64,000 nt of DNA from Siccirubricoccus phaeus (GTDB taxonomy: Bacteria > Pseudomonadota > Alphaproteobacteria > Acetobacterales > Acetobacteraceae): NCBI RefSeq assembly GCF_008360935.1, contig NZ_SRXO01000007.1, forward strand, positions 186,001-250,000, read 5' to 3'. This document shows positions 1 through 64,000 of this stretch, one piece after another. The notes beneath the pieces are model-generated. The model saw nothing but the letters and a program-made list of their open reading frames with translations, ran no database searches and was not told where the DNA came from. The translations under genes were made by a program, and so were the position numbers. The first letter of the stretch is position 1. Each line of letters starts with the position of its first letter.

Positions 1-221
1 CACTTGACGCCGACGCCGTACTGCTTGGTGGCGTTGGCGGCGTCGACGGTGATCTGGTCGTCCGTCTCGTCGCGCTTCTGGATGCCGAGGTCGTAATACT
101 TCAGATCGATATCAAGGTAGGGCAGGATCAGCTTGTCCTTGATGAACCCCCAGATGATGCGGGTCATCTCATCCCCGTCCATTTCGACGACGGGGGTCTT
201 TACCTTGATCTTCGCGGCCAT
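1..221 (-). CDS. icd: NADP-dependent isocitrate dehydrogenase (N-terminal part)
   Basis: Only the first 73 codons lie in the window; the gene runs off the left edge. The product begins [20 protein letters not shown] and continues with a segment ending [19 protein letters not shown], which is the characteristic N-terminus of the eukaryote-like homodimeric NADP isocitrate dehydrogenase found in many alphaproteobacteria. It converts isocitrate to 2-oxoglutarate in the TCA cycle, in the cytoplasm. The ATG at 221 fits the family start exactly. Nothing odd is visible in the part present. Confidence 0.93.
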
Positions 222-330
222 GGCTGTCCTCGGCGATGCCCGGGCGTCCGCGGCCCGGGGGTGGGAAATGGGTGACTCCAGGGACCGGACCATCGCATCG
301 GGGCGGATGGGCGGCAAGCCCGGGGCGGAA

Positions 331-365
331 CGGCGTAAGCCGCCCCGGCGGCACGGCTTACGCCG
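331..365 (-). terminator. Hairpin at the 3' end of asd
   Basis: Perfect 12-base inverted repeat, CGGCGTAAGCCG at 331-342 and CGGCTTACGCCG at 354-365, overlapping the asd stop codon (358-360). It could act as a transcription terminator or 3' stabiliser for asd, but no run of U follows it on the minus strand, so an intrinsic terminator is not proven. Confidence 0.5.
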
Positions 366-1392
366 CCTTCGGCTTCCGTAGCAGCCCCTGCTCCACCAGC
401 GCCTCGGCGATCTGCACCGCGTTCAGCGCCGCGCCCTTGCGGAGATTGTCGGAGACGCACCAGAAGGCCAGGCCATGCGGCACGGTGGGGTCGCGCCGCA
501 GCCGGCTGACGAAGACCGCATCCTCGCCGGCGGCGTCGAGCTGGGTGACGTAGCCGCCATCCTCCCGCTTATCCACCACCTGCACGCCGGGCGCCTCGCG
601 CAGCGTGTCCCAGGCCTGCTCCACGGTGATCTCGCTCTCGAACTCCACATGCACCGCTTCGGAATGGCCGATGAAGACCGGCACGCGGACGCAGCTCGCC
701 ACCACCTGGATGTCGGGGTCGAGGATCTTCCGGGTCTCGACGGCCATCTTCCATTCTTCCTTGGTGAAGCCGTCATCCATGAACTTGTCGATATGCGGGA
801 TGCAGTTGAAGGCGATGGGCTTGGTGAATTGCTCCGGCACCGTCGGGTCGTTCACATAGACCGCGCGGGTCTGGTTGAAGAGCTCGTCCATCGCCTCCTT
901 CCCCGCGCCGGAGACCGACTGGTAGGTGGCGACGACGACGCGCTTGATGCGGGCGATCTGGTGCAGCGGCTTCAGCGCCACGACCATCTGGATGGTGCTG
1001 CAATTCGGGTTGGCGATGATGTTGCGCTTGCTGAATTGCTTCAGGTGGTGCGGGTTCACCTCCGGCACCACCAGCGGGATGTCGGGCTCCATGCGGAACT
1101 GGCTGGTGTTGTCGATGACGACGCAGCCAGCGGCGGCGGCCCGCGGCGCATGCAGAGCGGAGACCGAGGCGCCCGGGGAGAACAGGCCGATATCGACGCC
1201 CTTGAAGTCGAAGGTCTCGAGGTTCCTGACCTTGAGCACGGATTTCTCGCCGAAGGAGACCTCCAGCCCCGCCGAACGGCCCGAGGCGAGGGCGATGACC
1301 TCGCTCACCGGGAAGTCGCGCTCGGCGAGGGTCTTCAGCATCTCGCGCCCCACCGCCCCGGTGGCGCCGACGACCGCGACCCTGTAGCCCAT
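358..1392 (-). CDS. asd: Aspartate-semialdehyde dehydrogenase
   Basis: 344 aa, usual length for the family. It catalyses NADPH-dependent reduction of aspartyl phosphate to aspartate semialdehyde, the branch point to lysine/diaminopimelate, threonine and methionine. The N-terminal Rossmann motif is VVGATGAVG (residues 7-15) and the catalytic cysteine is Cys131 in [10 protein letters not shown] longer reading frame adds seven residues from 1413, but the ATG at 1392 gives the canonical MGYRVAVVG start, so it is preferred. The gene stands alone, pointing toward icd on the same strand with 136 bp between them. Assignment is secure. Confidence 0.95.
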
Positions 1393-1790
1393 GACCCGCT
1401 CCTCAAAGACCAAGGCCGCCCTGCGGCGGCCGGAACCGGGTCTCTAGGCGCTGGGTCCGGGCCATTCAAGCCGTCCGGCCGGTTTGGCGCGGGCCTGGCG
1501 GCGAAACGGGGGGGCGGGGAGGGGAGGCCGCACCATTTCCTCGGGCTCCCGGTTCCTCGCCAGCGCCGAGCCGCCGAGCCGTTGCCCGGCCGGCATCATC
1601 GGCCGGCCGGGCTGCCGCGGGGTCTGGCATCGTCGGCCCGGCCGGCCACCCCTGCCGGCCTGCCTGGCCTTGAAAGCGATGCCGATTGCCATCCTTGCAG
1701 CCTCTTCACCCCGGGGCTGCGCCGCGCCGCTTGATCCCTGCTCCCGCCATCGCCAGACTGCGGTGGCCAGAGACAAAGCCGGAGGACGCC
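1393..1790. other. Intergenic region between asd and pqqA
   Basis: About 400 bp separating the divergent asd and pqqA genes. It is extremely GC-rich and contains overlapping CCGG/GGCC palindromes (for example around 1590-1670). The pqqA ribosome-binding site GGAGG lies at 1781-1785. Promoters for both genes should be here, but I could not pick a convincing -35/-10 pair. I see no convincing small gene; the reading frames crossing it are compositional. Confidence 0.6.
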
Positions 1791-1871
1791 ATGGCCTGGA
1801 AGACCCCGCGCGTGACCGAGATCTCGCTCGCCCTGGAAATCAACGCCTACGCCTGCGCCGAGCTGGGCTGA
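1791..1871 (+). CDS. pqqA: PQQ precursor peptide PqqA
   Basis: A 26-residue peptide, MAWKTPRVTEISLALEINAY followed by ACAELG. It is the ribosomally made substrate for pyrroloquinoline quinone: Glu16 and Tyr20, in the conserved ExxxY motif EINAY, are the residues that are cross-linked by PqqE and become the cofactor skeleton. The Shine-Dalgarno GGAGG sits five bases before the ATG. It is the first gene of the pqqABCDE cluster and is followed after 40 bp by pqqB. The small size, motif and context make the call secure. Confidence 0.95.
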   Translation: MAWKTPRVTEISLALEINAYACAELG

Positions 1872-1911
1872 ACCGGCCCGGCCGTCGGGCCGGTTCGCGG
1901 CAGGGGGCAAG

Positions 1912-2841
1912 GTGCGCGCCATCATCCTGGGGGCGGCCGCCGGGGGTGGGTTTCCGCAATGGAATTCCGCCGGGCCCGGCTGCCGGCGTGCGCGCTCCGG
2001 CGACCGGGCGGCGCCGGCGCGGACGCAATGCTCGGTGGCCGTGTCCGCCGATGGGCGGCGCTGGGTGCTGCTGAACGCCTCGCCCGATCTGCGGGCGCAG
2101 ATCGAGGCGACGCCCGCCTTGCATCCCGACCCGCCGCCCGGGGCGCTGCGGCATTCGCCCATCGCCGCCGTGGTGCTGACAGGGGCCGAGATCGACACCA
2201 TCGCCGGGCTGCTCACGCTGCGCGAGCGCCAGGGCTTCGGCCTCTACGGCGCCGCGCCGGCGCTGGCGGTGCTGGCGGCGAATCCCGTCTTCAACGCGCT
2301 GGATCCGGCGCTCGTGCCGCGGCGCGCGCTGCCGCTCGGCCGGGCGGAGGCGCTGTGCGATGGCGAGGGGGCGCCGCTCGGGCTGCGGGTCGAGGCCTTC
2401 GCCGTGCCAGGCAAGGTGCCGCTCTTCCAGGAACGCGATGGCGAGGATCCCGGCCGGGCGGAGGTTGGCGAGACGATCGGCCTGGCGCTGTCCGCCGGCG
2501 GCGCGACGCTGTTCTTCATCCCCGGCTGCGCCGCGCTGACGCCGGCGCTGGCCGCCCGGCTGGAAGGCGCCGCCTGCGTGCTCTTCGACGGCACGCTGTG
2601 GCGGGATGACGAGATGATCCGCGCCGGCGTGGGCAGCAAGACCGGCCAGCGCATGGGGCATATGAGCATCGACGGGCCGGAGGGCGTGCTGGCCGGCTTC
2701 GCCCGCCTCGGCGTGCGCCGCCGCATCCTGATCCACCTCAACAACACCAACCCGGCCCTGCTGGCGGACAGCCCGGAGCGCGCCGTGGCGGAAGCGGCTG
2801 GCTGGGAAGTGGCCGAGGACGGGATGGAGATCGCGCTGTGA
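1912..2841 (+). CDS. pqqB: PQQ biosynthesis protein PqqB (metallo-beta-lactamase fold)
   Basis: 309 aa, the family norm. It begins MRAIILGAAAGGGFPQWN, the diagnostic PqqB N-terminus, and carries LTGAEIDTIAGLL where other metallo-beta-lactamase-fold proteins carry a metal motif. PqqB is an iron-dependent hydroxylase acting on the cross-linked Glu-Tyr intermediate. The stop codon overlaps the pqqC start by four bases (ATGAGTGAG-type overlap is replaced here by a GTG start at 2838), which implies translational coupling. The start at 1912 gives the canonical N-terminus and itself appears to be a GTG. Nothing is missing. Confidence 0.95.
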   Translation: MRAIILGAAAGGGFPQWNSAGPGCRRARSGDRAAPARTQCSVAVSADGRRWVLLNASPDLRAQIEATPALHPDPPPGALRHSPIAAVVLTGAEIDTIAGLLTLRERQGFGLYGAAPALAVLAANPVFNALDPALVPRRALPLGRAEALCDGEGAPLGLRVEAFAVPGKVPLFQERDGEDPGRAEVGETIGLALSAGGATLFFIPGCAALTPALAARLEGAACVLFDGTLWRDDEMIRAGVGSKTGQRMGHMSIDGPEGVLAGFARLGVRRRILIHLNNTNPALLADSPERAVAEAAGWEVAEDGMEIAL

Positions 2842-3581
2842 GCGAGGCCGGGCTGCTTTCCCCTGACGCGCTGGAAGCACGGCTGCGCGCCATCGGCGCC
2901 GAGCGCTACCACATCCACCACCCCTTCCATCACGCGCTGCATGGCGGGCGGCTGAGCAAGGGGCAGGTGCAGGCCTGGGCGCTGAACCGCTACTACTACC
3001 AGGCCAGCATCCCGGCGAAGGATGCCGCCCTGCTGGCGCGGCTGCCGACGCCGGCGCTGCGCCGCGAATGGCGCCGCCGCCTGCTGGACCATGATGGCGA
3101 CGGCGTGCAGCCGGGCGGCGTGGAACGCTGGCTGAAGCTGACCGACGGCCTCGGCCTGGACCGCGACTATGTGGTCTCCCTGCAAGGCCTGCTGCCGGCG
3201 ACGCGCTTCGCGGTGGACGCCTATGTGCATTTCGTGCGCGAGCGCAGCCTGCTGGAAGCCGTGGCGTCGTCACTCACAGAGATGTTCTCGCCGGGCATCA
3301 TCTCGGAACGCGTCTCCGGCATGTTGCGGAACTACGATTTCGTCACGGCCGAGACGCTCGCGTATTTCACCCCGCGGCTGAGCCAGGCGCCGCAGGACGT
3401 CGCCTTCGCGCTGGACTATGTGAAGCGGGAGGCGCGGACGCGCGCGGAGCAGGAGCAGGTGCTGGCGGCGCTGCGCTTCAAATGCGACCTGCTCTGGGCG
3501 CAGCTCGACGCGCTGCATTTCGCCTATGTCGCGCCGGGCCTGCCGCCGCCGGGCGCCTTCCGGCCGGGGGACGCGGCGTGA
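2838..3581 (+). CDS. pqqC: Pyrroloquinoline-quinone synthase PqqC
   Basis: 247 aa all-helical oxidase of the haem-oxygenase-like fold that performs the last, cofactor-free eight-electron oxidation and ring closure to PQQ. Visible family blocks are RYHIHHPFHHALHGG near residue 23, LNRYYYQASIPAKDA near 50, LLDHDGD near 80 and SSLTEMFSPGIISERVSGML near 145-165. The gene overlaps pqqB by four bases and pqqD by four bases, so the three are probably translationally coupled. PqqC and PqqD are separate genes here, unlike the PqqCD fusion of methylobacteria. Confidence 0.95.
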   Translation: MSEAGLLSPDALEARLRAIGAERYHIHHPFHHALHGGRLSKGQVQAWALNRYYYQASIPAKDAALLARLPTPALRREWRRRLLDHDGDGVQPGGVERWLKLTDGLGLDRDYVVSLQGLLPATRFAVDAYVHFVRERSLLEAVASSLTEMFSPGIISERVSGMLRNYDFVTAETLAYFTPRLSQAPQDVAFALDYVKREARTRAEQEQVLAALRFKCDLLWAQLDALHFAYVAPGLPPPGAFRPGDAA

Positions 3582-3850
3582 CGCCGGACACCGCCCCCCG
3601 CTTCGCCCCGGGCATGAAGCTGCGGGAAGACAAGGCGCGCGGCCAATGGGTGGTGATGGGGCCGGAGCGGATGTTCGTGCCGGATGAGACGGCGCTGGAG
3701 ATCCTCCGCCTGGTGGATGGCGCGCGCAGCATCGCCGCCATCGTGGATGATCTGCTCACCCGCTACGACGCGCCGCGGGCGCTGGTGGAGGGCGATGTGC
3801 TGGCGCTGTTCGCCGATCTGCGCGACCGGGGCGTGGTGACGGGCGGATGA
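3578..3850 (+). CDS. pqqD: PQQ peptide chaperone PqqD
   Basis: 90 aa, typical of PqqD. It binds the PqqA peptide and delivers it to the radical-SAM enzyme PqqE, acting as a RiPP recognition element. Conserved blocks are RFAPGMKLREDKARGQWVVM, PERMFVPDETALEILRLVDG and a C-terminal helix with LFADLRDRGVV. The start is a GTG at 3578 overlapping the pqqC stop; a longer upstream frame would add 32 residues of unrelated low-complexity sequence inside pqqC and is rejected. It overlaps pqqE by four bases (ATGA at 3847-3850). Confidence 0.93.
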   Translation: MTPDTAPRFAPGMKLREDKARGQWVVMGPERMFVPDETALEILRLVDGARSIAAIVDDLLTRYDAPRALVEGDVLALFADLRDRGVVTGG

Positions 3851-4980
3851 TCGCCGCGCCGCTCGCCCTGCTGGCCGAGCTGACGCATCGCTGCCCCTTG
3901 CGCTGCCCTTATTGTTCCAACCCCGTGACGCTGGCCGGGCCGGGGGCGGAGCTGGACACCGAAACCTGGGCGCGGGTGTTCCGCGAGGCGGCGGCGCTGG
4001 GCTGCCTGCAGGTGCATCTCTCGGGCGGGGAGCCGATGGCGCGGCGCGACATCACGGCGCTGGTGGCGGCGGCGAGCGGGGCGGGGCTCTACACCAACCT
4101 CATCACCGCCGGCGTGCTGCTGGATGAGGCGAGGCTGGCGGCGCTGGCCGCGGCGGGGCTCGACCATGTGCAACTCTCGGTGCAGGATTCGGAGGCGGCG
4201 AGCGCCGACCGCATCGGCGGCCTCGCCGGCGGGCATGCGCGGAAGCTGGCGGCGGCGCGGCTGGTGCGCGCGGCCGGGCTGCCGCTGACGCTGAACGCCG
4301 TGGTGCACCGGCAGAACCTGGACCGGCTTCCCGGGCTGATCGAACTGGCGCTGGCGCTTGGGGCGCAGCGGCTGGAAGTGGCGCATGTGCAGTATTACGG
4401 CTGGGCGCTGGCCAACCGCGCGGCGTTGCTGCCCTCCCGCGCCCAGCTCGAAGCGGCGACGGCGGCCGTCGAGGCGGCGCGGGCGGCGCTGAAGGGGCGG
4501 CTGGTCATCGACTACGTGGTGCCGGACTACCATGCGCAGCGGCCGAAGCCTTGCATGGGCGGCTGGGGGCGGCGCTTCCTGGCGGTCTCGCCTGTCGGCC
4601 GCGTGCTGCCCTGCCATGCGGCGGAAAGCCTGCCGGGATTCGACTTCCCCGATGTGCGCCTTGTTTCGCTGCGGGCGGCCTGGGAGGAGTCGGAGGCCTT
4701 CAACCGCTTCCGCGGCACGGGCTGGATGCGGGCGCCCTGCCAGGGCTGCGCCCGGGCGGAGGTAGATTGGGGCGGCTGCCGCTGCCAGGCCTTCGCCCTG
4801 GCGGGCGATGCCGCCGCTGCCGATCCGGCCTGCGCCCTTTCGCCACATCATGCGTTGCTGGCCCAGGCGGTGGCGGAGGCCGCCAGCGCCGGCGGGGGCT
4901 TCACCTATCGCGAGCCGAAGCGGGCGCCCTTGCCCCCGGCGCCGGGCGCGCCATTCTTCGCAGCCCAGATGGAAGGATGA
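3847..4980 (+). CDS. pqqE: PqqA peptide cyclase PqqE (radical SAM)
   Basis: 377 aa, family length. It forms the carbon-carbon bond between Glu16 and Tyr20 of PqqA. The radical-SAM cluster motif is CPLRCPYC (Cys16, Cys20, Cys23) and the SAM-binding segment LSGGEPMARRD follows. The C-terminal SPASM domain shows C-rich segments CMGGWGRRFLAVSP, LPCHAAES and CQGCARAEVDWGGCRCQAFA, which ligate auxiliary clusters. It overlaps pqqD upstream by four bases and a small downstream gene by four bases. All expected cysteines are present, so the PQQ pathway in this cluster looks functional. Confidence 0.95.
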   Translation: MIAAPLALLAELTHRCPLRCPYCSNPVTLAGPGAELDTETWARVFREAAALGCLQVHLSGGEPMARRDITALVAAASGAGLYTNLITAGVLLDEARLAALAAAGLDHVQLSVQDSEAASADRIGGLAGGHARKLAAARLVRAAGLPLTLNAVVHRQNLDRLPGLIELALALGAQRLEVAHVQYYGWALANRAALLPSRAQLEAATAAVEAARAALKGRLVIDYVVPDYHAQRPKPCMGGWGRRFLAVSPVGRVLPCHAAESLPGFDFPDVRLVSLRAAWEESEAFNRFRGTGWMRAPCQGCARAEVDWGGCRCQAFALAGDAAAADPACALSPHHALLAQAVAEAASAGGGFTYREPKRAPLPPAPGAPFFAAQMEG

Positions 4981-5204
4981 CAATGATGTTGCTGCCGCGT
5001 TGCAACCCGCTGGCCATGGCCGGCGGCCTGGCCGTGATTACGGCGGTGGGGCCGTTCCTGGCTGGCGTCGGCGTGGGTGTCGGAATTGTCGGCGGCGCCT
5101 GCCTGGCGCGCCGGGCCTGGAAGAAGCGCAGCGAGTGGCGGGACCAGCCGAAGGACGATCTGCCGGCGGCGGAGGCGATGCCGGATGAAGGGGTGGCGAT
5201 GTAG
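4977..5204 (+). CDS. Small membrane protein translationally coupled to pqqE
   Basis: 75 aa, not recognised. It starts MTMMLLPRCNPLAMAGGLAV and continues through a glycine/valine-rich hydrophobic stretch (about residues 13-42), followed by RRAWKKR and an acidic tail ending PDEGVAM. This is the pattern of a single or hairpin membrane segment with a positive cytoplasmic flank. The ATG overlaps the pqqE stop by four bases (ATGA, 4977-4980), as between the other pqq genes, so it is probably co-translated with the cluster. A role linked to PQQ use or export is only an inference from position. A downstream start at 4983 is possible. Confidence 0.6.
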   Translation: MTMMLLPRCNPLAMAGGLAVITAVGPFLAGVGVGVGIVGGACLARRAWKKRSEWRDQPKDDLPAAEAMPDEGVAM

Positions 5205-5208
5205 GGTG

Positions 5209-5402
5209 TCGAGAGGGGGCGCTGCCCCCTCTCGAGCTCTCCCCTGCCAAAGGCCGAAGGGCCTTTGGAAACCTTGAGTTTGGCGCCTCGACCGACGGGT
5301 CCAGGACGCAAGGGTTCCAAGGGCCCTTCGGCCCTTGGCGAGATGGAGTTCGAGGAAGGGTCGCGCCGTAAGGCGCGCCTTATGGCGCGACGTCCTTCCT
5401 CA
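5209..5402. repeat. Intergenic four-hairpin repeat, family A copy 1
   Basis: Four consecutive hairpins between the convergent pqqE-linked gene and the crotonase gene. Hairpin 1 (5209-5235) has 12-base arms TCGAGAGGGGGC and a GCT loop; hairpin 2 (5247-5268) has arms CCAAAGGCC; hairpin 3 (5317-5338) has arms CCAAGGGCC; hairpin 4 pairs GAGGAAGG near 5352 with CCTTCCTC at 5394-5401. Hairpins 2 and 3 are near mirror images around a CGACGGGTCCA core. The same design recurs at 54580-54639 and 60132-60294. It may serve as a bidirectional terminator. Confidence 0.75.
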
Positions 5403-6161
5403 ACGCCGGCGCTGGGCAAACGCCCCCAGCATCCTTTTCGGCTCCTCGCTCTCCCACGCGCTGGCGAAGCTGTCGATCCCGGCCGCGATCGCCTGGGCCA
5501 TCGGCAGCTCCTCCCAGCGCCGGATCAGCGCCTTCTGCAGCCGCAGCGCCCGCGGCCCGGCCTCGCCCAGCAGCCCCAGCCACTCCTCCACCGCCGCGTC
5601 CAGCGCCGCCGCCGGCACCACCTTCTCCACCAGCCCCCATTCTGCCGCCTCGGCGGCGCCGATGGTCTCGCCCAGCAGCAGCAGGCGCCGCGTGCGGCCC
5701 CAGCCGATCAGCCCCGGCAGCAGCGCCGCCTCCACCACCGAAGGGATGCCGACCCGCACCTCCGGCATGCCGAACCGGGCGGTGTCGGCGGCTAGCCGCA
5801 GGTCGCAGGCGGCGGCCAATTCCAGCCCTGCCCCCAGCGTCCAGCCCTGGATGCGGGCGATCACCGGCACCGGGCAGTCCCGCACCGCCTGGCAGCACCC
5901 ATGCACCAGCGTGATGAATTCCCGCGCCGCCCCGCCATCCGCCAGCCCGGCCATGACGTTGATGTCGGCGCCGCCGATGAAGGCCTTCGGCCCCGCCCCG
6001 GTCAGCACCGCGGCCGTCAGCCCTTCCTCCGCGGCAAGCCCGGCCATGGCGGCGATGAATTCCCGCATCAGCGCCGGGTTCAGCGTGTTCAGCTTCGCCG
6101 CGTGGTCGAGGGTGACGAACGCCACCCCGCCCCGCCGCTCCACCCGGACCTCGCCTGCCAT
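5400..6161 (-). CDS. Enoyl-CoA hydratase/isomerase family protein (crotonase)
   Basis: 253 aa, typical crotonase length. Oxyanion-hole segments are visible as KAFIGGADINVM near residue 60 and GWTLGAGLELAAACDLR near 105, followed by FGMPEVRVGIPS. The acidic residues expected of a true hydratase are not clearly present at both positions, so an isomerase, hydrolase or decarboxylase activity on an acyl-CoA is possible and the substrate is unknown. Its start lies one base from the stop of the upstream metallo-hydrolase gene on the same strand, so the two are almost certainly co-transcribed. The stop codon sits in the end of a dispersed repeat. Confidence 0.85.
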   Translation of the reverse strand: MAGEVRVERRGGVAFVTLDHAAKLNTLNPALMREFIAAMAGLAAEEGLTAAVLTGAGPKAFIGGADINVMAGLADGGAAREFITLVHGCCQAVRDCPVPVIARIQGWTLGAGLELAAACDLRLAADTARFGMPEVRVGIPSVVEAALLPGLIGWGRTRRLLLLGETIGAAEAAEWGLVEKVVPAAALDAAVEEWLGLLGEAGPRALRLQKALIRRWEELPMAQAIAAGIDSFASAWESEEPKRMLGAFAQRRR

Positions 6162-6162
6162 C

Positions 6163-7038
6163 TCAGCCCTCGGCGGGCATGAAGCGGAAGCCGTCGCCCC
6201 AGCGGGTGAAATGCCCGGTGGAGGGGGAGGCGAAATGCCCGGTGCACATCAGCCGCCCGGAATCGCAATGGCATTCCAGGAATTTCCGCCGGGTCACCGC
6301 GCCCTGCGCGGAATCCACATCGGCCCGCATGCCGAGCTCCGGATAGCGCGCCTGGATCGGCGAGTGGATCAGGTCGCCGGTCAGCACGCCCAGGGTATCG
6401 CCCTTGCCCAGCTCCACCGCATAGTGGTCCGGCGTGTGGCCCGGCGTCGGGATCAGGCGGATATGGTCGTTCATCGCATGGTCCGTCGCCACCAGCTCCG
6501 CCTGGCCGGCCTCGACGATGGGCAGCACGCTGTCGGCGATGACCGGGTTCGGCGTCCTCTTATGCTCGGCCTCCCAATAGGCGTATTCCTTCGCGCCGAA
6601 GATGTAGCGCGCCTTGGGGAAGGTCGGCACCCAGCGACCATCCTTGAGCTGGGTGTTCCAGCCGACATGATCGACATGCAGATGGGTGCACATCACATAG
6701 TCGATATCCTCCGGCCGGAAGCCCGCCCCGGCCAGGTTGCGCTGCCAGGTCTCGTCGGTCTTCTGGTGCCAGAAGGGCCGGGTCGGCCGGTCCTTGTGGT
6801 TGCCGACGCAGGTATCCACCAGGATCTTATGGTGCGGCGTCTCCACGATGTAGCTCTGGATGCAGAGGATGAGCTTGCCGGTGGCAGGGTCGATGCTGGT
6901 CGGCTCCAGCCAGCTCCGGTTCTCCTCCAGCACCTCCTTCGTCAGGGTCGGGAAGAATTCCAGCGGATCGAAGAGCGGCCGCTCCTCCTCGATGATGCGG
7001 TGGATGGTGAGGTCGCCGAGCCGGAAGCTGGTGCCCAT
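6163..7038 (-). CDS. Metallo-beta-lactamase-fold hydrolase
   Basis: 291 aa. The metal motif HLHVDH is at residues 119-124, with further ligands in PTPGHTPDHYAV, LTGDLIHSP and CTGHFASPSTGH. The family includes quorum-quenching lactonases and other soluble hydrolases; the substrate cannot be read from the sequence. A frame extending to 7233 exists, but the ATG at 7038 is preceded by a strong AGGAGG Shine-Dalgarno sequence and matches the family N-terminus, so the extension is rejected. It forms a two-gene operon with the crotonase downstream and is divergent from the antiporter gene with 157 bp between them. Confidence 0.85.
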   Translation of the reverse strand: MGTSFRLGDLTIHRIIEEERPLFDPLEFFPTLTKEVLEENRSWLEPTSIDPATGKLILCIQSYIVETPHHKILVDTCVGNHKDRPTRPFWHQKTDETWQRNLAGAGFRPEDIDYVMCTHLHVDHVGWNTQLKDGRWVPTFPKARYIFGAKEYAYWEAEHKRTPNPVIADSVLPIVEAGQAELVATDHAMNDHIRLIPTPGHTPDHYAVELGKGDTLGVLTGDLIHSPIQARYPELGMRADVDSAQGAVTRRKFLECHCDSGRLMCTGHFASPSTGHFTRWGDGFRFMPAEG

Positions 7039-7195
7039 TATGATCGTCTCCTCCTGGACCGCCGGCATGGTAGCGGAGTGGCGCGGCACTGTCCTGCCCC
7101 TGAGGTTTGCGGGCAAGGCCCGGGAACGCAAGGGCGGCGCCGGGCCGCCGGCGCCGGAGGCTGACGCGCCCGGCCGCCGCCTGTAGGAGCGGCTA

Positions 7196-8908
7196 ATGGA
7201 CCATGCACCTTCCATGCTGGCCACCCTGGTCATGGCGCTGGCACTGGCGCTGGCCTTCGGGGTGGCGGCGCGCGCGCTGCGGCTGCCGCCGCTCTTCGGC
7301 TACCTCGTCGCCGGGGTGATGGTCGGCCCCTATACGCCGGGCTTCGTCGCGGATGCGGCGCTGACCGAGATGCTGGCCGAGGTCGGCGTCGGATTGCTGC
7401 TCTTCGGCGTCGGGCTGCATTTCCGGCTGCAGGATCTGCTGGCGGTGTGGCGCGTCGCGGTGCCGGGGGCGCTGGCGCAGGTCGCGCTGGGCACGGCGAT
7501 CGGGCTTGGCGTCGGCATGCTGGGCTTCGGCCTCGCACCCGAGGCGGGGCTGGTGTTCGGGCTGATGCTCGCCATCGCCTCCACCGCGGTCGCCACCCGC
7601 AGCCTGGAACGCAGCGGCAACCTGACCTCGGAGGCCGGGCGCATCGCGCTGGGCTGGCTGGTGATGCAGGACCTGGTGGCGGTGCTGGCGCTGGTGCTGG
7701 TGCCGGCCATGGCCGGCGCCGGCCTCGCCGAGCTGCCGCAGGTGCTGGGGCGCAGCCTGCTGGAATTGCTCGCCTTCGGTGCCTCGGTCCTGCTGCTGGG
7801 CCGGCGCGGCCTGCCCTGGGCCCTGGCGCATCTGGCACGCAGCGGCTCGCGGGAGCTGTTCACTCTCGGCGTCATCGTCGCCGCGCTCGGCGTTTCCTTC
7901 GGCGCGGCGGCCATCTTCCACGTCTCCTTCGCCCTCGGCGCCTTCTTCGCCGGCATGCTGCTGGGGGAGAGCGACCTCGGCCATGAGGCGACGGCGGAGG
8001 TGATGCCGCTGCAGCGCGTCTTCGCCGCCCTCTTCTTCGTCTCGGTCGGCATGCTGCTGGACCCGCGCGGCCTGCTGCAGGCGCCCATCGTCTCGGTGGC
8101 GGCGCTGCTCGCCGTGCTGCTCGGCACCGGTGCCGCCACCTTCGGCGTCCTGCTGCTGCTGCGGGTGGAGGCGGCGACGGCGGCGATCGTCGCCGGCGCC
8201 ATGGCGCAGATCGGCGAATTCTCCTTCCTGCTCGGCAAGCTGGCGGTGGTGGAGAAAGTGCTGCCGGCGAGCGCCAATGCTCCGGTGATTGCCGCCGCCT
8301 TCGGCGCCATCCTGCTGACGCCGCTGAGCCAGCACGGGCTGCTGCGGGTGGCGGGGTGGCTGGGGCAGCGGCCGCGCTGGCGGTCCTGGCAGGCAGCCGG
8401 GCAGGGGCCGGCCATCCGCCCGCCGGAAGGGGCAGTGCCGCCGGGCCACGCCATCCTGGTGGGCTATGGCCGGGTGGGGCGGGTGGTGGCCGCGGCGCTG
8501 CGCCGGCACGGCCTGCCCGTGCTGGTGGTGGAGGCGGACCGGCGCGTCGCCGAGGCGGCGATGGCCGCCGGGCTGCCCGTGCTGTGGGGCGATGCGGCAC
8601 GGCCGGAGGTGATGCAAGCCGCCCGCCCGGCCGAGGCCCGGCTGCTGGTGCTGGCCCTGCCGGATGCGGTGGCGGCGCAGCGCATGCTGCAGCTCGCCCG
8701 GCACGGCAACCCCGGCATCCTGGCCGCCGCCCGGGCGCATGACGACGTGGCCATGGCGGCGCTGGCGGAGGACGGGAATATCGGCCTGGTGGTGATGGGG
8801 GAGCGGGAAATCGCCCTCGGCATCGCGGATTTCGCGCTGGTGCGGCTGGGGATCGAGGCGGGGGAGGCACAGCGGACCATCGAGGCGTTGCGGATGGGGG
8901 AGGGGTGA
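7196..8908 (+). CDS. CPA2-family cation:proton antiporter with RCK (TrkA-N) domain
   Basis: 570 aa inner-membrane transporter of the KefB/YbaL type. The first about 385 residues form the Na+/H+ exchanger domain with roughly a dozen hydrophobic segments, including PPLFGYLVAGVMVGPYTPGF near residue 30-50 and FALGAFFAGMLLGES near 245. A cytoplasmic nucleotide-binding domain begins at about residue 417 with ILVGYGRVGRVV, a GxGxxG dinucleotide site, and continues to the C-terminus. Such proteins move K+ or Na+ against protons and are gated by nucleotide or glutathione ligands. An AGGAG ribosome site precedes the ATG. The gene is followed at once by a family B repeat. Confidence 0.88.
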   Translation: MDHAPSMLATLVMALALALAFGVAARALRLPPLFGYLVAGVMVGPYTPGFVADAALTEMLAEVGVGLLLFGVGLHFRLQDLLAVWRVAVPGALAQVALGTAIGLGVGMLGFGLAPEAGLVFGLMLAIASTAVATRSLERSGNLTSEAGRIALGWLVMQDLVAVLALVLVPAMAGAGLAELPQVLGRSLLELLAFGASVLLLGRRGLPWALAHLARSGSRELFTLGVIVAALGVSFGAAAIFHVSFALGAFFAGMLLGESDLGHEATAEVMPLQRVFAALFFVSVGMLLDPRGLLQAPIVSVAALLAVLLGTGAATFGVLLLLRVEAATAAIVAGAMAQIGEFSFLLGKLAVVEKVLPASANAPVIAAAFGAILLTPLSQHGLLRVAGWLGQRPRWRSWQAAGQGPAIRPPEGAVPPGHAILVGYGRVGRVVAAALRRHGLPVLVVEADRRVAEAAMAAGLPVLWGDAARPEVMQAARPAEARLLVLALPDAVAAQRMLQLARHGNPGILAAARAHDDVAMAALAEDGNIGLVVMGEREIALGIADFALVRLGIEAGEAQRTIEALRMGEG

Positions 8909-9030
8909 TCGGGGGCTCCGCCCCCAGGCCCCCGCCAGGGGCGCTGCCCCTGGACCCCGCCGGGGGGTGGACCACCCCCCGGACCCCGGTGGGAGTTTCA
9001 GACCCGAGGGTTGAGCCTGCCGGCGCCACG
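8909..9030. repeat. Intergenic multi-hairpin repeat, family B copy 1
   Basis: Begins immediately after the antiporter stop. Hairpins: GGGGGC/GCCCCC (8911-8925), CCAGGGGC/GCCCCTGG (8935-8953) and an 11-base arm CCGGGGGGTGG with its complement (8960-8982), then a tail with GGACCCCGGTGGGAGTTTC and GACCCGAGGGTTGAGCCTGC. Read on the opposite strand it matches the copies near 28.8 kb and 34.0 kb. The first hairpin is placed to act as the antiporter terminator. Confidence 0.75.
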
Positions 9031-9089
9031 GGGCGCTTCCCCGCGGGCGAATCGGTGGCACCATGCGCGCTCGCATCGCGGAGGCTGCC

Positions 9090-9845
9090 ATGTACGAGAC
9101 CAAGGAACGGCCGGCCGACGGCTACCGCTTCATCCCCGCCGTCTTCCAGTATTCCGCCGGCGTCGCCGCGCTGCCCGGCTTCCGGATCGAGCGGGTGCGC
9201 TTCGCCGATCCGGTGCCGCTGGCTGCCGGCTTCGCCCGCATCGCCGCCTATCTCCAGGCGCTGGGGCGGCCGCTGACCGCCTTCTGCGCCTGCGAGCTGC
9301 GCTCCCCGGGCCAGTTCACCGAGGCCGGCTTCCGCCAGTTCAACCTCGGCTACGCCAAGGTGCTGGGCGAATGGGGCATCATGGAAGGCAGCGTGAACCC
9401 CGTCGCCCGCAGCAATGTCTGCCCGGAGCTGGCGCCGCCCGCCGAGCCGGGCTTCCACGCCTTCAGCTACACCGTGCCGGAAGCCGGCGCGGGCCCGAGC
9501 TTCGTCAATGCCGGCAGCGGCGAGAGCACCGAAGGCAAGGGCAGCTATTCGGAGCAGACCATCGCCCTCGGCGACCTTTCCCCGGCCGGTATGCTGCGCA
9601 AGGCGCAATTCGTGCTGGGCGAGATGGAGCGGCGCATGGCGGCGCTGGGCGGCGGCTGGGCCAGCGCCACCGGCGTGCAGATCTACACGGTGCACGACAT
9701 CCACCCCTTCCTGGGCGAGGAACTGGTGCGCCGCGGCGCCGCCCGGCATGGCGTGACCTGGCATTACTGCCGCCCGCCGGTGATCAGCCTGGAATACGAG
9801 ATGGACGTGCGCGGTGTGGCGGTGGAACGGGTGATCCCGGCTTGA
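9090..9845 (+). CDS. RidA/YjgF-like protein
   Basis: 251 aa. The C-terminal half resembles the RidA/YjgF fold: EMERRMAALGGGWASATGVQ and IYTVHDIHPF followed by a final strand PPVISLEYEMDVRGVAVERV. The N-terminal half, with SPGQFTEAGFRQFNLGYAKV, may be a second diverged copy of the same fold. RidA proteins hydrolyse reactive imines/enamines, and related proteins deaminate aminomuconates, but the function here is not established. The ATG at 9090 is preceded by GGAGG, so it is chosen over an upstream ATG at 9063. It is coupled to the next gene by a four-base overlap. Confidence 0.6.
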   Translation: MYETKERPADGYRFIPAVFQYSAGVAALPGFRIERVRFADPVPLAAGFARIAAYLQALGRPLTAFCACELRSPGQFTEAGFRQFNLGYAKVLGEWGIMEGSVNPVARSNVCPELAPPAEPGFHAFSYTVPEAGAGPSFVNAGSGESTEGKGSYSEQTIALGDLSPAGMLRKAQFVLGEMERRMAALGGGWASATGVQIYTVHDIHPFLGEELVRRGAARHGVTWHYCRPPVISLEYEMDVRGVAVERVIPA

Positions 9846-10351
9846 GCCCCGTCGCCGAGCTGCCGACGCGGCGGCTGGCGCTCCGCCCGCCGCGCCTGGC
9901 CGAGGCGCCGGCACTCTTCGCCTTCCTTGGCGATGCGGCGGCGATGCGGCACACCCATGCCGATGCCTCGCTGCGCGAGTGCCGCCGCCGGATCGCGGCG
10001 CATGAGCGGCGGCGGCGCCTGGACGGGGTGGCGCCCTGGACCATCCGGTTGCGGGAGGAGGGGCGGATCATCGGCTGGGGCGGGCTCTACCAGGACCCGT
10101 TCGAGCCGGGCTGGGGCATCGAGCTGGGCTATTTCTTCGCGCCGGCGGCCTGGGGCCAGGGCTATGCCAGCGAGCTGGCCCTGGCCTGCACCCATCTGGC
10201 CGACACGGCGCTGGGCCTGCCGCTGCTGACCGCCTTCGCCCATCCGGAGAATGCCGGTTCCCGCCGCGTGCTGGAGAAGGCGGGCTTCGTGGCCGAGCGC
10301 TTCCTGCCGGAGATGCAGCGCATTCTGTACCGGCGTCCGCGGCCCGGGTGA
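9842..10351 (+). CDS. GNAT-family N-acetyltransferase
   Basis: 169 aa from a TTG start at 9842 that overlaps the stop of the RidA-like gene. It begins SPVAELPTRRLALRPPRLAE, the usual opening of RimJ/RimL-like acetyltransferases. The acetyl-CoA loop is AWGQGYASELA and the C-terminal block is PENAGSRRVLEKAGFVAE. The acceptor substrate is unknown: ribosomal protein, antibiotic or small amine are all possible. No ATG or GTG fits the family start, so the rare TTG with translational coupling is the best reading. The gene ends at the edge of a family B repeat. Confidence 0.8.
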   Translation: MSPVAELPTRRLALRPPRLAEAPALFAFLGDAAAMRHTHADASLRECRRRIAAHERRRRLDGVAPWTIRLREEGRIIGWGGLYQDPFEPGWGIELGYFFAPAAWGQGYASELALACTHLADTALGLPLLTAFAHPENAGSRRVLEKAGFVAERFLPEMQRILYRRPRPG

Positions 10352-10354
10352 TCG

Positions 10355-10500
10355 AGCGGCCGCCGGGGAAGGGCTTCCCCCGCCCGAGTTTGCGATTGAA
10401 GCATCGGGTCCAAACCCGCACCGGGGTCCGGGGACCGGTCCAGTCCCCGGCGGGGGGTGGCGGCATTGCCGCCAACGGGCGGGGCCCCCATTCTTACCTT
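10355..10500. repeat. Intergenic repeat, family B copy 2 (degenerate)
   Basis: Lies between the convergent acetyltransferase gene and nasA. It carries the family B core CGGGTCCAAACCCGCACCGG followed by GGTCCGGGGACCGGTCCAG and TCCCCGGCGGGG, then GCCGCCAACGGGCG, a tail also seen near 28.9 kb. The hairpins are less regular than in copies 1 and 4. No gene is present. Confidence 0.65.
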
Positions 10501-10513
10501 CGGCTCCTGCGCT

Positions 10514-13087
10514 TCAGGCCGGCACCGGCATCCGCGCCAGCAGCGCGGCGATTTCCGGCTTGCAGGAGCCGCAGCCAGTGCCGGCCCCGGTCGCCGCCCC
10601 CACCGCCGCCACATCCCCTCCGCCGCAGCCGAGGATCGAAGCGGCGCTGACTCCATGGCAGACGCAGATGGTGGGGGAGGGGGGCGGGCCATCCGCCGGC
10701 ACCCCGGCCAGCAGGGAGCGCCTTGCTTCCAGCCCGATCGCCGTCTGGCCGAACAGCCCCGGCAGCCAGTCGCGCGGCGGCAGCTCGGGCTCCCGGCCCA
10801 GGAACAGGGCCGCCAGCAGCCTGCCCTCCCGCAGCAGCGCGGCGCGGTGCAGGCCGATGGCCGCATCCTCCAGCACCACCCAGGCGGCGCCGGGTTCGGC
10901 CACCAGGGATCGCAGCCGGGCGAAGGCTTCGGCCGGGCGGTCCGTGCCGGCCAGCTCGTGCCGCCAGATGCCGCCTTCGGCCGGCAGCAGCGCCGCCCAA
11001 TCGGCGATCTCCGGTGCCAGGCGCCGGCGGGCCAGGAGAAAGCCGTGCCAGGCCATGGGCGCCGGCACGACCCGCACGGGGGTGTGCTTCAGTTCCGGCT
11101 GGCCGCTGACCGGGTCCACCGCCGGGTTCACCGCGGCGTTCACCCGGGCGGCGGGGGCGAAGCGGTCGGTCCAGTGCATGGGGATGAAGAGGCTGCCGCG
11201 GGCCTGGCCTGCCTCCAGCTTCAGCCGCAGCACGGCGCTGCCCCAGCGGCTTTCCACCCGGACCAGGCCGCCCGGTTGCAGCCCTGCCGCGTCTTCGGGG
11301 TGCAGGGAGGCGGTCGGCTCCGGGTGGTGCGCCATCAGCCGGGGGACCAGGCCGGTGCGGGTCATGCTGTGCCACTGGTCGCGCAGGCGGCCGGTGTTCA
11401 GGCGCAGCGGGAAGGCGGCATCGGTGGCATGGGCGGGGGGGCGGAAGGGGGTGGGGACGAAGCGTGCCGCGGGCGCCAGCCGGCCGCCGGCCTCGCCCTG
11501 GCGCGGCACGGGCCAGCGGATGGGCGCCATGCCGGCGTAGGCGGCGTCGTCCAGCCCGGCGAGGCCGGAGAGGTCGAAGGCGCGCGGCGCCGGGCGGGCC
11601 AGCGCCGTCACCGCAGCGTGCTCGCGGAAGATGGCGGCCGGGCCGTCCCAGGCGAAGGCCTCGGCCCAGCCCAGCCGGGCCGCCACCTGCGCCACGATCC
11701 ACCAATCCGGCCGCGCCTCGCCCGGCCAGCGGCGGAAGGGGCGCTGGCGGCTGATGACGCGTTCGGAATTGGTGACGGTGCCGTCCTTCTCGCCCCAGCC
11801 CAGGGCCGGCAGGCGGATGCGGGCCAGCGCCACGGTGTCCGAGTCGCGGGTGCAGTCGGAGGCGACGAGGCAGGGCACGCGCGCCATCGCCGCCCGCACG
11901 GCTTCGCTGTCCGGCAGGGAGACGGCCGGGTTGGTCGCCATCACCCAGAGCGCGCCGATGCGGCCCTCGCCGGCGGCGCGGAACAGCTCCACCGCCGTCG
12001 GCCCGGGGCCGGTGGCAAGGCTGGGGGCACGCCAGAATGCGCGCAGCGCCGTGACCTCCGCCGGGCGGTCCCAGTCCAGGTGGCCGGCGAGCATGTTGGC
12101 CAGCGCGCCCACTTCCCGCCCGCCCATGGCGTTGGGCTGGCCGGTGACGCTGAAGGGGCCGGCGCCGGGCCGGCCGATGCGGCCGCTCAGCAGGTGGCAA
12201 TTGATGATGGCGTTCGCCTTGTCCGCGCCGGCCGAGGATTGGTTGGTGCCTTGGCTGAACAGGGTGACGGTGCGCGGCGTCTGCGCGAACCAGTCGAGGA
12301 AGGTGGCGAGCAGGGCTGGGTCGAGTCCCGTCTCGCCCGCCGCGGCGGTGAGCGCCGCGTCCAGCCCCGGCGCCGTGCTGCGGAAGCCCCGCGCATGCAG
12401 GTGGCGCAGCAGGGTGTTGAACAGCGCGACATCGGCGCCCGGGGCGATGGGCAGATGCAGATCGGCGCCCTCGCAGGTGGCGGTGCGGCGGGGGTCGATG
12501 ACGACGAGGCGCATCCCCGGCCGCGACGCCTTCGCCGCCTGCAGCCGCTGGAACAGCACCGGATGGCACCAGGCGAGGTTGGAGCCGACCAGCACCACCA
12601 GATCGGCGAGTTCGAGATCCTCATACACGCCCGGGACCAGATCCTCGCCGAAGGCCCGGCGATGGCCGGCGACGGCGGAGGCCATGCAGAGGCGGGAATT
12701 GCTGTCGATGTTCCCGGTGCCGAGGAAGCCTTTCGCAAGCTTGTTCGCGGCGTAATAGTCCTCGGTCAGCAACTGGCCGCTGACATAGAGGGCAACGCCT
12801 TGCGGCCCGTGCTGCGCCAGGGCGCGCCGAAACCCCTCCGCCACCGCATCCAGCGCGGCATCCCAGGAGGCACGCTGGCCAGCCACCTCCGGATGCAGCA
12901 GGCGGCCGGGCTGGTCCAGCGTCTCGCCGAGGGCGGTGCCCTTGCTGCACAGCCGGCCGCGATTGGCCGGGTGCTCCGGGTCGCCGCGCAGCGTGCCGTC
13001 CGGCGCCGCCAGCACGCCGCAGCCGACGCCGCAATAGGGGCAGGTGGTGCGGACGGGGCGCGGCTCGGAGCTGCAGGTCTCGGTCAT
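10514..13087 (-). CDS. nasA: Assimilatory nitrate reductase catalytic subunit
   Basis: 857 aa molybdopterin oxidoreductase that reduces nitrate to nitrite in the cytoplasm. The N-terminal [4Fe-4S] ligands are Cys16, Cys19, Cys23 and Cys47 (CPYCGVGC then LCSKG, with the conserved Lys49). Molybdopterin segments include ASAVAGHRRAFGED and FSQGTNQSSAGADKANAI. The C-terminus carries a [2Fe-2S] bacterioferritin-associated-ferredoxin-like domain with Cys808, Cys810, Cys839 and Cys842 (ICVCHG and GTGCGSCKPE). Such C-terminal domains accept electrons from a partner reductase. It is the last gene of the nitrate operon, 192 bp after the flavoprotein gene, with repeats and a hairpin in the gap. Confidence 0.92.
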   Translation of the reverse strand: MTETCSSEPRPVRTTCPYCGVGCGVLAAPDGTLRGDPEHPANRGRLCSKGTALGETLDQPGRLLHPEVAGQRASWDAALDAVAEGFRRALAQHGPQGVALYVSGQLLTEDYYAANKLAKGFLGTGNIDSNSRLCMASAVAGHRRAFGEDLVPGVYEDLELADLVVLVGSNLAWCHPVLFQRLQAAKASRPGMRLVVIDPRRTATCEGADLHLPIAPGADVALFNTLLRHLHARGFRSTAPGLDAALTAAAGETGLDPALLATFLDWFAQTPRTVTLFSQGTNQSSAGADKANAIINCHLLSGRIGRPGAGPFSVTGQPNAMGGREVGALANMLAGHLDWDRPAEVTALRAFWRAPSLATGPGPTAVELFRAAGEGRIGALWVMATNPAVSLPDSEAVRAAMARVPCLVASDCTRDSDTVALARIRLPALGWGEKDGTVTNSERVISRQRPFRRWPGEARPDWWIVAQVAARLGWAEAFAWDGPAAIFREHAAVTALARPAPRAFDLSGLAGLDDAAYAGMAPIRWPVPRQGEAGGRLAPAARFVPTPFRPPAHATDAAFPLRLNTGRLRDQWHSMTRTGLVPRLMAHHPEPTASLHPEDAAGLQPGGLVRVESRWGSAVLRLKLEAGQARGSLFIPMHWTDRFAPAARVNAAVNPAVDPVSGQPELKHTPVRVVPAPMAWHGFLLARRRLAPEIADWAALLPAEGGIWRHELAGTDRPAEAFARLRSLVAEPGAAWVVLEDAAIGLHRAALLREGRLLAALFLGREPELPPRDWLPGLFGQTAIGLEARRSLLAGVPADGPPPSPTICVCHGVSAASILGCGGGDVAAVGAATGAGTGCGSCKPEIAALLARMPVPA

Positions 13088-13123
13088 GCTGACGCGCCCA
13101 TCTCAAGCGGATCTGTCGTAACG

Positions 13124-13146
13124 CTGCCGCGGCTTTGCCGCGACAG
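13124..13146. other. Hairpin between the flavoprotein gene and nasA
   Basis: CTGCCGCGGC, loop TTT, GCCGCGACAG: ten-base arms with one mismatch, about 37 bases upstream of the nasA start on the minus strand. It could stabilise or segment the polycistronic message, or weakly terminate it. No U run follows. Confidence 0.45.
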
Positions 13147-13199
13147 GACGTACCGAAGCGTCCGGCATCCGGCGCTCATCGGCCCCCCCGCGGCATCGC

Positions 13200-13263
13200 G
13201 CAGCGACGTCGTGGGGATTGCCATCGGGGCCCTCATGGCGGCACGCAGCGACGTCATGGGGAT
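13200..13263. repeat. Direct repeat in the flavoprotein-nasA gap
   Basis: GCAGCGACGTCGTGGGGAT at 13200-13218 recurs as GCAGCGACGTCATGGGGAT at 13245-13263, an offset of 45 bases with one mismatch in 19. A weaker third relative follows at about 13266. It lies in the 192-bp spacer before nasA, in a locus whose other genes are nearly contiguous, so this is an insertion-like repeat rather than coding sequence. Confidence 0.55.
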
Positions 13264-13279
13264 CAGACGTCGCGGGGTC

Positions 13280-14815
13280 CTAATAGACATCGCGCTGGTA
13301 GCGGTGCTGGCGGGCCAGGGCGACGATCCAGTCGCGCGCCTGGTCGGCGCTCATCCCGCCCTGGTCCATGGCGATCTGCCGCAGTGCGGCATCCACATCC
13401 TTCGCCATGCGGCTGGCATCGCCGCAGATGTAGAAATGGGCGCCATCCTGCAGCCAGCGCCAGAGATCTCCGGCATCCTCCCGCATCCGGTCCTGCACAT
13501 ACACTTTCCGCGCGCCGTCGCGGGACCAGGCGAGGGAGAGGCGGGTCAGCACGCCCTCCCGCTGCCAGGCCGTGATCTCGGCGGCGAAGAGGAAATCCGT
13601 GGCGCTCCGCTGGTCGCCGAAGAACAGCCAATTGCGGCCGCGCGCGCCGGTGGCGGCGCGGTGCTGCAGGAAGGCGCGGAAGGGCGCGATGCCGGTGCCG
13701 GGGCCGACCATGATGACCGGCGTGTCCGGCTTCTCCGGCAGGCGGAAATGGCTGGCCTGGACATAGGCGCGCAGCGGCGCCTCCGGCGCGGCGCGGAAGG
13801 CGAGGTGGCAGGAGGCGACGCCATCCCTGACGCGCCCGCGCCGCTCCGCCCGCACCACGCCGACGCAAAGCTCCACCTTCCCCGGCGCCGCCAGAGGCGA
13901 GGAGGCGATGGAATAGAGCCGCGGCTTCAGCGCGGGCAGGGAGGCGATGAGGTCGGCGACCGGCGGCCGCGCCGAAGGGAAAGCCTGCAGCAGGTCGAGC
14001 AGGTCGGCCTCCCGCGGCTCGGCATCGTCATCGCCGTCCGAGAGCTTGCGCAGCATCGCCGCCTCGCGCGGGTCCTTCGCCGCGCCGGCCAGCAGGTCGG
14101 TGGTGCGGTCCAGCGGGCGGGCGATGTCCTTCTCCCGCGCCAGCACCGGGCGCAGTGACTCCTCGGCGCCCAGCGCCGCCATCACCGCCGCCACCAGCGC
14201 CGGATCATTCTCCACCACCACGCCGAGGGAATCGCCCGGCTGATAGGCGAGGCCGCTGGCGGAAAGGTCCAGCACCACATGCCGCACATCCTTGGCGGAG
14301 CCCTCGCCGGTCAGCCGCGCGGCGCTGAGGAAGCCGACCGGCTCCCCCACCGGCCCCTGCGGCTTCGGCGTCGCAGCGGGCGCGGGGGCGGCCAGCGCCT
14401 CGGCCTCCGCCAGCAGCGCCTTCAGCGCCTTGGCCGTGGGCTTGCCGCCGGGAACGCAGAGGCTGGCGCTGGTCTCGGCGCCGCTCGCCAGGGCCTCGGC
14501 ATAGCTCTGGCAGACATAGCCGCATTGCCCGCAATCGAGCTGCGCCATGGCCGCCATCAGCCGGCGCGCGCGGGGCCTGCCTTCGGCGAGGGCCAGCCGC
14601 TCCGCCAGCTCCAGCGCGGGGTCGTGCCAGGGGAAATCCTCTTCCGCCGGCACCGCCGGGGCGGGGGCCGCACCGGCTTCGGCGCTGCCATAGAGCCCGG
14701 CGAGAAAGCCGTTCAGCCAGGCGCGCTGGGCCGCGCTGAAGGGGGCGCTTTCCGGGATCACGGGCACCGGGGCGGGGCCGGGGAAAGCGCCGGTGAAGGG
14801 CGAGATCGCGTTCAT
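13280..14815 (-). CDS. Fe-S/CysJ-like NADPH-flavin reductase of the nitrate operon
   Basis: 511 aa. Residues 26-40 (FSAAQRAWLNGFLAG) form a helical motif also found at the start of NirA. A small [4Fe-4S] domain has Cys95, Cys98, Cys102 and Cys120 (CGQCGYVC then LCVPGG). The rest is a ferredoxin-NADP-reductase-type module like the C-terminal half of sulfite reductase flavoprotein CysJ, with the FAD motif RLYSIASSP, the NADPH site GPGTGIAPFRAFLQ and the C-terminal RYQRDVY. The flavodoxin domain of true CysJ is absent. It probably moves electrons from NADPH to NirA and/or NasA. The ATG at 14815 overlaps the nirA stop by four bases. Confidence 0.82.
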   Translation of the reverse strand: MNAISPFTGAFPGPAPVPVIPESAPFSAAQRAWLNGFLAGLYGSAEAGAAPAPAVPAEEDFPWHDPALELAERLALAEGRPRARRLMAAMAQLDCGQCGYVCQSYAEALASGAETSASLCVPGGKPTAKALKALLAEAEALAAPAPAATPKPQGPVGEPVGFLSAARLTGEGSAKDVRHVVLDLSASGLAYQPGDSLGVVVENDPALVAAVMAALGAEESLRPVLAREKDIARPLDRTTDLLAGAAKDPREAAMLRKLSDGDDDAEPREADLLDLLQAFPSARPPVADLIASLPALKPRLYSIASSPLAAPGKVELCVGVVRAERRGRVRDGVASCHLAFRAAPEAPLRAYVQASHFRLPEKPDTPVIMVGPGTGIAPFRAFLQHRAATGARGRNWLFFGDQRSATDFLFAAEITAWQREGVLTRLSLAWSRDGARKVYVQDRMREDAGDLWRWLQDGAHFYICGDASRMAKDVDAALRQIAMDQGGMSADQARDWIVALARQHRYQRDVY

Positions 14816-16527
14816 GCGTCCTCCAGCGCCCGTGCCTCGGCCAGGGCCGCATCGGGCTGGCGGGCGCACCATTGGTGGAAGCTTTCGCCGGGCGCGGCGC
14901 GGCCCTGCTGCCAGGCCCGCAGCAGGGCGAGCACGGCCTCGCCCAGCTCCTCCGCCGCCACGCGGCGGATCAGGCGGCCGATCTTCTGCTCCGGCCCGGC
15001 GCCGCCGCCGACATGGAGATCGTAGCCCTCCACCATCTCCTCGCCGCGCTCGATCTTCGCGCCGAGCAGGCCGATATCGGCGATGTAGTGCTGCGCACAG
15101 GAATGGTGGCAGCCGGTGAGATGGATGTTCAGCGGGGCATCCAGGGCGATGCGGCGTTCCAGGAATGCCGCCAGCTCCGCCGCGTGGCGCTTGGTGTCGG
15201 CGGCGGCGAATTTGCAGCCGGCATTGCCGGTACAGGCGACCAGGCCGCCGCGGATCGCGCTCGCTGCCCAGCCCAGGCCGAGCTCGGCGACGGCCGCCTT
15301 GGCCTCCGCGATGCGGGATTCGGGGATGTCGGAGATGAGCAGGTTCTGCCAGACCGTCAGCCGCAGCGTCGCGCTGCCGCAGCGCTCGGCGATATCGGCG
15401 AGGCCGCGCAGATGCTCCACGCTCAGCCGGCCGACCGGGGTGGTGATGCCGAGATAGCAGAGCCCCGCCTGCTTCTGCGCATGCACCCCGATATGCCCGT
15501 GCTTCGCCGGCACCGGTGGCGGCGAAATCGCGGCGGCGCGGGGCAGGGGGCGGCCGAGGCGCTGCTCCACCGCGGCGAGGAAGCCCTCCACCCCCATGCG
15601 GTCCAGCACGTATTTCAGCCGGGCCTTGGCGCGGTCGGTGCGGCAGCCCTCGGCGATGAAGACGCGCAGGATGGCGTCGCAGACCGCCACCATTTCCGCC
15701 GGCGCCACCGCCACGCCGGTCTCCCGCGCGAAGTCGCGATGGCCGGTGATGCCGCCGAGGGTCAGGCGGAAGCGCACCCCCTCGGCCGTCTCCACCGCCG
15801 TCAGCGCGATATCGTTGGTCTCCTGCAATACCTCCACCACGCCGCCGCCGCTGACGGCGATGTTGAATTTGCGCGGCAGGGCGAAGAGGTCGCGGGTGTT
15901 GAGGATGTGGTGGTGCAGCGCGCGGACCAGCGGCCGCGTGTCGATCAGCTCCGCCGCATCGATGCCGGCGGTGGGCGAGGCGGTGATGTTGCGGATATTA
16001 TCCGCCCCCGTGCCGCGCGGCAGCAGGCCGAGATCGCCGAGACGCATCACCACCTCCGGCCCCTTCGCCGCCGGGATTTCCCGCAATTGGAGGTTGGCGC
16101 GGGTGGTGATGTCGGCATAGCCGCCGGCGCACTCCTCGGCGATCTCGGCAATGCCGCGAAGCTGCCAGGCGGAGAGGATGCCGCCCGGGATGCGCAGGCG
16201 GCACATGAAGGCCTCCTGCGCCGGGCCGACATAGAACAGCCCGTGATAGCGGCCGATGAAATCGTCGATCGGCCTGGGGAAGCGCCCCTCGGCAGCGCGG
16301 GCGGTGAGTTCCTCCCAACGGTCCAGCGGGTGCTTCTCCCGCTTCGCCTGTTCCTGCGGCACCAGCTTGCCGCCCGCGGCCAGCACCTTGTCCTGCGCCG
16401 CGCGCAGCGCATCGGGCGGCGCACCCTCGGCGGCGGCGGGGCGCAGCGCGCCGCGGCGCGCCTCGACGCCGGCCATGAAGCCCTTCAGGTATTCCTGCTG
16501 TTCCAGGCTGAATCCGTCCTGCGGCAT
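14812..16527 (-). CDS. nirA: Assimilatory nitrite reductase, NirA type (sirohaem, [4Fe-4S])
   Basis: 571 aa single-polypeptide nitrite/sulfite reductase-fold enzyme reducing nitrite to ammonium. The two half-domains each carry a ferrite-reductase segment, for example ADITTRANLQLREIP and SATLRLTVWQNLLISDIP. The coupled cluster/sirohaem cysteines are in ACTGNAGCKFA and HLTGCHHSCAQH. Residues 6-20 (FSLEQQEYLKGFMAG) match the N-terminal helix of the neighbouring reductase. The start at 16527 is preceded by GGGAGG and overlaps the stop of the upstream FAD gene (TGATG), so it is preferred to a frame beginning six codons earlier. Because NirA enzymes normally use ferredoxin, the adjacent reductase is a likely donor. 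Confidence 0.9.
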   Translation of the reverse strand: MPQDGFSLEQQEYLKGFMAGVEARRGALRPAAAEGAPPDALRAAQDKVLAAGGKLVPQEQAKREKHPLDRWEELTARAAEGRFPRPIDDFIGRYHGLFYVGPAQEAFMCRLRIPGGILSAWQLRGIAEIAEECAGGYADITTRANLQLREIPAAKGPEVVMRLGDLGLLPRGTGADNIRNITASPTAGIDAAELIDTRPLVRALHHHILNTRDLFALPRKFNIAVSGGGVVEVLQETNDIALTAVETAEGVRFRLTLGGITGHRDFARETGVAVAPAEMVAVCDAILRVFIAEGCRTDRAKARLKYVLDRMGVEGFLAAVEQRLGRPLPRAAAISPPPVPAKHGHIGVHAQKQAGLCYLGITTPVGRLSVEHLRGLADIAERCGSATLRLTVWQNLLISDIPESRIAEAKAAVAELGLGWAASAIRGGLVACTGNAGCKFAAADTKRHAAELAAFLERRIALDAPLNIHLTGCHHSCAQHYIADIGLLGAKIERGEEMVEGYDLHVGGGAGPEQKIGRLIRRVAAEELGEAVLALLRAWQQGRAAPGESFHQWCARQPDAALAEARALEDA

Positions 16528-17726
16528 CACGCAGCCTCCCGCCAATGCGCCGGGCCGAAGGCGAGGAGCTGGCGCCGGCCGCCCAGGGCTCGCCCGGAGG
16601 CGATCAGGTCCAGGTAGAAGCCGGCATCCGCCGTGTCGCCATAGAGCACGGCGCCGATCAGCCGGTCATCCCGCAGCAGCAGGCGGCGATAGCTCTCCGC
16701 TGCCTCGTCGCGCAGCACGATGCTCTCCGCATTCGCCGCGGCGATGTCGCCCGCCGACCAGACCGCGGTGCCGGAGACCTTCAGCGCCGCGGCATCGGCG
16801 CGGGGCGCCCAGGCTACCGCCTCCCCGGCGATGGCGCGGGCGGCGATCTCGGCCTGCTCCAGCGCCGGCGCGACAAGGCCGATGCAGCGGCCGCGATGCT
16901 CCGCGCACTCGCCGATGGCGGTGATGGCAGGGTCGCTGGTCCGCATGGCGTCATCCACCTGGATGCCGCGGCCGATGGCGAGCCCCGCCGCCTCCGCCAG
17001 CGTCACCTGCGGCCGAATGCCGACCGCCATGACGACGAGCGAAGCCGGGACCAGGCTGCCATCCGAGAGCCGCACGCCGGTGGCGCGGGTGGCGCCCTCG
17101 ATCGCCACCGTGCTCGCCGGCATGGCGAAGGCGATGCCGCGCAGGCCGAGCCGGCGGGTCAGCAACTCCCCGGCCGTGGCGTCGAGCTGGCGCTCCATGG
17201 GCCAGCCCACGGCATGCACCACCGTCACCTTCATGCCGCGCGCGGCGAGGCCCACCGCCGCCTCCAGCCCCAGCAGCCCGCCGCCGATCACCACGGCGCG
17301 CGCGCCTTGGATTGCGGCTCGGCGGATGGCCTGCACATCCTCCAGCGTGCGGTAGGCCACCACCCCCGGCAGCGCCGCGCCCGGCAGGTTGAGCCGGATG
17401 GCGGCGGAGCCGGTGGCCAGCACCAGCCGGTCATAGCGCAGCGCCTCGCCGCGCGCCGTCACCGCGGCCCCGGCTGCGCGGTCGATGGCGGCGATCGGCG
17501 TCGCCGGGCGGTAGGCGATGCCGGCCCCACGCAGCGCGGCGAGCGGATGGGTGATGAGGCCCGCCACCTCCGCCTCGCCGGTCAGCAGCTTCGACAGCGC
17601 CACCCGGTCATAGGGCAGCGCCGCCTCCGCGCCGGCCAGCGTCACGCGGGCGGCGGGCAGGGATTCGGCCAGACGAAGGGCGCAGCGCGTGCCGGCCGGC
17701 CCCGCTCCCACGACCAGGATGCGCAT
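16527..17726 (-). CDS. NirB-like FAD-dependent oxidoreductase
   Basis: 399 aa. It is a pyridine-nucleotide disulfide-oxidoreductase-fold protein like the N-terminal half of NADH-nitrite reductase NirB. The FAD motif is VVGAGPAGTRCALRL near residue 4, the NAD(P)H motif VVIGGGLLGLEAAVGLA near 146, and ATGSAA and GIRPQ sit at the usual places. There is no BFD or sirohaem domain, so it is not NirB itself. It lies between nrtD (11 bp) and nirA (overlap), so it is probably an electron-transfer subunit for nitrate or nitrite reduction, comparable in role to NasB/NasC reductases. Which partner it serves is not clear. Confidence 0.82.
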   Translation of the reverse strand: MRILVVGAGPAGTRCALRLAESLPAARVTLAGAEAALPYDRVALSKLLTGEAEVAGLITHPLAALRGAGIAYRPATPIAAIDRAAGAAVTARGEALRYDRLVLATGSAAIRLNLPGAALPGVVAYRTLEDVQAIRRAAIQGARAVVIGGGLLGLEAAVGLAARGMKVTVVHAVGWPMERQLDATAGELLTRRLGLRGIAFAMPASTVAIEGATRATGVRLSDGSLVPASLVVMAVGIRPQVTLAEAAGLAIGRGIQVDDAMRTSDPAITAIGECAEHRGRCIGLVAPALEQAEIAARAIAGEAVAWAPRADAAALKVSGTAVWSAGDIAAANAESIVLRDEAAESYRRLLLRDDRLIGAVLYGDTADAGFYLDLIASGRALGGRRQLLAFGPAHWREAA

Positions 17727-17737
17727 GGGATGGGCGC

Positions 17738-18532
17738 TCAGGCCGCGGCCAGCGCCGGGTTGGCGTGACGCGCATGGAGGAATTCCAGCACCGCGCTGCG
17801 CGCCGCGACGAAACGCGGATCGGCCGCCAGCGCCAGCCGGTCGCGTGGCCGCGGCAGCTCCACCTCCAGCACCTCGCCGATCCTGGCGTTCGGCCCGTTG
17901 GTCAGCATGACGATGCGGTCGGCGAGCAGCACCGCCTCGTCCACGTCGTGGGTGATCATCACCACTGTGGTGCCGCGTTGCGCGTGGATCTCCATCACCT
18001 GGTCCTGCAGATGCGCCCGGGTCAGCGCGTCCAGCGCGCCGAAGGGCTCGTCCAGCAGCAGCACCTTCGGCCGCATGGCCAGGGCGCGTGCGATGCCGAT
18101 GCGCTGCTTCATGCCGCCGGAGATCTCGTTCGGCCGCTTGTCCTTCGCATGCGTCATGCGGACCAAGGCGAGGTTCTCCAGCACCCAGTCATGCCGCGCG
18201 GCGCGCGACATGGTCCTCGACAGCGTCTGGTCCACCGCGAGCTTGACGTTCTGGTAGCAGGTGAGCCAGGGCAGCAGGGAATGGTTCTGGAAGACCACGG
18301 CGCGGTCCGGGCCGGGGCCCTCCACCTCGCGTCCCTCCAGCACCACGCCGCCCGCCGTCGCCGGCAGCAGGCCGGCGATGACGTTCAGCAGGGTGGACTT
18401 GCCGCAGCCGCTATGACCGATGACGGCAACGTATTCGCCGCGGCGGATCGTCAGGTCGATCTCCCGCAGCACCGGCACTGGCGCGCGGGGGAAGGCAACG
18501 GAGAGCTGCGAGATGTCGAGGAAGCGGTCCAT
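17738..18532 (-). CDS. nrtD: Nitrate ABC transporter ATP-binding protein
   Basis: 264 aa ATPase of the NrtD/SsuB/TauB class. Walker A is GHSGCGKSTLLN (near residue 38), the signature is EISGGMKQRIGIARAL and Walker B is VLLLDEPFGALD, followed by the H-loop MITHDVDEAVLL. It powers uptake of nitrate through NrtB with substrate delivered by NrtA. There is no C-terminal NrtA-like regulatory domain of the NrtC type. Spacing of 12 bp from nrtB and 11 bp to the next gene places it firmly within the operon. Confidence 0.92.
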   Translation of the reverse strand: MDRFLDISQLSVAFPRAPVPVLREIDLTIRRGEYVAVIGHSGCGKSTLLNVIAGLLPATAGGVVLEGREVEGPGPDRAVVFQNHSLLPWLTCYQNVKLAVDQTLSRTMSRAARHDWVLENLALVRMTHAKDKRPNEISGGMKQRIGIARALAMRPKVLLLDEPFGALDALTRAHLQDQVMEIHAQRGTTVVMITHDVDEAVLLADRIVMLTNGPNARIGEVLEVELPRPRDRLALAADPRFVAARSAVLEFLHARHANPALAAA

Positions 18533-18544
18533 GAGAATCTCTCC

Positions 18545-19408
18545 TCAGCTCGCGGCCGTGCCATGGGTGACGAGGCGCCCGGCCAGCGCCACCAGCCGGT
18601 CCAGCGCGAAGCCCACCAGCCCGACATAGATCAGCGCCACGATGATGTCCGAGAGGTTGGAGCTGTTCCACGCATCCCAGATGAAGAAGCCGATGCCGAC
18701 GCCGCCGATCAGCATCTCCGCTGCGATGATCGCCAGCCAGGACAGGCCGATGCCGATCTTGAGGCCGGTGAAGATGTAGGGCGCCGCGGCGGGCAGCAGG
18801 ATCTTCCAGAAATAGGCCGGGCCGCGCAGGCGGATGACGGCGGCGACGTTGCGGTAATCCTGCGGCACGTTGCGCACGCCGACTGCGGTGTTGATGATGA
18901 TCGGCCAGATCGAGGTGATGAAGATCACGAAGATCGCGCTGGGCTGCGCCTCCCGGAACGCCGCGAGGGAGAGCGGCAGCCAGGCCAGCGGCGGCACGGT
19001 GCGCAGCACCTGGAAGAGCGGATCCAGCCCCCGCATGGCGAAATCCGAGGTGCCGATCAGCAGGCCGAGGGCGACGCCGGCCACGGTTGCCAGCGCGAAG
19101 CCGAGCGCGACGCGCTGCAGGCTGGCGAGCAAGTGCCAGAACAGCCCCTTGTCCAGCCCGCCGCGGTCGAAGAACGGGTCGACGATCAGGTCCCGCGCAT
19201 CCTCCCACACCTTGCTCGGCGGTGGCAGCGTCGCGCCAGGGCCGCTGGCGGCGAATTCCCACAACCCGACCAGCGCCGCCAGCACCAGCAGCGGCGGCAG
19301 CACCTGCAGCAGCACGGGCTTCAGCCGCGCGGCCCGCGGCAGCGCCGCCGGCAGGGGCCGGGACAGCGCGGCCGTGGCCGCGGCCGGTTTCGGGGCGAGC
19401 ATGTTCAT
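18545..19408 (-). CDS. nrtB: Nitrate ABC transporter permease
   Basis: 287 aa inner-membrane permease. Hydrophobic helices begin at about residue 30 (VLLQVLPPLLVLAALVGLWE), and the coupling segment FREAQPSAIFVIFITSIWPI is in the middle, as in NrtB/CmpB. DLIVDPFFDRGGLDKGLFW is a typical NrtB signature between the first two helices. It forms the membrane channel for the NrtABD importer. It starts four bases after the nrtA stop. No missing segments are seen. Confidence 0.92.
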   Translation of the reverse strand: MNMLAPKPAAATAALSRPLPAALPRAARLKPVLLQVLPPLLVLAALVGLWEFAASGPGATLPPPSKVWEDARDLIVDPFFDRGGLDKGLFWHLLASLQRVALGFALATVAGVALGLLIGTSDFAMRGLDPLFQVLRTVPPLAWLPLSLAAFREAQPSAIFVIFITSIWPIIINTAVGVRNVPQDYRNVAAVIRLRGPAYFWKILLPAAAPYIFTGLKIGIGLSWLAIIAAEMLIGGVGIGFFIWDAWNSSNLSDIIVALIYVGLVGFALDRLVALAGRLVTHGTAAS

Positions 19409-19412
19409 CGCG

Positions 19413-20678
19413 TCAGGCTCCGGCCAGCTTCTTGATGGAGAGGGAGGCGAGATAGGCGTCGGGGTTGTCGGGGTCGAAGACCTTGCCGTCGAAGAAGGTC
19501 TCGCGGCCGCGGCTGGGGCCGCTCGGCAGCTCCCCCGTCGGCACCCCGGCGCGCTCGGCCGCCTGGCGCCAGATCGCCTCGCGGTTTACCTGGGCGATCA
19601 GCGTCCTGGTGTCCGTCCCCTCCGGCAGCACGCCCCAGCGGATATCCTCGGTCAGGAACCAGAGATCGTGGCTGGGGAAGGGGTAGCTGGCATGGTCGCG
19701 CCAGAATTTCATCAGCAGCGGGCTGCTCTCCACCTTGCGGCCATCGCCGTAGTCGATGTTGCCGCGGCTGCGGTTGAGGATGTCCGCGACGGGCACGTTG
19801 AACCAGGCGCGGCGGCCGATGATGCTGCACATCTCCGGCTTGTTCGCATCCTGGTCGCACCAGCGCTGCGCCTCGATGACCGCTGCCGTCAGCGCCACCG
19901 CGGCGTTCGGGTGCTTCTCCACCCAATCGGCGCGCAGCCCGAGCGACTTCTCCGGATGGTCGCGCCACAGCTCGCCGGTGACGGCAGCGGAGAAGCCGAT
20001 CTTCTGGTTAACGAGCTGGTCGTTCCAGGGCTCGCCGACGCAGAAGGCGTCCATGGTGCCGACCTTCATGTTCGCCACCATCTGCGGCGGCGGCACGACG
20101 ATGGTCTGCACGTCCCTGTCCGGGTCGATGCCGGCGGCGGCCAGCCAATAGCGGATCCAGAGATCATGGGTGCCGCCGCGGAAGGTCATCGCAACCTTGC
20201 TCTCGGTGGTCAGCGCCCGCTTCAGCGTGCCGGCGTCGATGGTCGGCTTCAGGGCCCTGTGCTTCTCAGCGACCGAGAGCGCCTGGCCGTTGGTGTTCAG
20301 CCGGGCCAGGATCACCATGGGCACCGGCTGGTTGTTCTGGGTGACGCGGCCGGTGGTCAGCAGATAGGGCATCGGCGTCAGGATATGCGCGCCGTCGATG
20401 CCGCCGCGCTCGCCGCCGAGGACGAGATTGTCGCGCGTCGCGCCCCAGCTCGCCTGCTTGTTCACCTCCACATCCGGCAGGCCGTGCCTGGCGAAGAAGC
20501 CCTTCTCCTTGGCGATGATGAGCGGCGCGGCATCGGTCAGCGCGATGTAGCCGAGGATCGCCTTCTTCACCTCCGGCGTCGTCGGTGCTTGTGCGAAGGC
20601 GCCGCGCGGCGTGGCGGCGCGGGCGGCAGCGAGCAGGGACGCGGTGGCGGCGATCGCGTGGCGGCGGGTGAGGCGCAT
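19413..20678 (-). CDS. nrtA: Nitrate ABC transporter substrate-binding protein
   Basis: 421 aa. The N-terminus MRLTRRHAIAATASLLAAAR is an export signal containing a twin-arginine pair (TRRHAIA), so Tat export is plausible though the motif is not perfect. The mature part has the NrtA/CmpA hallmarks LGYIALTDAAPLIIAKEKGF, QASWGATRDNLVLG, THDLWIRYWLAAAGIDPD and FCVGEPWNDQLV. It binds nitrate, and perhaps nitrite, in the periplasm. The ATG at 20678 is two bases after the nasS stop. It differs from the neighbouring NasS by having the signal peptide and a longer C-terminus. Confidence 0.93.
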   Translation of the reverse strand: MRLTRRHAIAATASLLAAARAATPRGAFAQAPTTPEVKKAILGYIALTDAAPLIIAKEKGFFARHGLPDVEVNKQASWGATRDNLVLGGERGGIDGAHILTPMPYLLTTGRVTQNNQPVPMVILARLNTNGQALSVAEKHRALKPTIDAGTLKRALTTESKVAMTFRGGTHDLWIRYWLAAAGIDPDRDVQTIVVPPPQMVANMKVGTMDAFCVGEPWNDQLVNQKIGFSAAVTGELWRDHPEKSLGLRADWVEKHPNAAVALTAAVIEAQRWCDQDANKPEMCSIIGRRAWFNVPVADILNRSRGNIDYGDGRKVESSPLLMKFWRDHASYPFPSHDLWFLTEDIRWGVLPEGTDTRTLIAQVNREAIWRQAAERAGVPTGELPSGPSRGRETFFDGKVFDPDNPDAYLASLSIKKLAGA

Positions 20679-20680
20679 GG

Positions 20681-21796
20681 TCAGGCGGTCTCCGGCAGGT
20701 CGGCAGGCGGTTGCGAGGCGATGGGGGGCTCCGGCTCCCGCAGGCGGGCGGCGGCGGCGCGCCAGATATCCTGGCGCCAGGGGGCGAGGGCGGCGCTGTC
20801 CGAAAGCCCGGCGGGCACATGGCCCCAGCGGCGCATCTGCCGTAGGAACCAGGCGGCCTGCTCGCGTCGCGGCAGGGTGGCGGTGCGGAAGCGCAGCGGG
20901 GCGGCCTGGGGCAGGCCCTGGGCCATGCCGTCGAAGGCGGCGGCGATGGTCGGCGCGGCGAGGCCGGGGAAGGCGCGGCGCTGCAGGATGCGCACCGCCT
21001 CCGCCTGGTTCGCCGGCTCCTCCAGCCAGCGCGTCGCGGCGATCAGCGCCGCGGTGCAGGCGATGGCGCTTTCCGGGTCCTGCGCCGCATAGGCGGCGTC
21101 GAAGGCCAGCACCTTTTCCGGATGGTTCGGCCAGATATCGCCGGAGGAGAGGGCGATGGTGCCGACGCCCAGCGCCGCGGCCTGGCTGCCCCAGGGCTCG
21201 CCGGCGCAGAAGCCGTCGATCAGCCCGTCCTGCAGCCGCTGCGCCACCATGGGCGGCGGCACGGTGACGAGGCGGAGGTCGCGGTCCGGATCCAGCCCGC
21301 CCGAGGCGAGCCAGTAGCGCAGCAGGTAATTGTGCGAGGAATAAGGGAAGACGACGGCCAGGGTGAGCGGCCTTTCCCCCGCGCCGTCGCGCCTGCGGAC
21401 CAGCGCGGCGAAGGCGCTGGCGGCGAGCGGCGGGGTGAAGCGGCCCAGCGCCTCGGCGAGCGGGCGGGAGAGGGTGATGGTGTTGCCATTGGCGCCGATG
21501 CCGGCGGCGACCGTCAGCTTCGCCTTCACCCCGTCCAGCCCCGCCGCCAGCGCCAGGGGCAGCGGGCCGAGCAGATGCGCCGCATCCAGCGCACCGAAGG
21601 CGAGCTTGTCGCGGATGGCCGCCCAGGAGGCTTCGAGCGAGAGCGCAACCCGGAGCCCGACGGAATCGAACAGCCCGAGCTCCTCGGCCACCAGCAGCGG
21701 GGCGGCATCCGTCAGCGGCACGCAGCCGATGCGCAGCGTGCGCAGCACGGGGCGCTTCAGGGCCGGGCGAACGGGGGAATCGCTGTCCAACGGCAT
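20681..21796 (-). CDS. nasS: Cytosolic nitrate sensor NasS (NrtA-like)
   Basis: 371 aa. It belongs to the same fold as NrtA (IGCVPLTDAAPLLVAEELGL, LEASWAAIRDKLAFG, YLLRYWLASGGLDPDRDL, GFCAGEPWGSQAAA) but has no signal peptide, as expected for a cytoplasmic sensor. In known systems NasS holds the antiterminator NasT inactive and releases it when nitrate or nitrite binds. The ATG at 21796 gives MPLDSDSPVRP and has a GGAGG upstream; a frame beginning at 21838 runs into the structured leader and is rejected. Adjacent nasT and the leader hairpins strongly support the assignment. The hairpins put nasS itself under NasT control. Confidence 0.88.
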   Translation of the reverse strand: MPLDSDSPVRPALKRPVLRTLRIGCVPLTDAAPLLVAEELGLFDSVGLRVALSLEASWAAIRDKLAFGALDAAHLLGPLPLALAAGLDGVKAKLTVAAGIGANGNTITLSRPLAEALGRFTPPLAASAFAALVRRRDGAGERPLTLAVVFPYSSHNYLLRYWLASGGLDPDRDLRLVTVPPPMVAQRLQDGLIDGFCAGEPWGSQAAALGVGTIALSSGDIWPNHPEKVLAFDAAYAAQDPESAIACTAALIAATRWLEEPANQAEAVRILQRRAFPGLAAPTIAAAFDGMAQGLPQAAPLRFRTATLPRREQAAWFLRQMRRWGHVPAGLSDSAALAPWRQDIWRAAAARLREPEPPIASQPPADLPETA

Positions 21797-21868
21797 CTGG
21801 GCGGACCTCCGGCCGGAAAGCCAGATGCGGGCCGCCATTGGACCGCGGGATCAGGGAAGCGGGGACCG

Positions 21869-21918
21869 GGTGGGGCGCCGCGTTGCGCCTCACCACGTGG
21901 CGCACGCCGTTGCGCGCC
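21869..21918 (-). promoter_or_regulatory. Dual-hexaloop ANTAR (NasT) target in the nasS leader RNA
   Basis: Read on the minus strand, hairpin 1 (21918-21899) has a seven-pair stem GGCGCGC/GTGCGCC-type, with one G-U pair, closing a six-base loop AACGGC. After a nine-base linker, hairpin 2 (21894-21869) has a ten-pair stem, with one A-C mismatch, closing the six-base loop AACGCG. Both loops have A at position 1 and G at position 4, the rule for RNA bound by ANTAR antiterminators. A weaker third hairpin with loop AATGGC lies at 21827-21846 and is followed by CTTT; it may be the terminator, but no classical U run is seen. Confidence 0.72.
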
Positions 21919-21931
21919 GCCGCCTGGGGAT

Positions 21932-21961
21932 TTTCTACGGGCGCCTTGGGCGGCGGGTCAA
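21932..21961 (-). promoter_or_regulatory. Promoter for the nasS-nasA transcript
   Basis: On the minus strand a TTGACC -35 box (21961-21956) is separated by 18 bases from a TAGAAA -10 box (21937-21932). The predicted transcription start near 21924 is only a few bases before the first hexaloop hairpin, so the hairpins would form at the very 5' end of the RNA. Confidence 0.55.
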
Positions 21962-22021
21962 GAAAAATGCGTATCCCGTAGGCACATGGCCGACGTGGCG
22001 TACGTTTAGACTATATTTCGA

Positions 22022-22612
22022 TCAATCTGCCCCGTTTTCCTGCAGAAGACTGGCGGCTATCGCCGCCAGGCGCTTGCCCCGGTCCATCGCCATGCGCCGC
22101 AGCCGCCGATAGGCTTCCGGCTCGCTCAGCCGGTCCCGCCGCATCAGCAGCGCCTTGGCGCGGTCCACCAGCTTCCGCTCCTCCAGGTCGCTGCGCGCCG
22201 CCGCCAGCTCCTGCTGCAATTTTTGATGCGCGCGGAAGCGGCGGATCGCCACCTCCATCACCGGCCGGACGCGCGCCGGCGCCATGCCCTCCACCACATA
22301 GGCCGCGACGCCCGCTTCCAGCGCCGCCTCGATCTGCTCCGGCTCGGCCTTCTCGGCGAACAGCACCACCGGCCGCGGCTCGTCCCGGTGCAGCGCGCGC
22401 ATGCCTTCCAGCTCGTCGCGGGAGGGGTCGTCGAGGCCGCAGACGATCACCTCGGCGCCGGTGTCCCGGACCCGCTGCACCAGATCGTCGATGCCGGCGG
22501 CGACCGCGACCACGGTGCAGCCGGCCGTGACCAGGCCCTGCTCCACGGCGGCCGCCCGCTCCCGGTCGCTGTCCACAAGCAGAACGCGCAGCGTGGTGGC
22601 CCTTCGATCCAC
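22022..22612 (-). CDS. nasT: Transcription antiterminator NasT (receiver-like + ANTAR)
   Basis: About 196 aa. The N-terminal two thirds are a receiver-like domain (LRVLLVDSDRERAAAVEQGL, PVVLFAEKAEPEQIEAALEA). The C-terminal third is an ANTAR RNA-binding domain with ERKLVDRAKALLMRR, LSEPEAYRRLRRMAMDRGKR and a final helix. It binds paired hexaloop hairpins and prevents termination when released from NasS. Start choice is uncertain: no ATG is in frame, GTG at 22612 is listed, and GTG at 22621 or TTG at 22618/22633 are alternatives; none has a clear ribosome site. Divergent from a Bug-family gene. It lies 225 bp upstream of nasS. Confidence 0.85.
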   Translation of the reverse strand: MDRRATTLRVLLVDSDRERAAAVEQGLVTAGCTVVAVAAGIDDLVQRVRDTGAEVIVCGLDDPSRDELEGMRALHRDEPRPVVLFAEKAEPEQIEAALEAGVAAYVVEGMAPARVRPVMEVAIRRFRAHQKLQQELAAARSDLEERKLVDRAKALLMRRDRLSEPEAYRRLRRMAMDRGKRLAAIAASLLQENGAD

Positions 22613-22714
22613 ACTCAACACGTCGTTGCTCAAGCATGGATCGTGCCGCGGCACGGATTGCCTCGGGGCGGCAGCTCGGGCAGGCTTCCCGCAAGACGCG
22701 AAACAGGAAACGCC

Positions 22715-23716
22715 ATGCGGAACGGCATCCCGCGCCGCCTGCTGCCCGGCCTTGCGGCGGTCGGCCTGGCCTTCCCGGGCCTGGCTGCGCCCGGCCTGGT
22801 GTCCCGGGGCCGGGCCCAGGCGCCGGCCTGGCCCGGCCGGCCGGTGCGGATCATCATCCCCTTCACTCCGGGCGGCAGCAATGACGTCATCGCCCGGCCG
22901 CTGGCGGAGCGGCTGCACGCGAAGCTCGGCCAGCCCTTCGTGCTGGAGAACCGGCCGGGCGCCGGCAGCGCGGTGGGGGTGACGCTGACGGCCCAGGCGG
23001 CGCCGGATGGCTACACGCTGCTGGTCACCACCTCCTCCGTCACCGCCATCGGGCCGGTGCAGGGCACGGGGTTCGATCCGGCGGCGGAACTCGAAGCGGT
23101 GGCGCTGCTCGCCCGGTCGCCGCTGGTGGTGCTGGTGCCCGCTTCGTCACCCTTGCAGGACATGGCGGCGCTGGTGGCGGCGGAGAAGGCGCGGCCCGGC
23201 AGCCTGCACTTCGCCAGCTCCGGCCCCGGCAGCACCACGCATATCGTGGCGGAGCTGTTCAACCTGCGTGCCGGCACGAAGCTGCAGCACGTGCCTTATC
23301 GCGGCACCGCCCCGGCGCTGACCGATCTGGTCGCCGGCCGGGTGGATGTGATGTTCACCACCCTCGCCGCCGCGTCCGGGCAGGTCCGCGCCGGGTTGCT
23401 GCGCATCCTCGCCTATACCGGGGATGACCGGCCGGGCGACGCGCCGCCCGCGCCCTCGGTGAAGGCATCCGGCATCGAGTATGAGGCGGCGATCTGGTGG
23501 GGGTTGTTCGCGCCGCGCGGCCTGCCGCCCGGGCTGCTGGCCCGGCTGAACGCGGTGGTGAACGAAGTGGTGGCGGAGCCGGCCTATGCCCGCCACCTGG
23601 CCGCCGAGGGCGCCCTGCCGGCGCCGATGGCCCCGCCGGATTTCGCCGGCTTCCTGCGGCGGGAGGTGGCGGAGATGCGGGAGGTGGTGGCGGCGGCCCG
23701 CATCCGGCCCGATTGA
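22715..23716 (+). CDS. Tripartite tricarboxylate transporter (Bug) substrate-binding protein
   Basis: 333 aa exported protein. The signal region MRNGIPRRLLPGLAAVGLAF leads to the mature start PAWPGRPVRIIIPFTPGGSN, the hallmark of the TctC/Bug family, followed by KLGQPFVLENRPGAGSAVG and GTKLQHVPYRGTAPALTDLV. These periplasmic proteins bind carboxylates, amino acids or aromatic acids. No TctA/TctB membrane genes are nearby, so it is an orphan. AGGAAA precedes the ATG. It may be the first gene of a small catabolic group with the M20 enzyme and the DapA-like gene downstream (143 bp gap). Confidence 0.9.
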   Translation: MRNGIPRRLLPGLAAVGLAFPGLAAPGLVSRGRAQAPAWPGRPVRIIIPFTPGGSNDVIARPLAERLHAKLGQPFVLENRPGAGSAVGVTLTAQAAPDGYTLLVTTSSVTAIGPVQGTGFDPAAELEAVALLARSPLVVLVPASSPLQDMAALVAAEKARPGSLHFASSGPGSTTHIVAELFNLRAGTKLQHVPYRGTAPALTDLVAGRVDVMFTTLAAASGQVRAGLLRILAYTGDDRPGDAPPAPSVKASGIEYEAAIWWGLFAPRGLPPGLLARLNAVVNEVVAEPAYARHLAAEGALPAPMAPPDFAGFLRREVAEMREVVAAARIRPD

Positions 23717-23859
23717 CCCATGGCCCCGCCGGGTCACTATGCCTGCCCGGCGGCTTCCCCTCGCTGATATGATGTCTCGGGAGGCAAGGATGGCCATCGC
23801 TGGCGGCGGCCAGCACCTTGCCGGCCATGATCCGGAACCCTGAAGGCACGGGCCTGAGC

Positions 23860-25305
23860 ATGACGCAGAACACCGAGGAAATCTGGCGCCTGATCGACGC
23901 CAAGGTGCCGGAATTCACGGCGCTCTCCGACCGCATCTGGCACATGCCGGAGCTGGCCTATACCGAAACCCGTTCCTGCGCCGAGCACACCGCCATGCTG
24001 CGGGAGCAGGGCTTCCGGGTGACGGAGCAGGTGGCGGGCATCCCCACCGCCGTCATGGGCGAGGCGGGGGAGGGCGGGCCGGTCATCGCCATCCTCGGCG
24101 AGTATGACGCGCTGCCGGGGCTTTCCCAGGAAGCCGGGGTGGCGGAGCAGCGGCCGCTGCCCGGCCCGGGATTCGGCCATGGCTGCGGGCATAATCTGCT
24201 CGGCGCCGCCTCCCTGCTGGCGGCGACGGCGGTGAAGGATTTCCTGGCGGCGAACAACCTGCCCGGCCGCGTCCGCTACTATGGCTGCCCGGCCGAGGAA
24301 GGCGGCGCCGCCAAGGGCTTCATCGTGCGGGACGGCGCCTTCGCCGATGTCGATATCGCCATCTCCTGGCATCCGGCGGCCTTCGCGGCGGTGCAGGAAG
24401 CGGTGTCGCTGGCCAATACCCGCATCGATTTCAGCTTCCAGGGCCGCGCCTCCCACGCCGCGGCGGCGCCGCATCTCGGCCGCTCGGCGCTGGATGCGGT
24501 GGAGCTGATGAATGTCGGCGTGAACTACATGCGGGAACACATGCCGAGCGACGCCCGCATCCACTACGCCTATCTGGATGCCGGCGGGGTCGCGCCCAAC
24601 GTCGTACAGCCCACCGCCAAGGTCCGCTACCTGATCCGGGCGCGGGATTTGGTGGAGCTGCGCGCCCTGATCGCGCGCGTGCGCAAGATCGCCGAGGGCG
24701 CGGCACTGATGACCGAGACGAAGATGGCGGCGAAGGTGGTCTCCGGCGTCTCCAACCTGCTCGGCAACACGCCGCTGGAACGCGCCATGCAGGCCAATCT
24801 GGAGCGGCTCGGCCCGCCGCCCTTCGACGAGGCGGATCACGCCAAGGCCGCCGAATTCCAGGCGACGCTGAGCGAGGAGGACATCGCCTCGGCCTGGCGG
24901 CGCATCGGGCTGCCGATGCGGAAAGGCGTCTCGCTCTGCGACGTGGTGCCGGGCCTTGAGGTGAAGGGCGCGCCGATGATGGGCTCCACCGATGTCGGCG
25001 ATGTCTCCTGGGTGGTGCCGACGGTGCAGGCACGCGGTGCCACCTACGCCATCGGCACGCCAGGCCATTCCTGGCAGCTCACGGCGCAGGGGATGCTGCC
25101 GGCGGCGCATAAGGGCATGGTGCATGTGGCGAAGGTGATGGCCGGCACGGCGGTGGACGCCATCCGCGACCCGGCGCTGGTGGCGGCGGCCAAGGCCGAC
25201 CTCGCCGCCCGCACCGCCGGCCACCCCTATGAGCCGGTGCTCTCGCCCGAGGTGCAGCCGCCGCTGACCATGTCCCTTGGCGACACGTCGAGGAGCGCCG
25301 CCTGA
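23860..25305 (+). CDS. M20 family amidohydrolase (AbgB-like)
   Basis: 481 aa zinc peptidase/amidohydrolase, similar in length and motifs to the aminobenzoyl-glutamate hydrolase subunit AbgB. Metal-binding segments are LGEYDALPG and GHGCGHNLLGAASLLAA, with the catalytic PAEEGGAAKGF after them. The lid domain contains FQGRASHAAAAPHLGRSALD. The substrate is an N-acyl or amide bond of unknown identity. The ATG at 23860 gives MTQNTEEIWRLID; an upstream ATG adds 14 residues of no family similarity. The stop overlaps the next start (TGATG at 25303-25307), so the DapA-like product was once co-translated with it. Confidence 0.85.
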   Translation: MTQNTEEIWRLIDAKVPEFTALSDRIWHMPELAYTETRSCAEHTAMLREQGFRVTEQVAGIPTAVMGEAGEGGPVIAILGEYDALPGLSQEAGVAEQRPLPGPGFGHGCGHNLLGAASLLAATAVKDFLAANNLPGRVRYYGCPAEEGGAAKGFIVRDGAFADVDIAISWHPAAFAAVQEAVSLANTRIDFSFQGRASHAAAAPHLGRSALDAVELMNVGVNYMREHMPSDARIHYAYLDAGGVAPNVVQPTAKVRYLIRARDLVELRALIARVRKIAEGAALMTETKMAAKVVSGVSNLLGNTPLERAMQANLERLGPPPFDEADHAKAAEFQATLSEEDIASAWRRIGLPMRKGVSLCDVVPGLEVKGAPMMGSTDVGDVSWVVPTVQARGATYAIGTPGHSWQLTAQGMLPAAHKGMVHVAKVMAGTAVDAIRDPALVAAAKADLAARTAGHPYEPVLSPEVQPPLTMSLGDTSRSAA

Positions 25306-26209
25306 TGTTGCTGGATGAGAGCGCGCGCGGCGTCTTCGTCATCACGCCGACGCCCTTCACCGAGGCGAGGGCGCTCGACCTCGCCAGCACCGACCGGATG
25401 ATCGAGGGCTTCCTCGCCGCCGGCGCCGCGGGCTTCACCATCCTCGGCATCATGGGCGAGGCGCCGAAGCTGGAAGCGGCGGAGGCGCTGGAATTCGCCC
25501 GGCGCGTGCTGCGGCGCGTCGATGGCCGGGTGCCGGTGATCGTCGGCGTCTCCGCCCCGGGCTTCGCCAGCATGCGGGCGCTGGCGCGCGGCGCCATGGA
25601 GGCCGGCGCGGCCGGCGTGATGATCGCCCCTCCCGGCGGGCAGCGCGGCGACGACGCCGTGATCGCCTACATGGCCCAGGCCTCCGAGGCGGTGGCGCCG
25701 GCGCCCTATGTGCTGCAGGACTATCCGCAGGCGACCGGCACCTTCATCTCGCGGTCGGGATGATCCGGCGCATGGCGGAGGATCCGCGCCTCGTCATGCT
25801 GAAGGCGGAGGATTGGCCGGGGCTCGACAAGCTGACGGCGCTGCGGCGGCTTTCGGCCGAGGGGAAGCTGCGGCGCCTCGCCATCCTCGGCGGCAATGGC
25901 GGGCAATTCCTGCCGGAGGAGCTGGCGCGCGGCGCCGATGGGGTGATGACGGGCTATGCCTTCCCGGAGATGCTGGTGGCGGTCTGCCGGCTGATGGCGG
26001 CGGGCGAGCGCGTGGCGGCGCAGGACGTGTTCGACCGGCACCTGCCGCTGATCCGCACGGAATTGCAGCCGGGGCTGGGGCTGGCGGTGCGGAAATACGT
26101 GTTGCAGAAGCGCGGCCTCATCGCCAGCGCGGCACTGCGGGCACCGGGGCCGAAGCTCTCGGCGGAGACGATGGCGGAGGTGGATTTCCTGCTGGGACGG
26201 CTGGGGTAG
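25305..26209 (+). pseudogene. Dihydrodipicolinate synthase/aldolase family gene split by a frameshift
   Basis: Two reading frames, 25305-25763 and 25760-26209, together give about 301 codons, the normal size of a DapA-family lyase. The first half has GVFVITPTPFTEARALD, FTILGIMGEAPKLEAAEAL and YVLQDYPQATGTFIS; the second has RLVMLKAEDWPGLDKL, containing the Schiff-base lysine, and GADGVMTGYAFPEM. The break lies at about 25740-25760, where the first frame stops at TGA 25761 and the second can begin at an overlapping ATG 25760. A one-base deletion or two-base insertion explains it. It may be a real pseudogene, a sequencing error, or two coupled half-proteins; the first two are likelier. Confidence 0.8.
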
Positions 26210-26293
26210 GGGCGGGGAAGCGCCCCCAACCCTCTCCCGCCTTGCGGAGGTAGCACCGCCGCCAATGGGACCCGCGCCGCGGGGCGGCGCGGG
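26209..26293. terminator. GC-rich hairpins between convergent genes
   Basis: Two hairpins separate the DapA-like gene from cinA: GGGGCG/CGCCCC (26209-26226) directly after the plus-strand stop codon, and a perfect nine-base arm CCCGCGCCG/CGGCGCGGG around a CGGGG loop (26271-26293), just beyond the cinA stop. They are placed to terminate transcription from both sides, although neither has a U run. Confidence 0.45.
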
Positions 26294-26297
26294 GTGG

Positions 26298-27500
26298 TCA
26301 GCCCCGCCGCTCGAAATCCACCGCCTCATCCACCGGCAGCCCCTGCAGCCAGCGGCGCAGCACGTCCAGCCCCATCTCCGCCGCGCCCAGCCGCACCCGC
26401 TCCCGGTCGCCGACCAGCAGCGCTTCCCGCACTACCTCGCCGCCGCCATCCACCAGGCCGATGGCGATGCGGCCGCCGCCCTTGTCCACCGCCGCCAGCA
26501 CCGCCAGCGCATGGCTGGCGCCGCTTTCCGCCCGCAGCCTGGCCGCCTGGGCCAGCGCCGTGGCGCCATCCGCCGCCATGGGCGGCAGCACCAGGCCCTG
26601 GCGGAAGCGCGTCTCCGCCCCCGGCACCTGCACCAGCCGCGCGGCGATGCCGCCGCCGGTCAGCGTCTCCGTCACCGCCAGCGTGCCGACATCCAGCGCG
26701 GCGATCACCGCGCCTTCCAGACTCTGCTCATCCTCGGCGATGATGAAATTGCCGAGGCGCTGCCGCACCTCCGCCTCCAGCGGCGCCAGGATCGCCTCCA
26801 GCGCCGCCGCATCCGCCGCGCGCGCCGCCAGCTTGGTCTCGAGCTGCGGGTAGTGCGCCTGGAAGCCGAGCTTCACCGCGCCCTCCGGCGCCATCGCTTC
26901 GAGGCCCGAAAGCATCTGGTCGGCGCGGCTTTCGCCGATGCCGAAGGAGTGGAAGCGCTTCAGCCGTGTCACGCCGGCGCGGCCCTCCATCGCCAGCAGG
27001 CGGGGGATGATCTGCTCATCCAGCATGCGATGCATTTCCCGCGGCACGCCGGGGGTGAAGTAGAAGCGGGCGCCACCGATCGTCACCGCGAAGCCGCAGG
27101 CGGTGCCGATCGGGTTGTCGATGAACTCCGCCCCCTGCGGCAGCATGGCCTGCTTGCGGTTGTTGGGCGGCATGGGGCGGTTGCGGCTGGCGTAGAAGGC
27201 TTCCATCCGGGCCAACCAGGGCGCGTGCAGCACCAGGGGCACGCCGGCGGCCTCGGCGGCCATTTCCTGGGAGAGATCGTCCACGGTGGGGCCGAGCCCG
27301 CCATTGACGATGACGACATCGGCGCGGGCGGCGGCCTCGCGGAAGGCGGCGCGCAGCGCGTCGCGGTCGTCGCCCACCACGGTGCCCCAGGTGACGCCGA
27401 GATCGACCTCGACCAGCCTTCGGGCGATATGGCTGTAATTGGTGTTGATGGTCTTGCCGGTGAGGATCTCGTCGCCGGTGCAGAGGATTTCGATGCGCAT
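26298..27500 (-). CDS. cinA: CinA-family protein (molybdopterin-binding fold plus degenerate C-terminal domain)
   Basis: 400 aa. The N-terminal MoaB/MogA-like domain starts MRIEILCTGDEILTGKTINT and includes VIVNGGLGPTVDDLSQEMAA and FYFTPGVPREMHRMLDE, the competence/damage-inducible CinA signature. The C-terminal CinA domain, which in other bacteria deamidates nicotinamide mononucleotide, is present but altered: the usual ESCTGG motif reads ETLTGG, so activity is doubtful. The ATG at 27500 has a GGAAGG site; longer frames toward 27803 cross the divergent gene and are rejected. It is divergent from the flavodoxin-like gene with 45 bp between them. Confidence 0.87.
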   Translation of the reverse strand: MRIEILCTGDEILTGKTINTNYSHIARRLVEVDLGVTWGTVVGDDRDALRAAFREAAARADVVIVNGGLGPTVDDLSQEMAAEAAGVPLVLHAPWLARMEAFYASRNRPMPPNNRKQAMLPQGAEFIDNPIGTACGFAVTIGGARFYFTPGVPREMHRMLDEQIIPRLLAMEGRAGVTRLKRFHSFGIGESRADQMLSGLEAMAPEGAVKLGFQAHYPQLETKLAARAADAAALEAILAPLEAEVRQRLGNFIIAEDEQSLEGAVIAALDVGTLAVTETLTGGGIAARLVQVPGAETRFRQGLVLPPMAADGATALAQAARLRAESGASHALAVLAAVDKGGGRIAIGLVDGGGEVVREALLVGDRERVRLGAAEMGLDVLRRWLQGLPVDEAVDFERRG

Positions 27501-27545
27501 GGGTTTCCTTCCCCCTGGCGACAAGATAGCGCAGGTGCGGCGACG

Positions 27546-28031
27546 ATGAAGACGCTGCTGGTGGTGTACCATTCCAGCACGGGCGGCACCCGGCAAATGG
27601 CGGAGGCGGCGGCGCGCGGCGCGGCGGCGGAGGGGCGGGTGGTGCTGCGCCGTGCCGCGGCGGCGGGGCCGGCGGATGTGCTGGCGGCGGATGGCTATCT
27701 TTTCGCCTCGCCGGAGACGCTGGCGGCGATCGCCGGGCCGATGAAGGATTTCTTCGACCGCTGCTATTACCCGGTGCTCGGGCGGATCGAGGGGCGGCCG
27801 CATGCGCTGCTGGTCTGCGCCGGCAGCGACGGGCAGAACGCCATTCGTCAGATGCGGCGCATCGCCACGGGCTGGCGGCTGCGGGAGATCGCCGAGCCGG
27901 TGCTGGTCTGCACGCGGGCGCAGACGCCGGAGGCGATCCTGGCGCCGAAGACCATCCCCGCCGAGGCGCTGGCGCGCTGCGAGGAGCTGGGCACGGCCTT
28001 CGCCGCCGGGCTGGCGATGGGGATCTACTGA
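27546..28031 (+). CDS. Flavodoxin-like FMN-binding protein
   Basis: 161 aa. The N-terminal phosphate-binding loop is VVYHSSTGGTRQMAEAAARG, typical of flavodoxins and NADPH-FMN reductases, followed by ADGYLFASPETLAAIAGPMK and HALLVCAGSDGQNAIRQMRR. It is probably a small cytoplasmic FMN protein; its redox partner is unknown. The ATG at 27546 gives MKTLLVVYHSSTGG, the expected start. It is divergent from cinA by 45 bp, so the two share a promoter region. It converges on the HD-domain gene. Confidence 0.82.
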   Translation: MKTLLVVYHSSTGGTRQMAEAAARGAAAEGRVVLRRAAAAGPADVLAADGYLFASPETLAAIAGPMKDFFDRCYYPVLGRIEGRPHALLVCAGSDGQNAIRQMRRIATGWRLREIAEPVLVCTRAQTPEAILAPKTIPAEALARCEELGTAFAAGLAMGIY

Positions 28032-28110
28032 GCGTCGAGAGCGACCCCTTCGACCCCGTCGAGCGCAGGCGAGAGCGTGCCTCGACCGGATTGCTGCGTG
28101 GCGGGAGTGG

Positions 28111-28668
28111 CTACGCCGCCGGCTTCAGGCAGGCCGCGACATAGGGCAGGAAATGCCGCACCGGCGGCGTCTCCAGCCCCTTCACCTTCGCCGCCTCGTC
28201 GAAGCGGCGGAGCCGGACCGCCGCCTCGGCCTCCGGCAGGGCGGCGAAGGCAGCAGCCTCCGCGGCCGACATCGGCCCGCCCTGCAGCGCGAGGCTGAGC
28301 ACCGAATCCTTCGACAGCTTGCCGAAGTAATCCGGCTCTACGGCGCAGAGATAGCGCTTGGCGGCGACATGCAGCCGCACCGGCTCCGTCACCTCCGGCC
28401 CGAACCAGGCGGTGAGAAAGGCATGGCCCAGCTCCTCATGCCTGTCGTCCACGCCCTGCTCGGCCGGGTTCTCGCCGAGGTCATGCACCAGATGCCCGAC
28501 GTCATGCAGCAGGGAGGCGGTGATGAGCGCGGCGTCGCCGCCCTCCTGCTCCGCCGCCCAGGCGGATTGCAGGGCGTGCTGGCGCTGGGTGACGTCGTGC
28601 AGCCCGTACTGGCCATCGGCCTTCAGGGTCAGCAGCTCCTCGATGCGGGCAAGGCGGGGGTCGGGCAT
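28111..28668 (-). CDS. HD-domain protein, PhnZ/TmpB-like
   Basis: 185 aa HD-fold protein. The metal motif is SLLHDVGHLVHDL (His-Asp pair near residues 55-56), preceded by GQYGLHDVTQRQHALQSAWA and followed by HEELGHAFL and LHVAAKRYLC. This arrangement, including the early Tyr, resembles the mixed-valent di-iron oxygenases PhnZ and TmpB that cleave hydroxy-phosphonates, rather than nucleotide phosphohydrolases. Phosphonate oxygenation is therefore likely but unproven; the 2-oxoglutarate partner (PhnY/TmpA) is not in the window. An inverted repeat upstream (28704-28731) may be its operator. Confidence 0.75.
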   Translation of the reverse strand: MPDPRLARIEELLTLKADGQYGLHDVTQRQHALQSAWAAEQEGGDAALITASLLHDVGHLVHDLGENPAEQGVDDRHEELGHAFLTAWFGPEVTEPVRLHVAAKRYLCAVEPDYFGKLSKDSVLSLALQGGPMSAAEAAAFAALPEAEAAVRLRRFDEAAKVKGLETPPVRHFLPYVAACLKPAA

Positions 28669-28703
28669 GGCGATGGCTCCCGGGCGGCGACTGGCCGGAC
28701 CCT

Positions 28704-28731
28704 AAACTTGGCCAGACATCCGGACAAGTTT
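28704..28731. promoter_or_regulatory. Inverted repeat upstream of the PhnZ-like gene
   Basis: AAACTTG (28704-28710) and CAAGTTT (28725-28731) form perfect seven-base arms whose centres are 21 bases apart, two helical turns, the geometry of a dimeric repressor site. On the minus strand TTGTCC in the repeat and TTTAGG downstream could be promoter boxes, so binding would block transcription. Confidence 0.45.
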
Positions 28732-28789
28732 CTACCGACGGATTTCACACCCCTGCAACACTCCATGGGGGCCTCCCCTCCGGGCCCTG

Positions 28790-28935
28790 GCCTGAGCCTG
28801 CCGGTTCAACCGTCGGGTCCAGAACTCAGACCGGGGTCCGGGGCCAGGTCCTGGCCCCGGCGGGAGTGCAGAGGGCAGCGCCCTCTGCTAGCAGCGCCGC
28901 CGCCGCCAACGGGCGAAGCCCCCGATCTGCCTTCT
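28790..28935. repeat. Intergenic multi-hairpin repeat, family B copy 3
   Basis: Contains GCCTGCCGGTTCAACCG, CGGGTCCAGAACTCAGACCG, GGGTCCGGGG and a hairpin GGGGCCAG/CTGGCCCC (28840-28858), then GCAGAGGGC/GCCCTCTGC (28868-28888) and GCCGCCAACGGGCGAAGCCC. It fills the space between two minus-strand genes. The unique part of the spacer (28669-28790) holds only the inverted repeat; no gene was seen. Confidence 0.72.
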
Positions 28936-28967
28936 CGTTTCTCCCGGCATGGGCCGGAGCCCCCGCC

Positions 28968-30557
28968 TCACCCCCGCCGCAGATTCCAGAACAGCGAGAA
29001 CCCGCCCAGCATCCCGGCCAGCTCCGCCTTGTGCGCCGTCCGCGCCATGATCTGTCCGAGCGGCAAATAGGGGATGTCGACGAAAAGCTGCGCCTGGATC
29101 TCCCGCGCCAGGCGCAGCCGGTCCCCCTCGGTCGTGGCCGCCAGCCATTCGTCGCGCAGTGCTTCCAGCCGGGGGCTGGTCGGCCAGCCATTGCTCGCCG
29201 CCGTGCCGGTGCCGCGCAGATACTGGTGCACCGCGGGGTCGAGCTGATCGAGCCCCGACCAATAGGTGTGGAAGACGTTCCAGCCGCCCTGCTCCGGCCC
29301 CTCCCGCCGCCCCAGACGCTGGCGCATCGTCGCCCAATCGGTCGCCTGGTAATCCACGTTCAGCCCGAGTTGCTTCAGCAGGTCGGCGCCGACATCCGCC
29401 AGCGCCTTCAGCGTCGGGAAGTCGGAGGGCGAGAGGACCACCACCTTCTCGCCCTTGTACCCCGCCGCCTGCACCGCGCGCCTGGCCGCCGCGACGTCGC
29501 GCGGGTTGGTCAGGGCGGCCAGGCCGGCATCATTGGCCAGCGGCGTGCCGGGCGGGAAGGCGCCGATGCCCTCTCGCCAGCCATCCGCCACATCGCCCAC
29601 CACCGCGGCCATGAAATCCGCCTGGTTCAGCGCCGGCAGCAAGGCGCGGCGCAGCGCCGCATTGTCGAAGGGCGGGACGAGCTGGTTGAAGCGCATCACC
29701 GCGATGTAGCCCAGCGGATCCGGCGTCCAGACCTTGATCCGGCGGTCGCGCAGCAAGGGCGGCAGCAGGTCGAAGGTCGGCGCCTCCCACCAATCCACCT
29801 CGCCGGTACGCAGCGCCGCAGCGGCGGTGGAGGGGTCGGGGATCACCTGCCACTCCACCCGGTCGAAATGCACCACCTTCGGCCCGGCGGTGAAGCTCGG
29901 CGTGCCCTCGGCGCGCGGCACATAGGCGGGGTTGCGCTCATAGACCACGCGGGCGCCGGAGACCTGCTCCGAGGCGACGAAGCGGAAGGGGCCGCTGCCG
30001 ATGATCTCGGTGATCTGGCGGAAGGGGTCGGTGGCCGCGATCCGCTCCGGCATGATGGCGCAGACCGGCGAGCCGGCCTTGCCCAGCGCATAGGTCAGCA
30101 GGTCGAAGCGGCGCTTCAGCCGGAAGCGGATGGTGCGGTCGTCGGGCGCGTCCAGCGCCTCCGTCGCCGCCAGCAGGGAGCCGCCGATGCTGTCCCGCCT
30201 TGCCCAGCGGCGGATGCTGGCCACCGCGTCGCGCGCCAGCACCTGCTCGCCATCATGCCAGCGCAGCCCCTCGCGCAGGCGGATCTCCCATTGCAGCCCT
30301 TCGGCGGAGGTGGTGTGGCCCGCCGCCATCTGCGGCTGGATGCGGAGCTGGTCATCCATGCCATAGAGCGTGTCGAACACCATCAGCGCGTGGTTGCGCG
30401 TGACATAGGCGGCGGTGAAGACCGGATCGGCGATGCCGAGATCGGCCTGGGGGACGAATTTCAGCACGCGCGGCGCCTGGGCGGCGCCAAGGCGCGGTGC
30501 GGCCAAGGGACCGAGGAGCGTGGCGCCGGCAGCGAGCAGGGGGCGGCGGCCGATCAC
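28968..30557 (-). CDS. Peptide/nickel-type ABC transporter substrate-binding protein
   Basis: 529 aa, family 5 extracellular solute-binding protein. The N-terminus MIGRRPLLAAGATLLGPLAA is an export signal, and the mature region has VLKFVPQADLGIADPVFTAA, GLQWEIRLREGLRWHDGEQV and FNQLVPPFDNAALRRALLPA, all standard for dipeptide/oligopeptide binding proteins. No permease or ATPase genes adjoin it, so it is an orphan periplasmic receptor that must work with components elsewhere. The ligand is not predictable. A 156-bp spacer separates it from the upstream Bug gene on the same strand. Confidence 0.88.
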   Translation of the reverse strand: MIGRRPLLAAGATLLGPLAAPRLGAAQAPRVLKFVPQADLGIADPVFTAAYVTRNHALMVFDTLYGMDDQLRIQPQMAAGHTTSAEGLQWEIRLREGLRWHDGEQVLARDAVASIRRWARRDSIGGSLLAATEALDAPDDRTIRFRLKRRFDLLTYALGKAGSPVCAIMPERIAATDPFRQITEIIGSGPFRFVASEQVSGARVVYERNPAYVPRAEGTPSFTAGPKVVHFDRVEWQVIPDPSTAAAALRTGEVDWWEAPTFDLLPPLLRDRRIKVWTPDPLGYIAVMRFNQLVPPFDNAALRRALLPALNQADFMAAVVGDVADGWREGIGAFPPGTPLANDAGLAALTNPRDVAAARRAVQAAGYKGEKVVVLSPSDFPTLKALADVGADLLKQLGLNVDYQATDWATMRQRLGRREGPEQGGWNVFHTYWSGLDQLDPAVHQYLRGTGTAASNGWPTSPRLEALRDEWLAATTEGDRLRLAREIQAQLFVDIPYLPLGQIMARTAHKAELAGMLGGFSLFWNLRRG

Positions 30558-30713
30558 GCGCGGCGCCTGCGCTGGGTGAAGGGGGGCGGGCGGTGCATGC
30601 TATTCTCCTGGCGTATGTCGTGCAACATGCCCGTGCCGCCGCCTATTGTCACCTCCCACAGCGTGGATGCAGGCACGGCCGGGCGCCATCGCCGCCTCCG
30701 GCGGGCGGCACGC

Positions 30714-31679
30714 TCACTCGACGGAGGCCCCCGACGCCTTCACCACCTCCGCCATGCGCGCGATCTCGGCGAGCTGGAAGCTGGCGAAATCCTCCGCCGT
30801 GCTGCCCACCGGCCGGTAGCCGAGCTGCTGCAGCCGCTCCCCCACCGCCGGCTGCCGCACTGCCTTGGCCGTCTCCTCCGAAAGCCGCGCCACCACCGGC
30901 GCCGGCGTGCCGGCCGGGGCGAAGAGGCCGAGCCAGCTCCGAAAGCTGTAGCCCGACACCGCCTCCGCCACCGCCGGCACCTCCGGCAGCTCCTCCGCCC
31001 GCTTCGGCCAGGTGATGCCGAGCGCCCGCACCTGCCCGGTGCGGTATTGCGTGATGCTCTCCACCACCGGGGAGAAGATCAGGTCGATCCGGCCGGAAAC
31101 GAGATCCGCCATGGCCGGCGCCCCGCCGCGGTAATGGATGGGGTTCATGCGCACCCCCGCCTGCTGCTCGAACAGCACGGCAGCGATGTGCTGGGAGGTG
31201 CCGCCGCCCCCCGTGCCGTAATTCAGCCCGCCGGGCCGCGCCTTGGCCAGGGCGATCAGCTCGGCCGTGCTGCCGGCCTGGACGGAGGGATGCACCACCA
31301 GCAGGCAGGCGCTCTCCACCACCAGGGAGATGGCGGAGAAATCCTTCGCCACATGGAAGGGCAGGTTGGGGAAGAGCGACTGGTTCACCGCATGGGTGCC
31401 CATGGAGGCCATGACCATGGTGTACCCATCGGGCGCGCTGCGGGCGCAGGCCTCGGAGGCGACATTGCCGCCGGCGCCGGTGCGGTTCTCCACCACCACC
31501 TGCTGGCCGAGCGCGGTGCCGAGGGCCTGGGCGACGATCCGGGCGGTGGTGTCCGTACTGCCGCCGGCGGCGAAGCCGACCAGGATGCGGAGGGGGCGGT
31601 CCGGGGTCCACAGGGGCTGGGCCCGCGCTGCCAGGGGCAGGGCGGCCAGCACCGGCAGCAGGCTGCGGCGCTGCATCAT
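30714..31679 (-). CDS. Tripartite tricarboxylate transporter (Bug) substrate-binding protein
   Basis: 321 aa. A signal peptide (MMQRRSLLPVLAALPLAARA) is followed by the family opening WTPDRPLRILVGFAAGGSTD, then ALGQQVVVENRTGAGGNVAS and MNPIHYRGGAPAMADLVSGR. It is the second of three unrelated-by-position Bug proteins in the window. No transporter membrane subunits are nearby. It is divergent from the SPFH gene with 194 bp between the starts, a region where I could not place promoters with confidence. Confidence 0.9.
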   Translation of the reverse strand: MMQRRSLLPVLAALPLAARAQPLWTPDRPLRILVGFAAGGSTDTTARIVAQALGTALGQQVVVENRTGAGGNVASEACARSAPDGYTMVMASMGTHAVNQSLFPNLPFHVAKDFSAISLVVESACLLVVHPSVQAGSTAELIALAKARPGGLNYGTGGGGTSQHIAAVLFEQQAGVRMNPIHYRGGAPAMADLVSGRIDLIFSPVVESITQYRTGQVRALGITWPKRAEELPEVPAVAEAVSGYSFRSWLGLFAPAGTPAPVVARLSEETAKAVRQPAVGERLQQLGYRPVGSTAEDFASFQLAEIARMAEVVKASGASVE

Positions 31680-31873
31680 TCTCGTTGTCCTCCCTGCGGG
31701 TCTTTGCCCGCCACGGAAAGGCTAGCGATTCACCCCGGCCATCTCCACAGGAACCGCATGCGCCGGCGATGCGGCGAACACAAGCCGGTGTCCTCCGCCG
31801 CGCCGCCGGTCCGATGCGCATCGGCAACCTGTGCGGGGAAGGCTAGACTGGCCGGAAACCAGGGGAGCGCCGC

Positions 31874-32797
31874 ATGACCGGTGGCCAGATCGTTCTCATC
31901 GTCCTCCTGCTGCTCGCGGTCTTCACCGCGGCGCGCGGCATCCGCACCGTGCCGCAGGGGGAGGTCTGGACGGTGCAGCGCTTCGGCGCCTTCACCCGGC
32001 TGCTGCAGCCGGGGCTGAATTTCATCATCCCCTATGTGGACGCCATCGGCCGCCGGATGAATGTGCAGGAGGTGGTGCTGGACATCCCGGAGCAATCCGT
32101 CATCACCAAGGACAACGCCTCGGTGGCGGTGGACGGCATCGTCTATTACCGGGTGATGGACCCGGCCAAGGCGGCCTATGCGGTGCAGAACCTGGAACAG
32201 GCGCTGACGGCGCTGACCATGACCAATATCCGCAGCGTGATCGGCGAGATGGACCTCGACGCGACGCTCTCGGGGCGGGAACGGATCAACTCCTCCCTGC
32301 TCACCATCCTGGACGGCGCGACCGATCCCTGGGGCGTGAAGGTCAGCCGGGTGGAGCTGCGCAAGGTGGAGCCGCCGGAGAATCTGGTGCGCGCCATGAA
32401 CCTGCAGATGACGGCAGAGCGCGAGCGCCGCGCCACGCTGCTGAAGGCGGAGGGCGAGAAGGCGGCGCTGATCCTGGCAGCCGAGGGCCGAAGGGAGAGT
32501 GCGATGCGGGATGCCGAGGCGCGGGAGCGCCTGGCCCAGGCCGAGGCAACGGCGACCCGCGCCGTGGCGGAGGCCGCCGCCGGCGCCGGCGAAAGCGCGC
32601 TGCGCTACTTCATCGCCGACCGCTATGTGAAGGCCTTCGAGGCGATGGGCACCAACCCCGCCCACAAGCTGGTGGTGGTGCCGATGGAAGCGGCGGGGCT
32701 GGCGGGCGGCATCGCCCAGGCGCTGGAGCTGCTGCGCGGGCCGGGCGGGACGCCCCCCGCGCCGCCGGCCGGGGAGAGGCCATGGAGCCGGGGCTGA
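31874..32797 (+). CDS. qmcA: SPFH/band-7 membrane protein (QmcA-like)
   Basis: 307 aa. An N-terminal membrane anchor (residues 4-22, GQIVLIVLLLLAVFTAARG) is followed by the SPFH domain, with VPQGEVWTVQRFGAFTRLL, LDIPEQSVITKDNASVAVDG and DPWGVKVSRVELRKVEPPEN, then a long Glu/Ala-rich coiled coil (about 180-240). Such proteins form large ring- or cage-like assemblies in the inner membrane and support membrane proteolysis and lipid-domain organisation. It overlaps the NfeD-like gene by 16 bases, the conserved pairing of this family. Confidence 0.9.
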   Translation: MTGGQIVLIVLLLLAVFTAARGIRTVPQGEVWTVQRFGAFTRLLQPGLNFIIPYVDAIGRRMNVQEVVLDIPEQSVITKDNASVAVDGIVYYRVMDPAKAAYAVQNLEQALTALTMTNIRSVIGEMDLDATLSGRERINSSLLTILDGATDPWGVKVSRVELRKVEPPENLVRAMNLQMTAERERRATLLKAEGEKAALILAAEGRRESAMRDAEARERLAQAEATATRAVAEAAAGAGESALRYFIADRYVKAFEAMGTNPAHKLVVVPMEAAGLAGGIAQALELLRGPGGTPPAPPAGERPWSRG

Positions 32798-33210
32798 TCT
32801 GGATCCTCGCCGGGCTGTTGCTGCTGGTCGCGGAGCTGATCCTGCCGGGCATCTTCCTGCTCTGGGTCGGGCTGGCGGCGATCGGCACCGGGCTGGTGCA
32901 GATGGTGACCGTCACCACCTTCGCCATGGATGCGACCAGCTTCCTGGTGCTGCTGGGGGCCGGCATCTGGCTTTCCCTGACGTTGCGGCAGAGCCGGCCG
33001 CCGCGCGGGGCCCGGGTGAATGCGCCCGGCGCCGGGCTTATCGGCCGCAGCGGCATGCTGCTGCCGGTGGAACGGCACGGGCTGCGGGTGCGGATCGGCG
33101 ACAGCGACTGGCCGGCCCGCCTGCCACGGGACATGCGGGTGCCGGAAGGGCCGGTGCAGGTGCGGGTGGAAGGGGTGGACGGCACCACGCTGATCGTGAA
33201 GCCGGAATAG
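32782..33210 (+). CDS. NfeD-family membrane protein
   Basis: 142 aa. It starts MEPGLIWILAGLLLLVAELI, then two or three more hydrophobic segments to about residue 70, and ends with a small beta-barrel (OB-like) domain containing LIGRSGMLLPVERHGLRVRI and VRVEGVDGTTLIVKPE. This short form matches YbbJ, the partner of the SPFH protein QmcA. The two genes overlap by 16 bases and should be co-translated. Its exact role with the SPFH assembly is not known. Confidence 0.88.
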   Translation: MEPGLIWILAGLLLLVAELILPGIFLLWVGLAAIGTGLVQMVTVTTFAMDATSFLVLLGAGIWLSLTLRQSRPPRGARVNAPGAGLIGRSGMLLPVERHGLRVRIGDSDWPARLPRDMRVPEGPVQVRVEGVDGTTLIVKPE

Positions 33211-33274
33211 TATCCGGCCGCCGAAGGGGTGGGGTGGGCTTGAACCGGGGCCGGGGACGGGCAACATCCCCGGC

Positions 33275-33601
33275 ATGGACAATTTCCGGCAGCCCGGGCC
33301 GCACAGCCGGGATCACCATCCCCCGGTGCTCGACATGACGCCGGAAGGCGAGTTCCGCGACAGCCAGCCGCCGGCCGGTGCGGGCGGGTGGCTGGACCGC
33401 GCCCTGGCTCGGCTGGGCGGGGCAGCGCTGCTGGTCTCGCTGGTGACGGGCGGGCTGGTGCTGGCGGCGCTGGCCGTGCTGTTCGTCGGGCTGCTGCTGC
33501 CGGTCGCGATCATCGGCGGGCTGGTGGCTTTCGGCTCTCTCTGGTGGCGCATGCGACGTGGCGGGGGAAGGCCGGTCCGTTTCGTGGTGATGCGCCGCTG
33601 A
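33275..33601 (+). CDS. Small membrane protein, unknown function
   Basis: 108 aa, not recognised. A polar N-terminus with HSRDHHPPVLDMTPEGEFRD is followed by two hydrophobic segments (about residues 48-68 and 70-90) and a basic C-terminus ending RRGGGRPVRFVVMRR. It follows the SPFH/NfeD pair by 64 bp on the same strand and may belong to that operon. It appears coupled to a second membrane protein through a four-base overlap at 33598-33601. Confidence 0.55.
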   Translation: MDNFRQPGPHSRDHHPPVLDMTPEGEFRDSQPPAGAGGWLDRALARLGGAALLVSLVTGGLVLAALAVLFVGLLLPVAIIGGLVAFGSLWWRMRRGGGRPVRFVVMRR

Positions 33602-33942
33602 GCGGCGAGCCTCCATTTCAAATCGATCCGCGGCGGCTCTACGAGGTCGGCACCGACGGCGTGCCGCGCACCGACCATGCTTCGCCGCCGCAATGGCTGG
33701 ATGCGCGGCACCGGGCGCTGCTGGGCTGGGCGGCGCTCGGGGCCGTGGCGACAGGCGGGCTGGCGGGGTTGAGCGTCGCCTGCTTGGCGCTGGGGGCCCA
33801 GCGATGGGCAGCGGGCTTCGCCCTGGCGATGCTGGCAGCGGCGCCGCTGCTGGGCGTGGGGCCGGTGCTGGATTGGTGGCGGCATCGGCGGCCCTACCGG
33901 CAGCGCCACCGGCAGAGGCCGGGGGATTTCGGTGGGGCGTAG
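33598..33942 (+). CDS. Predicted two-helix membrane protein, unknown function
   Basis: About 114 aa, not recognised. The body reads FQIDPRRLYEVGTDGVPRTD and QWLDARHRALLGWAALGAVA, then two hydrophobic segments and a basic tail with DWWRHRRPYRQRHRQRPGD. No ATG, GTG or TTG fits a sensible N-terminus; a CTG at 33598 overlapping the stop of the preceding gene is listed, and a start farther in is possible. The tight position and alternating hydrophobic pattern argue that it is real, but confidence is modest. Confidence 0.45.
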   Translation: MSGEPPFQIDPRRLYEVGTDGVPRTDHASPPQWLDARHRALLGWAALGAVATGGLAGLSVACLALGAQRWAAGFALAMLAAAPLLGVGPVLDWWRHRRPYRQRHRQRPGDFGGA

Positions 33943-33971
33943 GGGCTATGGCAGTGCCGCCGCCCCTTCCC

Positions 33972-34140
33972 GGCGGAGGGCTCCGCCCTCTGCCATCAGC
34001 CCCCCGGACCCCTGACCCGAGTCGGCAGGTTGAACCGCAGACTCACACCGGGGTCCGGGGAGGGGTCCCCTCCCCGGCGGGGTCCAGGGGCGGCGCCCCT
34101 GGCGGGGGCTTGGGGGCAGAGCCCCCTGGCGGGGGCATGA
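33972..34140. repeat. Multi-hairpin repeat, family B copy 4, running into a coding region
   Basis: Hairpins: GGCGGAGGGC/GCCCTCTGCC with one mismatch (33972-33994), CCGGGGAGGGG/CCCCTCCCCGG (34055-34077) and CCAGGGGC/GCCCCTGG (34084-34102), then GGCGGGGGCTTGGGGGCAG. The same order, inverted, is present at 8909-9030. The part from 34043 onward is inside the 3' end of the luciferase-like gene on the minus strand. Confidence 0.75.
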
Positions 34141-35167
34141 GGTCGGAGCCCCCATCCATCCCGAACACCTCCGCCAGCAGCCGGTAGCTGCGCTGCCGCG
34201 CCGCCGGATCGTGGCAGGGGCTCAGCACCGCGATTTCCGCCGCGCCATGGGCGGCCGCCATGGCGTCCAGCTTCGCCTTCACCTGTTCCGGCGCGCCGAC
34301 CACCGCCTTCGCCCGCAGCCGCTCCAGGTATTCCCGCTCATGCGGCCGGAAGGGGTAGGCCTCGGCCTCCTCCACGCTCGGCAGCGGCGGGAAGCGTCCC
34401 GTGTCGCGGAACAGCCGCCACAGCTCGCGGGATTTGTACAGCCGCCAGGCCGCTTCCTCCGTATCCGCGGTCAGGGCGAAGACGCCCAGCGCGGCATGCG
34501 GCGCCGCCAGCCTTCCGGGCTTGCCGGGATGCGGCTGGAAATGCTCGCGGTAGAGCTGCATCACCTGCTCGCTGCCCTGGTCCGAAATGAAATGCGCAAA
34601 GCAGTAGGGCAGGCCGAAATAGGCGGCGAGCTGGGCCCCGTAATCCGAGGAGCCGAGGATCCAGACCTCCGGCCGGGTCGGAATCTGCGGGTTGGCGGCG
34701 ACCTGGCGGAAGGGGTGGCCCTCCGGCAGCCCGTCGCCCAGCCAGCCGAGCAGGTCCATGACCTGGTTGGGGAAGGCCTCGGCGGCCTCATTGGCCCTGG
34801 GATTCAGGGCGAAGGCGGTGCGGCCGTCGCTGCCCGGGGCGCGGCCGAGGCCGAGATCGATCCGCCCGGGGGCGATCGCCTCCGCCAGCCTGAACTGCTC
34901 CGCGACCTTCAGCGCCGAGTAATGCGGCAGCATCACCCCCGCAGTGCCCACCCTGATGCGCTGCGTGGTGGCGGCGATGGCCGCGACCAGCATCTCCGGC
35001 GCGCTGCCGGCATGGGAGTGGCTGTTGTGGTGCTCCGCCAGCCAGTAGCGGGCATAGCCCCATTGGTCGGCCAGCTTCGCCAGGGCCAGGGTCTCGCGGA
35101 TCGCCTCGTCGGCGCCGCGGCCAGAGGCGATGGTCGATTGGTCCAGGATGGCGAGGCAGAGGCTCAT
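34043..35167 (-). CDS. Luciferase-like (LLM class) flavin-dependent oxidoreductase
   Basis: 374 aa. It starts MSLCLAILDQSTIASGRGAD and has YARYWLAEHHNSHSHAGSAP, VGTAGVMLPHYSALKVAEQF and PEVWILGSSDYGAQLAAYFG, all typical of the group-1 bacterial-luciferase-like monooxygenases. These use reduced flavin and oxygen on unknown substrates. The family normally ends near SYRLLAEVFGM; here about 30 more residues follow, very rich in proline and glycine (for example PPPGGSAPKPPPGAPP), encoded by the family B repeat. The stop at 34043 thus seems to have been moved by insertion or growth of the repeat. Confidence 0.88.
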   Translation of the reverse strand: MSLCLAILDQSTIASGRGADEAIRETLALAKLADQWGYARYWLAEHHNSHSHAGSAPEMLVAAIAATTQRIRVGTAGVMLPHYSALKVAEQFRLAEAIAPGRIDLGLGRAPGSDGRTAFALNPRANEAAEAFPNQVMDLLGWLGDGLPEGHPFRQVAANPQIPTRPEVWILGSSDYGAQLAAYFGLPYCFAHFISDQGSEQVMQLYREHFQPHPGKPGRLAAPHAALGVFALTADTEEAAWRLYKSRELWRLFRDTGRFPPLPSVEEAEAYPFRPHEREYLERLRAKAVVGAPEQVKAKLDAMAAAHGAAEIAVLSPCHDPAARQRSYRLLAEVFGMDGGSDLMPPPGGSAPKPPPGAPPLDPAGEGTPPRTPV

Positions 35168-35194
35168 GGGGAAAGTCTGGCCCCGGGCGCCAGG

Positions 35195-35593
35195 CTAGGG
35201 AAGAGGATGCAGCGCCAGGCCGAGCGGCCCGGCCATGCGGGCGAAATCCCGGTCCTGCTGCAGCAGCGGCACGGCATGGGCGATGCACCAGCCGGCGATG
35301 ATGAGATCCGGCGTGTTGCGCGGGGTGATGCCGAGGCCGCGCAGCCGCCGGTACAGCGACGCGGCCCGCACCGCCTGGGCTTCGCCCAGCATCGGCGCCA
35401 GGGCGAAGCTGCGCAGCCAGGCCTCGACGGTCTGTGCTTTGGCCTCGGAGGAGGCGCCCCGCAGCACCTCGAGCAGGACGATGTCGCCGATGACCAGCGG
35501 CTCGGTGCCGGCCAGGCGGCGGAAAGCGGCAGTGGCGGGGGTTTCCTCCCGCTTCAGCACGCCGATCAGGACGGAGCTGTCGACGGCGATCAG
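35195..35593 (-). CDS. vapC: PIN-domain toxin VapC
   Basis: 132 aa if translation starts at CTG 35593, giving the canonical PIN start (M)IAVDSSVLIGVLKREETPA with the first acidic residue at position 4 or 5. Later motifs are EVLRGASSEAKAQ, PDLIIAGWCIAHAVPL and DRDFARMAG, which supply the remaining acidic active-site residues. PIN toxins are Mg-dependent RNases. A GTG at 35560 is the first conventional start but would remove the catalytic Asp, so the CTG, overlapping the vapB stop by four bases, is preferred. Expressed together with antitoxin VapB. Confidence 0.8.
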   Translation of the reverse strand: MIAVDSSVLIGVLKREETPATAAFRRLAGTEPLVIGDIVLLEVLRGASSEAKAQTVEAWLRSFALAPMLGEAQAVRAASLYRRLRGLGITPRNTPDLIIAGWCIAHAVPLLQQDRDFARMAGPLGLALHPLP

Positions 35594-35811
35594 CGGAGCG
35601 GCGCCTGGTCCTCATGGAGCCCGGCGGCGGGGCGGGGCTCCAGGCCCCAGGCCGGGTCGGCGCCCCACAAGGCCTCCGCCGCTTCCCGCTGCCGGGCCAG
35701 GCGGACCAGCAGGCGCAAGCCTTCCTCCACCGCGGCCTTCTTGGTGGAATGGCCGCCGCGGCGCATGGCCTCGGCGATCAGGCCGTCATCGATTTCGATG
35801 TTGGTGCGCAT
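35590..35811 (-). CDS. vapB: VapB-type antitoxin
   Basis: 73 aa. It begins MRTNIEIDDGLIAEAMRRGG and has STKKAAVEEGLRLLVRLARQ, the short ribbon-helix-helix-like pattern of VapB antitoxins that neutralise a partner PIN RNase and bind their own operator. The C-terminus (ALWGADPAWGLEPRP) would wrap the toxin. The ATG at 35811 is chosen because upstream residues fall in the operator palindrome. Its last codon overlaps the vapC start. Confidence 0.82.
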   Translation of the reverse strand: MRTNIEIDDGLIAEAMRRGGHSTKKAAVEEGLRLLVRLARQREAAEALWGADPAWGLEPRPAAGLHEDQAPLR

Positions 35812-35818
35812 GGGCGAA

Positions 35819-35846
35819 TGTGTACAGCTTGCGAGTGGAATACACA
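35819..35846. promoter_or_regulatory. Palindromic operator upstream of vapBC
   Basis: TGTGTA (35819-35824) and TACACA (35841-35846) form an inverted repeat with a 16-base spacer, about eight bases upstream of the vapB start. The position and half-site spacing of about two helical turns suit autoregulation by a VapBC complex. Confidence 0.5.
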
Positions 35847-35877
35847 AGAAGAATCTGCGGTGCCGGAACGACCTCCC

Positions 35878-37158
35878 TCAGAACGCCACCCGGCCGAACA
35901 CCGCCTGCAGCAGCGCATAGAGCGCGCCGCCCACAAGGAACCCCACCAGCGTCCCGTTCATCCGCACATATTGCAGGTCGCGCCCGACCCGCAGCTCGAT
36001 CTTCTCCGTCACCTGCGCCGTGTCCCAGCCCGCCACCACCTGGGCGATGAAGCCGGCAAGCTGCGCCCTTGCTGCCGGCAGCAGCCGCGCCACCACGCTC
36101 TCCGCCGCCCGGTTCAGCCGGGCGCGCGCGGCCGCGTCCTCCGCCAGCAGCGTACCGGCATTGGCGAAGGCGCCTTCCAGCAGCGCCACCACCCGGCCAT
36201 CCGGCCGGGCCGCATCGGCCTCCAGCGCCGCGCGCAGCCGGGCCCAGACATCGCCCAGCCAGGCCGCGACGCTCGGATGCGCCACCGCCTGGCGCATCGC
36301 CTTGCCGACCGCCGCCATCCGCTCCGGGTCGCTCTCCAGCTTCTCGATCTCGGCGGTCAGCCAGGCCTCGAAGGCCAGGCGGAGGTCGCTGTCCGCCGCC
36401 TCCATCCGCGTCAGCTCGGCGGTGACGGCGGCGAGCGCCCGGCGCGCCACCGTGGCGCCCAGCGCCCAGCCGACCAGGCGGCCGCCTTCCTCCCGCACCT
36501 TGGTCTCGATGGCGGTGCGAAGCTGGTCCTCCTTCTCCACCAGCAGAAGGCGGAGTTGGCCGATGGCGAGGTCGAACACCTCCTGGTGCCGCCCGCCGGC
36601 GAGCAGGGCGCGCAGGGCCCCGGCAAGCACCCGGGCGCCGCCGGCACCCCCCGCCAGCCGCGGCAGCAGCCGGCCGAGCAGCCGCCGGGCGCGGCCATCC
36701 TCCAGACTGGCCAGCAGGCGGGGCAGGGTGGCGGCCATGGCCTCGGCGGCGGGGCGGGCGGCGGCGGGGTCGGCCATGAAGCTGCGCAATATGCCGGCCA
36801 GGTCCAGCCTGCCGATCACCCTCGCCACCTCCGCCTCGGTGAAGACGTGGTTGGCGACGAAGCGGCCGAGACCCTGGCCCAGCCTCTCCTTCTGCCGCGG
36901 GATGATGGCGGTGTGCGGGATGGGCAGGCCGAGCGGCCGGCGGAACAGTGCCGTGACGGCGAACCAGTCGGCAAGGCCGCCCACCAGCCCGGCCTTGGCC
37001 GCGGCCTGCAGCAATTCGGTGGCATAGCCGGGGGGCAGGGCATAGCCGGCCAGCAAGAGGGCGGCCATCAGCGCCAGCAGCGAACTGGCGATGGCGCGGT
37101 GGCGGGCAAGGGCCACGCGCAGCGCGGCATCGGGGTCGGCGGCAGGCATCGGCCCCAT
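35878..37158 (-). CDS. DUF445 family membrane protein (YjiN-like)
   Basis: 426 aa. One or two hydrophobic helices near the N-terminus (residues 22-45, SSLLALMAALLLAGYALPPG) precede the diagnostic segment GLVGGLADWFAVTALFRRPL and PHTAIIPRQKERLGQGLGRF. A long helical body follows and a final hydrophobic helix near the C-terminus (GTLVGFLVGGALYALLQAVF). The family is conserved but functionally undefined; a role in membrane contact or envelope integrity is only suggested elsewhere. The gene stands alone between vapBC and a 411-bp spacer. Confidence 0.85.
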   Translation of the reverse strand: MGPMPAADPDAALRVALARHRAIASSLLALMAALLLAGYALPPGYATELLQAAAKAGLVGGLADWFAVTALFRRPLGLPIPHTAIIPRQKERLGQGLGRFVANHVFTEAEVARVIGRLDLAGILRSFMADPAAARPAAEAMAATLPRLLASLEDGRARRLLGRLLPRLAGGAGGARVLAGALRALLAGGRHQEVFDLAIGQLRLLLVEKEDQLRTAIETKVREEGGRLVGWALGATVARRALAAVTAELTRMEAADSDLRLAFEAWLTAEIEKLESDPERMAAVGKAMRQAVAHPSVAAWLGDVWARLRAALEADAARPDGRVVALLEGAFANAGTLLAEDAAARARLNRAAESVVARLLPAARAQLAGFIAQVVAGWDTAQVTEKIELRVGRDLQYVRMNGTLVGFLVGGALYALLQAVFGRVAF

Positions 37159-37294
37159 AGCTAGGCGAGCCGGCGGCGGCTGGGGAGGGGCGGCGGGCTT
37201 GCGCCAGGTAAAGATCGGCGGGGCGCTGCCCGCTGGACGCCCGGCATCCGCCCGCCGCCGGAGGATGGATCCGGCGCCGCGGACCCTGGTCTGA

Positions 37295-37477
37295 GAGCCT
37301 GTCTCAAAAGGGTCTGCGGCGTGTCTCGGGCGGTCTTTCCGCCCCTCGGGTCATGCGCCGGCGCGCTGTTCGCATGACCTCCCCGGCCTCGCCGATGCCA
37401 CCGGCATCGGCTGGCGCCGCCGCGGCAGCGCCGCGCCGCTCGCCGATCCGCCGCCGGGACCCTTTCGAGGCAGGCTC
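37295..37477. mobile_element. Small element with terminal inverted repeats (MITE-like)
   Basis: GAGCCTGTCTCAAAAGGGTC at 37295-37314 matches, with two mismatches in 20, the reverse complement of GACCCTTTCGAGGCAGGCTC at 37458-37477, giving a 183-bp unit. Inside are two nested palindromes, GGTCATGCG/CGCATGACC and GCCGATGCC/GGCATCGGC. There is no transposase gene. The outer repeat looks like an insertion-sequence end, but I could not identify a target duplication. The remainder of the 37159-37569 spacer holds GC-rich sequence and a fragment like a family B repeat end near 37530-37570. Confidence 0.55.
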
Positions 37478-37569
37478 CGAGTCTGCGGCCCGGGATTCAA
37501 CCAGCGAATTCATGGCAGGAATCCGGGGGGAAGCCTTCCCCAGGCGGGGGCGCCGCCCCCCGTCCCCCC

Positions 37570-38103
37570 TCACGCCGCCGCGCTGGCCCGCGCGATCGCC
37601 TCGACGATCAGCTTGCGCGCCTCCGCCGCATCGCCCCAGCCGAGCAACTTCACCCATTTGCCGGGCTCGAGATCCTTGTAGTGCTCGAAGAAATGCTGGA
37701 TCTGGTCGAGGGTGATCTGCGGCAGGTCGCTGTAGTTGTGAACCTTCTCGTAGCGCTTCGTCAGCTTCGGCGTCGGCACGGCAATGATCTTCTCATCCCC
37801 GCCGCCATCATCCTCCATCCGCAGCACGCCGATCGGACGGACATTGATGACCGCACCGGGCACGATCGGCCGGGTATTCGCCACCAGCACGTCGATCGGG
37901 TCGCCGTCATCGCTCAGCGTATGCGGAACGAAGCCGTAATTCCCCGGGTAGCGCATCGGCGTGTAGAGGAAGCGGTCCACGAAGAGCGTGCCCGCCGCCT
38001 TGTCCATTTCGTATTTGATGGGCTCGCCGCCGATCGCGACCTCGATGACGACGTTGACGTCCTCGGGGGGGTTCTTGCCGATCGGAATCGCGTCGATGCG
38101 CAT
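37570..38103 (-). CDS. ppa: Inorganic pyrophosphatase
   Basis: 177 aa, family I soluble pyrophosphatase. It begins [20 protein letters not shown] and shows the active-site segments [31 protein letters not shown] and the signature [19 protein letters not shown]. The Lys, Arg, Tyr and Asp residues needed for Mg2+ and pyrophosphate binding are all present. It drives biosynthetic reactions by hydrolysing pyrophosphate in the cytoplasm. The ATG at 38103 is the family start; frames reaching further upstream are not supported. Confidence 0.95.
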
Positions 38104-38200
38104 GCGGCTCGTGCTCCATGGGGTATTGTGCGGCGCAGCATGTGCCGCAGCGCCGGCGCCAAGGCAATGGGGCCTCCACCCGGCCCTCTCGCCATGCTGC

Positions 38201-39631
38201 TCAGTCGCGCAGGGCGCGCCGGGCGGAATTCCGGATCGGGGCCCAGAGATAGGAAAGCGGGGTGCGCCGCTCGCCCAGGATATAGACCTCGGTCGGCATG
38301 CCGGCATTGACCCGCAGGTCGGGGAAGTGGTCGAGCATCGCCTGGTCCAGCTCGGCCCGCACGCTGAAGAAGCTGGTGCCCTGCGGATTCTGCTGCGCAT
38401 CCGCCCCCACGGTGATCACCTGGCCGGGAATCACCGGCAATTCGCGCATGCGGTAGGAGGTGAGGCGGACATTCACCCGCTGGCCGACCGCCACCTGCTC
38501 GATATCCGTCGGCGCCACCTGGGCTTCCACGATGAAACGGTCGCGCACCGGGACCAGGTCGAGGATGGGCTGCCCGGCGGCGATGCTGGCGCCCGGGGTG
38601 AAGGCCTGGATATTCGTGACCTTGCCGGCTTCCGGGGAGAGCACCTCGCGCCGGTTCAGCACGTCCTGCGCCGCGCGTAGCTGGGCGAGGGCGGTGGCGG
38701 TGCTGGCCTCCGTCGTCTGCAGATCCGTCGCGATGTCGGATAGCCGGGTAAGGTGCAGGGTCGCGAGCTGGCGCTCGGCCTGCGCCACCTGCTCGCGGAG
38801 CTGGCCCTCCTGCGCCAGGGCGGTCTGGATGGCGGAGGCGAAGGTCGCCTCGGTGCGCTGCAGTTCCAGCACGGTGAAGCGGGAGGCGAAGCCCTGCTGC
38901 AGCAGGCGGGAGAGGCCGGCGATCTGCTCCCGGGTCGAGCGCACCTGCAGCTCCGCCGCCTCGCGCTGGCCGCGCACGCCGGCGATCTGCTCCCGCACCT
39001 GGCTGATGGCGCGTTCCTGCACCGAGGCCTGGCCGTCATAGGTGTTCCAGCGAGCGGCGAAGAGCGCCTTCTCCGCCTCCAGCAGGGTGAGCACGGCGGG
39101 GAAGTCCACCGCGGCGCGCTGGACGTCGGGCGGGAAGGTGAAGCTGCGCTCCTCCGCCTGTTCCGCCCGCAGCCGGGCGATGCGGGCGCGGCCGCCCCAG
39201 TACTGGCTGCGCGCCTGGTCGGCCGTCGACTCGGCCTGGGTGACGTCGAGCTGCAGCAGCGGCTGGCCTTCCTCCACCACCGAGCCTTCCTGGACCAGCA
39301 TGGTCCGCAGGATGCCGGGCTCCAGCAGGTTCACCGTCTTCCGCCTTCCCTCGGGGATGAGCTGGCCGGTGGCGATGACCGATTTCTCCATCCGCGTCAT
39401 GGTCGCCCAGCCGAAGAAGGGCACCAGGGTCAGGCCGAGGGTCAGCAGCGCCATGCGGGCCACGCGCCCGACCGGCGGCGACTGCACCCGCGCCTCCAGC
39501 AGCTTTTCCACCGGGATAGGGGGAGGCAGGGCGGTGGGGCCGTTGCTTTCCGTCGCCGGGATCAGGGCGCGGCTCTGCTCCAGCCGCTGGTCAATCAACT
39601 CGCGCAAGGCTGGCCCCCATGATGTCGGCAT
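38201..39631 (-). CDS. Type I secretion adaptor (HlyD/PrtE family)
   Basis: 476 aa periplasmic adaptor (membrane fusion protein). One transmembrane helix lies near residues 62-78 ([17 protein letters not shown]), then [20 protein letters not shown], the lipoyl-type half, a long coiled-coil hairpin (about 150-320), and the second half with [20 protein letters not shown] and [20 protein letters not shown]. It bridges the ABC exporter in the inner membrane and an outer-membrane TolC-like channel, which is not encoded in this window. It overlaps the upstream ABC gene by 41 bases, so the start at 39631 could instead be slightly internal. Confidence 0.9.
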
Positions 39632-41321
39632 CCTGCTCCGCAGGGCGTAGCTGCCATTCGCCGTTCTTCGCCAGCAGCAGGCGGAGATCGGTCAGGTCGT
39701 TCCAGGTGCGCGGCTCATGCGTCACCAGCAGCACCACGGCGCCGCGGGCTTTGGCCTCCTCCACCGCGCGCCGCATCAGGCCGCGGGTCTGGCCATCCAT
39801 GCCCACCTCCGGCTCGTCCAGCACCAGCAGCCGGGGCTGGCGGTAGAGGGCGCGGGCCAGGCCGATCAGCCGGCGCTGGCCGGCGGAAAGCCCCGATGTG
39901 GCGCCGGACGGCGTCTGGTAGCCGAGCGGCAGCCGGCCGATCATCTCATGCGCCCCGGCGGCGCGGGCGGCGGCCACCACATCGGCCGCCACCGCCTCCG
40001 GTCCACGGCCGATATTGCGGAAGATATCGCCTTCCAGGAGCTGCACATCCTGCGGCAGATAGCCGATCCGGGGGCCGAAGGCGGCACGGTCGCAATGCCA
40101 GGTGTCCTGCCCGTCCAGCAGCACCCGGCCGGAGGTGGGCGGCATCAGCCCGAGCACCAGGCGGAGCAGGGTGGATTTGCCGACGCCGTTCGGCCCCTGC
40201 ACCGTCATCATCGTGCCCGGCGCGACGCGCAGCCCGATGCCCTGCAGGATCGGCCGCTTGCGGCCTTCCGGCCAGAAGCCGAGCTCCTCGATAAGCAGGC
40301 CGGTCGCCGCCTCGGGCTCCGGCGGGCGTACCGGCGGCTCGCCGTCCCGCCGCATGGTCCGGCGCAGCCGCTGCCAGGCCTGCATGGCATGGCCCCAGCT
40401 CGACCAATTCTGGAACAGGGTGGAGAAGGGATGGGTGGCGGCGCCCATGGTGAAGGTGATGGCCAGCAGGAGCCCGGCCGTCGCGCCATTCTCGATGACC
40501 TGCCAGATGCCGTAGAGGAAGGCGGTCATCAGCACGAGCTGCGAGATGAAATGGTCCAGCTCATGCATGGTGTCGGAGCGGTGCTGGCTGGCATCCTCGG
40601 CATCCAGCGCAGCGGTGTATTTCGCCTGCCAGCGGAGCAGCGTGGCCGGCAGCAGCCCGAGGCCGCGCACGGTGTCCGGATGCAGGAACTGGCTGCCCAG
40701 CTCCGCCTGGGCGGCATCCAGCCGGTCGCGGCTGCGCCGCATCAGCCGGCGCGTGGTCAGCACCAACAGGGCGCCCATCGAGGCCGAGAGCGCGATGCCG
40801 ACAAGCCCGATCACCCCCAGCCAGAAATCCAGGTAGAACATCAGCGCGACGGCGCCGACCGCACCGGTCAGGTCGAGCAGCGCGGCCGGGGTGCGGCCGG
40901 AGAAGAAGCGCTGCACCGTCGAGATGTCGCGCAGGATGGGCAGGGCGGAGCCGGCATCGGTGCGGACCGCGTTGCGCACCGCCGCCTGCATCGCCTCGAG
41001 CTTGAGGCGGAGGCCGAAGCGTTCGGCCGCGGCGGTCAGCATGATGGTGCGGAAATGGCCGGCCACGCTGCTGATCACGACCATCCCGACGAAGATCAGG
41101 CTGAGCGCGGCCAGTGTGTCCATGTTCCGGCTCTCGATCACCCCATCCATCATGTGCTTCATGTAGAGGATGCCGGCGATGAAGCCGAGTTGCTGCGCCA
41201 GGGTGAGGAGCAGCAGCACGAAAAGGGTGAAGGCCGTGACGCCAAACTGGCTGGGCCGGAGCGGCGCGGTGCGGTCGGGGCCGATGGCCGGCGCCCTGGC
41301 GGGCAGGGTGGTTACGCTCAT
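39591..41321 (-). CDS. Type I secretion ABC transporter, permease-ATPase 1
   Basis: 576 aa half-transporter with about six N-terminal membrane helices (to about residue 310) and a C-terminal nucleotide-binding domain. Walker A is GPNGVGKSTLLRLVLG, the signature LSAGQRRLIGLARAL, Walker B LLVLDEPEVGMD and the H-loop LLVTHEPR. There is no N-terminal peptidase-like domain, as in PrtD-type exporters of RTX proteins. The stop region overlaps the HlyD gene and the start overlaps the next ABC gene by four bases. It differs in sequence from ABC 2, so the two may pair as a heterodimer. Confidence 0.88.
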   Translation of the reverse strand: MSVTTLPARAPAIGPDRTAPLRPSQFGVTAFTLFVLLLLTLAQQLGFIAGILYMKHMMDGVIESRNMDTLAALSLIFVGMVVISSVAGHFRTIMLTAAAERFGLRLKLEAMQAAVRNAVRTDAGSALPILRDISTVQRFFSGRTPAALLDLTGAVGAVALMFYLDFWLGVIGLVGIALSASMGALLVLTTRRLMRRSRDRLDAAQAELGSQFLHPDTVRGLGLLPATLLRWQAKYTAALDAEDASQHRSDTMHELDHFISQLVLMTAFLYGIWQVIENGATAGLLLAITFTMGAATHPFSTLFQNWSSWGHAMQAWQRLRRTMRRDGEPPVRPPEPEAATGLLIEELGFWPEGRKRPILQGIGLRVAPGTMMTVQGPNGVGKSTLLRLVLGLMPPTSGRVLLDGQDTWHCDRAAFGPRIGYLPQDVQLLEGDIFRNIGRGPEAVAADVVAAARAAGAHEMIGRLPLGYQTPSGATSGLSAGQRRLIGLARALYRQPRLLVLDEPEVGMDGQTRGLMRRAVEEAKARGAVVLLVTHEPRTWNDLTDLRLLLAKNGEWQLRPAEQDADIMGASLARVD

Positions 41322-43057
41322 GCCGCTTCCTCCCGCGCCGGCCTGGCGCGGCGCCGTGCCTCGGGCCGGCCGCGGCCGGGCAGCCGCGCCTGGTCCTCGC
41401 CGGCCGGCACCAGCGTGCCGTTGCGCAGCGTCAGCACCCGGTCGGCGACGGCGAGCAGGCTCGGCCGGTGGGTGGTGAAGATGACGGAGGTCCGCTCCTC
41501 CCGCAGCGCCTGCAGCAGGGTGGCGACGCTCGCCTCGCCCTCGGCGTCCAGCGACCCGGCGAGCTCGTCGAGGATCAGCAGCTTCGGCCGGCCGTAGAGG
41601 GCGCGGGCGAGGGCGATGCGCTGGCGCTGGCCCATGGAAAGCTGGTGGCTCTGCAGCAGCGGGGTGGCGTAGCCATTGGGCAGGGCGATGATCGCCTCAT
41701 GCGCCTGGGCCCGCTTGGCGGCGTCCAGCACCAGCCCGGGCTGCGGCGTTTCCAGCCGGGCGATCACCTCCTCCACCGTGCCGCGGGAGAGCAGGCTGTC
41801 CTGCGGCAGGTAGCCGACATGCCGGGCGAGGTCGCGGCGGTCCCATTGGTGGGTCGCATGGCCGTCCAGATAGACGCCGCCGATGCTCGGCCGCATCACC
41901 CCCATCAGCAGCCGCAGCAGGGTGGATTTGCCGCTGCCCGAGGTGCCGACGATGGCGACGATCTCGCCAGGCTCCACCACCAGGTCGATATTGCGCAGGA
42001 TGGGCGGGTTGGGGCCGCGGAAGGCGAAGGACATGTGCTCCACCACCAGCCTGCCCTCCGGGCAGGGATAGGCGAGCCCCTCCGCCGGCGCCCCGCTTTC
42101 GTCCACCAGCTTGCGCAGGCGGCGCCAGGCTGCTTCGGCCTCGGCGATGGTCCTGGCATGGGCACCGATGCCGACATAGGGGGAGACCACCATCGCGACC
42201 AGCAGGATGCTGCCGGCGATCACGGAATGGATGTTGATGCCAGCGATGCTGAAGAAGGCGAACATGCCGATGCTGGCGCCGCGGAAGGTGCCCATCAGGA
42301 TCTCGAGCGCGGTACGCAGCCTTTCCGCCCGGCGTTCCGCCAGCCAGGCCTCGCCGCCGCCGGCGGTGCTGAGCGTCACCCATTCCCGGGCGAGGCCAGG
42401 CAGCATGCCCATGGCGAGCACCGCCTCGCCGCTGCGCATCGCATCCGCGGCATGGCCATAGGCCCGGGCATTGGCCTGGCCGGAGAGCATGGCGGCCCGC
42501 TCATTCGCCCGGGCCAGCAGCAGGCTGAGGATGGTGGCGAGGAGGCAGTAGAGCAGGGCCATGATGCCCAGGGCGATATGGATATAGGCGGCCAGCACGA
42601 GCAGGACGGGGCTGATGAGGAAGTTCAGCGCCGAGCTGGTCGCCGAGCCGGCCAAGGCGCCACGGAGCTGCTCGATATCGTTGAGCACCTCGGCGGAGAG
42701 GGTTTCCGGCCGCCCGGCGCGCTGGGCGGCCGCCAGCGCCGCCGGCACCGCCAGACGCTCCGCCGCGTAGCGCGCCATGCTGCCGATGGAATAATGCTTC
42801 AGCGCCTTCACCGCCGCCAGCGTCGCCAGCCCCAGCAGCCAGAAGATGGTGGCGGACACCACCGTCTCGACGCTCAGGGTCCGCGGGATCTCGCCAATCA
42901 GCCGCATCTTGTTCATGAGCAGGGCGTAGCCCAGCAGCAATGCCAGCAGACTCAGGATGATGACCAGGATCATCCAGCCGCTGGCAGCCCGCAGCACTTG
43001 CTCGATCGCCTGCCGCAGCAGGGCTTCCGGGGCTTGCGCTCGATTACTGCCGGACAT
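41318..43057 (-). CDS. Type I secretion ABC transporter, permease-ATPase 2
   Basis: 579 aa. Membrane helices occupy about residues 25-310, including MILVIILSLLALLLGYALLM. The ATPase domain has Walker A GTSGSGKSTLLRLLMG, an altered signature LSMGQRQRIALARAL, Walker B LLILDELAGSLD and H-loop FTTHRPS, so it should be catalytically competent. The ATG at 43057 gives MSGSNRAQAPEALL; a frame extending to 43222 enters the next gene and is rejected. It is six bases from the coiled-coil membrane protein upstream and overlaps ABC 1 by four bases. Confidence 0.88.
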   Translation of the reverse strand: MSGSNRAQAPEALLRQAIEQVLRAASGWMILVIILSLLALLLGYALLMNKMRLIGEIPRTLSVETVVSATIFWLLGLATLAAVKALKHYSIGSMARYAAERLAVPAALAAAQRAGRPETLSAEVLNDIEQLRGALAGSATSSALNFLISPVLLVLAAYIHIALGIMALLYCLLATILSLLLARANERAAMLSGQANARAYGHAADAMRSGEAVLAMGMLPGLAREWVTLSTAGGGEAWLAERRAERLRTALEILMGTFRGASIGMFAFFSIAGINIHSVIAGSILLVAMVVSPYVGIGAHARTIAEAEAAWRRLRKLVDESGAPAEGLAYPCPEGRLVVEHMSFAFRGPNPPILRNIDLVVEPGEIVAIVGTSGSGKSTLLRLLMGVMRPSIGGVYLDGHATHQWDRRDLARHVGYLPQDSLLSRGTVEEVIARLETPQPGLVLDAAKRAQAHEAIIALPNGYATPLLQSHQLSMGQRQRIALARALYGRPKLLILDELAGSLDAEGEASVATLLQALREERTSVIFTTHRPSLLAVADRVLTLRNGTLVPAGEDQARLPGRGRPEARRRARPAREEAA

Positions 43058-43062
43058 CGGCC

Positions 43063-43794
43063 TCAGCTCCAGTAGCCGGCGGCAGCCGCGGCCAGGCCGG
43101 CGCTGACGGCGCTGGCCAGCAGGGCGATCAGCACCGCCTGCCAGGGGTCGAGATGCCCGCCCTCCGCCGCCTTCGCCGGGGCGGCATGGTCGGCCAGCCG
43201 CATATCCAGCCGGGCGAGCCACATTTCCAGCTCGTCCAGCCGCTTGTGCAGGCTGGCATTGTCGCGCGCGATGGCGGCTACCGCCTCGGCCTCCGGCAGG
43301 GTCTCCGCCCGGGCGCGCAGCGCGGCATGCTCCGCCCGGATCTGCTTCTGCTCCGCCGTCATGGCCTCGACGGCGCGCTGGAGCTGGGTGGCGACCTGGG
43401 CATCGTCCGGCCGGCGCAGCCGGATCATCACCGGGTAGGATTTGCCGTCAGCGCCGAGCCCGGTGAGGCTGAGCTCCCCGCGGCGGTCGAACCATTCCCC
43501 GGTCAGGGCGAATTCGAAGGCGTGGCAGCCATCGCCGATGCCGTTGGCGGCGAGGTCCGGGCGGGCGAAATCGGCGACGGCGGTCGCCACCACCTCCCCG
43601 GCCAGGCGCAGCTCGACCGGCACGCGGTAGCCGGGATAGGCGGCGTCCCAGGCCCAGCCATAGAGCCGGTCGGGGGTGGCGTTGTCCACCATGCCACGCA
43701 CATCCGACGCGACCTGGGCAGCCTGTCCCGCCGCGCTCCCTTCCGGCATCTGGCTGACCTCCCGCCTCGCATTACGCGCATTCACCATGGCCAT
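43063..43794 (-). CDS. Coiled-coil membrane protein with a GWAWD/GIGDG domain
   Basis: 243 aa. Residues about 34-100 form a beta-rich domain with VDNATPDRLYGWAWDAAYPG, PVELRLAGEVVATAVADFAR and LAANGIGDGCHAFEFAL; the same domain type is met as an add-on in bacterial glycosyltransferases and RTX-linked proteins. A charged alpha-helical segment (about 130-200, EAMTAEQKQIRAEHAALRAR) should be a coiled coil, and one transmembrane helix ends the protein. It precedes the two ABC genes with a five-base gap, so it is part of the exporter operon. I infer an accessory role in substrate handling; the function is not known. Confidence 0.65.
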   Translation of the reverse strand: MAMVNARNARREVSQMPEGSAAGQAAQVASDVRGMVDNATPDRLYGWAWDAAYPGYRVPVELRLAGEVVATAVADFARPDLAANGIGDGCHAFEFALTGEWFDRRGELSLTGLGADGKSYPVMIRLRRPDDAQVATQLQRAVEAMTAEQKQIRAEHAALRARAETLPEAEAVAAIARDNASLHKRLDELEMWLARLDMRLADHAAPAKAAEGGHLDPWQAVLIALLASAVSAGLAAAAAGYWS

Positions 43795-43874
43795 CAGAAA
43801 GTCCCTCGAAACCGGGCATGAAAAGTGAACGGACCGGCTTGCCGCATTCGTCCTCGCCTCGACTGTCTTCGGAC

Positions 43875-43908
43875 ACAGGGCCTTTTGCTCAACAGGGCCT
43901 TTTGCTCA
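43875..43908. repeat. 17-bp perfect tandem duplication
   Basis: ACAGGGCCTTTTGCTCA occurs twice in direct succession (43875-43891 and 43892-43908) in the 194-bp spacer between the glycosyltransferase gene and the coiled-coil gene. On the minus strand it lies upstream of the exporter genes and may affect a promoter there. Confidence 0.8.
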
Positions 43909-43988
43909 GCGGTGACCTGGCCGCGGTGCAACCTCCGCGGCGCTTCTGCGCGGCCTGGCCGGGTTCGGCCGCCCGCCGCGGGGGCATA

Positions 43989-45233
43989 CTAAGCCGGGAC
44001 GGCCTCCAACACAGATTGATAGAGGGAAAGGTGCCGCTTCGCCACTTCAGCGATGGTCGGTGGCGGTTCGATACGAGCCACCAGCCTTTCCCACAATCCA
44101 TCCGTTTCGACGGCATATTTCAGGATGCGGGCGAGGCCCGCGGCGTCGTTCACCGGCGCATGCAGCCCGTCCACGCCATCCCGCACCATCTCCGCCATGC
44201 CGCCGATCTCGCCGCAGATCACCGGCCGGCGATGCAGGAAGGCTTCCTGGATGACCAGGGGCGCGTTCTCCCACCAGATGGAGGGTACCACCACCCAATC
44301 GACCTGCGCCATCAGCCCAGGCAATTGCCCGGCCTGGTAGGGCCCGCCCCATTGGGCGGCAGGGGTGGCGGCGAGGTCGGCCTTCAGCGTCTCCATGAAG
44401 GATTCGGATTGGTAGGCGGCGCCGCCATGCAGGGTGAGGCGGTGCGCCACCCCCGCCGCCTGCAGCAGGCGGGAGGCGCCGAGCAGGACCAGCCCACCCT
44501 TGAAGCGGTTGAGATGGCCGAAGAAGCCGATGCGGTCGCGCCTGCCATCCGGCGCCGGGCGGTGCGGGGCGGGAGGCGCCGGCAGCAGCCCGTTCGGGAT
44601 GACCTCGATCTGCCCCGCCGGCCAGCCGGCGGCGACATAGCGTTCCCGCGCGAAGGCGGAGGGGGTCAGGATGCGGTCGAAGTCGCGGAAGACGTCGCGC
44701 ATCTGCAGCCCGCGCATGACGAAATCCGCCCCGGCCCGGCCGGGGAAGCAGGTCTGGCAGGCATCCAGCGAGGGGCCGTTGCACAGCCTTCCATCGGTGG
44801 TGAGGAGCTGGCCTTCCTGCGGGCAGATGGGGAAAAAGTCATGCGCGGTGAAGATCATCCGCGCCTGCGGCGCGGCCCGGCGCAGCAAATCTATGCCTTC
44901 CACCCCCCAAAGCAGCGGGTGGTGCAGATGGATCACGTCCGGCGCCAGCTCGGCGACCAGCGGCAGCAGGCTGGCCAGGCCGTAGGTATCCGGCTGGGCC
45001 AGGAAGAAGCGGTCGAAATGGCCGAGCCAGACCAGCATCTCATCCGCCGCCTCGCCGATGCCCTGCAGCATGGTGCCGGGCCGGCGCTCCCGGTGGCTGC
45101 CGGTGACGGCGGCGAGGAAGGCGCCCTCCACGCCGTGCCGGTCGCGCAGCTCGCGGAACAGGTTACGCGCCAGCACCTCGGTGCCGCCGGGCTGCAGGCC
45201 GGGATGGTTGTGGCAGAGGACCAGCAGCTTCAT
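43989..45233 (-). CDS. Family 4 glycosyltransferase
   Basis: 414 aa GT-B fold enzyme. The N-terminal domain starts MKLLVLCHNHPGLQPGGTEV, and FTAHDFFPICPQEGQLLTTD and a cysteine pair (ACQTCFPGR) follow in the middle. The donor-binding C-terminal domain has RIGFFGHLNRFKGGLVLLGA and the signature PSIWWENAPLVIQEAFLHRR with VICGEIGGMAEMV. It transfers a sugar from a nucleotide donor; the acceptor is unknown. It starts three bases after the family 2 glycosyltransferase gene, so the two act together, and sits inside the RTX/type I secretion locus. Confidence 0.88.
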   Translation of the reverse strand: MKLLVLCHNHPGLQPGGTEVLARNLFRELRDRHGVEGAFLAAVTGSHRERRPGTMLQGIGEAADEMLVWLGHFDRFFLAQPDTYGLASLLPLVAELAPDVIHLHHPLLWGVEGIDLLRRAAPQARMIFTAHDFFPICPQEGQLLTTDGRLCNGPSLDACQTCFPGRAGADFVMRGLQMRDVFRDFDRILTPSAFARERYVAAGWPAGQIEVIPNGLLPAPPAPHRPAPDGRRDRIGFFGHLNRFKGGLVLLGASRLLQAAGVAHRLTLHGGAAYQSESFMETLKADLAATPAAQWGGPYQAGQLPGLMAQVDWVVVPSIWWENAPLVIQEAFLHRRPVICGEIGGMAEMVRDGVDGLHAPVNDAAGLARILKYAVETDGLWERLVARIEPPPTIAEVAKRHLSLYQSVLEAVPA

Positions 45234-45236
45234 CGC

Positions 45237-47474
45237 TCAGCCCATCCCGAAGGCCGAGGCCGGGCGCGGCATGCGCGCCATCAGCGCCGCGATCGCCGAA
45301 TCCCAGCGGCCGTGATGCAGCAGGCGGTTGTAATTGCCGGCCAGGGTCCGGGCATAGCCGACATGCTCGCGAATCGACTGCCGCTCGAAGTGGTAGAGCT
45401 CGCTCCCCGGCACATAGGCAATGCGCCAGCCCGCCTGGCGCAGCTTCAGGCAGAGGTCGCTATCCTCGTAATCCCCGATCACGTAGTCGAGCGTCAGCCC
45501 GCCGACGGCGCGGTAGGCCTCCGCCCGGGCGCAGAAGGCGGCGCCGGTGACGCCCGGCACTTCCCGCGATAGTTGCGCGGCCGGCCAGTATCGCGGATAG
45601 CCCTTGAAGTAGTGGTTGTTGAACCACTCGCCGCGCGGCCCGCGCTCGAAGAACAGCCCGGCATGCTGCAGCGAGCCGTCCTCGAAGAGCAGCTTCGGCC
45701 CGACCGCGCCGAGCCCCGGATCGGCCTCGAGCGCCGCCAGCAGCGGGCCGAGCCAGCCGCGGTCGGCCGGCACGACATCCGAATTGAACAGCAGCAGCAC
45801 CGGCGCCCGGGCCACCTCCGCCCCGGCATTGCAGGCGGCGGCATAGCCGTAATTGACCGGCTGGATCAGCAGGGTGAGGGCACGGCCGTAAAGCCCGTGC
45901 AGGCCGCGCAGCAGGTGCTCCACCTCGTCCCGCTGCTCCGGCGAATCCAGCACATAGATCAGCTCCACCTCGGCCAGGGCAGGGTCGCGGGCGAAGGCGC
46001 CGTACTGGTGCCGGAGGAAGCGGAGATTGCGGTAGAGCGGGATGACGAAGGAGGCGGGCGGCCGGGCGGGCGCGGTGCCGATGGCGACCGAATCCGGCTG
46101 GCCGCGCCCCGCCATGATCTCGGCATGCAGCCGCGCGACGGGCGGGGCGATGCATTGCGTCAGGATCTCCGGTGTCACATGCGCCGGGGCGATGGCGCCC
46201 AGCACCTTCTCCCGCGCCGCCTGGGGGTGGAGCAGGCCCGGCGGGGCGGTGAGCTGCACGGAATCGCCGGTGGTCAGCTCCAGCCGCAGCGACCATTGCG
46301 CCACGGGGCGGCGGGCGGCGGCCGGCAGATAGGCGACGAAGCCGGGCTTGCCCTGCGCCCCGCCATGCGGCGACTCGGCATAGGTCTTCAGCAGATCCGG
46401 CCGCGGGAAGCGCTGCGCGGCGCGCAGGTCGAGGGGCTGCTCCTGATCCCCCACCAGGGTCAGGCCGGCGACCAGGCCGAGCGGGTCGCGCAGCCAGCCC
46501 CGGAGGAAAAGCCCGCCCGCCGGGTCCGGCACCGCCATGTCCAGCGAGCCGCCGAAGGGCTGGTCCGGCTCCGCGACCTGGCGGAAGGGCAGGGCGGGGG
46601 CGAGCAGCGCCTGGTCGCGCAGCATCTGCCGGAAATACGGCTCGGCGGGGGCGCGGCGGCGGATCTCCGCCTGGGCGGCACGGTGGAGGTTGCGCGATTC
46701 GGCATCGCCGCGGCGGCCGAGCTCGGCCAGCCGGGGCAGGGGGCCGCCGGCGGGGGCCAGGTGGATCGGGCCCGGCGCGTGCGGCGGCAGCAGGAAGCCA
46801 TCGGCCAGATGGCGGTCCGGCAGGATGAAGCGGTCCGTGGCCAGGGCCAGGCGGCGAATCCGCTGGCGGCCGATGACGTAGTGCACGGCGGCCTCGGCGG
46901 CGGTGCCGGGCGGGGCGGCCCAGAGGATGGCATCATGGCCGCAGCGGGCCAGCGGCAGGGCCACCCGGTCCGGCGCCAGGGTCAGCTCGGCGAAGCCGTG
47001 GCAGGCGGCGGCGAAGCGTGCATCCTCGGCGGCCCGCAGCACGCCGAGCCCCTTGGCCGCGAGGAAGCGGAGGATGGCAAGGGCGAGGGCAGGGGGCGGC
47101 GCGCCGCCCAGCAACTCGCCGAGATCCTGCAGGCCGCGCAGATGCAGGATGGCGCTGCCATTCCGGGCCCGCAGACCGAGCAGCCCGCCCGGTTCGAGCC
47201 CCTTCTGGCTGCGCAGCAGCAGCAGCCGCAGCACCCCCTCCGGCGCCATGTCGAATTGATGCCAGGAGACGCTGCTTTGCAGCGGGTTGCCGTCCAGCTC
47301 GAAGCTGGGCCCCCGCAGGTCCAGCCCAGCCTCCGGCGTCGCCGCGCCGGTCCGGAAGCCGACCGCGGCAATCCCCGGCGAGAGCGGAATCAGCCCTGCA
47401 GAAACATGGACGGCGGCACCCTCGGATGCCGCCGTGTCCCTTTCGATCGCGCTCAGGGCAACCCCCGCCGTCAC
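45237..47474 (-). CDS. Large glycosyltransferase (family 2 domain at C-terminus)
   Basis: 745 aa. The C-terminal about 275 residues are a GT-A glycosyltransferase: PPASFVIPLYRNLRFLRHQY, YGYAAACNAGAEVARAPVLL, the metal site LLFNSDVVPADRGWLG and the late acidic pair GDYEDSDLCLKLRQAGW. The first about 460 residues are not recognised; they include FLLPPHAPGPIHLAPAGGPL and GGLFLRGWLRDPLGLVAGLT, the latter like the GW-type domain of the coiled-coil neighbour. The start is a GTG with no clear ribosome site and may be elsewhere. It lies between the small RTX gene (40 bp) and the family 4 glycosyltransferase. Confidence 0.8.
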   Translation of the reverse strand: MTAGVALSAIERDTAASEGAAVHVSAGLIPLSPGIAAVGFRTGAATPEAGLDLRGPSFELDGNPLQSSVSWHQFDMAPEGVLRLLLLRSQKGLEPGGLLGLRARNGSAILHLRGLQDLGELLGGAPPPALALAILRFLAAKGLGVLRAAEDARFAAACHGFAELTLAPDRVALPLARCGHDAILWAAPPGTAAEAAVHYVIGRQRIRRLALATDRFILPDRHLADGFLLPPHAPGPIHLAPAGGPLPRLAELGRRGDAESRNLHRAAQAEIRRRAPAEPYFRQMLRDQALLAPALPFRQVAEPDQPFGGSLDMAVPDPAGGLFLRGWLRDPLGLVAGLTLVGDQEQPLDLRAAQRFPRPDLLKTYAESPHGGAQGKPGFVAYLPAAARRPVAQWSLRLELTTGDSVQLTAPPGLLHPQAAREKVLGAIAPAHVTPEILTQCIAPPVARLHAEIMAGRGQPDSVAIGTAPARPPASFVIPLYRNLRFLRHQYGAFARDPALAEVELIYVLDSPEQRDEVEHLLRGLHGLYGRALTLLIQPVNYGYAAACNAGAEVARAPVLLLFNSDVVPADRGWLGPLLAALEADPGLGAVGPKLLFEDGSLQHAGLFFERGPRGEWFNNHYFKGYPRYWPAAQLSREVPGVTGAAFCARAEAYRAVGGLTLDYVIGDYEDSDLCLKLRQAGWRIAYVPGSELYHFERQSIREHVGYARTLAGNYNRLLHHGRWDSAIAALMARMPRPASAFGMG

Positions 47475-47514
47475 CAGGCTTTGGTACCAGGCATCGGTTG
47501 CCAGGGGCTTACCA

Positions 47515-48234
47515 TTACAGATCCTGGACCTTCACCCAAGCGCTCAGATTGTTCACCAGGTCGTCGGTGCTGACGCCCGCGACGTTGACGGTGATGGTCG
47601 CGCCGGCGCCGAGGTCGATCTTCACCTGGGAGCCATCCGCCGTTACCTTGCCAGCCAGGTCGTCCAGGCTGTTGATGCCGTTCACGCCCGGCACGATGTG
47701 GACCACATCGCCGACCTGGAAGCCGGAGATGGTGTCGTCGCCGAAGCCGCTGACATCGAAGACGAAGATGTCGTTGCCGCTCTGGCCCATCATCAGATCG
47801 TCGCCGAGGCCGCCGATCAGCACGTCGTCGCCGGCGCCGGCCGCGATGGTGTCGTCGCCGTCGCCACCCATCAGGTAGTCAGCGCCGTCACCGCCGCTGA
47901 TCTTGTCATCGTCGGCGCCGCCGTCGAGCGTGTCGTCGCCGCCATTGCCCTCGACGACGTCGTCGCCGGCACCACCTTCGGCGGAATCACCGCCTTCGCC
48001 GCCCTTGAAGCTGTCGTCCCCGGCGCCGCCGAGCACGATGTCATTCGCCGAGCCGCCCTGGACATAGGTGTCGCCGGCGCCCGTGGCGTCCACCGCCACG
48101 ACACCGTCGGTGCCGCCGCGGTTCAGAATAACGTCCGACGACTCAATGTGATAGTAGGCGTCCTGGCCTGAGCCGATACCGCCCAGGGTCGTTTCGCTAC
48201 CGTCGCCGCCAATGATCGAAGCATAATCGCCCAT
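47515..48234 (-). CDS. Small RTX calcium-binding protein
   Basis: 239 aa, very acidic, no cysteine. It begins MGDYASIIGGDGSETTLGGI and holds a run of nonapeptide RTX repeats of the GGxGxDxxx type (about residues 55-155, for example GGAGDDSFKGGEGGD and GGDGDDTIAAGAGDDVLIGG) that fold as a Ca2+-bound beta-roll outside the cell. The C-terminal about 60 residues, with FVFDVSGFGDDTISGF, form the uncleaved type I secretion signal region. It has no N-terminal signal peptide, as expected for a type I substrate. It heads the minus-strand group with the glycosyltransferases and exporter. Confidence 0.82.
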   Translation of the reverse strand: MGDYASIIGGDGSETTLGGIGSGQDAYYHIESSDVILNRGGTDGVVAVDATGAGDTYVQGGSANDIVLGGAGDDSFKGGEGGDSAEGGAGDDVVEGNGGDDTLDGGADDDKISGGDGADYLMGGDGDDTIAAGAGDDVLIGGLGDDLMMGQSGNDIFVFDVSGFGDDTISGFQVGDVVHIVPGVNGINSLDDLAGKVTADGSQVKIDLGAGATITVNVAGVSTDDLVNNLSAWVKVQDL

Positions 48235-48289
48235 TGCCCGCACCCCAGCGTGAAAATGACGCGCAATGGCGCCGTAAGACCTGCCTTTT

Positions 48290-48317
48290 CTTTAACCAGG
48301 GGTTGCGACAGGGTCAA
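48290..48317 (-). promoter_or_regulatory. Candidate promoter for the small RTX/glycosyltransferase genes
   Basis: On the minus strand TTGACC (48317-48312) and TTAAAG (48295-48290) are separated by 16 bases, 56 bases upstream of the gene start. A sigma-70-like match is plausible but unproven. Confidence 0.4.
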
Positions 48318-48551
48318 CGCATAAGCGGATGCCTTGACAACTCATTACACCGTCCGTTGCGGCGTCAAGCCGTCCTGCCTGCAGTGAAGGCACATCCTGG
48401 CGGTGGCGAGGACTACGCTGCATCGCGACACCGTGAGAAGTGGCGCCGGAAGCGATTCAGCCGCTGGCTGATGGAGCTTGGGTGCGGTACTCGCAATACG
48501 TGTCCCTAAGCCGGCTTTAACCAGTGCAACAAAATGAGACGGGGTGTCTTC

Positions 48552-48580
48552 TTCACCGGCGAATATGAAGACCGTATAAA
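48552..48580 (+). promoter_or_regulatory. Candidate promoter for the large RTX gene
   Basis: TTCACC (48552-48557) and TATAAA (48575-48580) are separated by 17 bases, the ideal sigma-70 spacing, 71 bases upstream of the start codon in an AT-richer region. Confidence 0.5.
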
Positions 48581-48651
48581 CCAATTCAACCACTCTAAGG
48601 CCAGGGCAGACTTCGCCCCGGGCCCGAGTTCGTGATTCGGAGGCCGGGAAG

Positions 48652-51600
48652 ATGCCCTTCGTAAATGGCACCAGTGCCAGCGAGACCCTGGTTGGCACGC
48701 CGGGCGACGATACCTTCCAAGGCTTCGCCGGCGACGACACGCTGGTGGCCGGCAGCGGCGGAGTTGATCTCCTGCTGGGCGGCGGCCTTGGTGGCGATGA
48801 TGGTATCGACACCGTGGATTACTCAGCACTCGGCGCGGGGGTCAGCGCCGACCTCGGTGCCGGCCTCGACAGCCTGGGCAACACGCTCAGCGGCATCGAG
48901 AACGTGGTCGGCACCGACTTCGGCGACGACCTGACGGGCGATGACGTCGCCAACCTGCTGGATGGCGGGGCGGGCGACGATGTCCTCACCGGCGCCGATG
49001 GCGACGACACGCTGGTGGGCGGCACGGGCAGCAACGTGCTGGACGGCGGCGCGGATGTCGACACGGCGGATTACAGCGATCTGGCCGGGCCGATCGCCTA
49101 TGACGCGGTGGCGGAGACGGTCGAGCATGGCAGCGACCTCGACGCGCTGACCGACATCGAGCGCGTGGTGGCGACCGCCGCCGCGACCGACAGCGTCAGC
49201 TATGAGGGCGCCACGGCCGGCGTCAGCGTCGATCTCAGCACGGGTCTCGACAGCCTGGGCAATGCGCTGGCCGCTTTCGAGAACGTCACCGGCTCCGATT
49301 TCGGCGACGACCTGACGGGCGACGACGTCGCCAACCTGCTGGATGGCGGGGCGGGCGACGACGTCCTCACCGGTGCCGGCGGCAATGACACGCTGGTGGG
49401 CGGCACCGGCAGCAACATCCTCGATGGCGGCGCCGGCGGCGACACCGCGGATTACGGCGGCCTGGCCGGGCCGATCGCCTATGACGCGGTGCTGGGCACG
49501 GTCGTGCACGGCAGCGACCTCGACACGCTGATCGATATCGAAGGCGTGGTAGCGACCACCGCCGCGACCGACAGCGTCAGCTACGAGAACGCCACGGCGG
49601 GCGTCAGCCTCGATCTCAGCACGGGTCTCGACAGCCTGGGCAATGCGCTGGCCGCTTTCGAGAACGTCACCGGCTCCGATTTCGGCGACGACCTGACGGG
49701 CGACGACGTCGCCAACCTGCTGGATGGCGGGGCGGGCGACGACGTCCTCACCGGTGCCGGCGGCAATGACACGCTGGTGGGCGGCACCGGCAGCAACATC
49801 CTCGATGGCGGCGCCGGCGGCGACACCGCGGATTACAGCGGCCTCACCGGGCCGGTGGTTGCCGGCCTCGATCTCGGCTTCGGCCTGCATGACGGCGATG
49901 TCGACACGCTGATCGACGTCGAGAACCTGATCGGCACCGGCGCTGACGACTATCTCGGCGGCGATGCCGGCGCCAACCTGCTGGATGGCGGCGCGGGCAA
50001 TGACACGCTGGCCTCCGGCAGTGGCGGCCCGGATACGCTGATCGGCGGCGATGGCTACGACATCGCCGATTTCTCCGCCCGCAGCACTGGCCTCTCGGTG
50101 GATCTCGATGCCGGCCTTGTCAGTGATGGCGGCACCCTCTCCGGGATCGAGGGCGCGATCGGTGGCAGCGGCGGCGACAACCTCACCGCTCAGGCCACGG
50201 TCGGTGCCTGGCTGGATGGCCGGGGCGGCGACGACGTCCTGCAGGGCGGCGATGGCGATGACACGCTGATCGGCGGCGCCGGCGACGATGTCCTCGATGG
50301 CGGCCCGGGCGGCACGGACCAGGCGAATTACGCGGGCGCGGCCGGCCCCATCGATCTCGACCTCGAAGCGGGCATCGCCACCGGCGACGGCACCGACGTG
50401 CTGTCCAACATTGACCAGGTGATCGCCACCGCCTTCGACGACACGCTGCATGGCGATAGCGGCGCCAACTACCTCTACGGCGCGGCGGGCGACGATCTGC
50501 TGCTCGGCGACCTCAGCGGCGACACGCTGGAGGGCGGCACGGGGGATGATACCGTCTCCTACGCCGCGGCCGGGACGGGCGTGCTCATCAACCTCACCGT
50601 GGGGGCGGGCAGCGCCCTCGCCGGGGGCGGCGAGGACACGCTGGCCGGGATCGAGAACGCGACCGGGTCCGATTTCGACGACTACATCGTCGGCACCGCC
50701 GGCAGCAATGTGCTGGAAGGCGGCGCCGGCAGCGACTCGCTGATCGACTTCGGCGGCCAGGACACGCTGGATGGCGGCGATGGCTATGATATCGCCGATT
50801 TCCGCAGCGCCGCCACCGGCGTCACCGTCAGCCTCGATATCGGCGACGGGACCGGCAGCGAGGGCATCAGCGGCAGCACGCTGATCGATATCGAGGGCGT
50901 GGTCGGCACCGCCTTCGGCGATGCGCTGACCGGCGATGATGGCGACAACTACCTGGTCGGCCTCGCCGGCGATGACGACCTCTCCGGTGGCGCCGGTGCC
51001 GATACGCTGATGGGCGGCGAAGGCGACGACCTGATGGATGGCGGCGACGGGATCGACCTGGTCGATTACCGCGACGCCGCCGGTCCGGTGTCCATCGACC
51101 TCAGCACCGGCCTCGCGGTGGGCGAAGGCGTCGACACCCTCAGGAATATCGAGAATGTCGTTGCCACCGCCTTCGCCGATACGGTGATCGGCGACGATGC
51201 CGCCAACTACATCTACGGCAATGGCGGCGACGATCTGCTGGCCGGCGGCCTGGGCGACGATACGCTGATCGGCGCCGAGGGCATCGACACCGTCACCTAC
51301 GCGCAGGCGGCCAGTGCGGTGATCGTCAACCTGCAGGCGGGCATCGCCGAGGGCGAGGGCACCGACGCGCTCGCCAGCATCGAGAACGTCATCGGCAGCG
51401 ACTTCAACGACTTCATCGCAGGCGATGCCGGCGCCAACAGCCTGGAAGGCGGGCTCGGCGACGACACGTTGGTCTCGGGTGGCGGCGCCGACACGCTCGT
51501 GGGCGGCGATGGCTACGACGTGGTGAGCTTCGCCGGCCTCGGCACCGGCGTCGATGCCTCGCTGGAGCTCGGCACGGAGACGGTGACCGGCACCGGCTTC

Positions 51601-52284
51601 TCCGGCTTCGAGGGGCTGTTCGGCACGAACTACGCCGACATCCTCGGCGGCGACGCGCATGACAACTACATCGACGGCGGCGCCGGGAATGACGACATCC
51701 ACGGCCTCGACGGCAATGACACGCTGCTGGGCGGCGCCGGCTCCGACACGCTGGATGGCGGCGACGGCATCGACCTGGCCGATTTCCGCGACCTCTCGGA
51801 AGGCATCGGCAGCACGCTGGATGATGACGGCACCGGCATCGCCGTCTCTGACAGCGCTGTGGACCAGCTGATCTCCATCGAGAACCTGGTCGGCACGCAG
51901 TTCGACGACGAGCTGACCGGCAACGTTCTCGACAACTTCTTCTACGGCTTCGGCGGGAATGACCGCCTCTCCGGCGGCGGTGGCAATGACACCCTGGCGG
52001 GCGGCGATGGCGACGATACGCTGATCGGCGGCACCGGCGACGACGTGCTGACCGGCGGGGCGGGGGCCGACCACTTCTTCTTCCATAACGGCTCCGGTAC
52101 CGACTACGTCACCGACTTCGAGACCGGCATCGACAAGATCGAGCTGAACGAGAACAGCTATGAGGGCGGCCCGGATCCGATCATCTCGACCTCCGGCAGC
52201 GACCTCATCATCACCATCGGCAACGACGTGATCGTGCTGCAGAACGTCTCCAGCATCGACCCGAACGACATCGTGCTGGTCTGA
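48652..52284 (+). CDS. Large RTX-repeat exoprotein
   Basis: 1210 aa, acidic, cysteine-free, composed almost wholly of RTX calcium-binding blocks such as GDDTLVGGTGSNVLDGG spaced by TADY/IADF-type segments. It begins MPFVNGTSASETLVGTPGDD without a signal peptide. The C-terminal region GADHFFFHNGSGTDYVTDFE, then KIELNEN and ending VSSIDPNDIVLV, is a classical type I secretion signal. No catalytic domain is visible, so a structural, adhesive or S-layer-like role is likely. Three 127-residue units near the N-terminus are nearly identical, a recent DNA duplication. The neighbouring type I exporter is its probable exit route. Confidence 0.87.
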   Translation: MPFVNGTSASETLVGTPGDDTFQGFAGDDTLVAGSGGVDLLLGGGLGGDDGIDTVDYSALGAGVSADLGAGLDSLGNTLSGIENVVGTDFGDDLTGDDVANLLDGGAGDDVLTGADGDDTLVGGTGSNVLDGGADVDTADYSDLAGPIAYDAVAETVEHGSDLDALTDIERVVATAAATDSVSYEGATAGVSVDLSTGLDSLGNALAAFENVTGSDFGDDLTGDDVANLLDGGAGDDVLTGAGGNDTLVGGTGSNILDGGAGGDTADYGGLAGPIAYDAVLGTVVHGSDLDTLIDIEGVVATTAATDSVSYENATAGVSLDLSTGLDSLGNALAAFENVTGSDFGDDLTGDDVANLLDGGAGDDVLTGAGGNDTLVGGTGSNILDGGAGGDTADYSGLTGPVVAGLDLGFGLHDGDVDTLIDVENLIGTGADDYLGGDAGANLLDGGAGNDTLASGSGGPDTLIGGDGYDIADFSARSTGLSVDLDAGLVSDGGTLSGIEGAIGGSGGDNLTAQATVGAWLDGRGGDDVLQGGDGDDTLIGGAGDDVLDGGPGGTDQANYAGAAGPIDLDLEAGIATGDGTDVLSNIDQVIATAFDDTLHGDSGANYLYGAAGDDLLLGDLSGDTLEGGTGDDTVSYAAAGTGVLINLTVGAGSALAGGGEDTLAGIENATGSDFDDYIVGTAGSNVLEGGAGSDSLIDFGGQDTLDGGDGYDIADFRSAATGVTVSLDIGDGTGSEGISGSTLIDIEGVVGTAFGDALTGDDGDNYLVGLAGDDDLSGGAGADTLMGGEGDDLMDGGDGIDLVDYRDAAGPVSIDLSTGLAVGEGVDTLRNIENVVATAFADTVIGDDAANYIYGNGGDDLLAGGLGDDTLIGAEGIDTVTYAQAASAVIVNLQAGIAEGEGTDALASIENVIGSDFNDFIAGDAGANSLEGGLGDDTLVSGGGADTLVGGDGYDVVSFAGLGTGVDASLELGTETVTGTGFSGFEGLFGTNYADILGGDAHDNYIDGGAGNDDIHGLDGNDTLLGGAGSDTLDGGDGIDLADFRDLSEGIGSTLDDDGTGIAVSDSAVDQLISIENLVGTQFDDELTGNVLDNFFYGFGGNDRLSGGGGNDTLAGGDGDDTLIGGTGDDVLTGGAGADHFFFHNGSGTDYVTDFETGIDKIELNENSYEGGPDPIISTSGSDLIITIGNDVIVLQNVSSIDPNDIVLV
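48819..49961 (+). repeat. Three 381-bp tandem units inside the large RTX gene
   Basis: Units begin at about 48819, 49200 and 49581. The marker GGCGACGACCTGACGGGC recurs at 48922, 49303 and 49684, exactly 381 bases apart. Units 2 and 3 look identical by eye for roughly 225 bases (about 49229-49455 versus 49610-49836); unit 1 is more diverged. 381 is a multiple of three, so copy-number change would keep the frame. Confidence 0.9.
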
Positions 52285-52462
52285 GGGGTTCGGCCGGTCC
52301 CGGGCGACCCGGGGCCGGCCGCTGCCAGAATGGCGAAAAGCCGCGCCGGGCTGCCCGGCGCGGCTTTTCGCGTTCCGGGCCGGGCGGTCCCATGGGGTTG
52401 CGGGCCGGGCGCGGCTTGGCGAAGATGGGGCATGCCCCTCCGGGCCAACAGGAAATCAGGAC

Positions 52463-54085
52463 ATGTCCGAGCCCCTCGCCAGCCCTCCCAGCTTCGACGC
52501 CATCATCATCGGTGCCGGCATCGCCGGCATGTACCAGCTCTACCGGCTGCGGGAGCTGGGGCTTTCGGTGCAGGTGCTGGAGGCCGGCAGCGGCGTCGGC
52601 GGCACCTGGTACTGGAACCGCTACCCCGGCGCGCGCTTCGATTCGGAAAGCTACACCTACGGCTATTCCTTCTCCGAGGAGCTGCTGCAGGAGTGGAATT
52701 GGTCGGAGCATTTCGCGGCGCAGCCGGAGACGCTGCGCTACCTGAACCATGTGGCGGACCGCTTCGAACTGCGCCCGCATATCCGCTTCAACAGCCGCGT
52801 CACCGCCGCGCGCTATGACGAGGCGAGCCGGCGCTGGGAGGTGACGCTGCAGACGGGCGAGCGCTTCCTGGCGCGTTTCCTCATCACCGCCATCGGCCCG
52901 CTTTCCGCCGATACGCTGCCCCGCGTTCCTGGCATCCAGGATTTCCGCGGCGAGTCCTTCCACACCTCCCGCTGGCCGCGCGAGCCGGTCGACTTTGCCG
53001 GCAAGCGCGTCGCCGTCATCGGCACCGGCGCCACCGGGGTGCAGGTGATCCAGACCATCGCGCCGCTGGTCGGCCAGCTCACCGTCTTCCAGCGCACGCC
53101 GAATTGGTGCACGCCGCTGCACAACCGGAAGATCACCGAGGAGGAGCAGGCGCGCATCAAGGCCAATTACCCGGCGATGTTCGAGCTGCTGCGGCGAACG
53201 CCCGGCTGCTACATCCACGACACCGATCCGCGCAGCACCTTCGACGTGACGCCGGAGGAGCGCGAGGCCTTCTGGGAGAAGCTCTACAGCGAGCCCGGCT
53301 TCGGCATCTGGATGGCGAATTTCCGCGACGTGCTGACCGATCCCAAGGCCAATGCGCTGTTCAGCGATTTCGTCGCCCGCAAGATCCGCCAGCGGGTGAA
53401 GGACCCCGCCACGGCGGAGAAGTTGATCCCGAAGAATCACGGCTTCGGCACCCGCCGCGTGCCGCAGGAGACCTTCTATTACGAGGCCTACAATTTGCCG
53501 CATGTCCGGCTGGTGGATCTGCAGGAGGAGCCGATCGAGCGCGTCACCGAGACCGGTATCCGCACCAGCGCGGCGGAATACGAATTCGACATGATCATCT
53601 ACGCCACCGGTTTCGACGCCATCACCGGCAGCTTCGACCGGATCGACATCCGCGGCGTCGGCGGCCTGCCCCTGAAGGAGAAATGGGCGGAGGGGCCGAA
53701 GACCTATCTCGGCCTGATGTCGGCGGGCTTCCCCAACATGCTGACCATCGTCGGGCCGCACAACGCCTCCACCCGCTGCAACATCCCGCGCTGCATCGAG
53801 CAGAATGTGGAGTGGATCACGGCGCTGCTGCGCAATGCGCGGGACCGCGGCATCACCCGCTTCGAGGCCACGCCGGAGGCCGAGGCCGAATGGTCCCGGC
53901 ACATCGAGGAGCTGGCCGCCGGCATGCTCTACACCCAGGTGGATTCCTGGGCGACGGGCGTGAACCGCAACGTGGAGGGCAAGGATGTACGCCGCATCCT
54001 GCAATACCAGGGCGGCGCGCCGCAGTACCGTGCGAAATGCGCGGAAGTGGCCGAATCGGGCTATGCCGGCATGGTGCTGGCTTGA
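52463..54085 (+). CDS. Flavin-containing Baeyer-Villiger-type monooxygenase
   Basis: 540 aa. The FAD Rossmann motif GAGIAG is at residues 17-22, the NADPH motif GTGATG at 187-192, and between them FRGESFHTSRWP (161-172) fits the Baeyer-Villiger fingerprint FxGxxxHxxxWP. The segment GTWYWNRYPGARFDSESYTY is typical of cyclohexanone-monooxygenase relatives. It should oxidise a ketone to an ester or lactone with NADPH and oxygen; the substrate is unknown. It is coupled by a four-base overlap to a thioesterase-fold gene, suggesting a short catabolic operon. Confidence 0.88.
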   Translation: MSEPLASPPSFDAIIIGAGIAGMYQLYRLRELGLSVQVLEAGSGVGGTWYWNRYPGARFDSESYTYGYSFSEELLQEWNWSEHFAAQPETLRYLNHVADRFELRPHIRFNSRVTAARYDEASRRWEVTLQTGERFLARFLITAIGPLSADTLPRVPGIQDFRGESFHTSRWPREPVDFAGKRVAVIGTGATGVQVIQTIAPLVGQLTVFQRTPNWCTPLHNRKITEEEQARIKANYPAMFELLRRTPGCYIHDTDPRSTFDVTPEEREAFWEKLYSEPGFGIWMANFRDVLTDPKANALFSDFVARKIRQRVKDPATAEKLIPKNHGFGTRRVPQETFYYEAYNLPHVRLVDLQEEPIERVTETGIRTSAAEYEFDMIIYATGFDAITGSFDRIDIRGVGGLPLKEKWAEGPKTYLGLMSAGFPNMLTIVGPHNASTRCNIPRCIEQNVEWITALLRNARDRGITRFEATPEAEAEWSRHIEELAAGMLYTQVDSWATGVNRNVEGKDVRRILQYQGGAPQYRAKCAEVAESGYAGMVLA

Positions 54086-54525
54086 ACCAGCGCCGCGTCG
54101 ATGCCGAAGCGGCGCGCGCGGCCTTTGAGCGGGCGGTGGCCGGGGAGCAGGAGGCATTCGGGGATTTCTTCCTCGCCCGGCTGATGGGGCTGGAGATCAC
54201 CTATCCGGGTGAGGCCTGCGAAGTGGCCTTCGAGGCACAGGATTTCATGTTCAACCCGCAGGGCACGCTGCATGGCGGGATGCTGGCGACGGCGCTGGAC
54301 ATCGCCATGGGGCATCTGCTGAACCGCCATGCCGGCGGGCCGGGCACGACGCTGGAGATGAAGATCCAGTATCTGGCGCCGCTGCGCGCGGGGCGCGTGG
54401 TGTGCCGGGGCGAGGCCATGCGGCGCGGCGGCACCTGGTTCCTGCGCGCGGAAGCGCGCGGAGCGGATGGGGGGCTGGCGGCGTTCGCCACATCCACCTG
54501 GAAGCTGCTGAAGCCGCCGAGCTGA
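54082..54525 (+). CDS. PaaI-family hotdog thioesterase
   Basis: 147 aa from a TTG at 54082 overlapping the monooxygenase stop. The hotdog-fold signature is FNPQGTLHGGMLATALDIAM (near residues 57-76), followed by TTLEMKIQYLAPLRAGRVVC. PaaI-like enzymes hydrolyse acyl-CoA thioesters such as aromatic or medium-chain acyl-CoAs. A longer frame from upstream lies antiphase within the monooxygenase gene and is rejected. The TTG start and overlap point to translational coupling. The substrate is inferred to lie downstream of the monooxygenase product, but this is not proven. Confidence 0.82.
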   Translation: MNQRRVDAEAARAAFERAVAGEQEAFGDFFLARLMGLEITYPGEACEVAFEAQDFMFNPQGTLHGGMLATALDIAMGHLLNRHAGGPGTTLEMKIQYLAPLRAGRVVCRGEAMRRGGTWFLRAEARGADGGLAAFATSTWKLLKPPS

Positions 54526-54579
54526 GAGAGGCCCCTCCCGCGTTCAGCCCCGACGGCCCAACCGCAAAACTCAAGGGTT

Positions 54580-54639
54580 CCAAGGGCCTTTCGGCCCTTG
54601 GCGGGATGGAGTTTGAGGAAGGGCAGCGCCCTTCCTCAA
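54580..54639. repeat. Family A repeat copy 2 (half element)
   Basis: Two hairpins: CCAAGGGCC/GGCCCTTGG with loop TTTC (54580-54601) and a perfect 12-base arm TTGAGGAAGGGC/GCCCTTCCTCAA with loop AGC (54613-54639). It corresponds to the right half of copies 1 and 3 and lies between the convergent thioesterase gene and the next gene. Confidence 0.72.
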
Positions 54640-54712
54640 CCCCCGGTCGGACGCCGCCATGCTGCCCGCCCCTCCAGCCCCGGCGGCGGTGAGCGCATGA
54701 ACCCGGGCGGCC

Positions 54713-55006
54713 TCAGCGCCGAGGCGGCAGGTCCGGGGCCGGCACCGGCGTGCCGGGCGGGGCCAATTGGCGGGAAAGGGCGTTCAGCTCCTCCAGCTCC
54801 CGCCGCTCCCGGTCACCGGGCACGGCCACGCCGGCGGCGCGCTGGCGCTCCTCCACCTCGTTGCGCGGGGCGGGGACCCGTCGCCCGCCCTGGATGGGGC
54901 CGCGCGGCGCCGTCGCTTCCGGCGCACCGCCCGGAGTCGGGGTCTGGGCCAGGCCGGGCGCCACCCAGCCGGCCGCCAGAAGCACGCATGCCCACATAGC
55001 CCGCAT
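54713..55006 (-). CDS. Small exported protein, unknown function
   Basis: 97 aa. An apparent signal peptide MRAMWACVLLAAGWVAPGLA with likely cleavage after AQ is followed by a proline-, arginine- and glutamate-rich chain containing RNEVEERQRAAGVAVPGDRE and ending PAPDLPPRR. It is not recognised. It lies just downstream of secA on the same strand (60 bp gap). Low-complexity composition in a GC-rich genome makes false reading frames common, so confidence is moderate. Confidence 0.5.
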   Translation of the reverse strand: MRAMWACVLLAAGWVAPGLAQTPTPGGAPEATAPRGPIQGGRRVPAPRNEVEERQRAAGVAVPGDRERRELEELNALSRQLAPPGTPVPAPDLPPRR

Positions 55007-55066
55007 AACACCCTCCCAGGGCCTTTGCCCTGCCAGGAACGCGCCGCCAGGCGTCGGGATCAGCCG

Positions 55067-57775
<2,709 letters not shown>

Positions 57776-57974
57776 GCGGGTCTTCGGACTCCGGGGGCGG
57801 GCCGTGGCGGCGCCGCTGGCAGCCGGGCAGGAGAGCGCCCTCTCCGGTCGGGCGGACATGGCGCGGGCCCCGGCGCGGGGCGAGAGATAGGCACCGGCCG
57901 CGCCCAGGTCAACGTTGCCCGGCTTGACCGGATGTTCCGGGGATGTGGAAGGTCCCGGGACAGGAGGGACCCCG

Positions 57975-58631
57975 ATGCTGACGATCTATGGCTGCTACCG
58001 CTCGCGCGCCTCGCGCAACCTCTGGCTGGCGGGGGAGATCGGGCTGGAATTCCGGCATGTGCCGGTCATCCAGGGCTACCGCCTGCCGGACCCGCTGGCG
58101 GTCGGGGCGCCGCTGAACACTCGTTCGCCGGAATTCCTGGCGATCAACCCCAATGGCCGGATTCCGGCGATGGTGGATGGCGGGCTGGTGCTGTTCGAGT
58201 CGCTGGCGATCAACCTCCACCTCGCCCGGTCATATGGCGGGGAGCTGGGCCCGCGCGACCCGGCGGAGGAGGCGCTGATGACCCAATGGGCGATCTGGGC
58301 CGTCACCGAGGCGGAGCCATACGCCCTCGAGGTGCTCTACCATCTGGCGGCGAAGCCGGTGGCGGAGCGGGAGCCGGCCAGGGCGGCGGCGGCAGTGGCG
58401 GCGCTGGCGGCGCCCTTTGCGGTGCTGGACCGGGCGCTGGCGGCGACGGGCCATCTGGTGGGCGGCCGCTTCACCGTGGCCGATCTGAACCTGGCGGAGG
58501 TGCTGCGCTATGCCCAGCCGGCGCCGGCGCTGTTCCAGGCGGCGCCGCGCGTCGCGGCCTGGCTGGCCGCCTGCCAGGCCCGGCCGGCCTTCCGCGCCAT
58601 GATGGCGGCACGGGACGCCGAACCGGCCTGA
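57975..58631 (+). CDS. Glutathione S-transferase family protein
   Basis: 218 aa. The N-terminal thioredoxin-fold domain starts [20 protein letters not shown], with the glutathione-binding [20 protein letters not shown] near residue 56-75. The helical C-terminal domain has [20 protein letters not shown], the N-capping box of the fold. It conjugates or reduces electrophiles with glutathione; the substrate is not predictable. The start at 57975 has AGGAGG eight bases upstream. It is divergent from secA and sits between secA and a repeat-rich spacer. Confidence 0.87.
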
Positions 58632-58773
58632 CCGGCTGCCTCGCCCGTCCTGCGGGGAAGAGCGGGGTGGACACCCCGGACGTGGCGGCGGCCACCTTCG
58701 ACCCCTCCTTCCCGGGGCGGGCGATCGGCGCGGCCTGGGTGGACGCCCGCGCCCCGGCGCAGCAGGGGAGGGC

Positions 58774-59060
58774 CCTTCGCAGGGCGGGACCGGCGTGGCG
58801 TGGGTGACGCCCGCGCCCCTGCGTAGTGGTGGAGGGACCCTTCGCAGGGCGGGACCGGCATGGCGTGGGCGACGCCCGCCCCAGCGCAGCGGGGGAGGGC
58901 CCTTCGCAGGGGCAGGATCGACGCGGCCTGGGCAGGCCCCCATAGTTTCGCGTAGCGGAACGGCCCGGCCCCCTCGCAGGGCAGCGGATGCGGCGAGAGG
59001 GGCACGCCGGCCTCCTCGCGCGGCAGGCGGCGCCCCTCACGGGCACTCCTTCGCAGGGCG
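58774..59060. repeat. Imperfect tandem repeats in a 616-bp gene-free spacer
   Basis: A core CCTTCGCAGG, within GGGAGGGCCCTTCGCAGGGC in the best copies, recurs at 58774, 58839, 58901, 58971 (one mismatch) and 59048, at spacings of 65, 62, 70 and 77 bases. Between cores are GGGACCGGCGTGGCGTGGG and GACGCCCGC-type segments. The spacer runs from 58632 to 59247; reading frames through it are compositional, and no gene, tRNA or clear promoter was found apart from sequence just upstream of the parvulin gene. Confidence 0.75.
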
Positions 59061-59247
59061 GGGGGGGTGGACGCAGCGGGGCTGGGCGCCCAGATCCTGC
59101 CGTGGCGGAGCGGCACTCCCACGCGCTGGACACGGCGTCCAGCCCCCGCGGGGGGCGGGAAGGGCCCGGGGGCGGCCTGACAGCCCGCATCCTTGCTCCG
59201 CCTGGCCCCATCCGCCATTGTCCCGCGCCTCCCGGAGCCTGCCCTGC

Positions 59248-60135
59248 ATGTCCTCCCGCCTCACCCTGCTCGCCGCCTGCCTGGCCGTGCCGCTCGTCGC
59301 CTATGCCCAGGCGCCGGAGGAGGACCCGGTCCTCGCCCGGGTGAATGGCGAGCCGATCCGGCAATCGGACATGCTCGCCACCGCGTCCGAAGTGCTGCCG
59401 CAGGACATGCGCAGCCTGCCGCCGGCGATGCTGGCGCAGGTGCTGCCGCCGGAGATCCGCCGCCAGCTCCTCGACCGCACCATCACCGAACGCGCGCTGG
59501 TCATCGCCGCCCGCGCTGCCGGGCTGGACCAGGATGAGGAGGTGCGCCGCCGTATCCGCCGGGCGGAGGAGCAGGAGCTGCAGCAGGCCATCCTCAGCCG
59601 GGAAGTGGCCTCCACCGTGACGGAGGAGGCGGTCCGTGCCCGCTATGACCGGGATGCCGCCACCCGCCAGGGGGAGGAGGAGGTGCATGCGCGGCACATC
59701 CTGCTGACCTCGGAAGCCGATGCCCGCACCGCCCTGGCCGAGGTGAATCGCCCCGGCGCCGATTTCGCCGAGGTGGCGCGGCGCCGCTCGCGCGACCCGG
59801 GGGCGCGGGATGGCGGCGATCTCGGCTTCTTCAAGAAATCCGACATGGTGCCGGAATTCGCCGAGGCAGCCTTCGCCCTGCAGCCGGGGCAGGTTACCCC
59901 GGCGCCGGTGCGCAGCCCCTTCGGCTGGCACATCATCAAGGTGGAGGCGCGGCGCCGGGCCGCGGCGCCGAGCTTCGAGGAGAGCCGCGCGGAGCTGCGG
60001 CAGACGATGATGCAGGAACAGGTGCAGGCGGTGGTGGCGCGGCTGCGGGGGGCGGTGCAGGTCGAAAGGGTGGAGCCGGCGGCGCCGGCGCCCTCGCTGC
60101 TGGATGGGGCGGCGCCGCCCCCGGCTAGGCGTTGA
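59248..60135 (+). CDS. Periplasmic parvulin-type peptidyl-prolyl isomerase
   Basis: 295 aa. A signal peptide MSSRLTLLAACLAVPLVAYA is followed by a SurA/PrsA-like chaperone N-domain (VLARVNGEPIRQSDMLATAS, LLDRTITERALVIAARAAGL) and a parvulin domain with HARHILLTSEADARTAL, PGARDGGDLGFFKKSDMVPE and SPFGWHIIKVE. It helps fold exported proteins in the periplasm, consistent with its place near secA. The ATG at 59248 is chosen because it opens the signal peptide; the long upstream frame crosses the repeats. The stop codon lies in a family A repeat. Confidence 0.88.
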   Translation: MSSRLTLLAACLAVPLVAYAQAPEEDPVLARVNGEPIRQSDMLATASEVLPQDMRSLPPAMLAQVLPPEIRRQLLDRTITERALVIAARAAGLDQDEEVRRRIRRAEEQELQQAILSREVASTVTEEAVRARYDRDAATRQGEEEVHARHILLTSEADARTALAEVNRPGADFAEVARRRSRDPGARDGGDLGFFKKSDMVPEFAEAAFALQPGQVTPAPVRSPFGWHIIKVEARRRAAAPSFEESRAELRQTMMQEQVQAVVARLRGAVQVERVEPAAPAPSLLDGAAPPPARR

Positions 60136-60294
60136 GAGGGGCTCTGCCCCTCTCAAACTCTCCCCGCCAAGGGCCGAAGGGCCCTTGGAACCCTTGAGTT
60201 TGGCGCTTCGACCCACGGGTCCAAGACTCATGGTTTCCAAAGGCCCTTCGGCCCTTGGCGGGGTCGAGAGGGGGCAGCGCCCCCTCTCGACCCC
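60132..60294. repeat. Family A repeat copy 3 (complete, four hairpins)
   Basis: Hairpin 1 (60132-60156) has arms TTGAGAGGGGC and includes the parvulin stop codon; hairpin 2 (60167-60188) arms CCAAGGGCC with loop GAAG; hairpin 3 (60237-60258) CCAAAGGCC/GGCCCTTGG with loop CTTC; hairpin 4 (60260-60294) has perfect 16-base arms GGGGTCGAGAGGGGGC. The order matches copy 1 at 5.2 kb. The core between hairpins 2 and 3 has CCCTTGAGTTTGGCGCTTCG and CACGGGTCCAAGACTCATGG. Confidence 0.8.
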
Positions 60295-60339
60295 GCGTGC
60301 CTGCCTTGCTCAGATGCCTCCTCCACGGAGGAAACGACA

Positions 60340-61278
60340 ATGCGGAACGCCCTATGGGCCGCCGTCCTGGCGCTGCTGGCCCTGCCTGCCGCGGCGCAGA
60401 ATTGGCCCAGCTATCCGATCCAGCTCATCAACCCCTATCCCGCCGGCAGCACCACGGATCTGCTGGCGCGCGCCCTGGCCCCCGGCCTCTCCGCCCGCCT
60501 CGGCCAGCCCGTGGTGGTGGTGAATCGGGACGGCGCCGCGGGCAGCGTCGGCGTCGCCGCCGTCGCCAGGGCGGCGCCGGATGGCTACACCCTCACCTTC
60601 ACCGCCACCACGCCCCTCATCGTCAACCCCATGCTCCGGGGCGATCTCGGCTACACCCGTGAGTCGCTGGACGGGATCTGCCAGACCTACGACCACGCCT
60701 TCGCTCTGATCGTCCGCCCGGACTCCCCGCTGCGCGACCTCTCCGGCCTGCTGGCGGCGGCCAGGGAAAAGGGCAGCCTGCAATTCGGCCATCTCGGCAT
60801 CGGCTCCATCCAGCACCTGGCGGGCGTTTCCCTGGCCCAGGCGGCGGGGGTGGAGCTGGAGCCCATCACCTATCGCGGCGACGGCGCCGTGGTGGTGGAT
60901 GTGCAGGCCGGGCGGGTGGATTTCGGCATCACCGTCGCCGCCTTCGCGGTCAGCCAGCCGGTGCGCACCATCGCCCTCTTCGCCGCTGAGCGCTCCCCCG
61001 CCTTCCCCGGCGTGCCGACGGTGAAGGAGCTGGGCTATGAGGTCTCCGCCGCCAGCTATGGCGGCGTGCTGGCCCCCGCCGGCCTGCCGGCGCCGATCAA
61101 GGCCCGGCTGGAGGAAGCCTGCGCCGGCGCGGTGACGGATGAAGCTTATGTGGCGATGGCCCGCCGCACCCTGCAGCCCAGCCGGCCCTATCTGGACAGC
61201 GCCGCCTTCGCGGCGCGCATGCGCGAGGATGCCGCCGGCAAGGCGGTGCTGCTGCGCCGGATCGGGCTTTTGCAGTAG
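60340..61278 (+). CDS. Tripartite tricarboxylate transporter (Bug) substrate-binding protein
   Basis: 312 aa. The signal region MRNALWAAVLALLALPAAAQ precedes the family opening NWPSYPIQLINPYPAGSTTD, then RLGQPVVVVNRDGAAGSVGV and GVELEPITYRGDGAVVVDVQ. It is the third orphan Bug protein in the window. GGAGG about nine bases upstream supports the start. No TctAB partners adjoin it; it separates the parvulin gene from argJ, which are usually closer in related genomes, so it may be an insertion in that gene order. Confidence 0.88.
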   Translation: MRNALWAAVLALLALPAAAQNWPSYPIQLINPYPAGSTTDLLARALAPGLSARLGQPVVVVNRDGAAGSVGVAAVARAAPDGYTLTFTATTPLIVNPMLRGDLGYTRESLDGICQTYDHAFALIVRPDSPLRDLSGLLAAAREKGSLQFGHLGIGSIQHLAGVSLAQAAGVELEPITYRGDGAVVVDVQAGRVDFGITVAAFAVSQPVRTIALFAAERSPAFPGVPTVKELGYEVSAASYGGVLAPAGLPAPIKARLEEACAGAVTDEAYVAMARRTLQPSRPYLDSAAFAARMREDAAGKAVLLRRIGLLQ

Positions 61279-61355
61279 CGGCAGCGGCGGCATAAGGGCG
61301 TCCTGCATCACTGCGGGGGCCGTCTCTCCCCGCGCGCCTGAAGGGGGAATGCCAC

Positions 61356-62594
61356 ATGGCGGGTAAGGATCTGCCGGTATCGCCGCTCGCGGTACCGATG
61401 CCCGAGATGCCGGCTGTCGCCGGCGTCAGCCTGGGGATCATCGAGGCGGGCATCCGCTACAAGGGCCGCGCCGACCTGACGATGCTGGTCTTCGCCCCCG
61501 GCACCACCGTCGCCGGTGTCTTCACCAAAAGCCAATGCCCCGGCGCGCCGGTGGATTGGTGCCGCGCCGCGCTGAAGGGTGGCCGCGCGCGCGCCTTGGT
61601 GGTGAATGCCGGCAACGCCAATGTCTTCACCGGCAAGGCGGGGCGGGAGGCGGTGAATGCCACGGCCGAGGCCGCCGCCCAGCTCGTCGGCTGCAAGCCG
61701 CGCGAGGTCTTCCTCGCCTCCACCGGCGTCATCGGCGAGACCCTGCCGCATGAGAAGCTGACCGCCGCCCTGCCGGCCCTGCACGCCGCGCTCTCGCCGG
61801 AGCGCTGGCCGGAGGCCGCCCGCGGCATCATGACCACCGACACCTTCCCGAAGGCCGCGGTGCGCACTGCGGAGATCGCCGGCACCACGGTGACTATCGC
61901 CGGCATCGCCAAGGGCAGCGGCATGATCGCGCCGGACATGGCGACCATGCTGAGCTTCGTCGCGACCGATGCGAAGATCCCAGCCGCCGCCCTGCAGGCG
62001 CTGCTGAACAAGGGCGTGGCGAGGAGCTTCAACTGCATCACGGTGGACAGCGACACCTCCACCAGCGACACGCTGCTGCTCTTCGCCACGGGCGAGGCGA
62101 AGCACAAGCGCGTGCCGGCCGAAGGCGGTGCCATCCTGCGCGACTTCGCCAGGGCGCTGGACGATCTGCTGCTCGACCTCGCCCTGCAGGTGGCGAAGGA
62201 CGGGGAGGGGGCGCAGAAGCTCATCGAGATCAACGTGACCGGCGCGAAGACCGCCCGCTCGGCGCACAGGGTCGCCATGGCGGTGGCGAATTCGCCGCTG
62301 GTGAAGACCGCCATCGCCGGCGAGGACGCCAATTGGGGGCGCATCGTCATGGCGGTGGGCAAGGCGGGGGAGCCGGCGGATCGCGACCTGATCTCGGTGG
62401 CGGTCGGCGGCACCTGGATGGCCAGGGAAGGCGGCGTGGTGCCGGGCTATGACGAGACGCCCGTGGTCGCGCATATGAAGGGGCGGCAGGTGGAGATCAC
62501 CATCGATCTCGGCCTGGGCAAGGGCAAGGCCCGGGTTTGGACCTGCGACCTCACCCATGGCTATATCGACATCAACGGGTCCTACCGGTCCTGA
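61356..62594 (+). CDS. argJ: Glutamate N-acetyltransferase / amino-acid N-acetyltransferase
   Basis: 412 aa, family length. ArgJ transfers the acetyl group from acetylornithine to glutamate, closing the cyclic arginine pathway. The precursor is self-cleaved at an Ala-Thr bond, visible in KGSGMIAPDMATMLSFVATD, where the Thr becomes the nucleophile. Other blocks are GIIEAGIRYKGRADLTMLVF, NAGNANVFTGKAG and EVFLASTGVIGE; the C-terminus WTCDLTHGYIDINGSYRS is canonical. Whether it is bifunctional, also using acetyl-CoA, cannot be read from the sequence. Confidence 0.95.
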   Translation: MAGKDLPVSPLAVPMPEMPAVAGVSLGIIEAGIRYKGRADLTMLVFAPGTTVAGVFTKSQCPGAPVDWCRAALKGGRARALVVNAGNANVFTGKAGREAVNATAEAAAQLVGCKPREVFLASTGVIGETLPHEKLTAALPALHAALSPERWPEAARGIMTTDTFPKAAVRTAEIAGTTVTIAGIAKGSGMIAPDMATMLSFVATDAKIPAAALQALLNKGVARSFNCITVDSDTSTSDTLLLFATGEAKHKRVPAEGGAILRDFARALDDLLLDLALQVAKDGEGAQKLIEINVTGAKTARSAHRVAMAVANSPLVKTAIAGEDANWGRIVMAVGKAGEPADRDLISVAVGGTWMAREGGVVPGYDETPVVAHMKGRQVEITIDLGLGKGKARVWTCDLTHGYIDINGSYRS

Positions 62595-62714
62595 CCGCCG
62601 GACCGCCCGCCTCGCCGGCACAGCGGCAGGCCGCGCGTCGCCTGGCCCGCAACGGGCGCCGCCCGGGCATCGGCGCAACGGGCCGGCCCGGGCGCCCGGC
62701 CGCACCCTTCCCCG

Positions 62715-63035
62715 TCAGCGCCCTGGCGCCGGCCGGTTGAGCGGCGGGGTCGGCTGCGGCGCCGGGGCGGGCGCGCCGGGCGCGCCCTCCAGAACCGCGC
62801 CGCCGCCCCGATGCGCCTGGTTCGCCTCCGGCGTCCGCGGCCCCAGGTCGATCGGCGCGCTGGGCGAGGCATCCGAGCCCGAGCGGTCGCCGCTGCGTGG
62901 CGGCGGCGCGGGTGGCGACGGGAGGGGCCGCGCGGTCCCGGCGCCGGGCGAGCCGGTGGTGGTCTGGGCCTGCGGCAGGGCCGGGACAGCCAGCAAGCCG
63001 GCGCAGAGGGCGAATGGCAGCAGCAGAATCCGCAT
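62715..63035 (-). CDS. Small exported proline-rich protein, unknown function
   Basis: 106 aa. The ATG at 63035 opens a plausible signal peptide MRILLLPFALCAGLLAVPAL with cleavage near AQ, followed by a Pro/Ala/Gly-rich chain including RPLPSPPAPPPRSGDRSG and IDLGPRTPEANQAHRG. It is not recognised; it resembles the 97-residue protein at 54.7 kb only in composition and signal peptide. It converges on argJ. Given the GC bias, this call is moderate. Confidence 0.5.
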   Translation of the reverse strand: MRILLLPFALCAGLLAVPALPQAQTTTGSPGAGTARPLPSPPAPPPRSGDRSGSDASPSAPIDLGPRTPEANQAHRGGGAVLEGAPGAPAPAPQPTPPLNRPAPGR

Positions 63036-63389
63036 GGGTCGGGTCCATCGGAAGGTTCGCCCCCCCAACGTGATCCCGGGGGCCCGGTTTCGCCGCTGGC
63101 CGCCCGCCGCCCGCGGCCATGGGCGCCCTCCCGCTGGCCGAGGCGCGCCGCGACTCGGGACGGGCGCCGGGCCTTGGCGAGCCCGTGGCAGGGCGGGGGG
63201 CGTGACGGAGGCGCCGGCCGCCTTCCATCCGGATCCTGGTTTGCTCTCGTAAAGTATAAAGTCTACAACATTTTACCGACCTGGCCGGAAGGCGGGCCGT
63301 TCCTGCCGCGGCCGCTCCGGGCAGCGAGCCGGCGCGCCATGCCGTCCGGCTCAGCGCCAGGGGGCGGAAATTGAGTTAGATTGGACGGA
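63036..63389. other. Intergenic region upstream of the terminal glycosyltransferase
   Basis: A 354-bp divergent spacer. The left part is GC-rich and featureless; 63238-63280 is the most AT-rich stretch nearby and holds a candidate promoter. No gene was seen. Confidence 0.6.
63241..63269 (+). promoter_or_regulatory. Candidate promoter for the terminal glycosyltransferase
   Basis: TTGCTC (63241-63246) and TACAAC (63264-63269) are separated by 17 bases in an AT-rich island. GTAAA and TTTAC flank the -10 region as an inverted repeat (63249-63276), which may be an operator. The match to consensus is partial. Confidence 0.4.
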
Positions 63390-64000
63390 ATGTTCGAAGC
63401 TGTTCTGCCCGCGCTGCTGCCGGCGCTGCTCTTCGCCGGCCATGCCCTGTGGCGCTGGCGGCGGCTGCGCCTGCCGGCGGTGAAGGCGGAGGGGCGGGTG
63501 ACCCTGATCCTGCCCATCACCGGGCCGCAGCCCGGGCTGGAGGCGCTGCTGGATTGCCTGGCGGCGCAGAGCCTGCAGCCCCGGCGCCTGGTGGTGGCGG
63601 TGGAATCCAGGCTGGACCCGGCCCATGCCCGCATCACCGCCCTGGCGCATCGCTGCCCCTTCCCGGTGCAGGTGGTGCTGGCCGGCCACGTCCCCTGGCG
63701 GGGGCAGAAGAACACCAACATCATCAAGGGCATCAGCCTGGTGGATGAGGAGGATGACGCGGCGGTGCTGCTGGATGCCGATATCCGCCCGCAGCCCTGG
63801 TGGCTTTCCGCCGCCGCCTCCCCGGCCATCCTCGGCACGCATGACATCGTCACCGGCTTCCGCTGGCAGTCGCTGGAGGGTCGGGGCCTCATCGGCCATC
63901 TGGTGGCCTGGATCGACCGGATGGGGGCGGTGCTGATCCTGCCGCCGCGCTTCGGCCTGGTCTGGGGCGGTACGGTCGGCCTCTCCCGCCGCGCCCTGGC
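63390..64000 (+). CDS. Glycosyltransferase, ceramide-glucosyltransferase-like (N-terminal part)
   Basis: The first 203 codons of a gene that leaves the window at the right edge. It starts MFEAVLPALLPALLFAGHAL, a membrane-anchor helix, then RVTLILPITGPQPGLEALLD, HVPWRGQKNTNIIKGISLV and the metal-binding site DAAVLLDADIRPQPWWL, the D1/D2-type residues of family 2/21 glycosyltransferases. Relatives glycosylate ceramide or hopanoid lipids in the membrane. Only the catalytic front part is visible, so the acceptor is open. Confidence 0.8.
   Translation, partial: MFEAVLPALLPALLFAGHALWRWRRLRLPAVKAEGRVTLILPITGPQPGLEALLDCLAAQSLQPRRLVVAVESRLDPAHARITALAHRCPFPVQVVLAGHVPWRGQKNTNIIKGISLVDEEDDAAVLLDADIRPQPWWLSAAASPAILGTHDIVTGFRWQSLEGRGLIGHLVAWIDRMGAVLILPPRFGLVWGGTVGLSRRAL

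Follow-up and report, generated by a model that had tools for sequence, protein, structure and literature searches.

A probable NasT (ANTAR) leader between nasT and nasS in Siccirubricoccus phaeus and other Acetobacteraceae

The nasT-nasS locus

The window considered here, a stretch of 64,000 nucleotides from a Siccirubricoccus phaeus contig, holds a gene for NasT, an intergenic leader and then nasS, which is the first gene 3' of that leader and heads a run of nitrate-assimilation genes (Table 1). NasS is, as judged by eye, without a signal peptide, and a REC-ANTAR gene adjoining a signal-peptide-less NrtA-like sensor, with linked nitrate-assimilation genes, is what is found in a NasS-NasT system. 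The first-pass annotation had an ANTAR protein, NasT, encoded just upstream of the leader, and both the ANTAR and the receiver domain are indeed there; it is the one PF03861 match in the genome and the sole ANTAR protein found there. Further along the run the nitrite-reduction genes (13280-17726, minus strand) appear to be split, with an FAD reductase, a sirohaem reductase and a separate flavoprotein reductase, and no single NirB.

Table 1. Features of the nasT-nasS locus and of the leader (window coordinates)
Feature	Coordinates	Strand	Description
nasT	22022-22639	minus	response-regulator receiver and ANTAR RNA-binding domain (Pfam ANTAR 8.2e-18, Response_reg 1.2e-07); listed 5' end is not a start codon
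nasT-nasS leader	21797-22021	minus	about 225 nt between both genes
Promoter-like pair, TTGACC-18-TAGAAA	21961-21932	minus	predicted; 9/12 consensus matches
Hairpin 1 (P1), GGCGCGC[AACGGC]GTGCGCC	21899-21918	minus	7-bp stem; hexaloop with A1, G4
Hairpin 2 (middle hairpin), GGTGAGGCGC[AACGCG]GCGCCCCACC	21869-21894	minus	one mismatch
Hairpin 3 (P2), GCGGTCC[AATGGC]GGCCCGC	21827-21846	minus	one U-C mismatch
P2 loop 3' half and 3' arm, GGCGGCCC	21829-21836	minus	7 bp and one mismatch with RBS-side strand
P3' hairpin	21808-21825	minus	between P2 and SD; variable sequence; no ANTAR-type hexaloop in the window
Shine-Dalgarno (SD) of nasS, GGAGG	21806-21810	minus	from sequence
RBS-side strand, GGUCCGCC	21800-21807	minus	can pair with P2 loop 3' half and 3' arm
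nasS	20681-21796	minus	NrtA-like nitrate sensor, NMT1_2 (Pfam 6.2e-78); ATG at 21796 with SD
Remaining nitrate-assimilation genes after nasS	10514-20678	minus	Pfam and gene context
nrtA	19446-20678	minus	directly next after nasS in the run
nrtB (ntrB family), ABC ATPase (nrtC), FAD reductase		minus	after nrtA, in this order
Sirohaem nitrite/sulphite reductase, flavoprotein reductase, molybdopterin oxidoreductase		minus	next in order; the last a nitrate reductase by context

The three hairpins and the promoter-like pair are present as first described, on the minus strand. A promoter scan of 21600-22200 listed none, its rule demanding a T at the last -10 position. The TTGAC -35 is the top sigma-70 match, at equal distance from P1, in five leaders of the comparison below (L001, L002, L003, L005, L006), and it is placed 5 nt further from P1 in L004 and L007, the relatives scoring 7-8/12. 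When the 225-nt leader is shuffled 3000 times with its dinucleotides preserved, at least two hexaloops with A at position 1 and G at position 4 (A1/G4), each on at least five contiguous pairs, occur in 0.07% of cases and at least one in 6.3%, the observed count of three being two hairpins, with P1 counted in two registers and hairpin 3 outside the count because of its mismatch. The folding energy of the leader is not significantly lower than that of shuffles and is ordinary for G+C-rich DNA. The first-pass annotation saw no U-run terminator after the hairpins, and its reading stands: no intrinsic terminator was found in 21600-22200, and in the window there is no TTTT from P2 to ten nucleotides past the nasS start. 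No Rfam family was matched in the window at gathering score, nor in 21750-22100 up to E 10. Loop to loop, P1 lies 72 nt from P2 (linker 52 nt) and 27 nt from the middle hairpin.

Conservation in Acetobacteraceae

A NasT search of 150 genomes of the family gave 30 loci, the window's own included. A P2-like 20-mer lies 3' of nasT and ahead of nasS in 24 of the 30, and tblastn places a NasS homologue past the leader in all 24, the window among them. Across these 24 leaders P2 keeps 14-20 of its 20 positions, at least 18 in 20 of them, which makes it the most conserved element. The alignment takes in 23 of the 24 (L021, with a weak P1, was left out); P1 of L023 is partly misaligned in it, and gapped cells were set aside for the covariation counts. 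The closing C-G pair, A1 and G4 of P1 are invariant in the aligned leaders, as are A1 and G4 of the P2 loop, and two-sided changes occur at six of the seven pairs of the P1 stem while 99.3% of P2 stem cells are paired. For P1 and P2 jointly 95.3% of cells are paired, versus 76.8% when shuffled, and there are 47 two-sided changes versus 14.3, neither value being reached in 500 shuffles; the number of pairs with change on both sides, 7 versus 5.8, is unexceptional (57 of 500 shuffles reach 7). Compensatory change is thus a feature of P1; P2 is nearly invariant and hence gives little information of this kind. The alignment with Acetobacteraceae leaders that the first-pass annotation had asked for has in this way been favourable to an ANTAR leader, with P1 covarying and P2 conserved.

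The P1-P2 distance is less constant. Loop to loop it is 39-72 nt in 23 of the 24 leaders (for L021 the script chose another register) and 39-48 nt in the more distant members; the linker, counted with 7-bp stems, is 19-52 nt in 23 of the 24, about half of the distant members falling within 25 nt. A covariance model built from the alignment, and so tuned to Acetobacteraceae, finds one confident site in the genome, the window's leader (E 7.7e-11), the next best having E 1.06. At E of 0.1 or below it has sites in 27 of the 150 family genomes, most of them sequences used to build it. A class-wide search with the model (R1) under strict filters returned the window and one other genome of 385, a result that says little on distribution because of the tuning. 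Among relatives that have a name, P1 and P2 are seen after nasT in, for example, Belnapia rosea (L111), Neoroseomonas soli (L114) and Rhodovarius crocodyli (L118); no clean P2 was seen in L113, a Roseococcus MAG.

Elsewhere in the family the arrangement differs. In L025, L026, L028 and L030 nasS directly adjoins nasT with no leader between, the NasT in question being more distant (42-46% identity); the contig of L027 ends, and L029 has no NasS match. The genome of L026 has a model site about 1.2 kb past nasT (E 0.0016), and another genome, G078, has one about 200 nt past a nasT (E 0.037).

That an ANTAR leader lies between nasT and nasS on the minus strand, as was first proposed, is borne out by the comparison with relatives and by there being a sole ANTAR protein. 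At the level of comparative sequence analysis it is strongly supported that the region is a genuine NasT leader, with its hairpins assigned otherwise than in the first reading: hairpins 1 and 2 had been taken as the functional pair, and the pair that is conserved is P1 with P2, the 'third' hairpin of that account. The notion that these hairpins arose by chance in a G+C-rich spacer, to which the unremarkable folding energies might lend something, is hardly credible given the covariation of P1 and the conservation of P2 over 23-24 genomes.

P2 and the nasS ribosome-binding site

In 23 of the 24 leaders nasS starts 23-49 nt past P2, the starts having been chosen by Shine-Dalgarno match (L022 has no clear start and was left out of the ribosome-binding site (RBS) tests). 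TTTT is absent between P2 and ten nucleotides past the start in 22 of the 24, the window not being one of the two that have it. What P2 faces in place of a U-run may be the RBS. The duplex between the 3' side of P2 and the RBS-side strand averages -12.5 kcal/mol over 23 leaders versus -10.3 for permuted strands, and none of 400 permuted sets equals it; applying one column permutation to all leaders does so in 24 of 2000 trials and reassigning partners in 256 of 5000. These counts are not independent tests, the leaders being related by descent. In L013 and L021 altered P2 arms still match altered RBS strands, and in L003 an altered RBS still pairs with P2 via G-U. The window's own pairing is unexceptional (-13.3 versus a permuted mean of -11.4, with 22% of permutations as good), and in seven leaders (L004, L007, L011, L017, L018, L019, L024) it is no better than for permuted strands. 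The 5' arm of P2 (GCGGUCC) does well against the RBS too (rank 3 of 140 permutations); the 3' half explains many minimum-energy folds better and is preferred, the 5' arm being possible too. Sequence comparison suggests, across the relatives, a pairing of P2 with the RBS.

Predictions of accessibility are of a similar mixed character. When P2 is held in hairpin form, predicted SD accessibility rises in 19 of 23 leaders (mean +0.16 versus +0.06 with shuffled spacers), the change exceeding the shuffled-spacer control in only 15 of the 23. It drops in four, among them L001 and L002 of this genus, and in the window the drop is from 0.37 to 0.26. The stretch between P2 and the SD folds more stably than its shuffled versions, with z below -1 in 17 of the 24 leaders and a z of -1.97 in the window. 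In the window the P2 loop, AAUGGC, contains an ATG in frame with nasS, and a start codon within the loop was considered and rejected: given the chosen starts, only five of 23 leaders (L001, L003, L008, L017, L020) have it in frame, and the P2 loop of other leaders, AAGGGC or AACGGC, has no ATG. The first-pass suggestion that the third hairpin may replace a terminator was right in that the last hexaloop overlaps the terminator in other Proteobacteria; here it faces the RBS instead.

A proposed mechanism and its alternatives

The leader RNA would come from a promoter immediately 5' of P1 or from transcription continuing out of nasT, and the P1 and P2 hexaloop hairpins would be the NasT sites. 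In the absence of nitrate NasS would hold NasT, and the 3' half of P2 would then pair with the nasS RBS, enclosing P3'. Nitrate would release NasT, which would be recruited at P1 and from there hold P2 in its hexaloop form, leaving the RBS free. This would be the terminator/antiterminator exchange of ANTAR systems with an RBS hairpin standing in for the U-run terminator, and its topology parallels that of the terminator-type NasT leaders considered below, in which the last hexaloop uses its loop and 3' arm to pair with the strand preceding the U-run. With nasS heading the genes under control, NasT would raise the level of its own inhibitor, a negative feedback. NasT binding at the leader, the translational output and the feedback are all things that we infer. 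That the nasS-nrt-nir-nas genes have here a leader responsive to NasT, in which NasT holds P2 and so frees the RBS of nasS, has for us a little less than an even claim to belief; it is the likeliest single reading and is not firmer because neither the window's own pairing nor its SD accessibility is supportive.

Spacing has also to be considered. According to the portions of the literature drawn on here, EutV leaders have linkers of 5-12 nt, with a change to 3 or 14 nt harming induction (PMC3369931), and 20 added nucleotides abolished antitermination (PMC8934654); the P1-P2 spacing exceeds that tolerance, which counts against the proposal. For EutV a single hexaloop is reported to be contacted by each ANTAR domain, and the model proposed is one of recruitment followed by antitermination (PMC8934654). 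With respect to the ANTAR dual-hexaloop class, the leader has the loops and stems but neither the linker length nor the terminator; as to the latter, overlap with a terminator is not required, being present in some 30% of matches in ANTAR-encoding organisms (PMC3369931).

The same P1 and P2 could serve a transcriptional output, the P2-RBS hairpin or the untranslated leader giving Rho-dependent or other non-canonical termination that NasT prevents. A block of nasS translation could itself trigger Rho polarity. Related leaders in the present comparison carry U-run terminators, and the NasT leaders in the consulted parts of PMC5424462, PMC6759348 and PMC6712156 act on transcription. Against such an output are the missing intrinsic terminator in the window, the 22 of 24 leaders devoid of a TTTT run and the short distance of P2 from the start codon, and we regard it as somewhat unlikely.

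The version in the first-pass annotation, which makes hairpins 1 and 2 of this species a dual hexaloop of the classical, short-linker kind and hairpin 3 an accessory, draws on their EutV-like 27 nt from loop to loop and on the covariance model, whose match in the window begins at the middle hairpin and by its coordinates places P1 there. Yet the middle hexaloop, AACGCG, has no counterpart in L002 and L003, the two other genomes of the genus (three were compared in all), the most conserved element is hairpin 3, and the fold of the P1-P2 interval is hardly more stable than that of shuffles (z -0.87 in the window). The annotation had itself named loss of the stems in close relatives as what would tell against its hairpins, and such loss is seen for hairpin 2, hairpins 1 and 3 being conserved. 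Nor did the close clade L001-L008 support the idea that the middle hairpin is conserved as a spacer, the mean z there being -0.40. On this evidence the 1-plus-2 pairing is decidedly unlikely. However, hairpin 2 may have taken on a role in this species, because the model match starts there and its 45 nt to P2, loop to loop, lie inside the 39-48 nt of the distant members.

A third alternative reverses the sign: NasT binding would clamp the hairpins beside the RBS and repress. Precedent comes from actinobacterial ANTAR RNAs, of which, in the part of PMC8164766 at hand, about 37% overlap an RBS or start, translational repression being proposed and linkers of 2-25 nt accepted. They are like the present leader in having hexaloops beside the RBS and a proposed translational output; they differ in that the motif itself covers the RBS and binding represses, whereas here a separate P2-RBS pairing is predicted and binding would activate. 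Further points for repression are that P2 and P3' adjoin the RBS, that holding P2 lowers predicted SD accessibility in the window, and that Bradyrhizobium narK-bjgb-flp, with predicted NasT hairpins, is up in a nasT mutant (PMC6759348, in part). Contrary to it, holding P2 opens the SD in 19 of the 23 leaders, and in the same partial reports NasT is needed for nas expression in Paracoccus (PMC3795266) and raises nos and nap in Bradyrhizobium (PMC6759348). Repression is very unlikely, and the reading preferred in what follows is that NasT would free the nasS RBS.

Terminator-type NasT leaders elsewhere

For a broader view 40 nasT stretches from other Alphaproteobacteria (57 genomes matched) were taken together with the best 80 named nasT loci, which are mostly proteobacterial, nine being Acetobacteraceae-like. 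In 64 of these 120 loci (the best 80 named and the 40) there are 79 anchors, an anchor being a hexaloop that pairs, through its loop and 3' arm, with the strand preceding a U-run. Two further A1/G4 hexaloops lie upstream of 13 of the 79 anchors under the stricter rule, and none do so in shuffles. A looser rule takes one anchor per locus with at least eight pairs and also accepts G at position 1 of the near loop and a G-C closing pair; it yields 60 leaders from the same 120 loci, of which some anchors are probably chance (e.g. L101, L109) and some come from near sister genomes that are not independent (L081/L082, L078/L079, L169/L182). With 'near' meaning 16-33 nt and 'far' 39-82 nt upstream of the last hexaloop, the 60 leaders among the loci listed divide into 19 with near and far hexaloops, 22 with near only, 10 with far only and 9 with neither, the corresponding shuffle values being 0.08, 1.4, 1.3 and 57.2. 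The near loop has A at position 1 in 33 of the 60, and among the loci listed 14 of the 19 three-hexaloop leaders have A1 in all loops. Three tandem hexaloops before a U-run terminator are seen in L072, L076, L081, L082, L126, L169, L179 and L182, among others.

The first-pass remark that a third hexaloop would be unusual does not survive this: three are present in 19 of the 60 terminator-type NasT leaders among the loci listed, and with 13 of 79 anchors under the stricter rule. In far-only leaders, again among the loci listed and by the stricter rule, the gap mostly holds a hairpin (z below -1 in 15 of 19). Three-hairpin NasT leaders are thus common, given the near-plus-far counts and the hairpins in far-only gaps, and the Acetobacteraceae form consists of a far hairpin and a last one, with the RBS in the position of the U-run. 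Compared with the window, the terminator-type leaders (L080, L122 from Inquilinus limosus, L169/L182 from Paramagnetospirillum) share a last hexaloop that pairs downstream and often a far upstream hexaloop, and differ in the U-run terminator and, often, in having a near hexaloop too. Acetobacteraceae are not alone in having a leader between nasT and nasS; one occurs, with a terminator, in L081, L082 and L127 too, whose gene labels are partly uncertain as NasS and NrtA are homologous.

Promoter class varies as well. A sigma-54 match of at least 11/13 lies upstream of 28 of 44 anchors with at least nine pairs (among the loci listed, L072-L185). Within the Acetobacteraceae set a sigma-54 promoter of the -24/-12 type (TGGCAC-N5-TTGCT) precedes P1 with scores of 12-13 in L018, L019 and L021 and of 10 in L020. 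The window's clade has the TTGAC -35 instead of a sigma-54 match: the leader is conserved, the class of its promoter is not.

Known systems provide further comparison. EutV-eutP of Enterococcus faecalis (PMC3369931, PMC8934654) is similar in its A1/G4 hexaloops and its two hairpins, the second shared with a mutually exclusive alternative hairpin; it has a 5-12 nt linker and a U-run, whereas the Acetobacteraceae leaders have 39-72 nt between loops and an RBS-side strand. EutX RNA has an additional single hexaloop (PMC8934654), so that extra hexaloops as such are known. NasS-NasT, leader hairpins and nitrate-response genes are common to the present locus and to Paracoccus nasA and Bradyrhizobium nosR (PMC5424462, PMC3795266, PMC6712156). 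NasT binds the Paracoccus nasA leader and nitrate releases it from NasS (PMC3795266), the Paracoccus hairpins HI and HII being 137 and 91 bp before nasA and 46 bp apart; nosR is subject to NasT antitermination, with hairpins H1, H2 and H3 (PMC6712156, PMC6759348). Those systems differ in that antitermination is upstream of nasA or nosR, while the window's leader precedes nasS and has no U-run. The Klebsiella nasF leader with NasR (PMC3369936) has A1/G4 hexaloops and a nitrate response too, with the difference that NasR is a NIT-ANTAR one-component regulator and that the terminator is intrinsic. In the open-licence literature no three-hexaloop or translational NasT leader was seen, nor nasT/nasS in connection with Acetobacteraceae, which is weak evidence of absence.

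From terminator to ribosome-binding site?

Were Acetobacteraceae to have rebuilt a terminator-type ANTAR leader into a translational switch, the U-run giving way to an RBS and NasT inducing its inhibitor NasS, the ancestral NasT leader might, as a guess, have been a three-hexaloop array of far recruitment hairpin, near hairpin and antiterminator, with hexaloop number and spacing since remodelled, against the fixed-spacing rule of EutV. This larger proposition is possible, and we put it forward with more doubt than confidence. If true, an ANTAR protein would have gone over from antitermination of transcription to translation simply through exchange of the strand that lies downstream, and a NasS feedback loop would be predicted that is not described in the portions drawn on here of the PMC papers cited on NasT. 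Does an ANTAR dimer use its hexaloops singly or together? The series of loop spacings that occurs in nature (about 16-82 nt overall and 39-72 nt in Acetobacteraceae), together with the occurrence of leaders with two and with three hexaloops, makes the question directly testable.

The terminator-less form may extend beyond Acetobacteraceae. At about 1501-1609 of L041 (= 7965-8073 of L109), from another alphaproteobacterial family, there is a P1-P2 pair without an evident U-run; it is placed after nasTS and before a gene that, by eye, is like that for a NarK-type transporter. Finally, L124, a Chromatiales MAG, has two hexaloop-terminator leaders in one nas locus (near 5866-5918 and 7539-7661), each before an NrtA-like gene.
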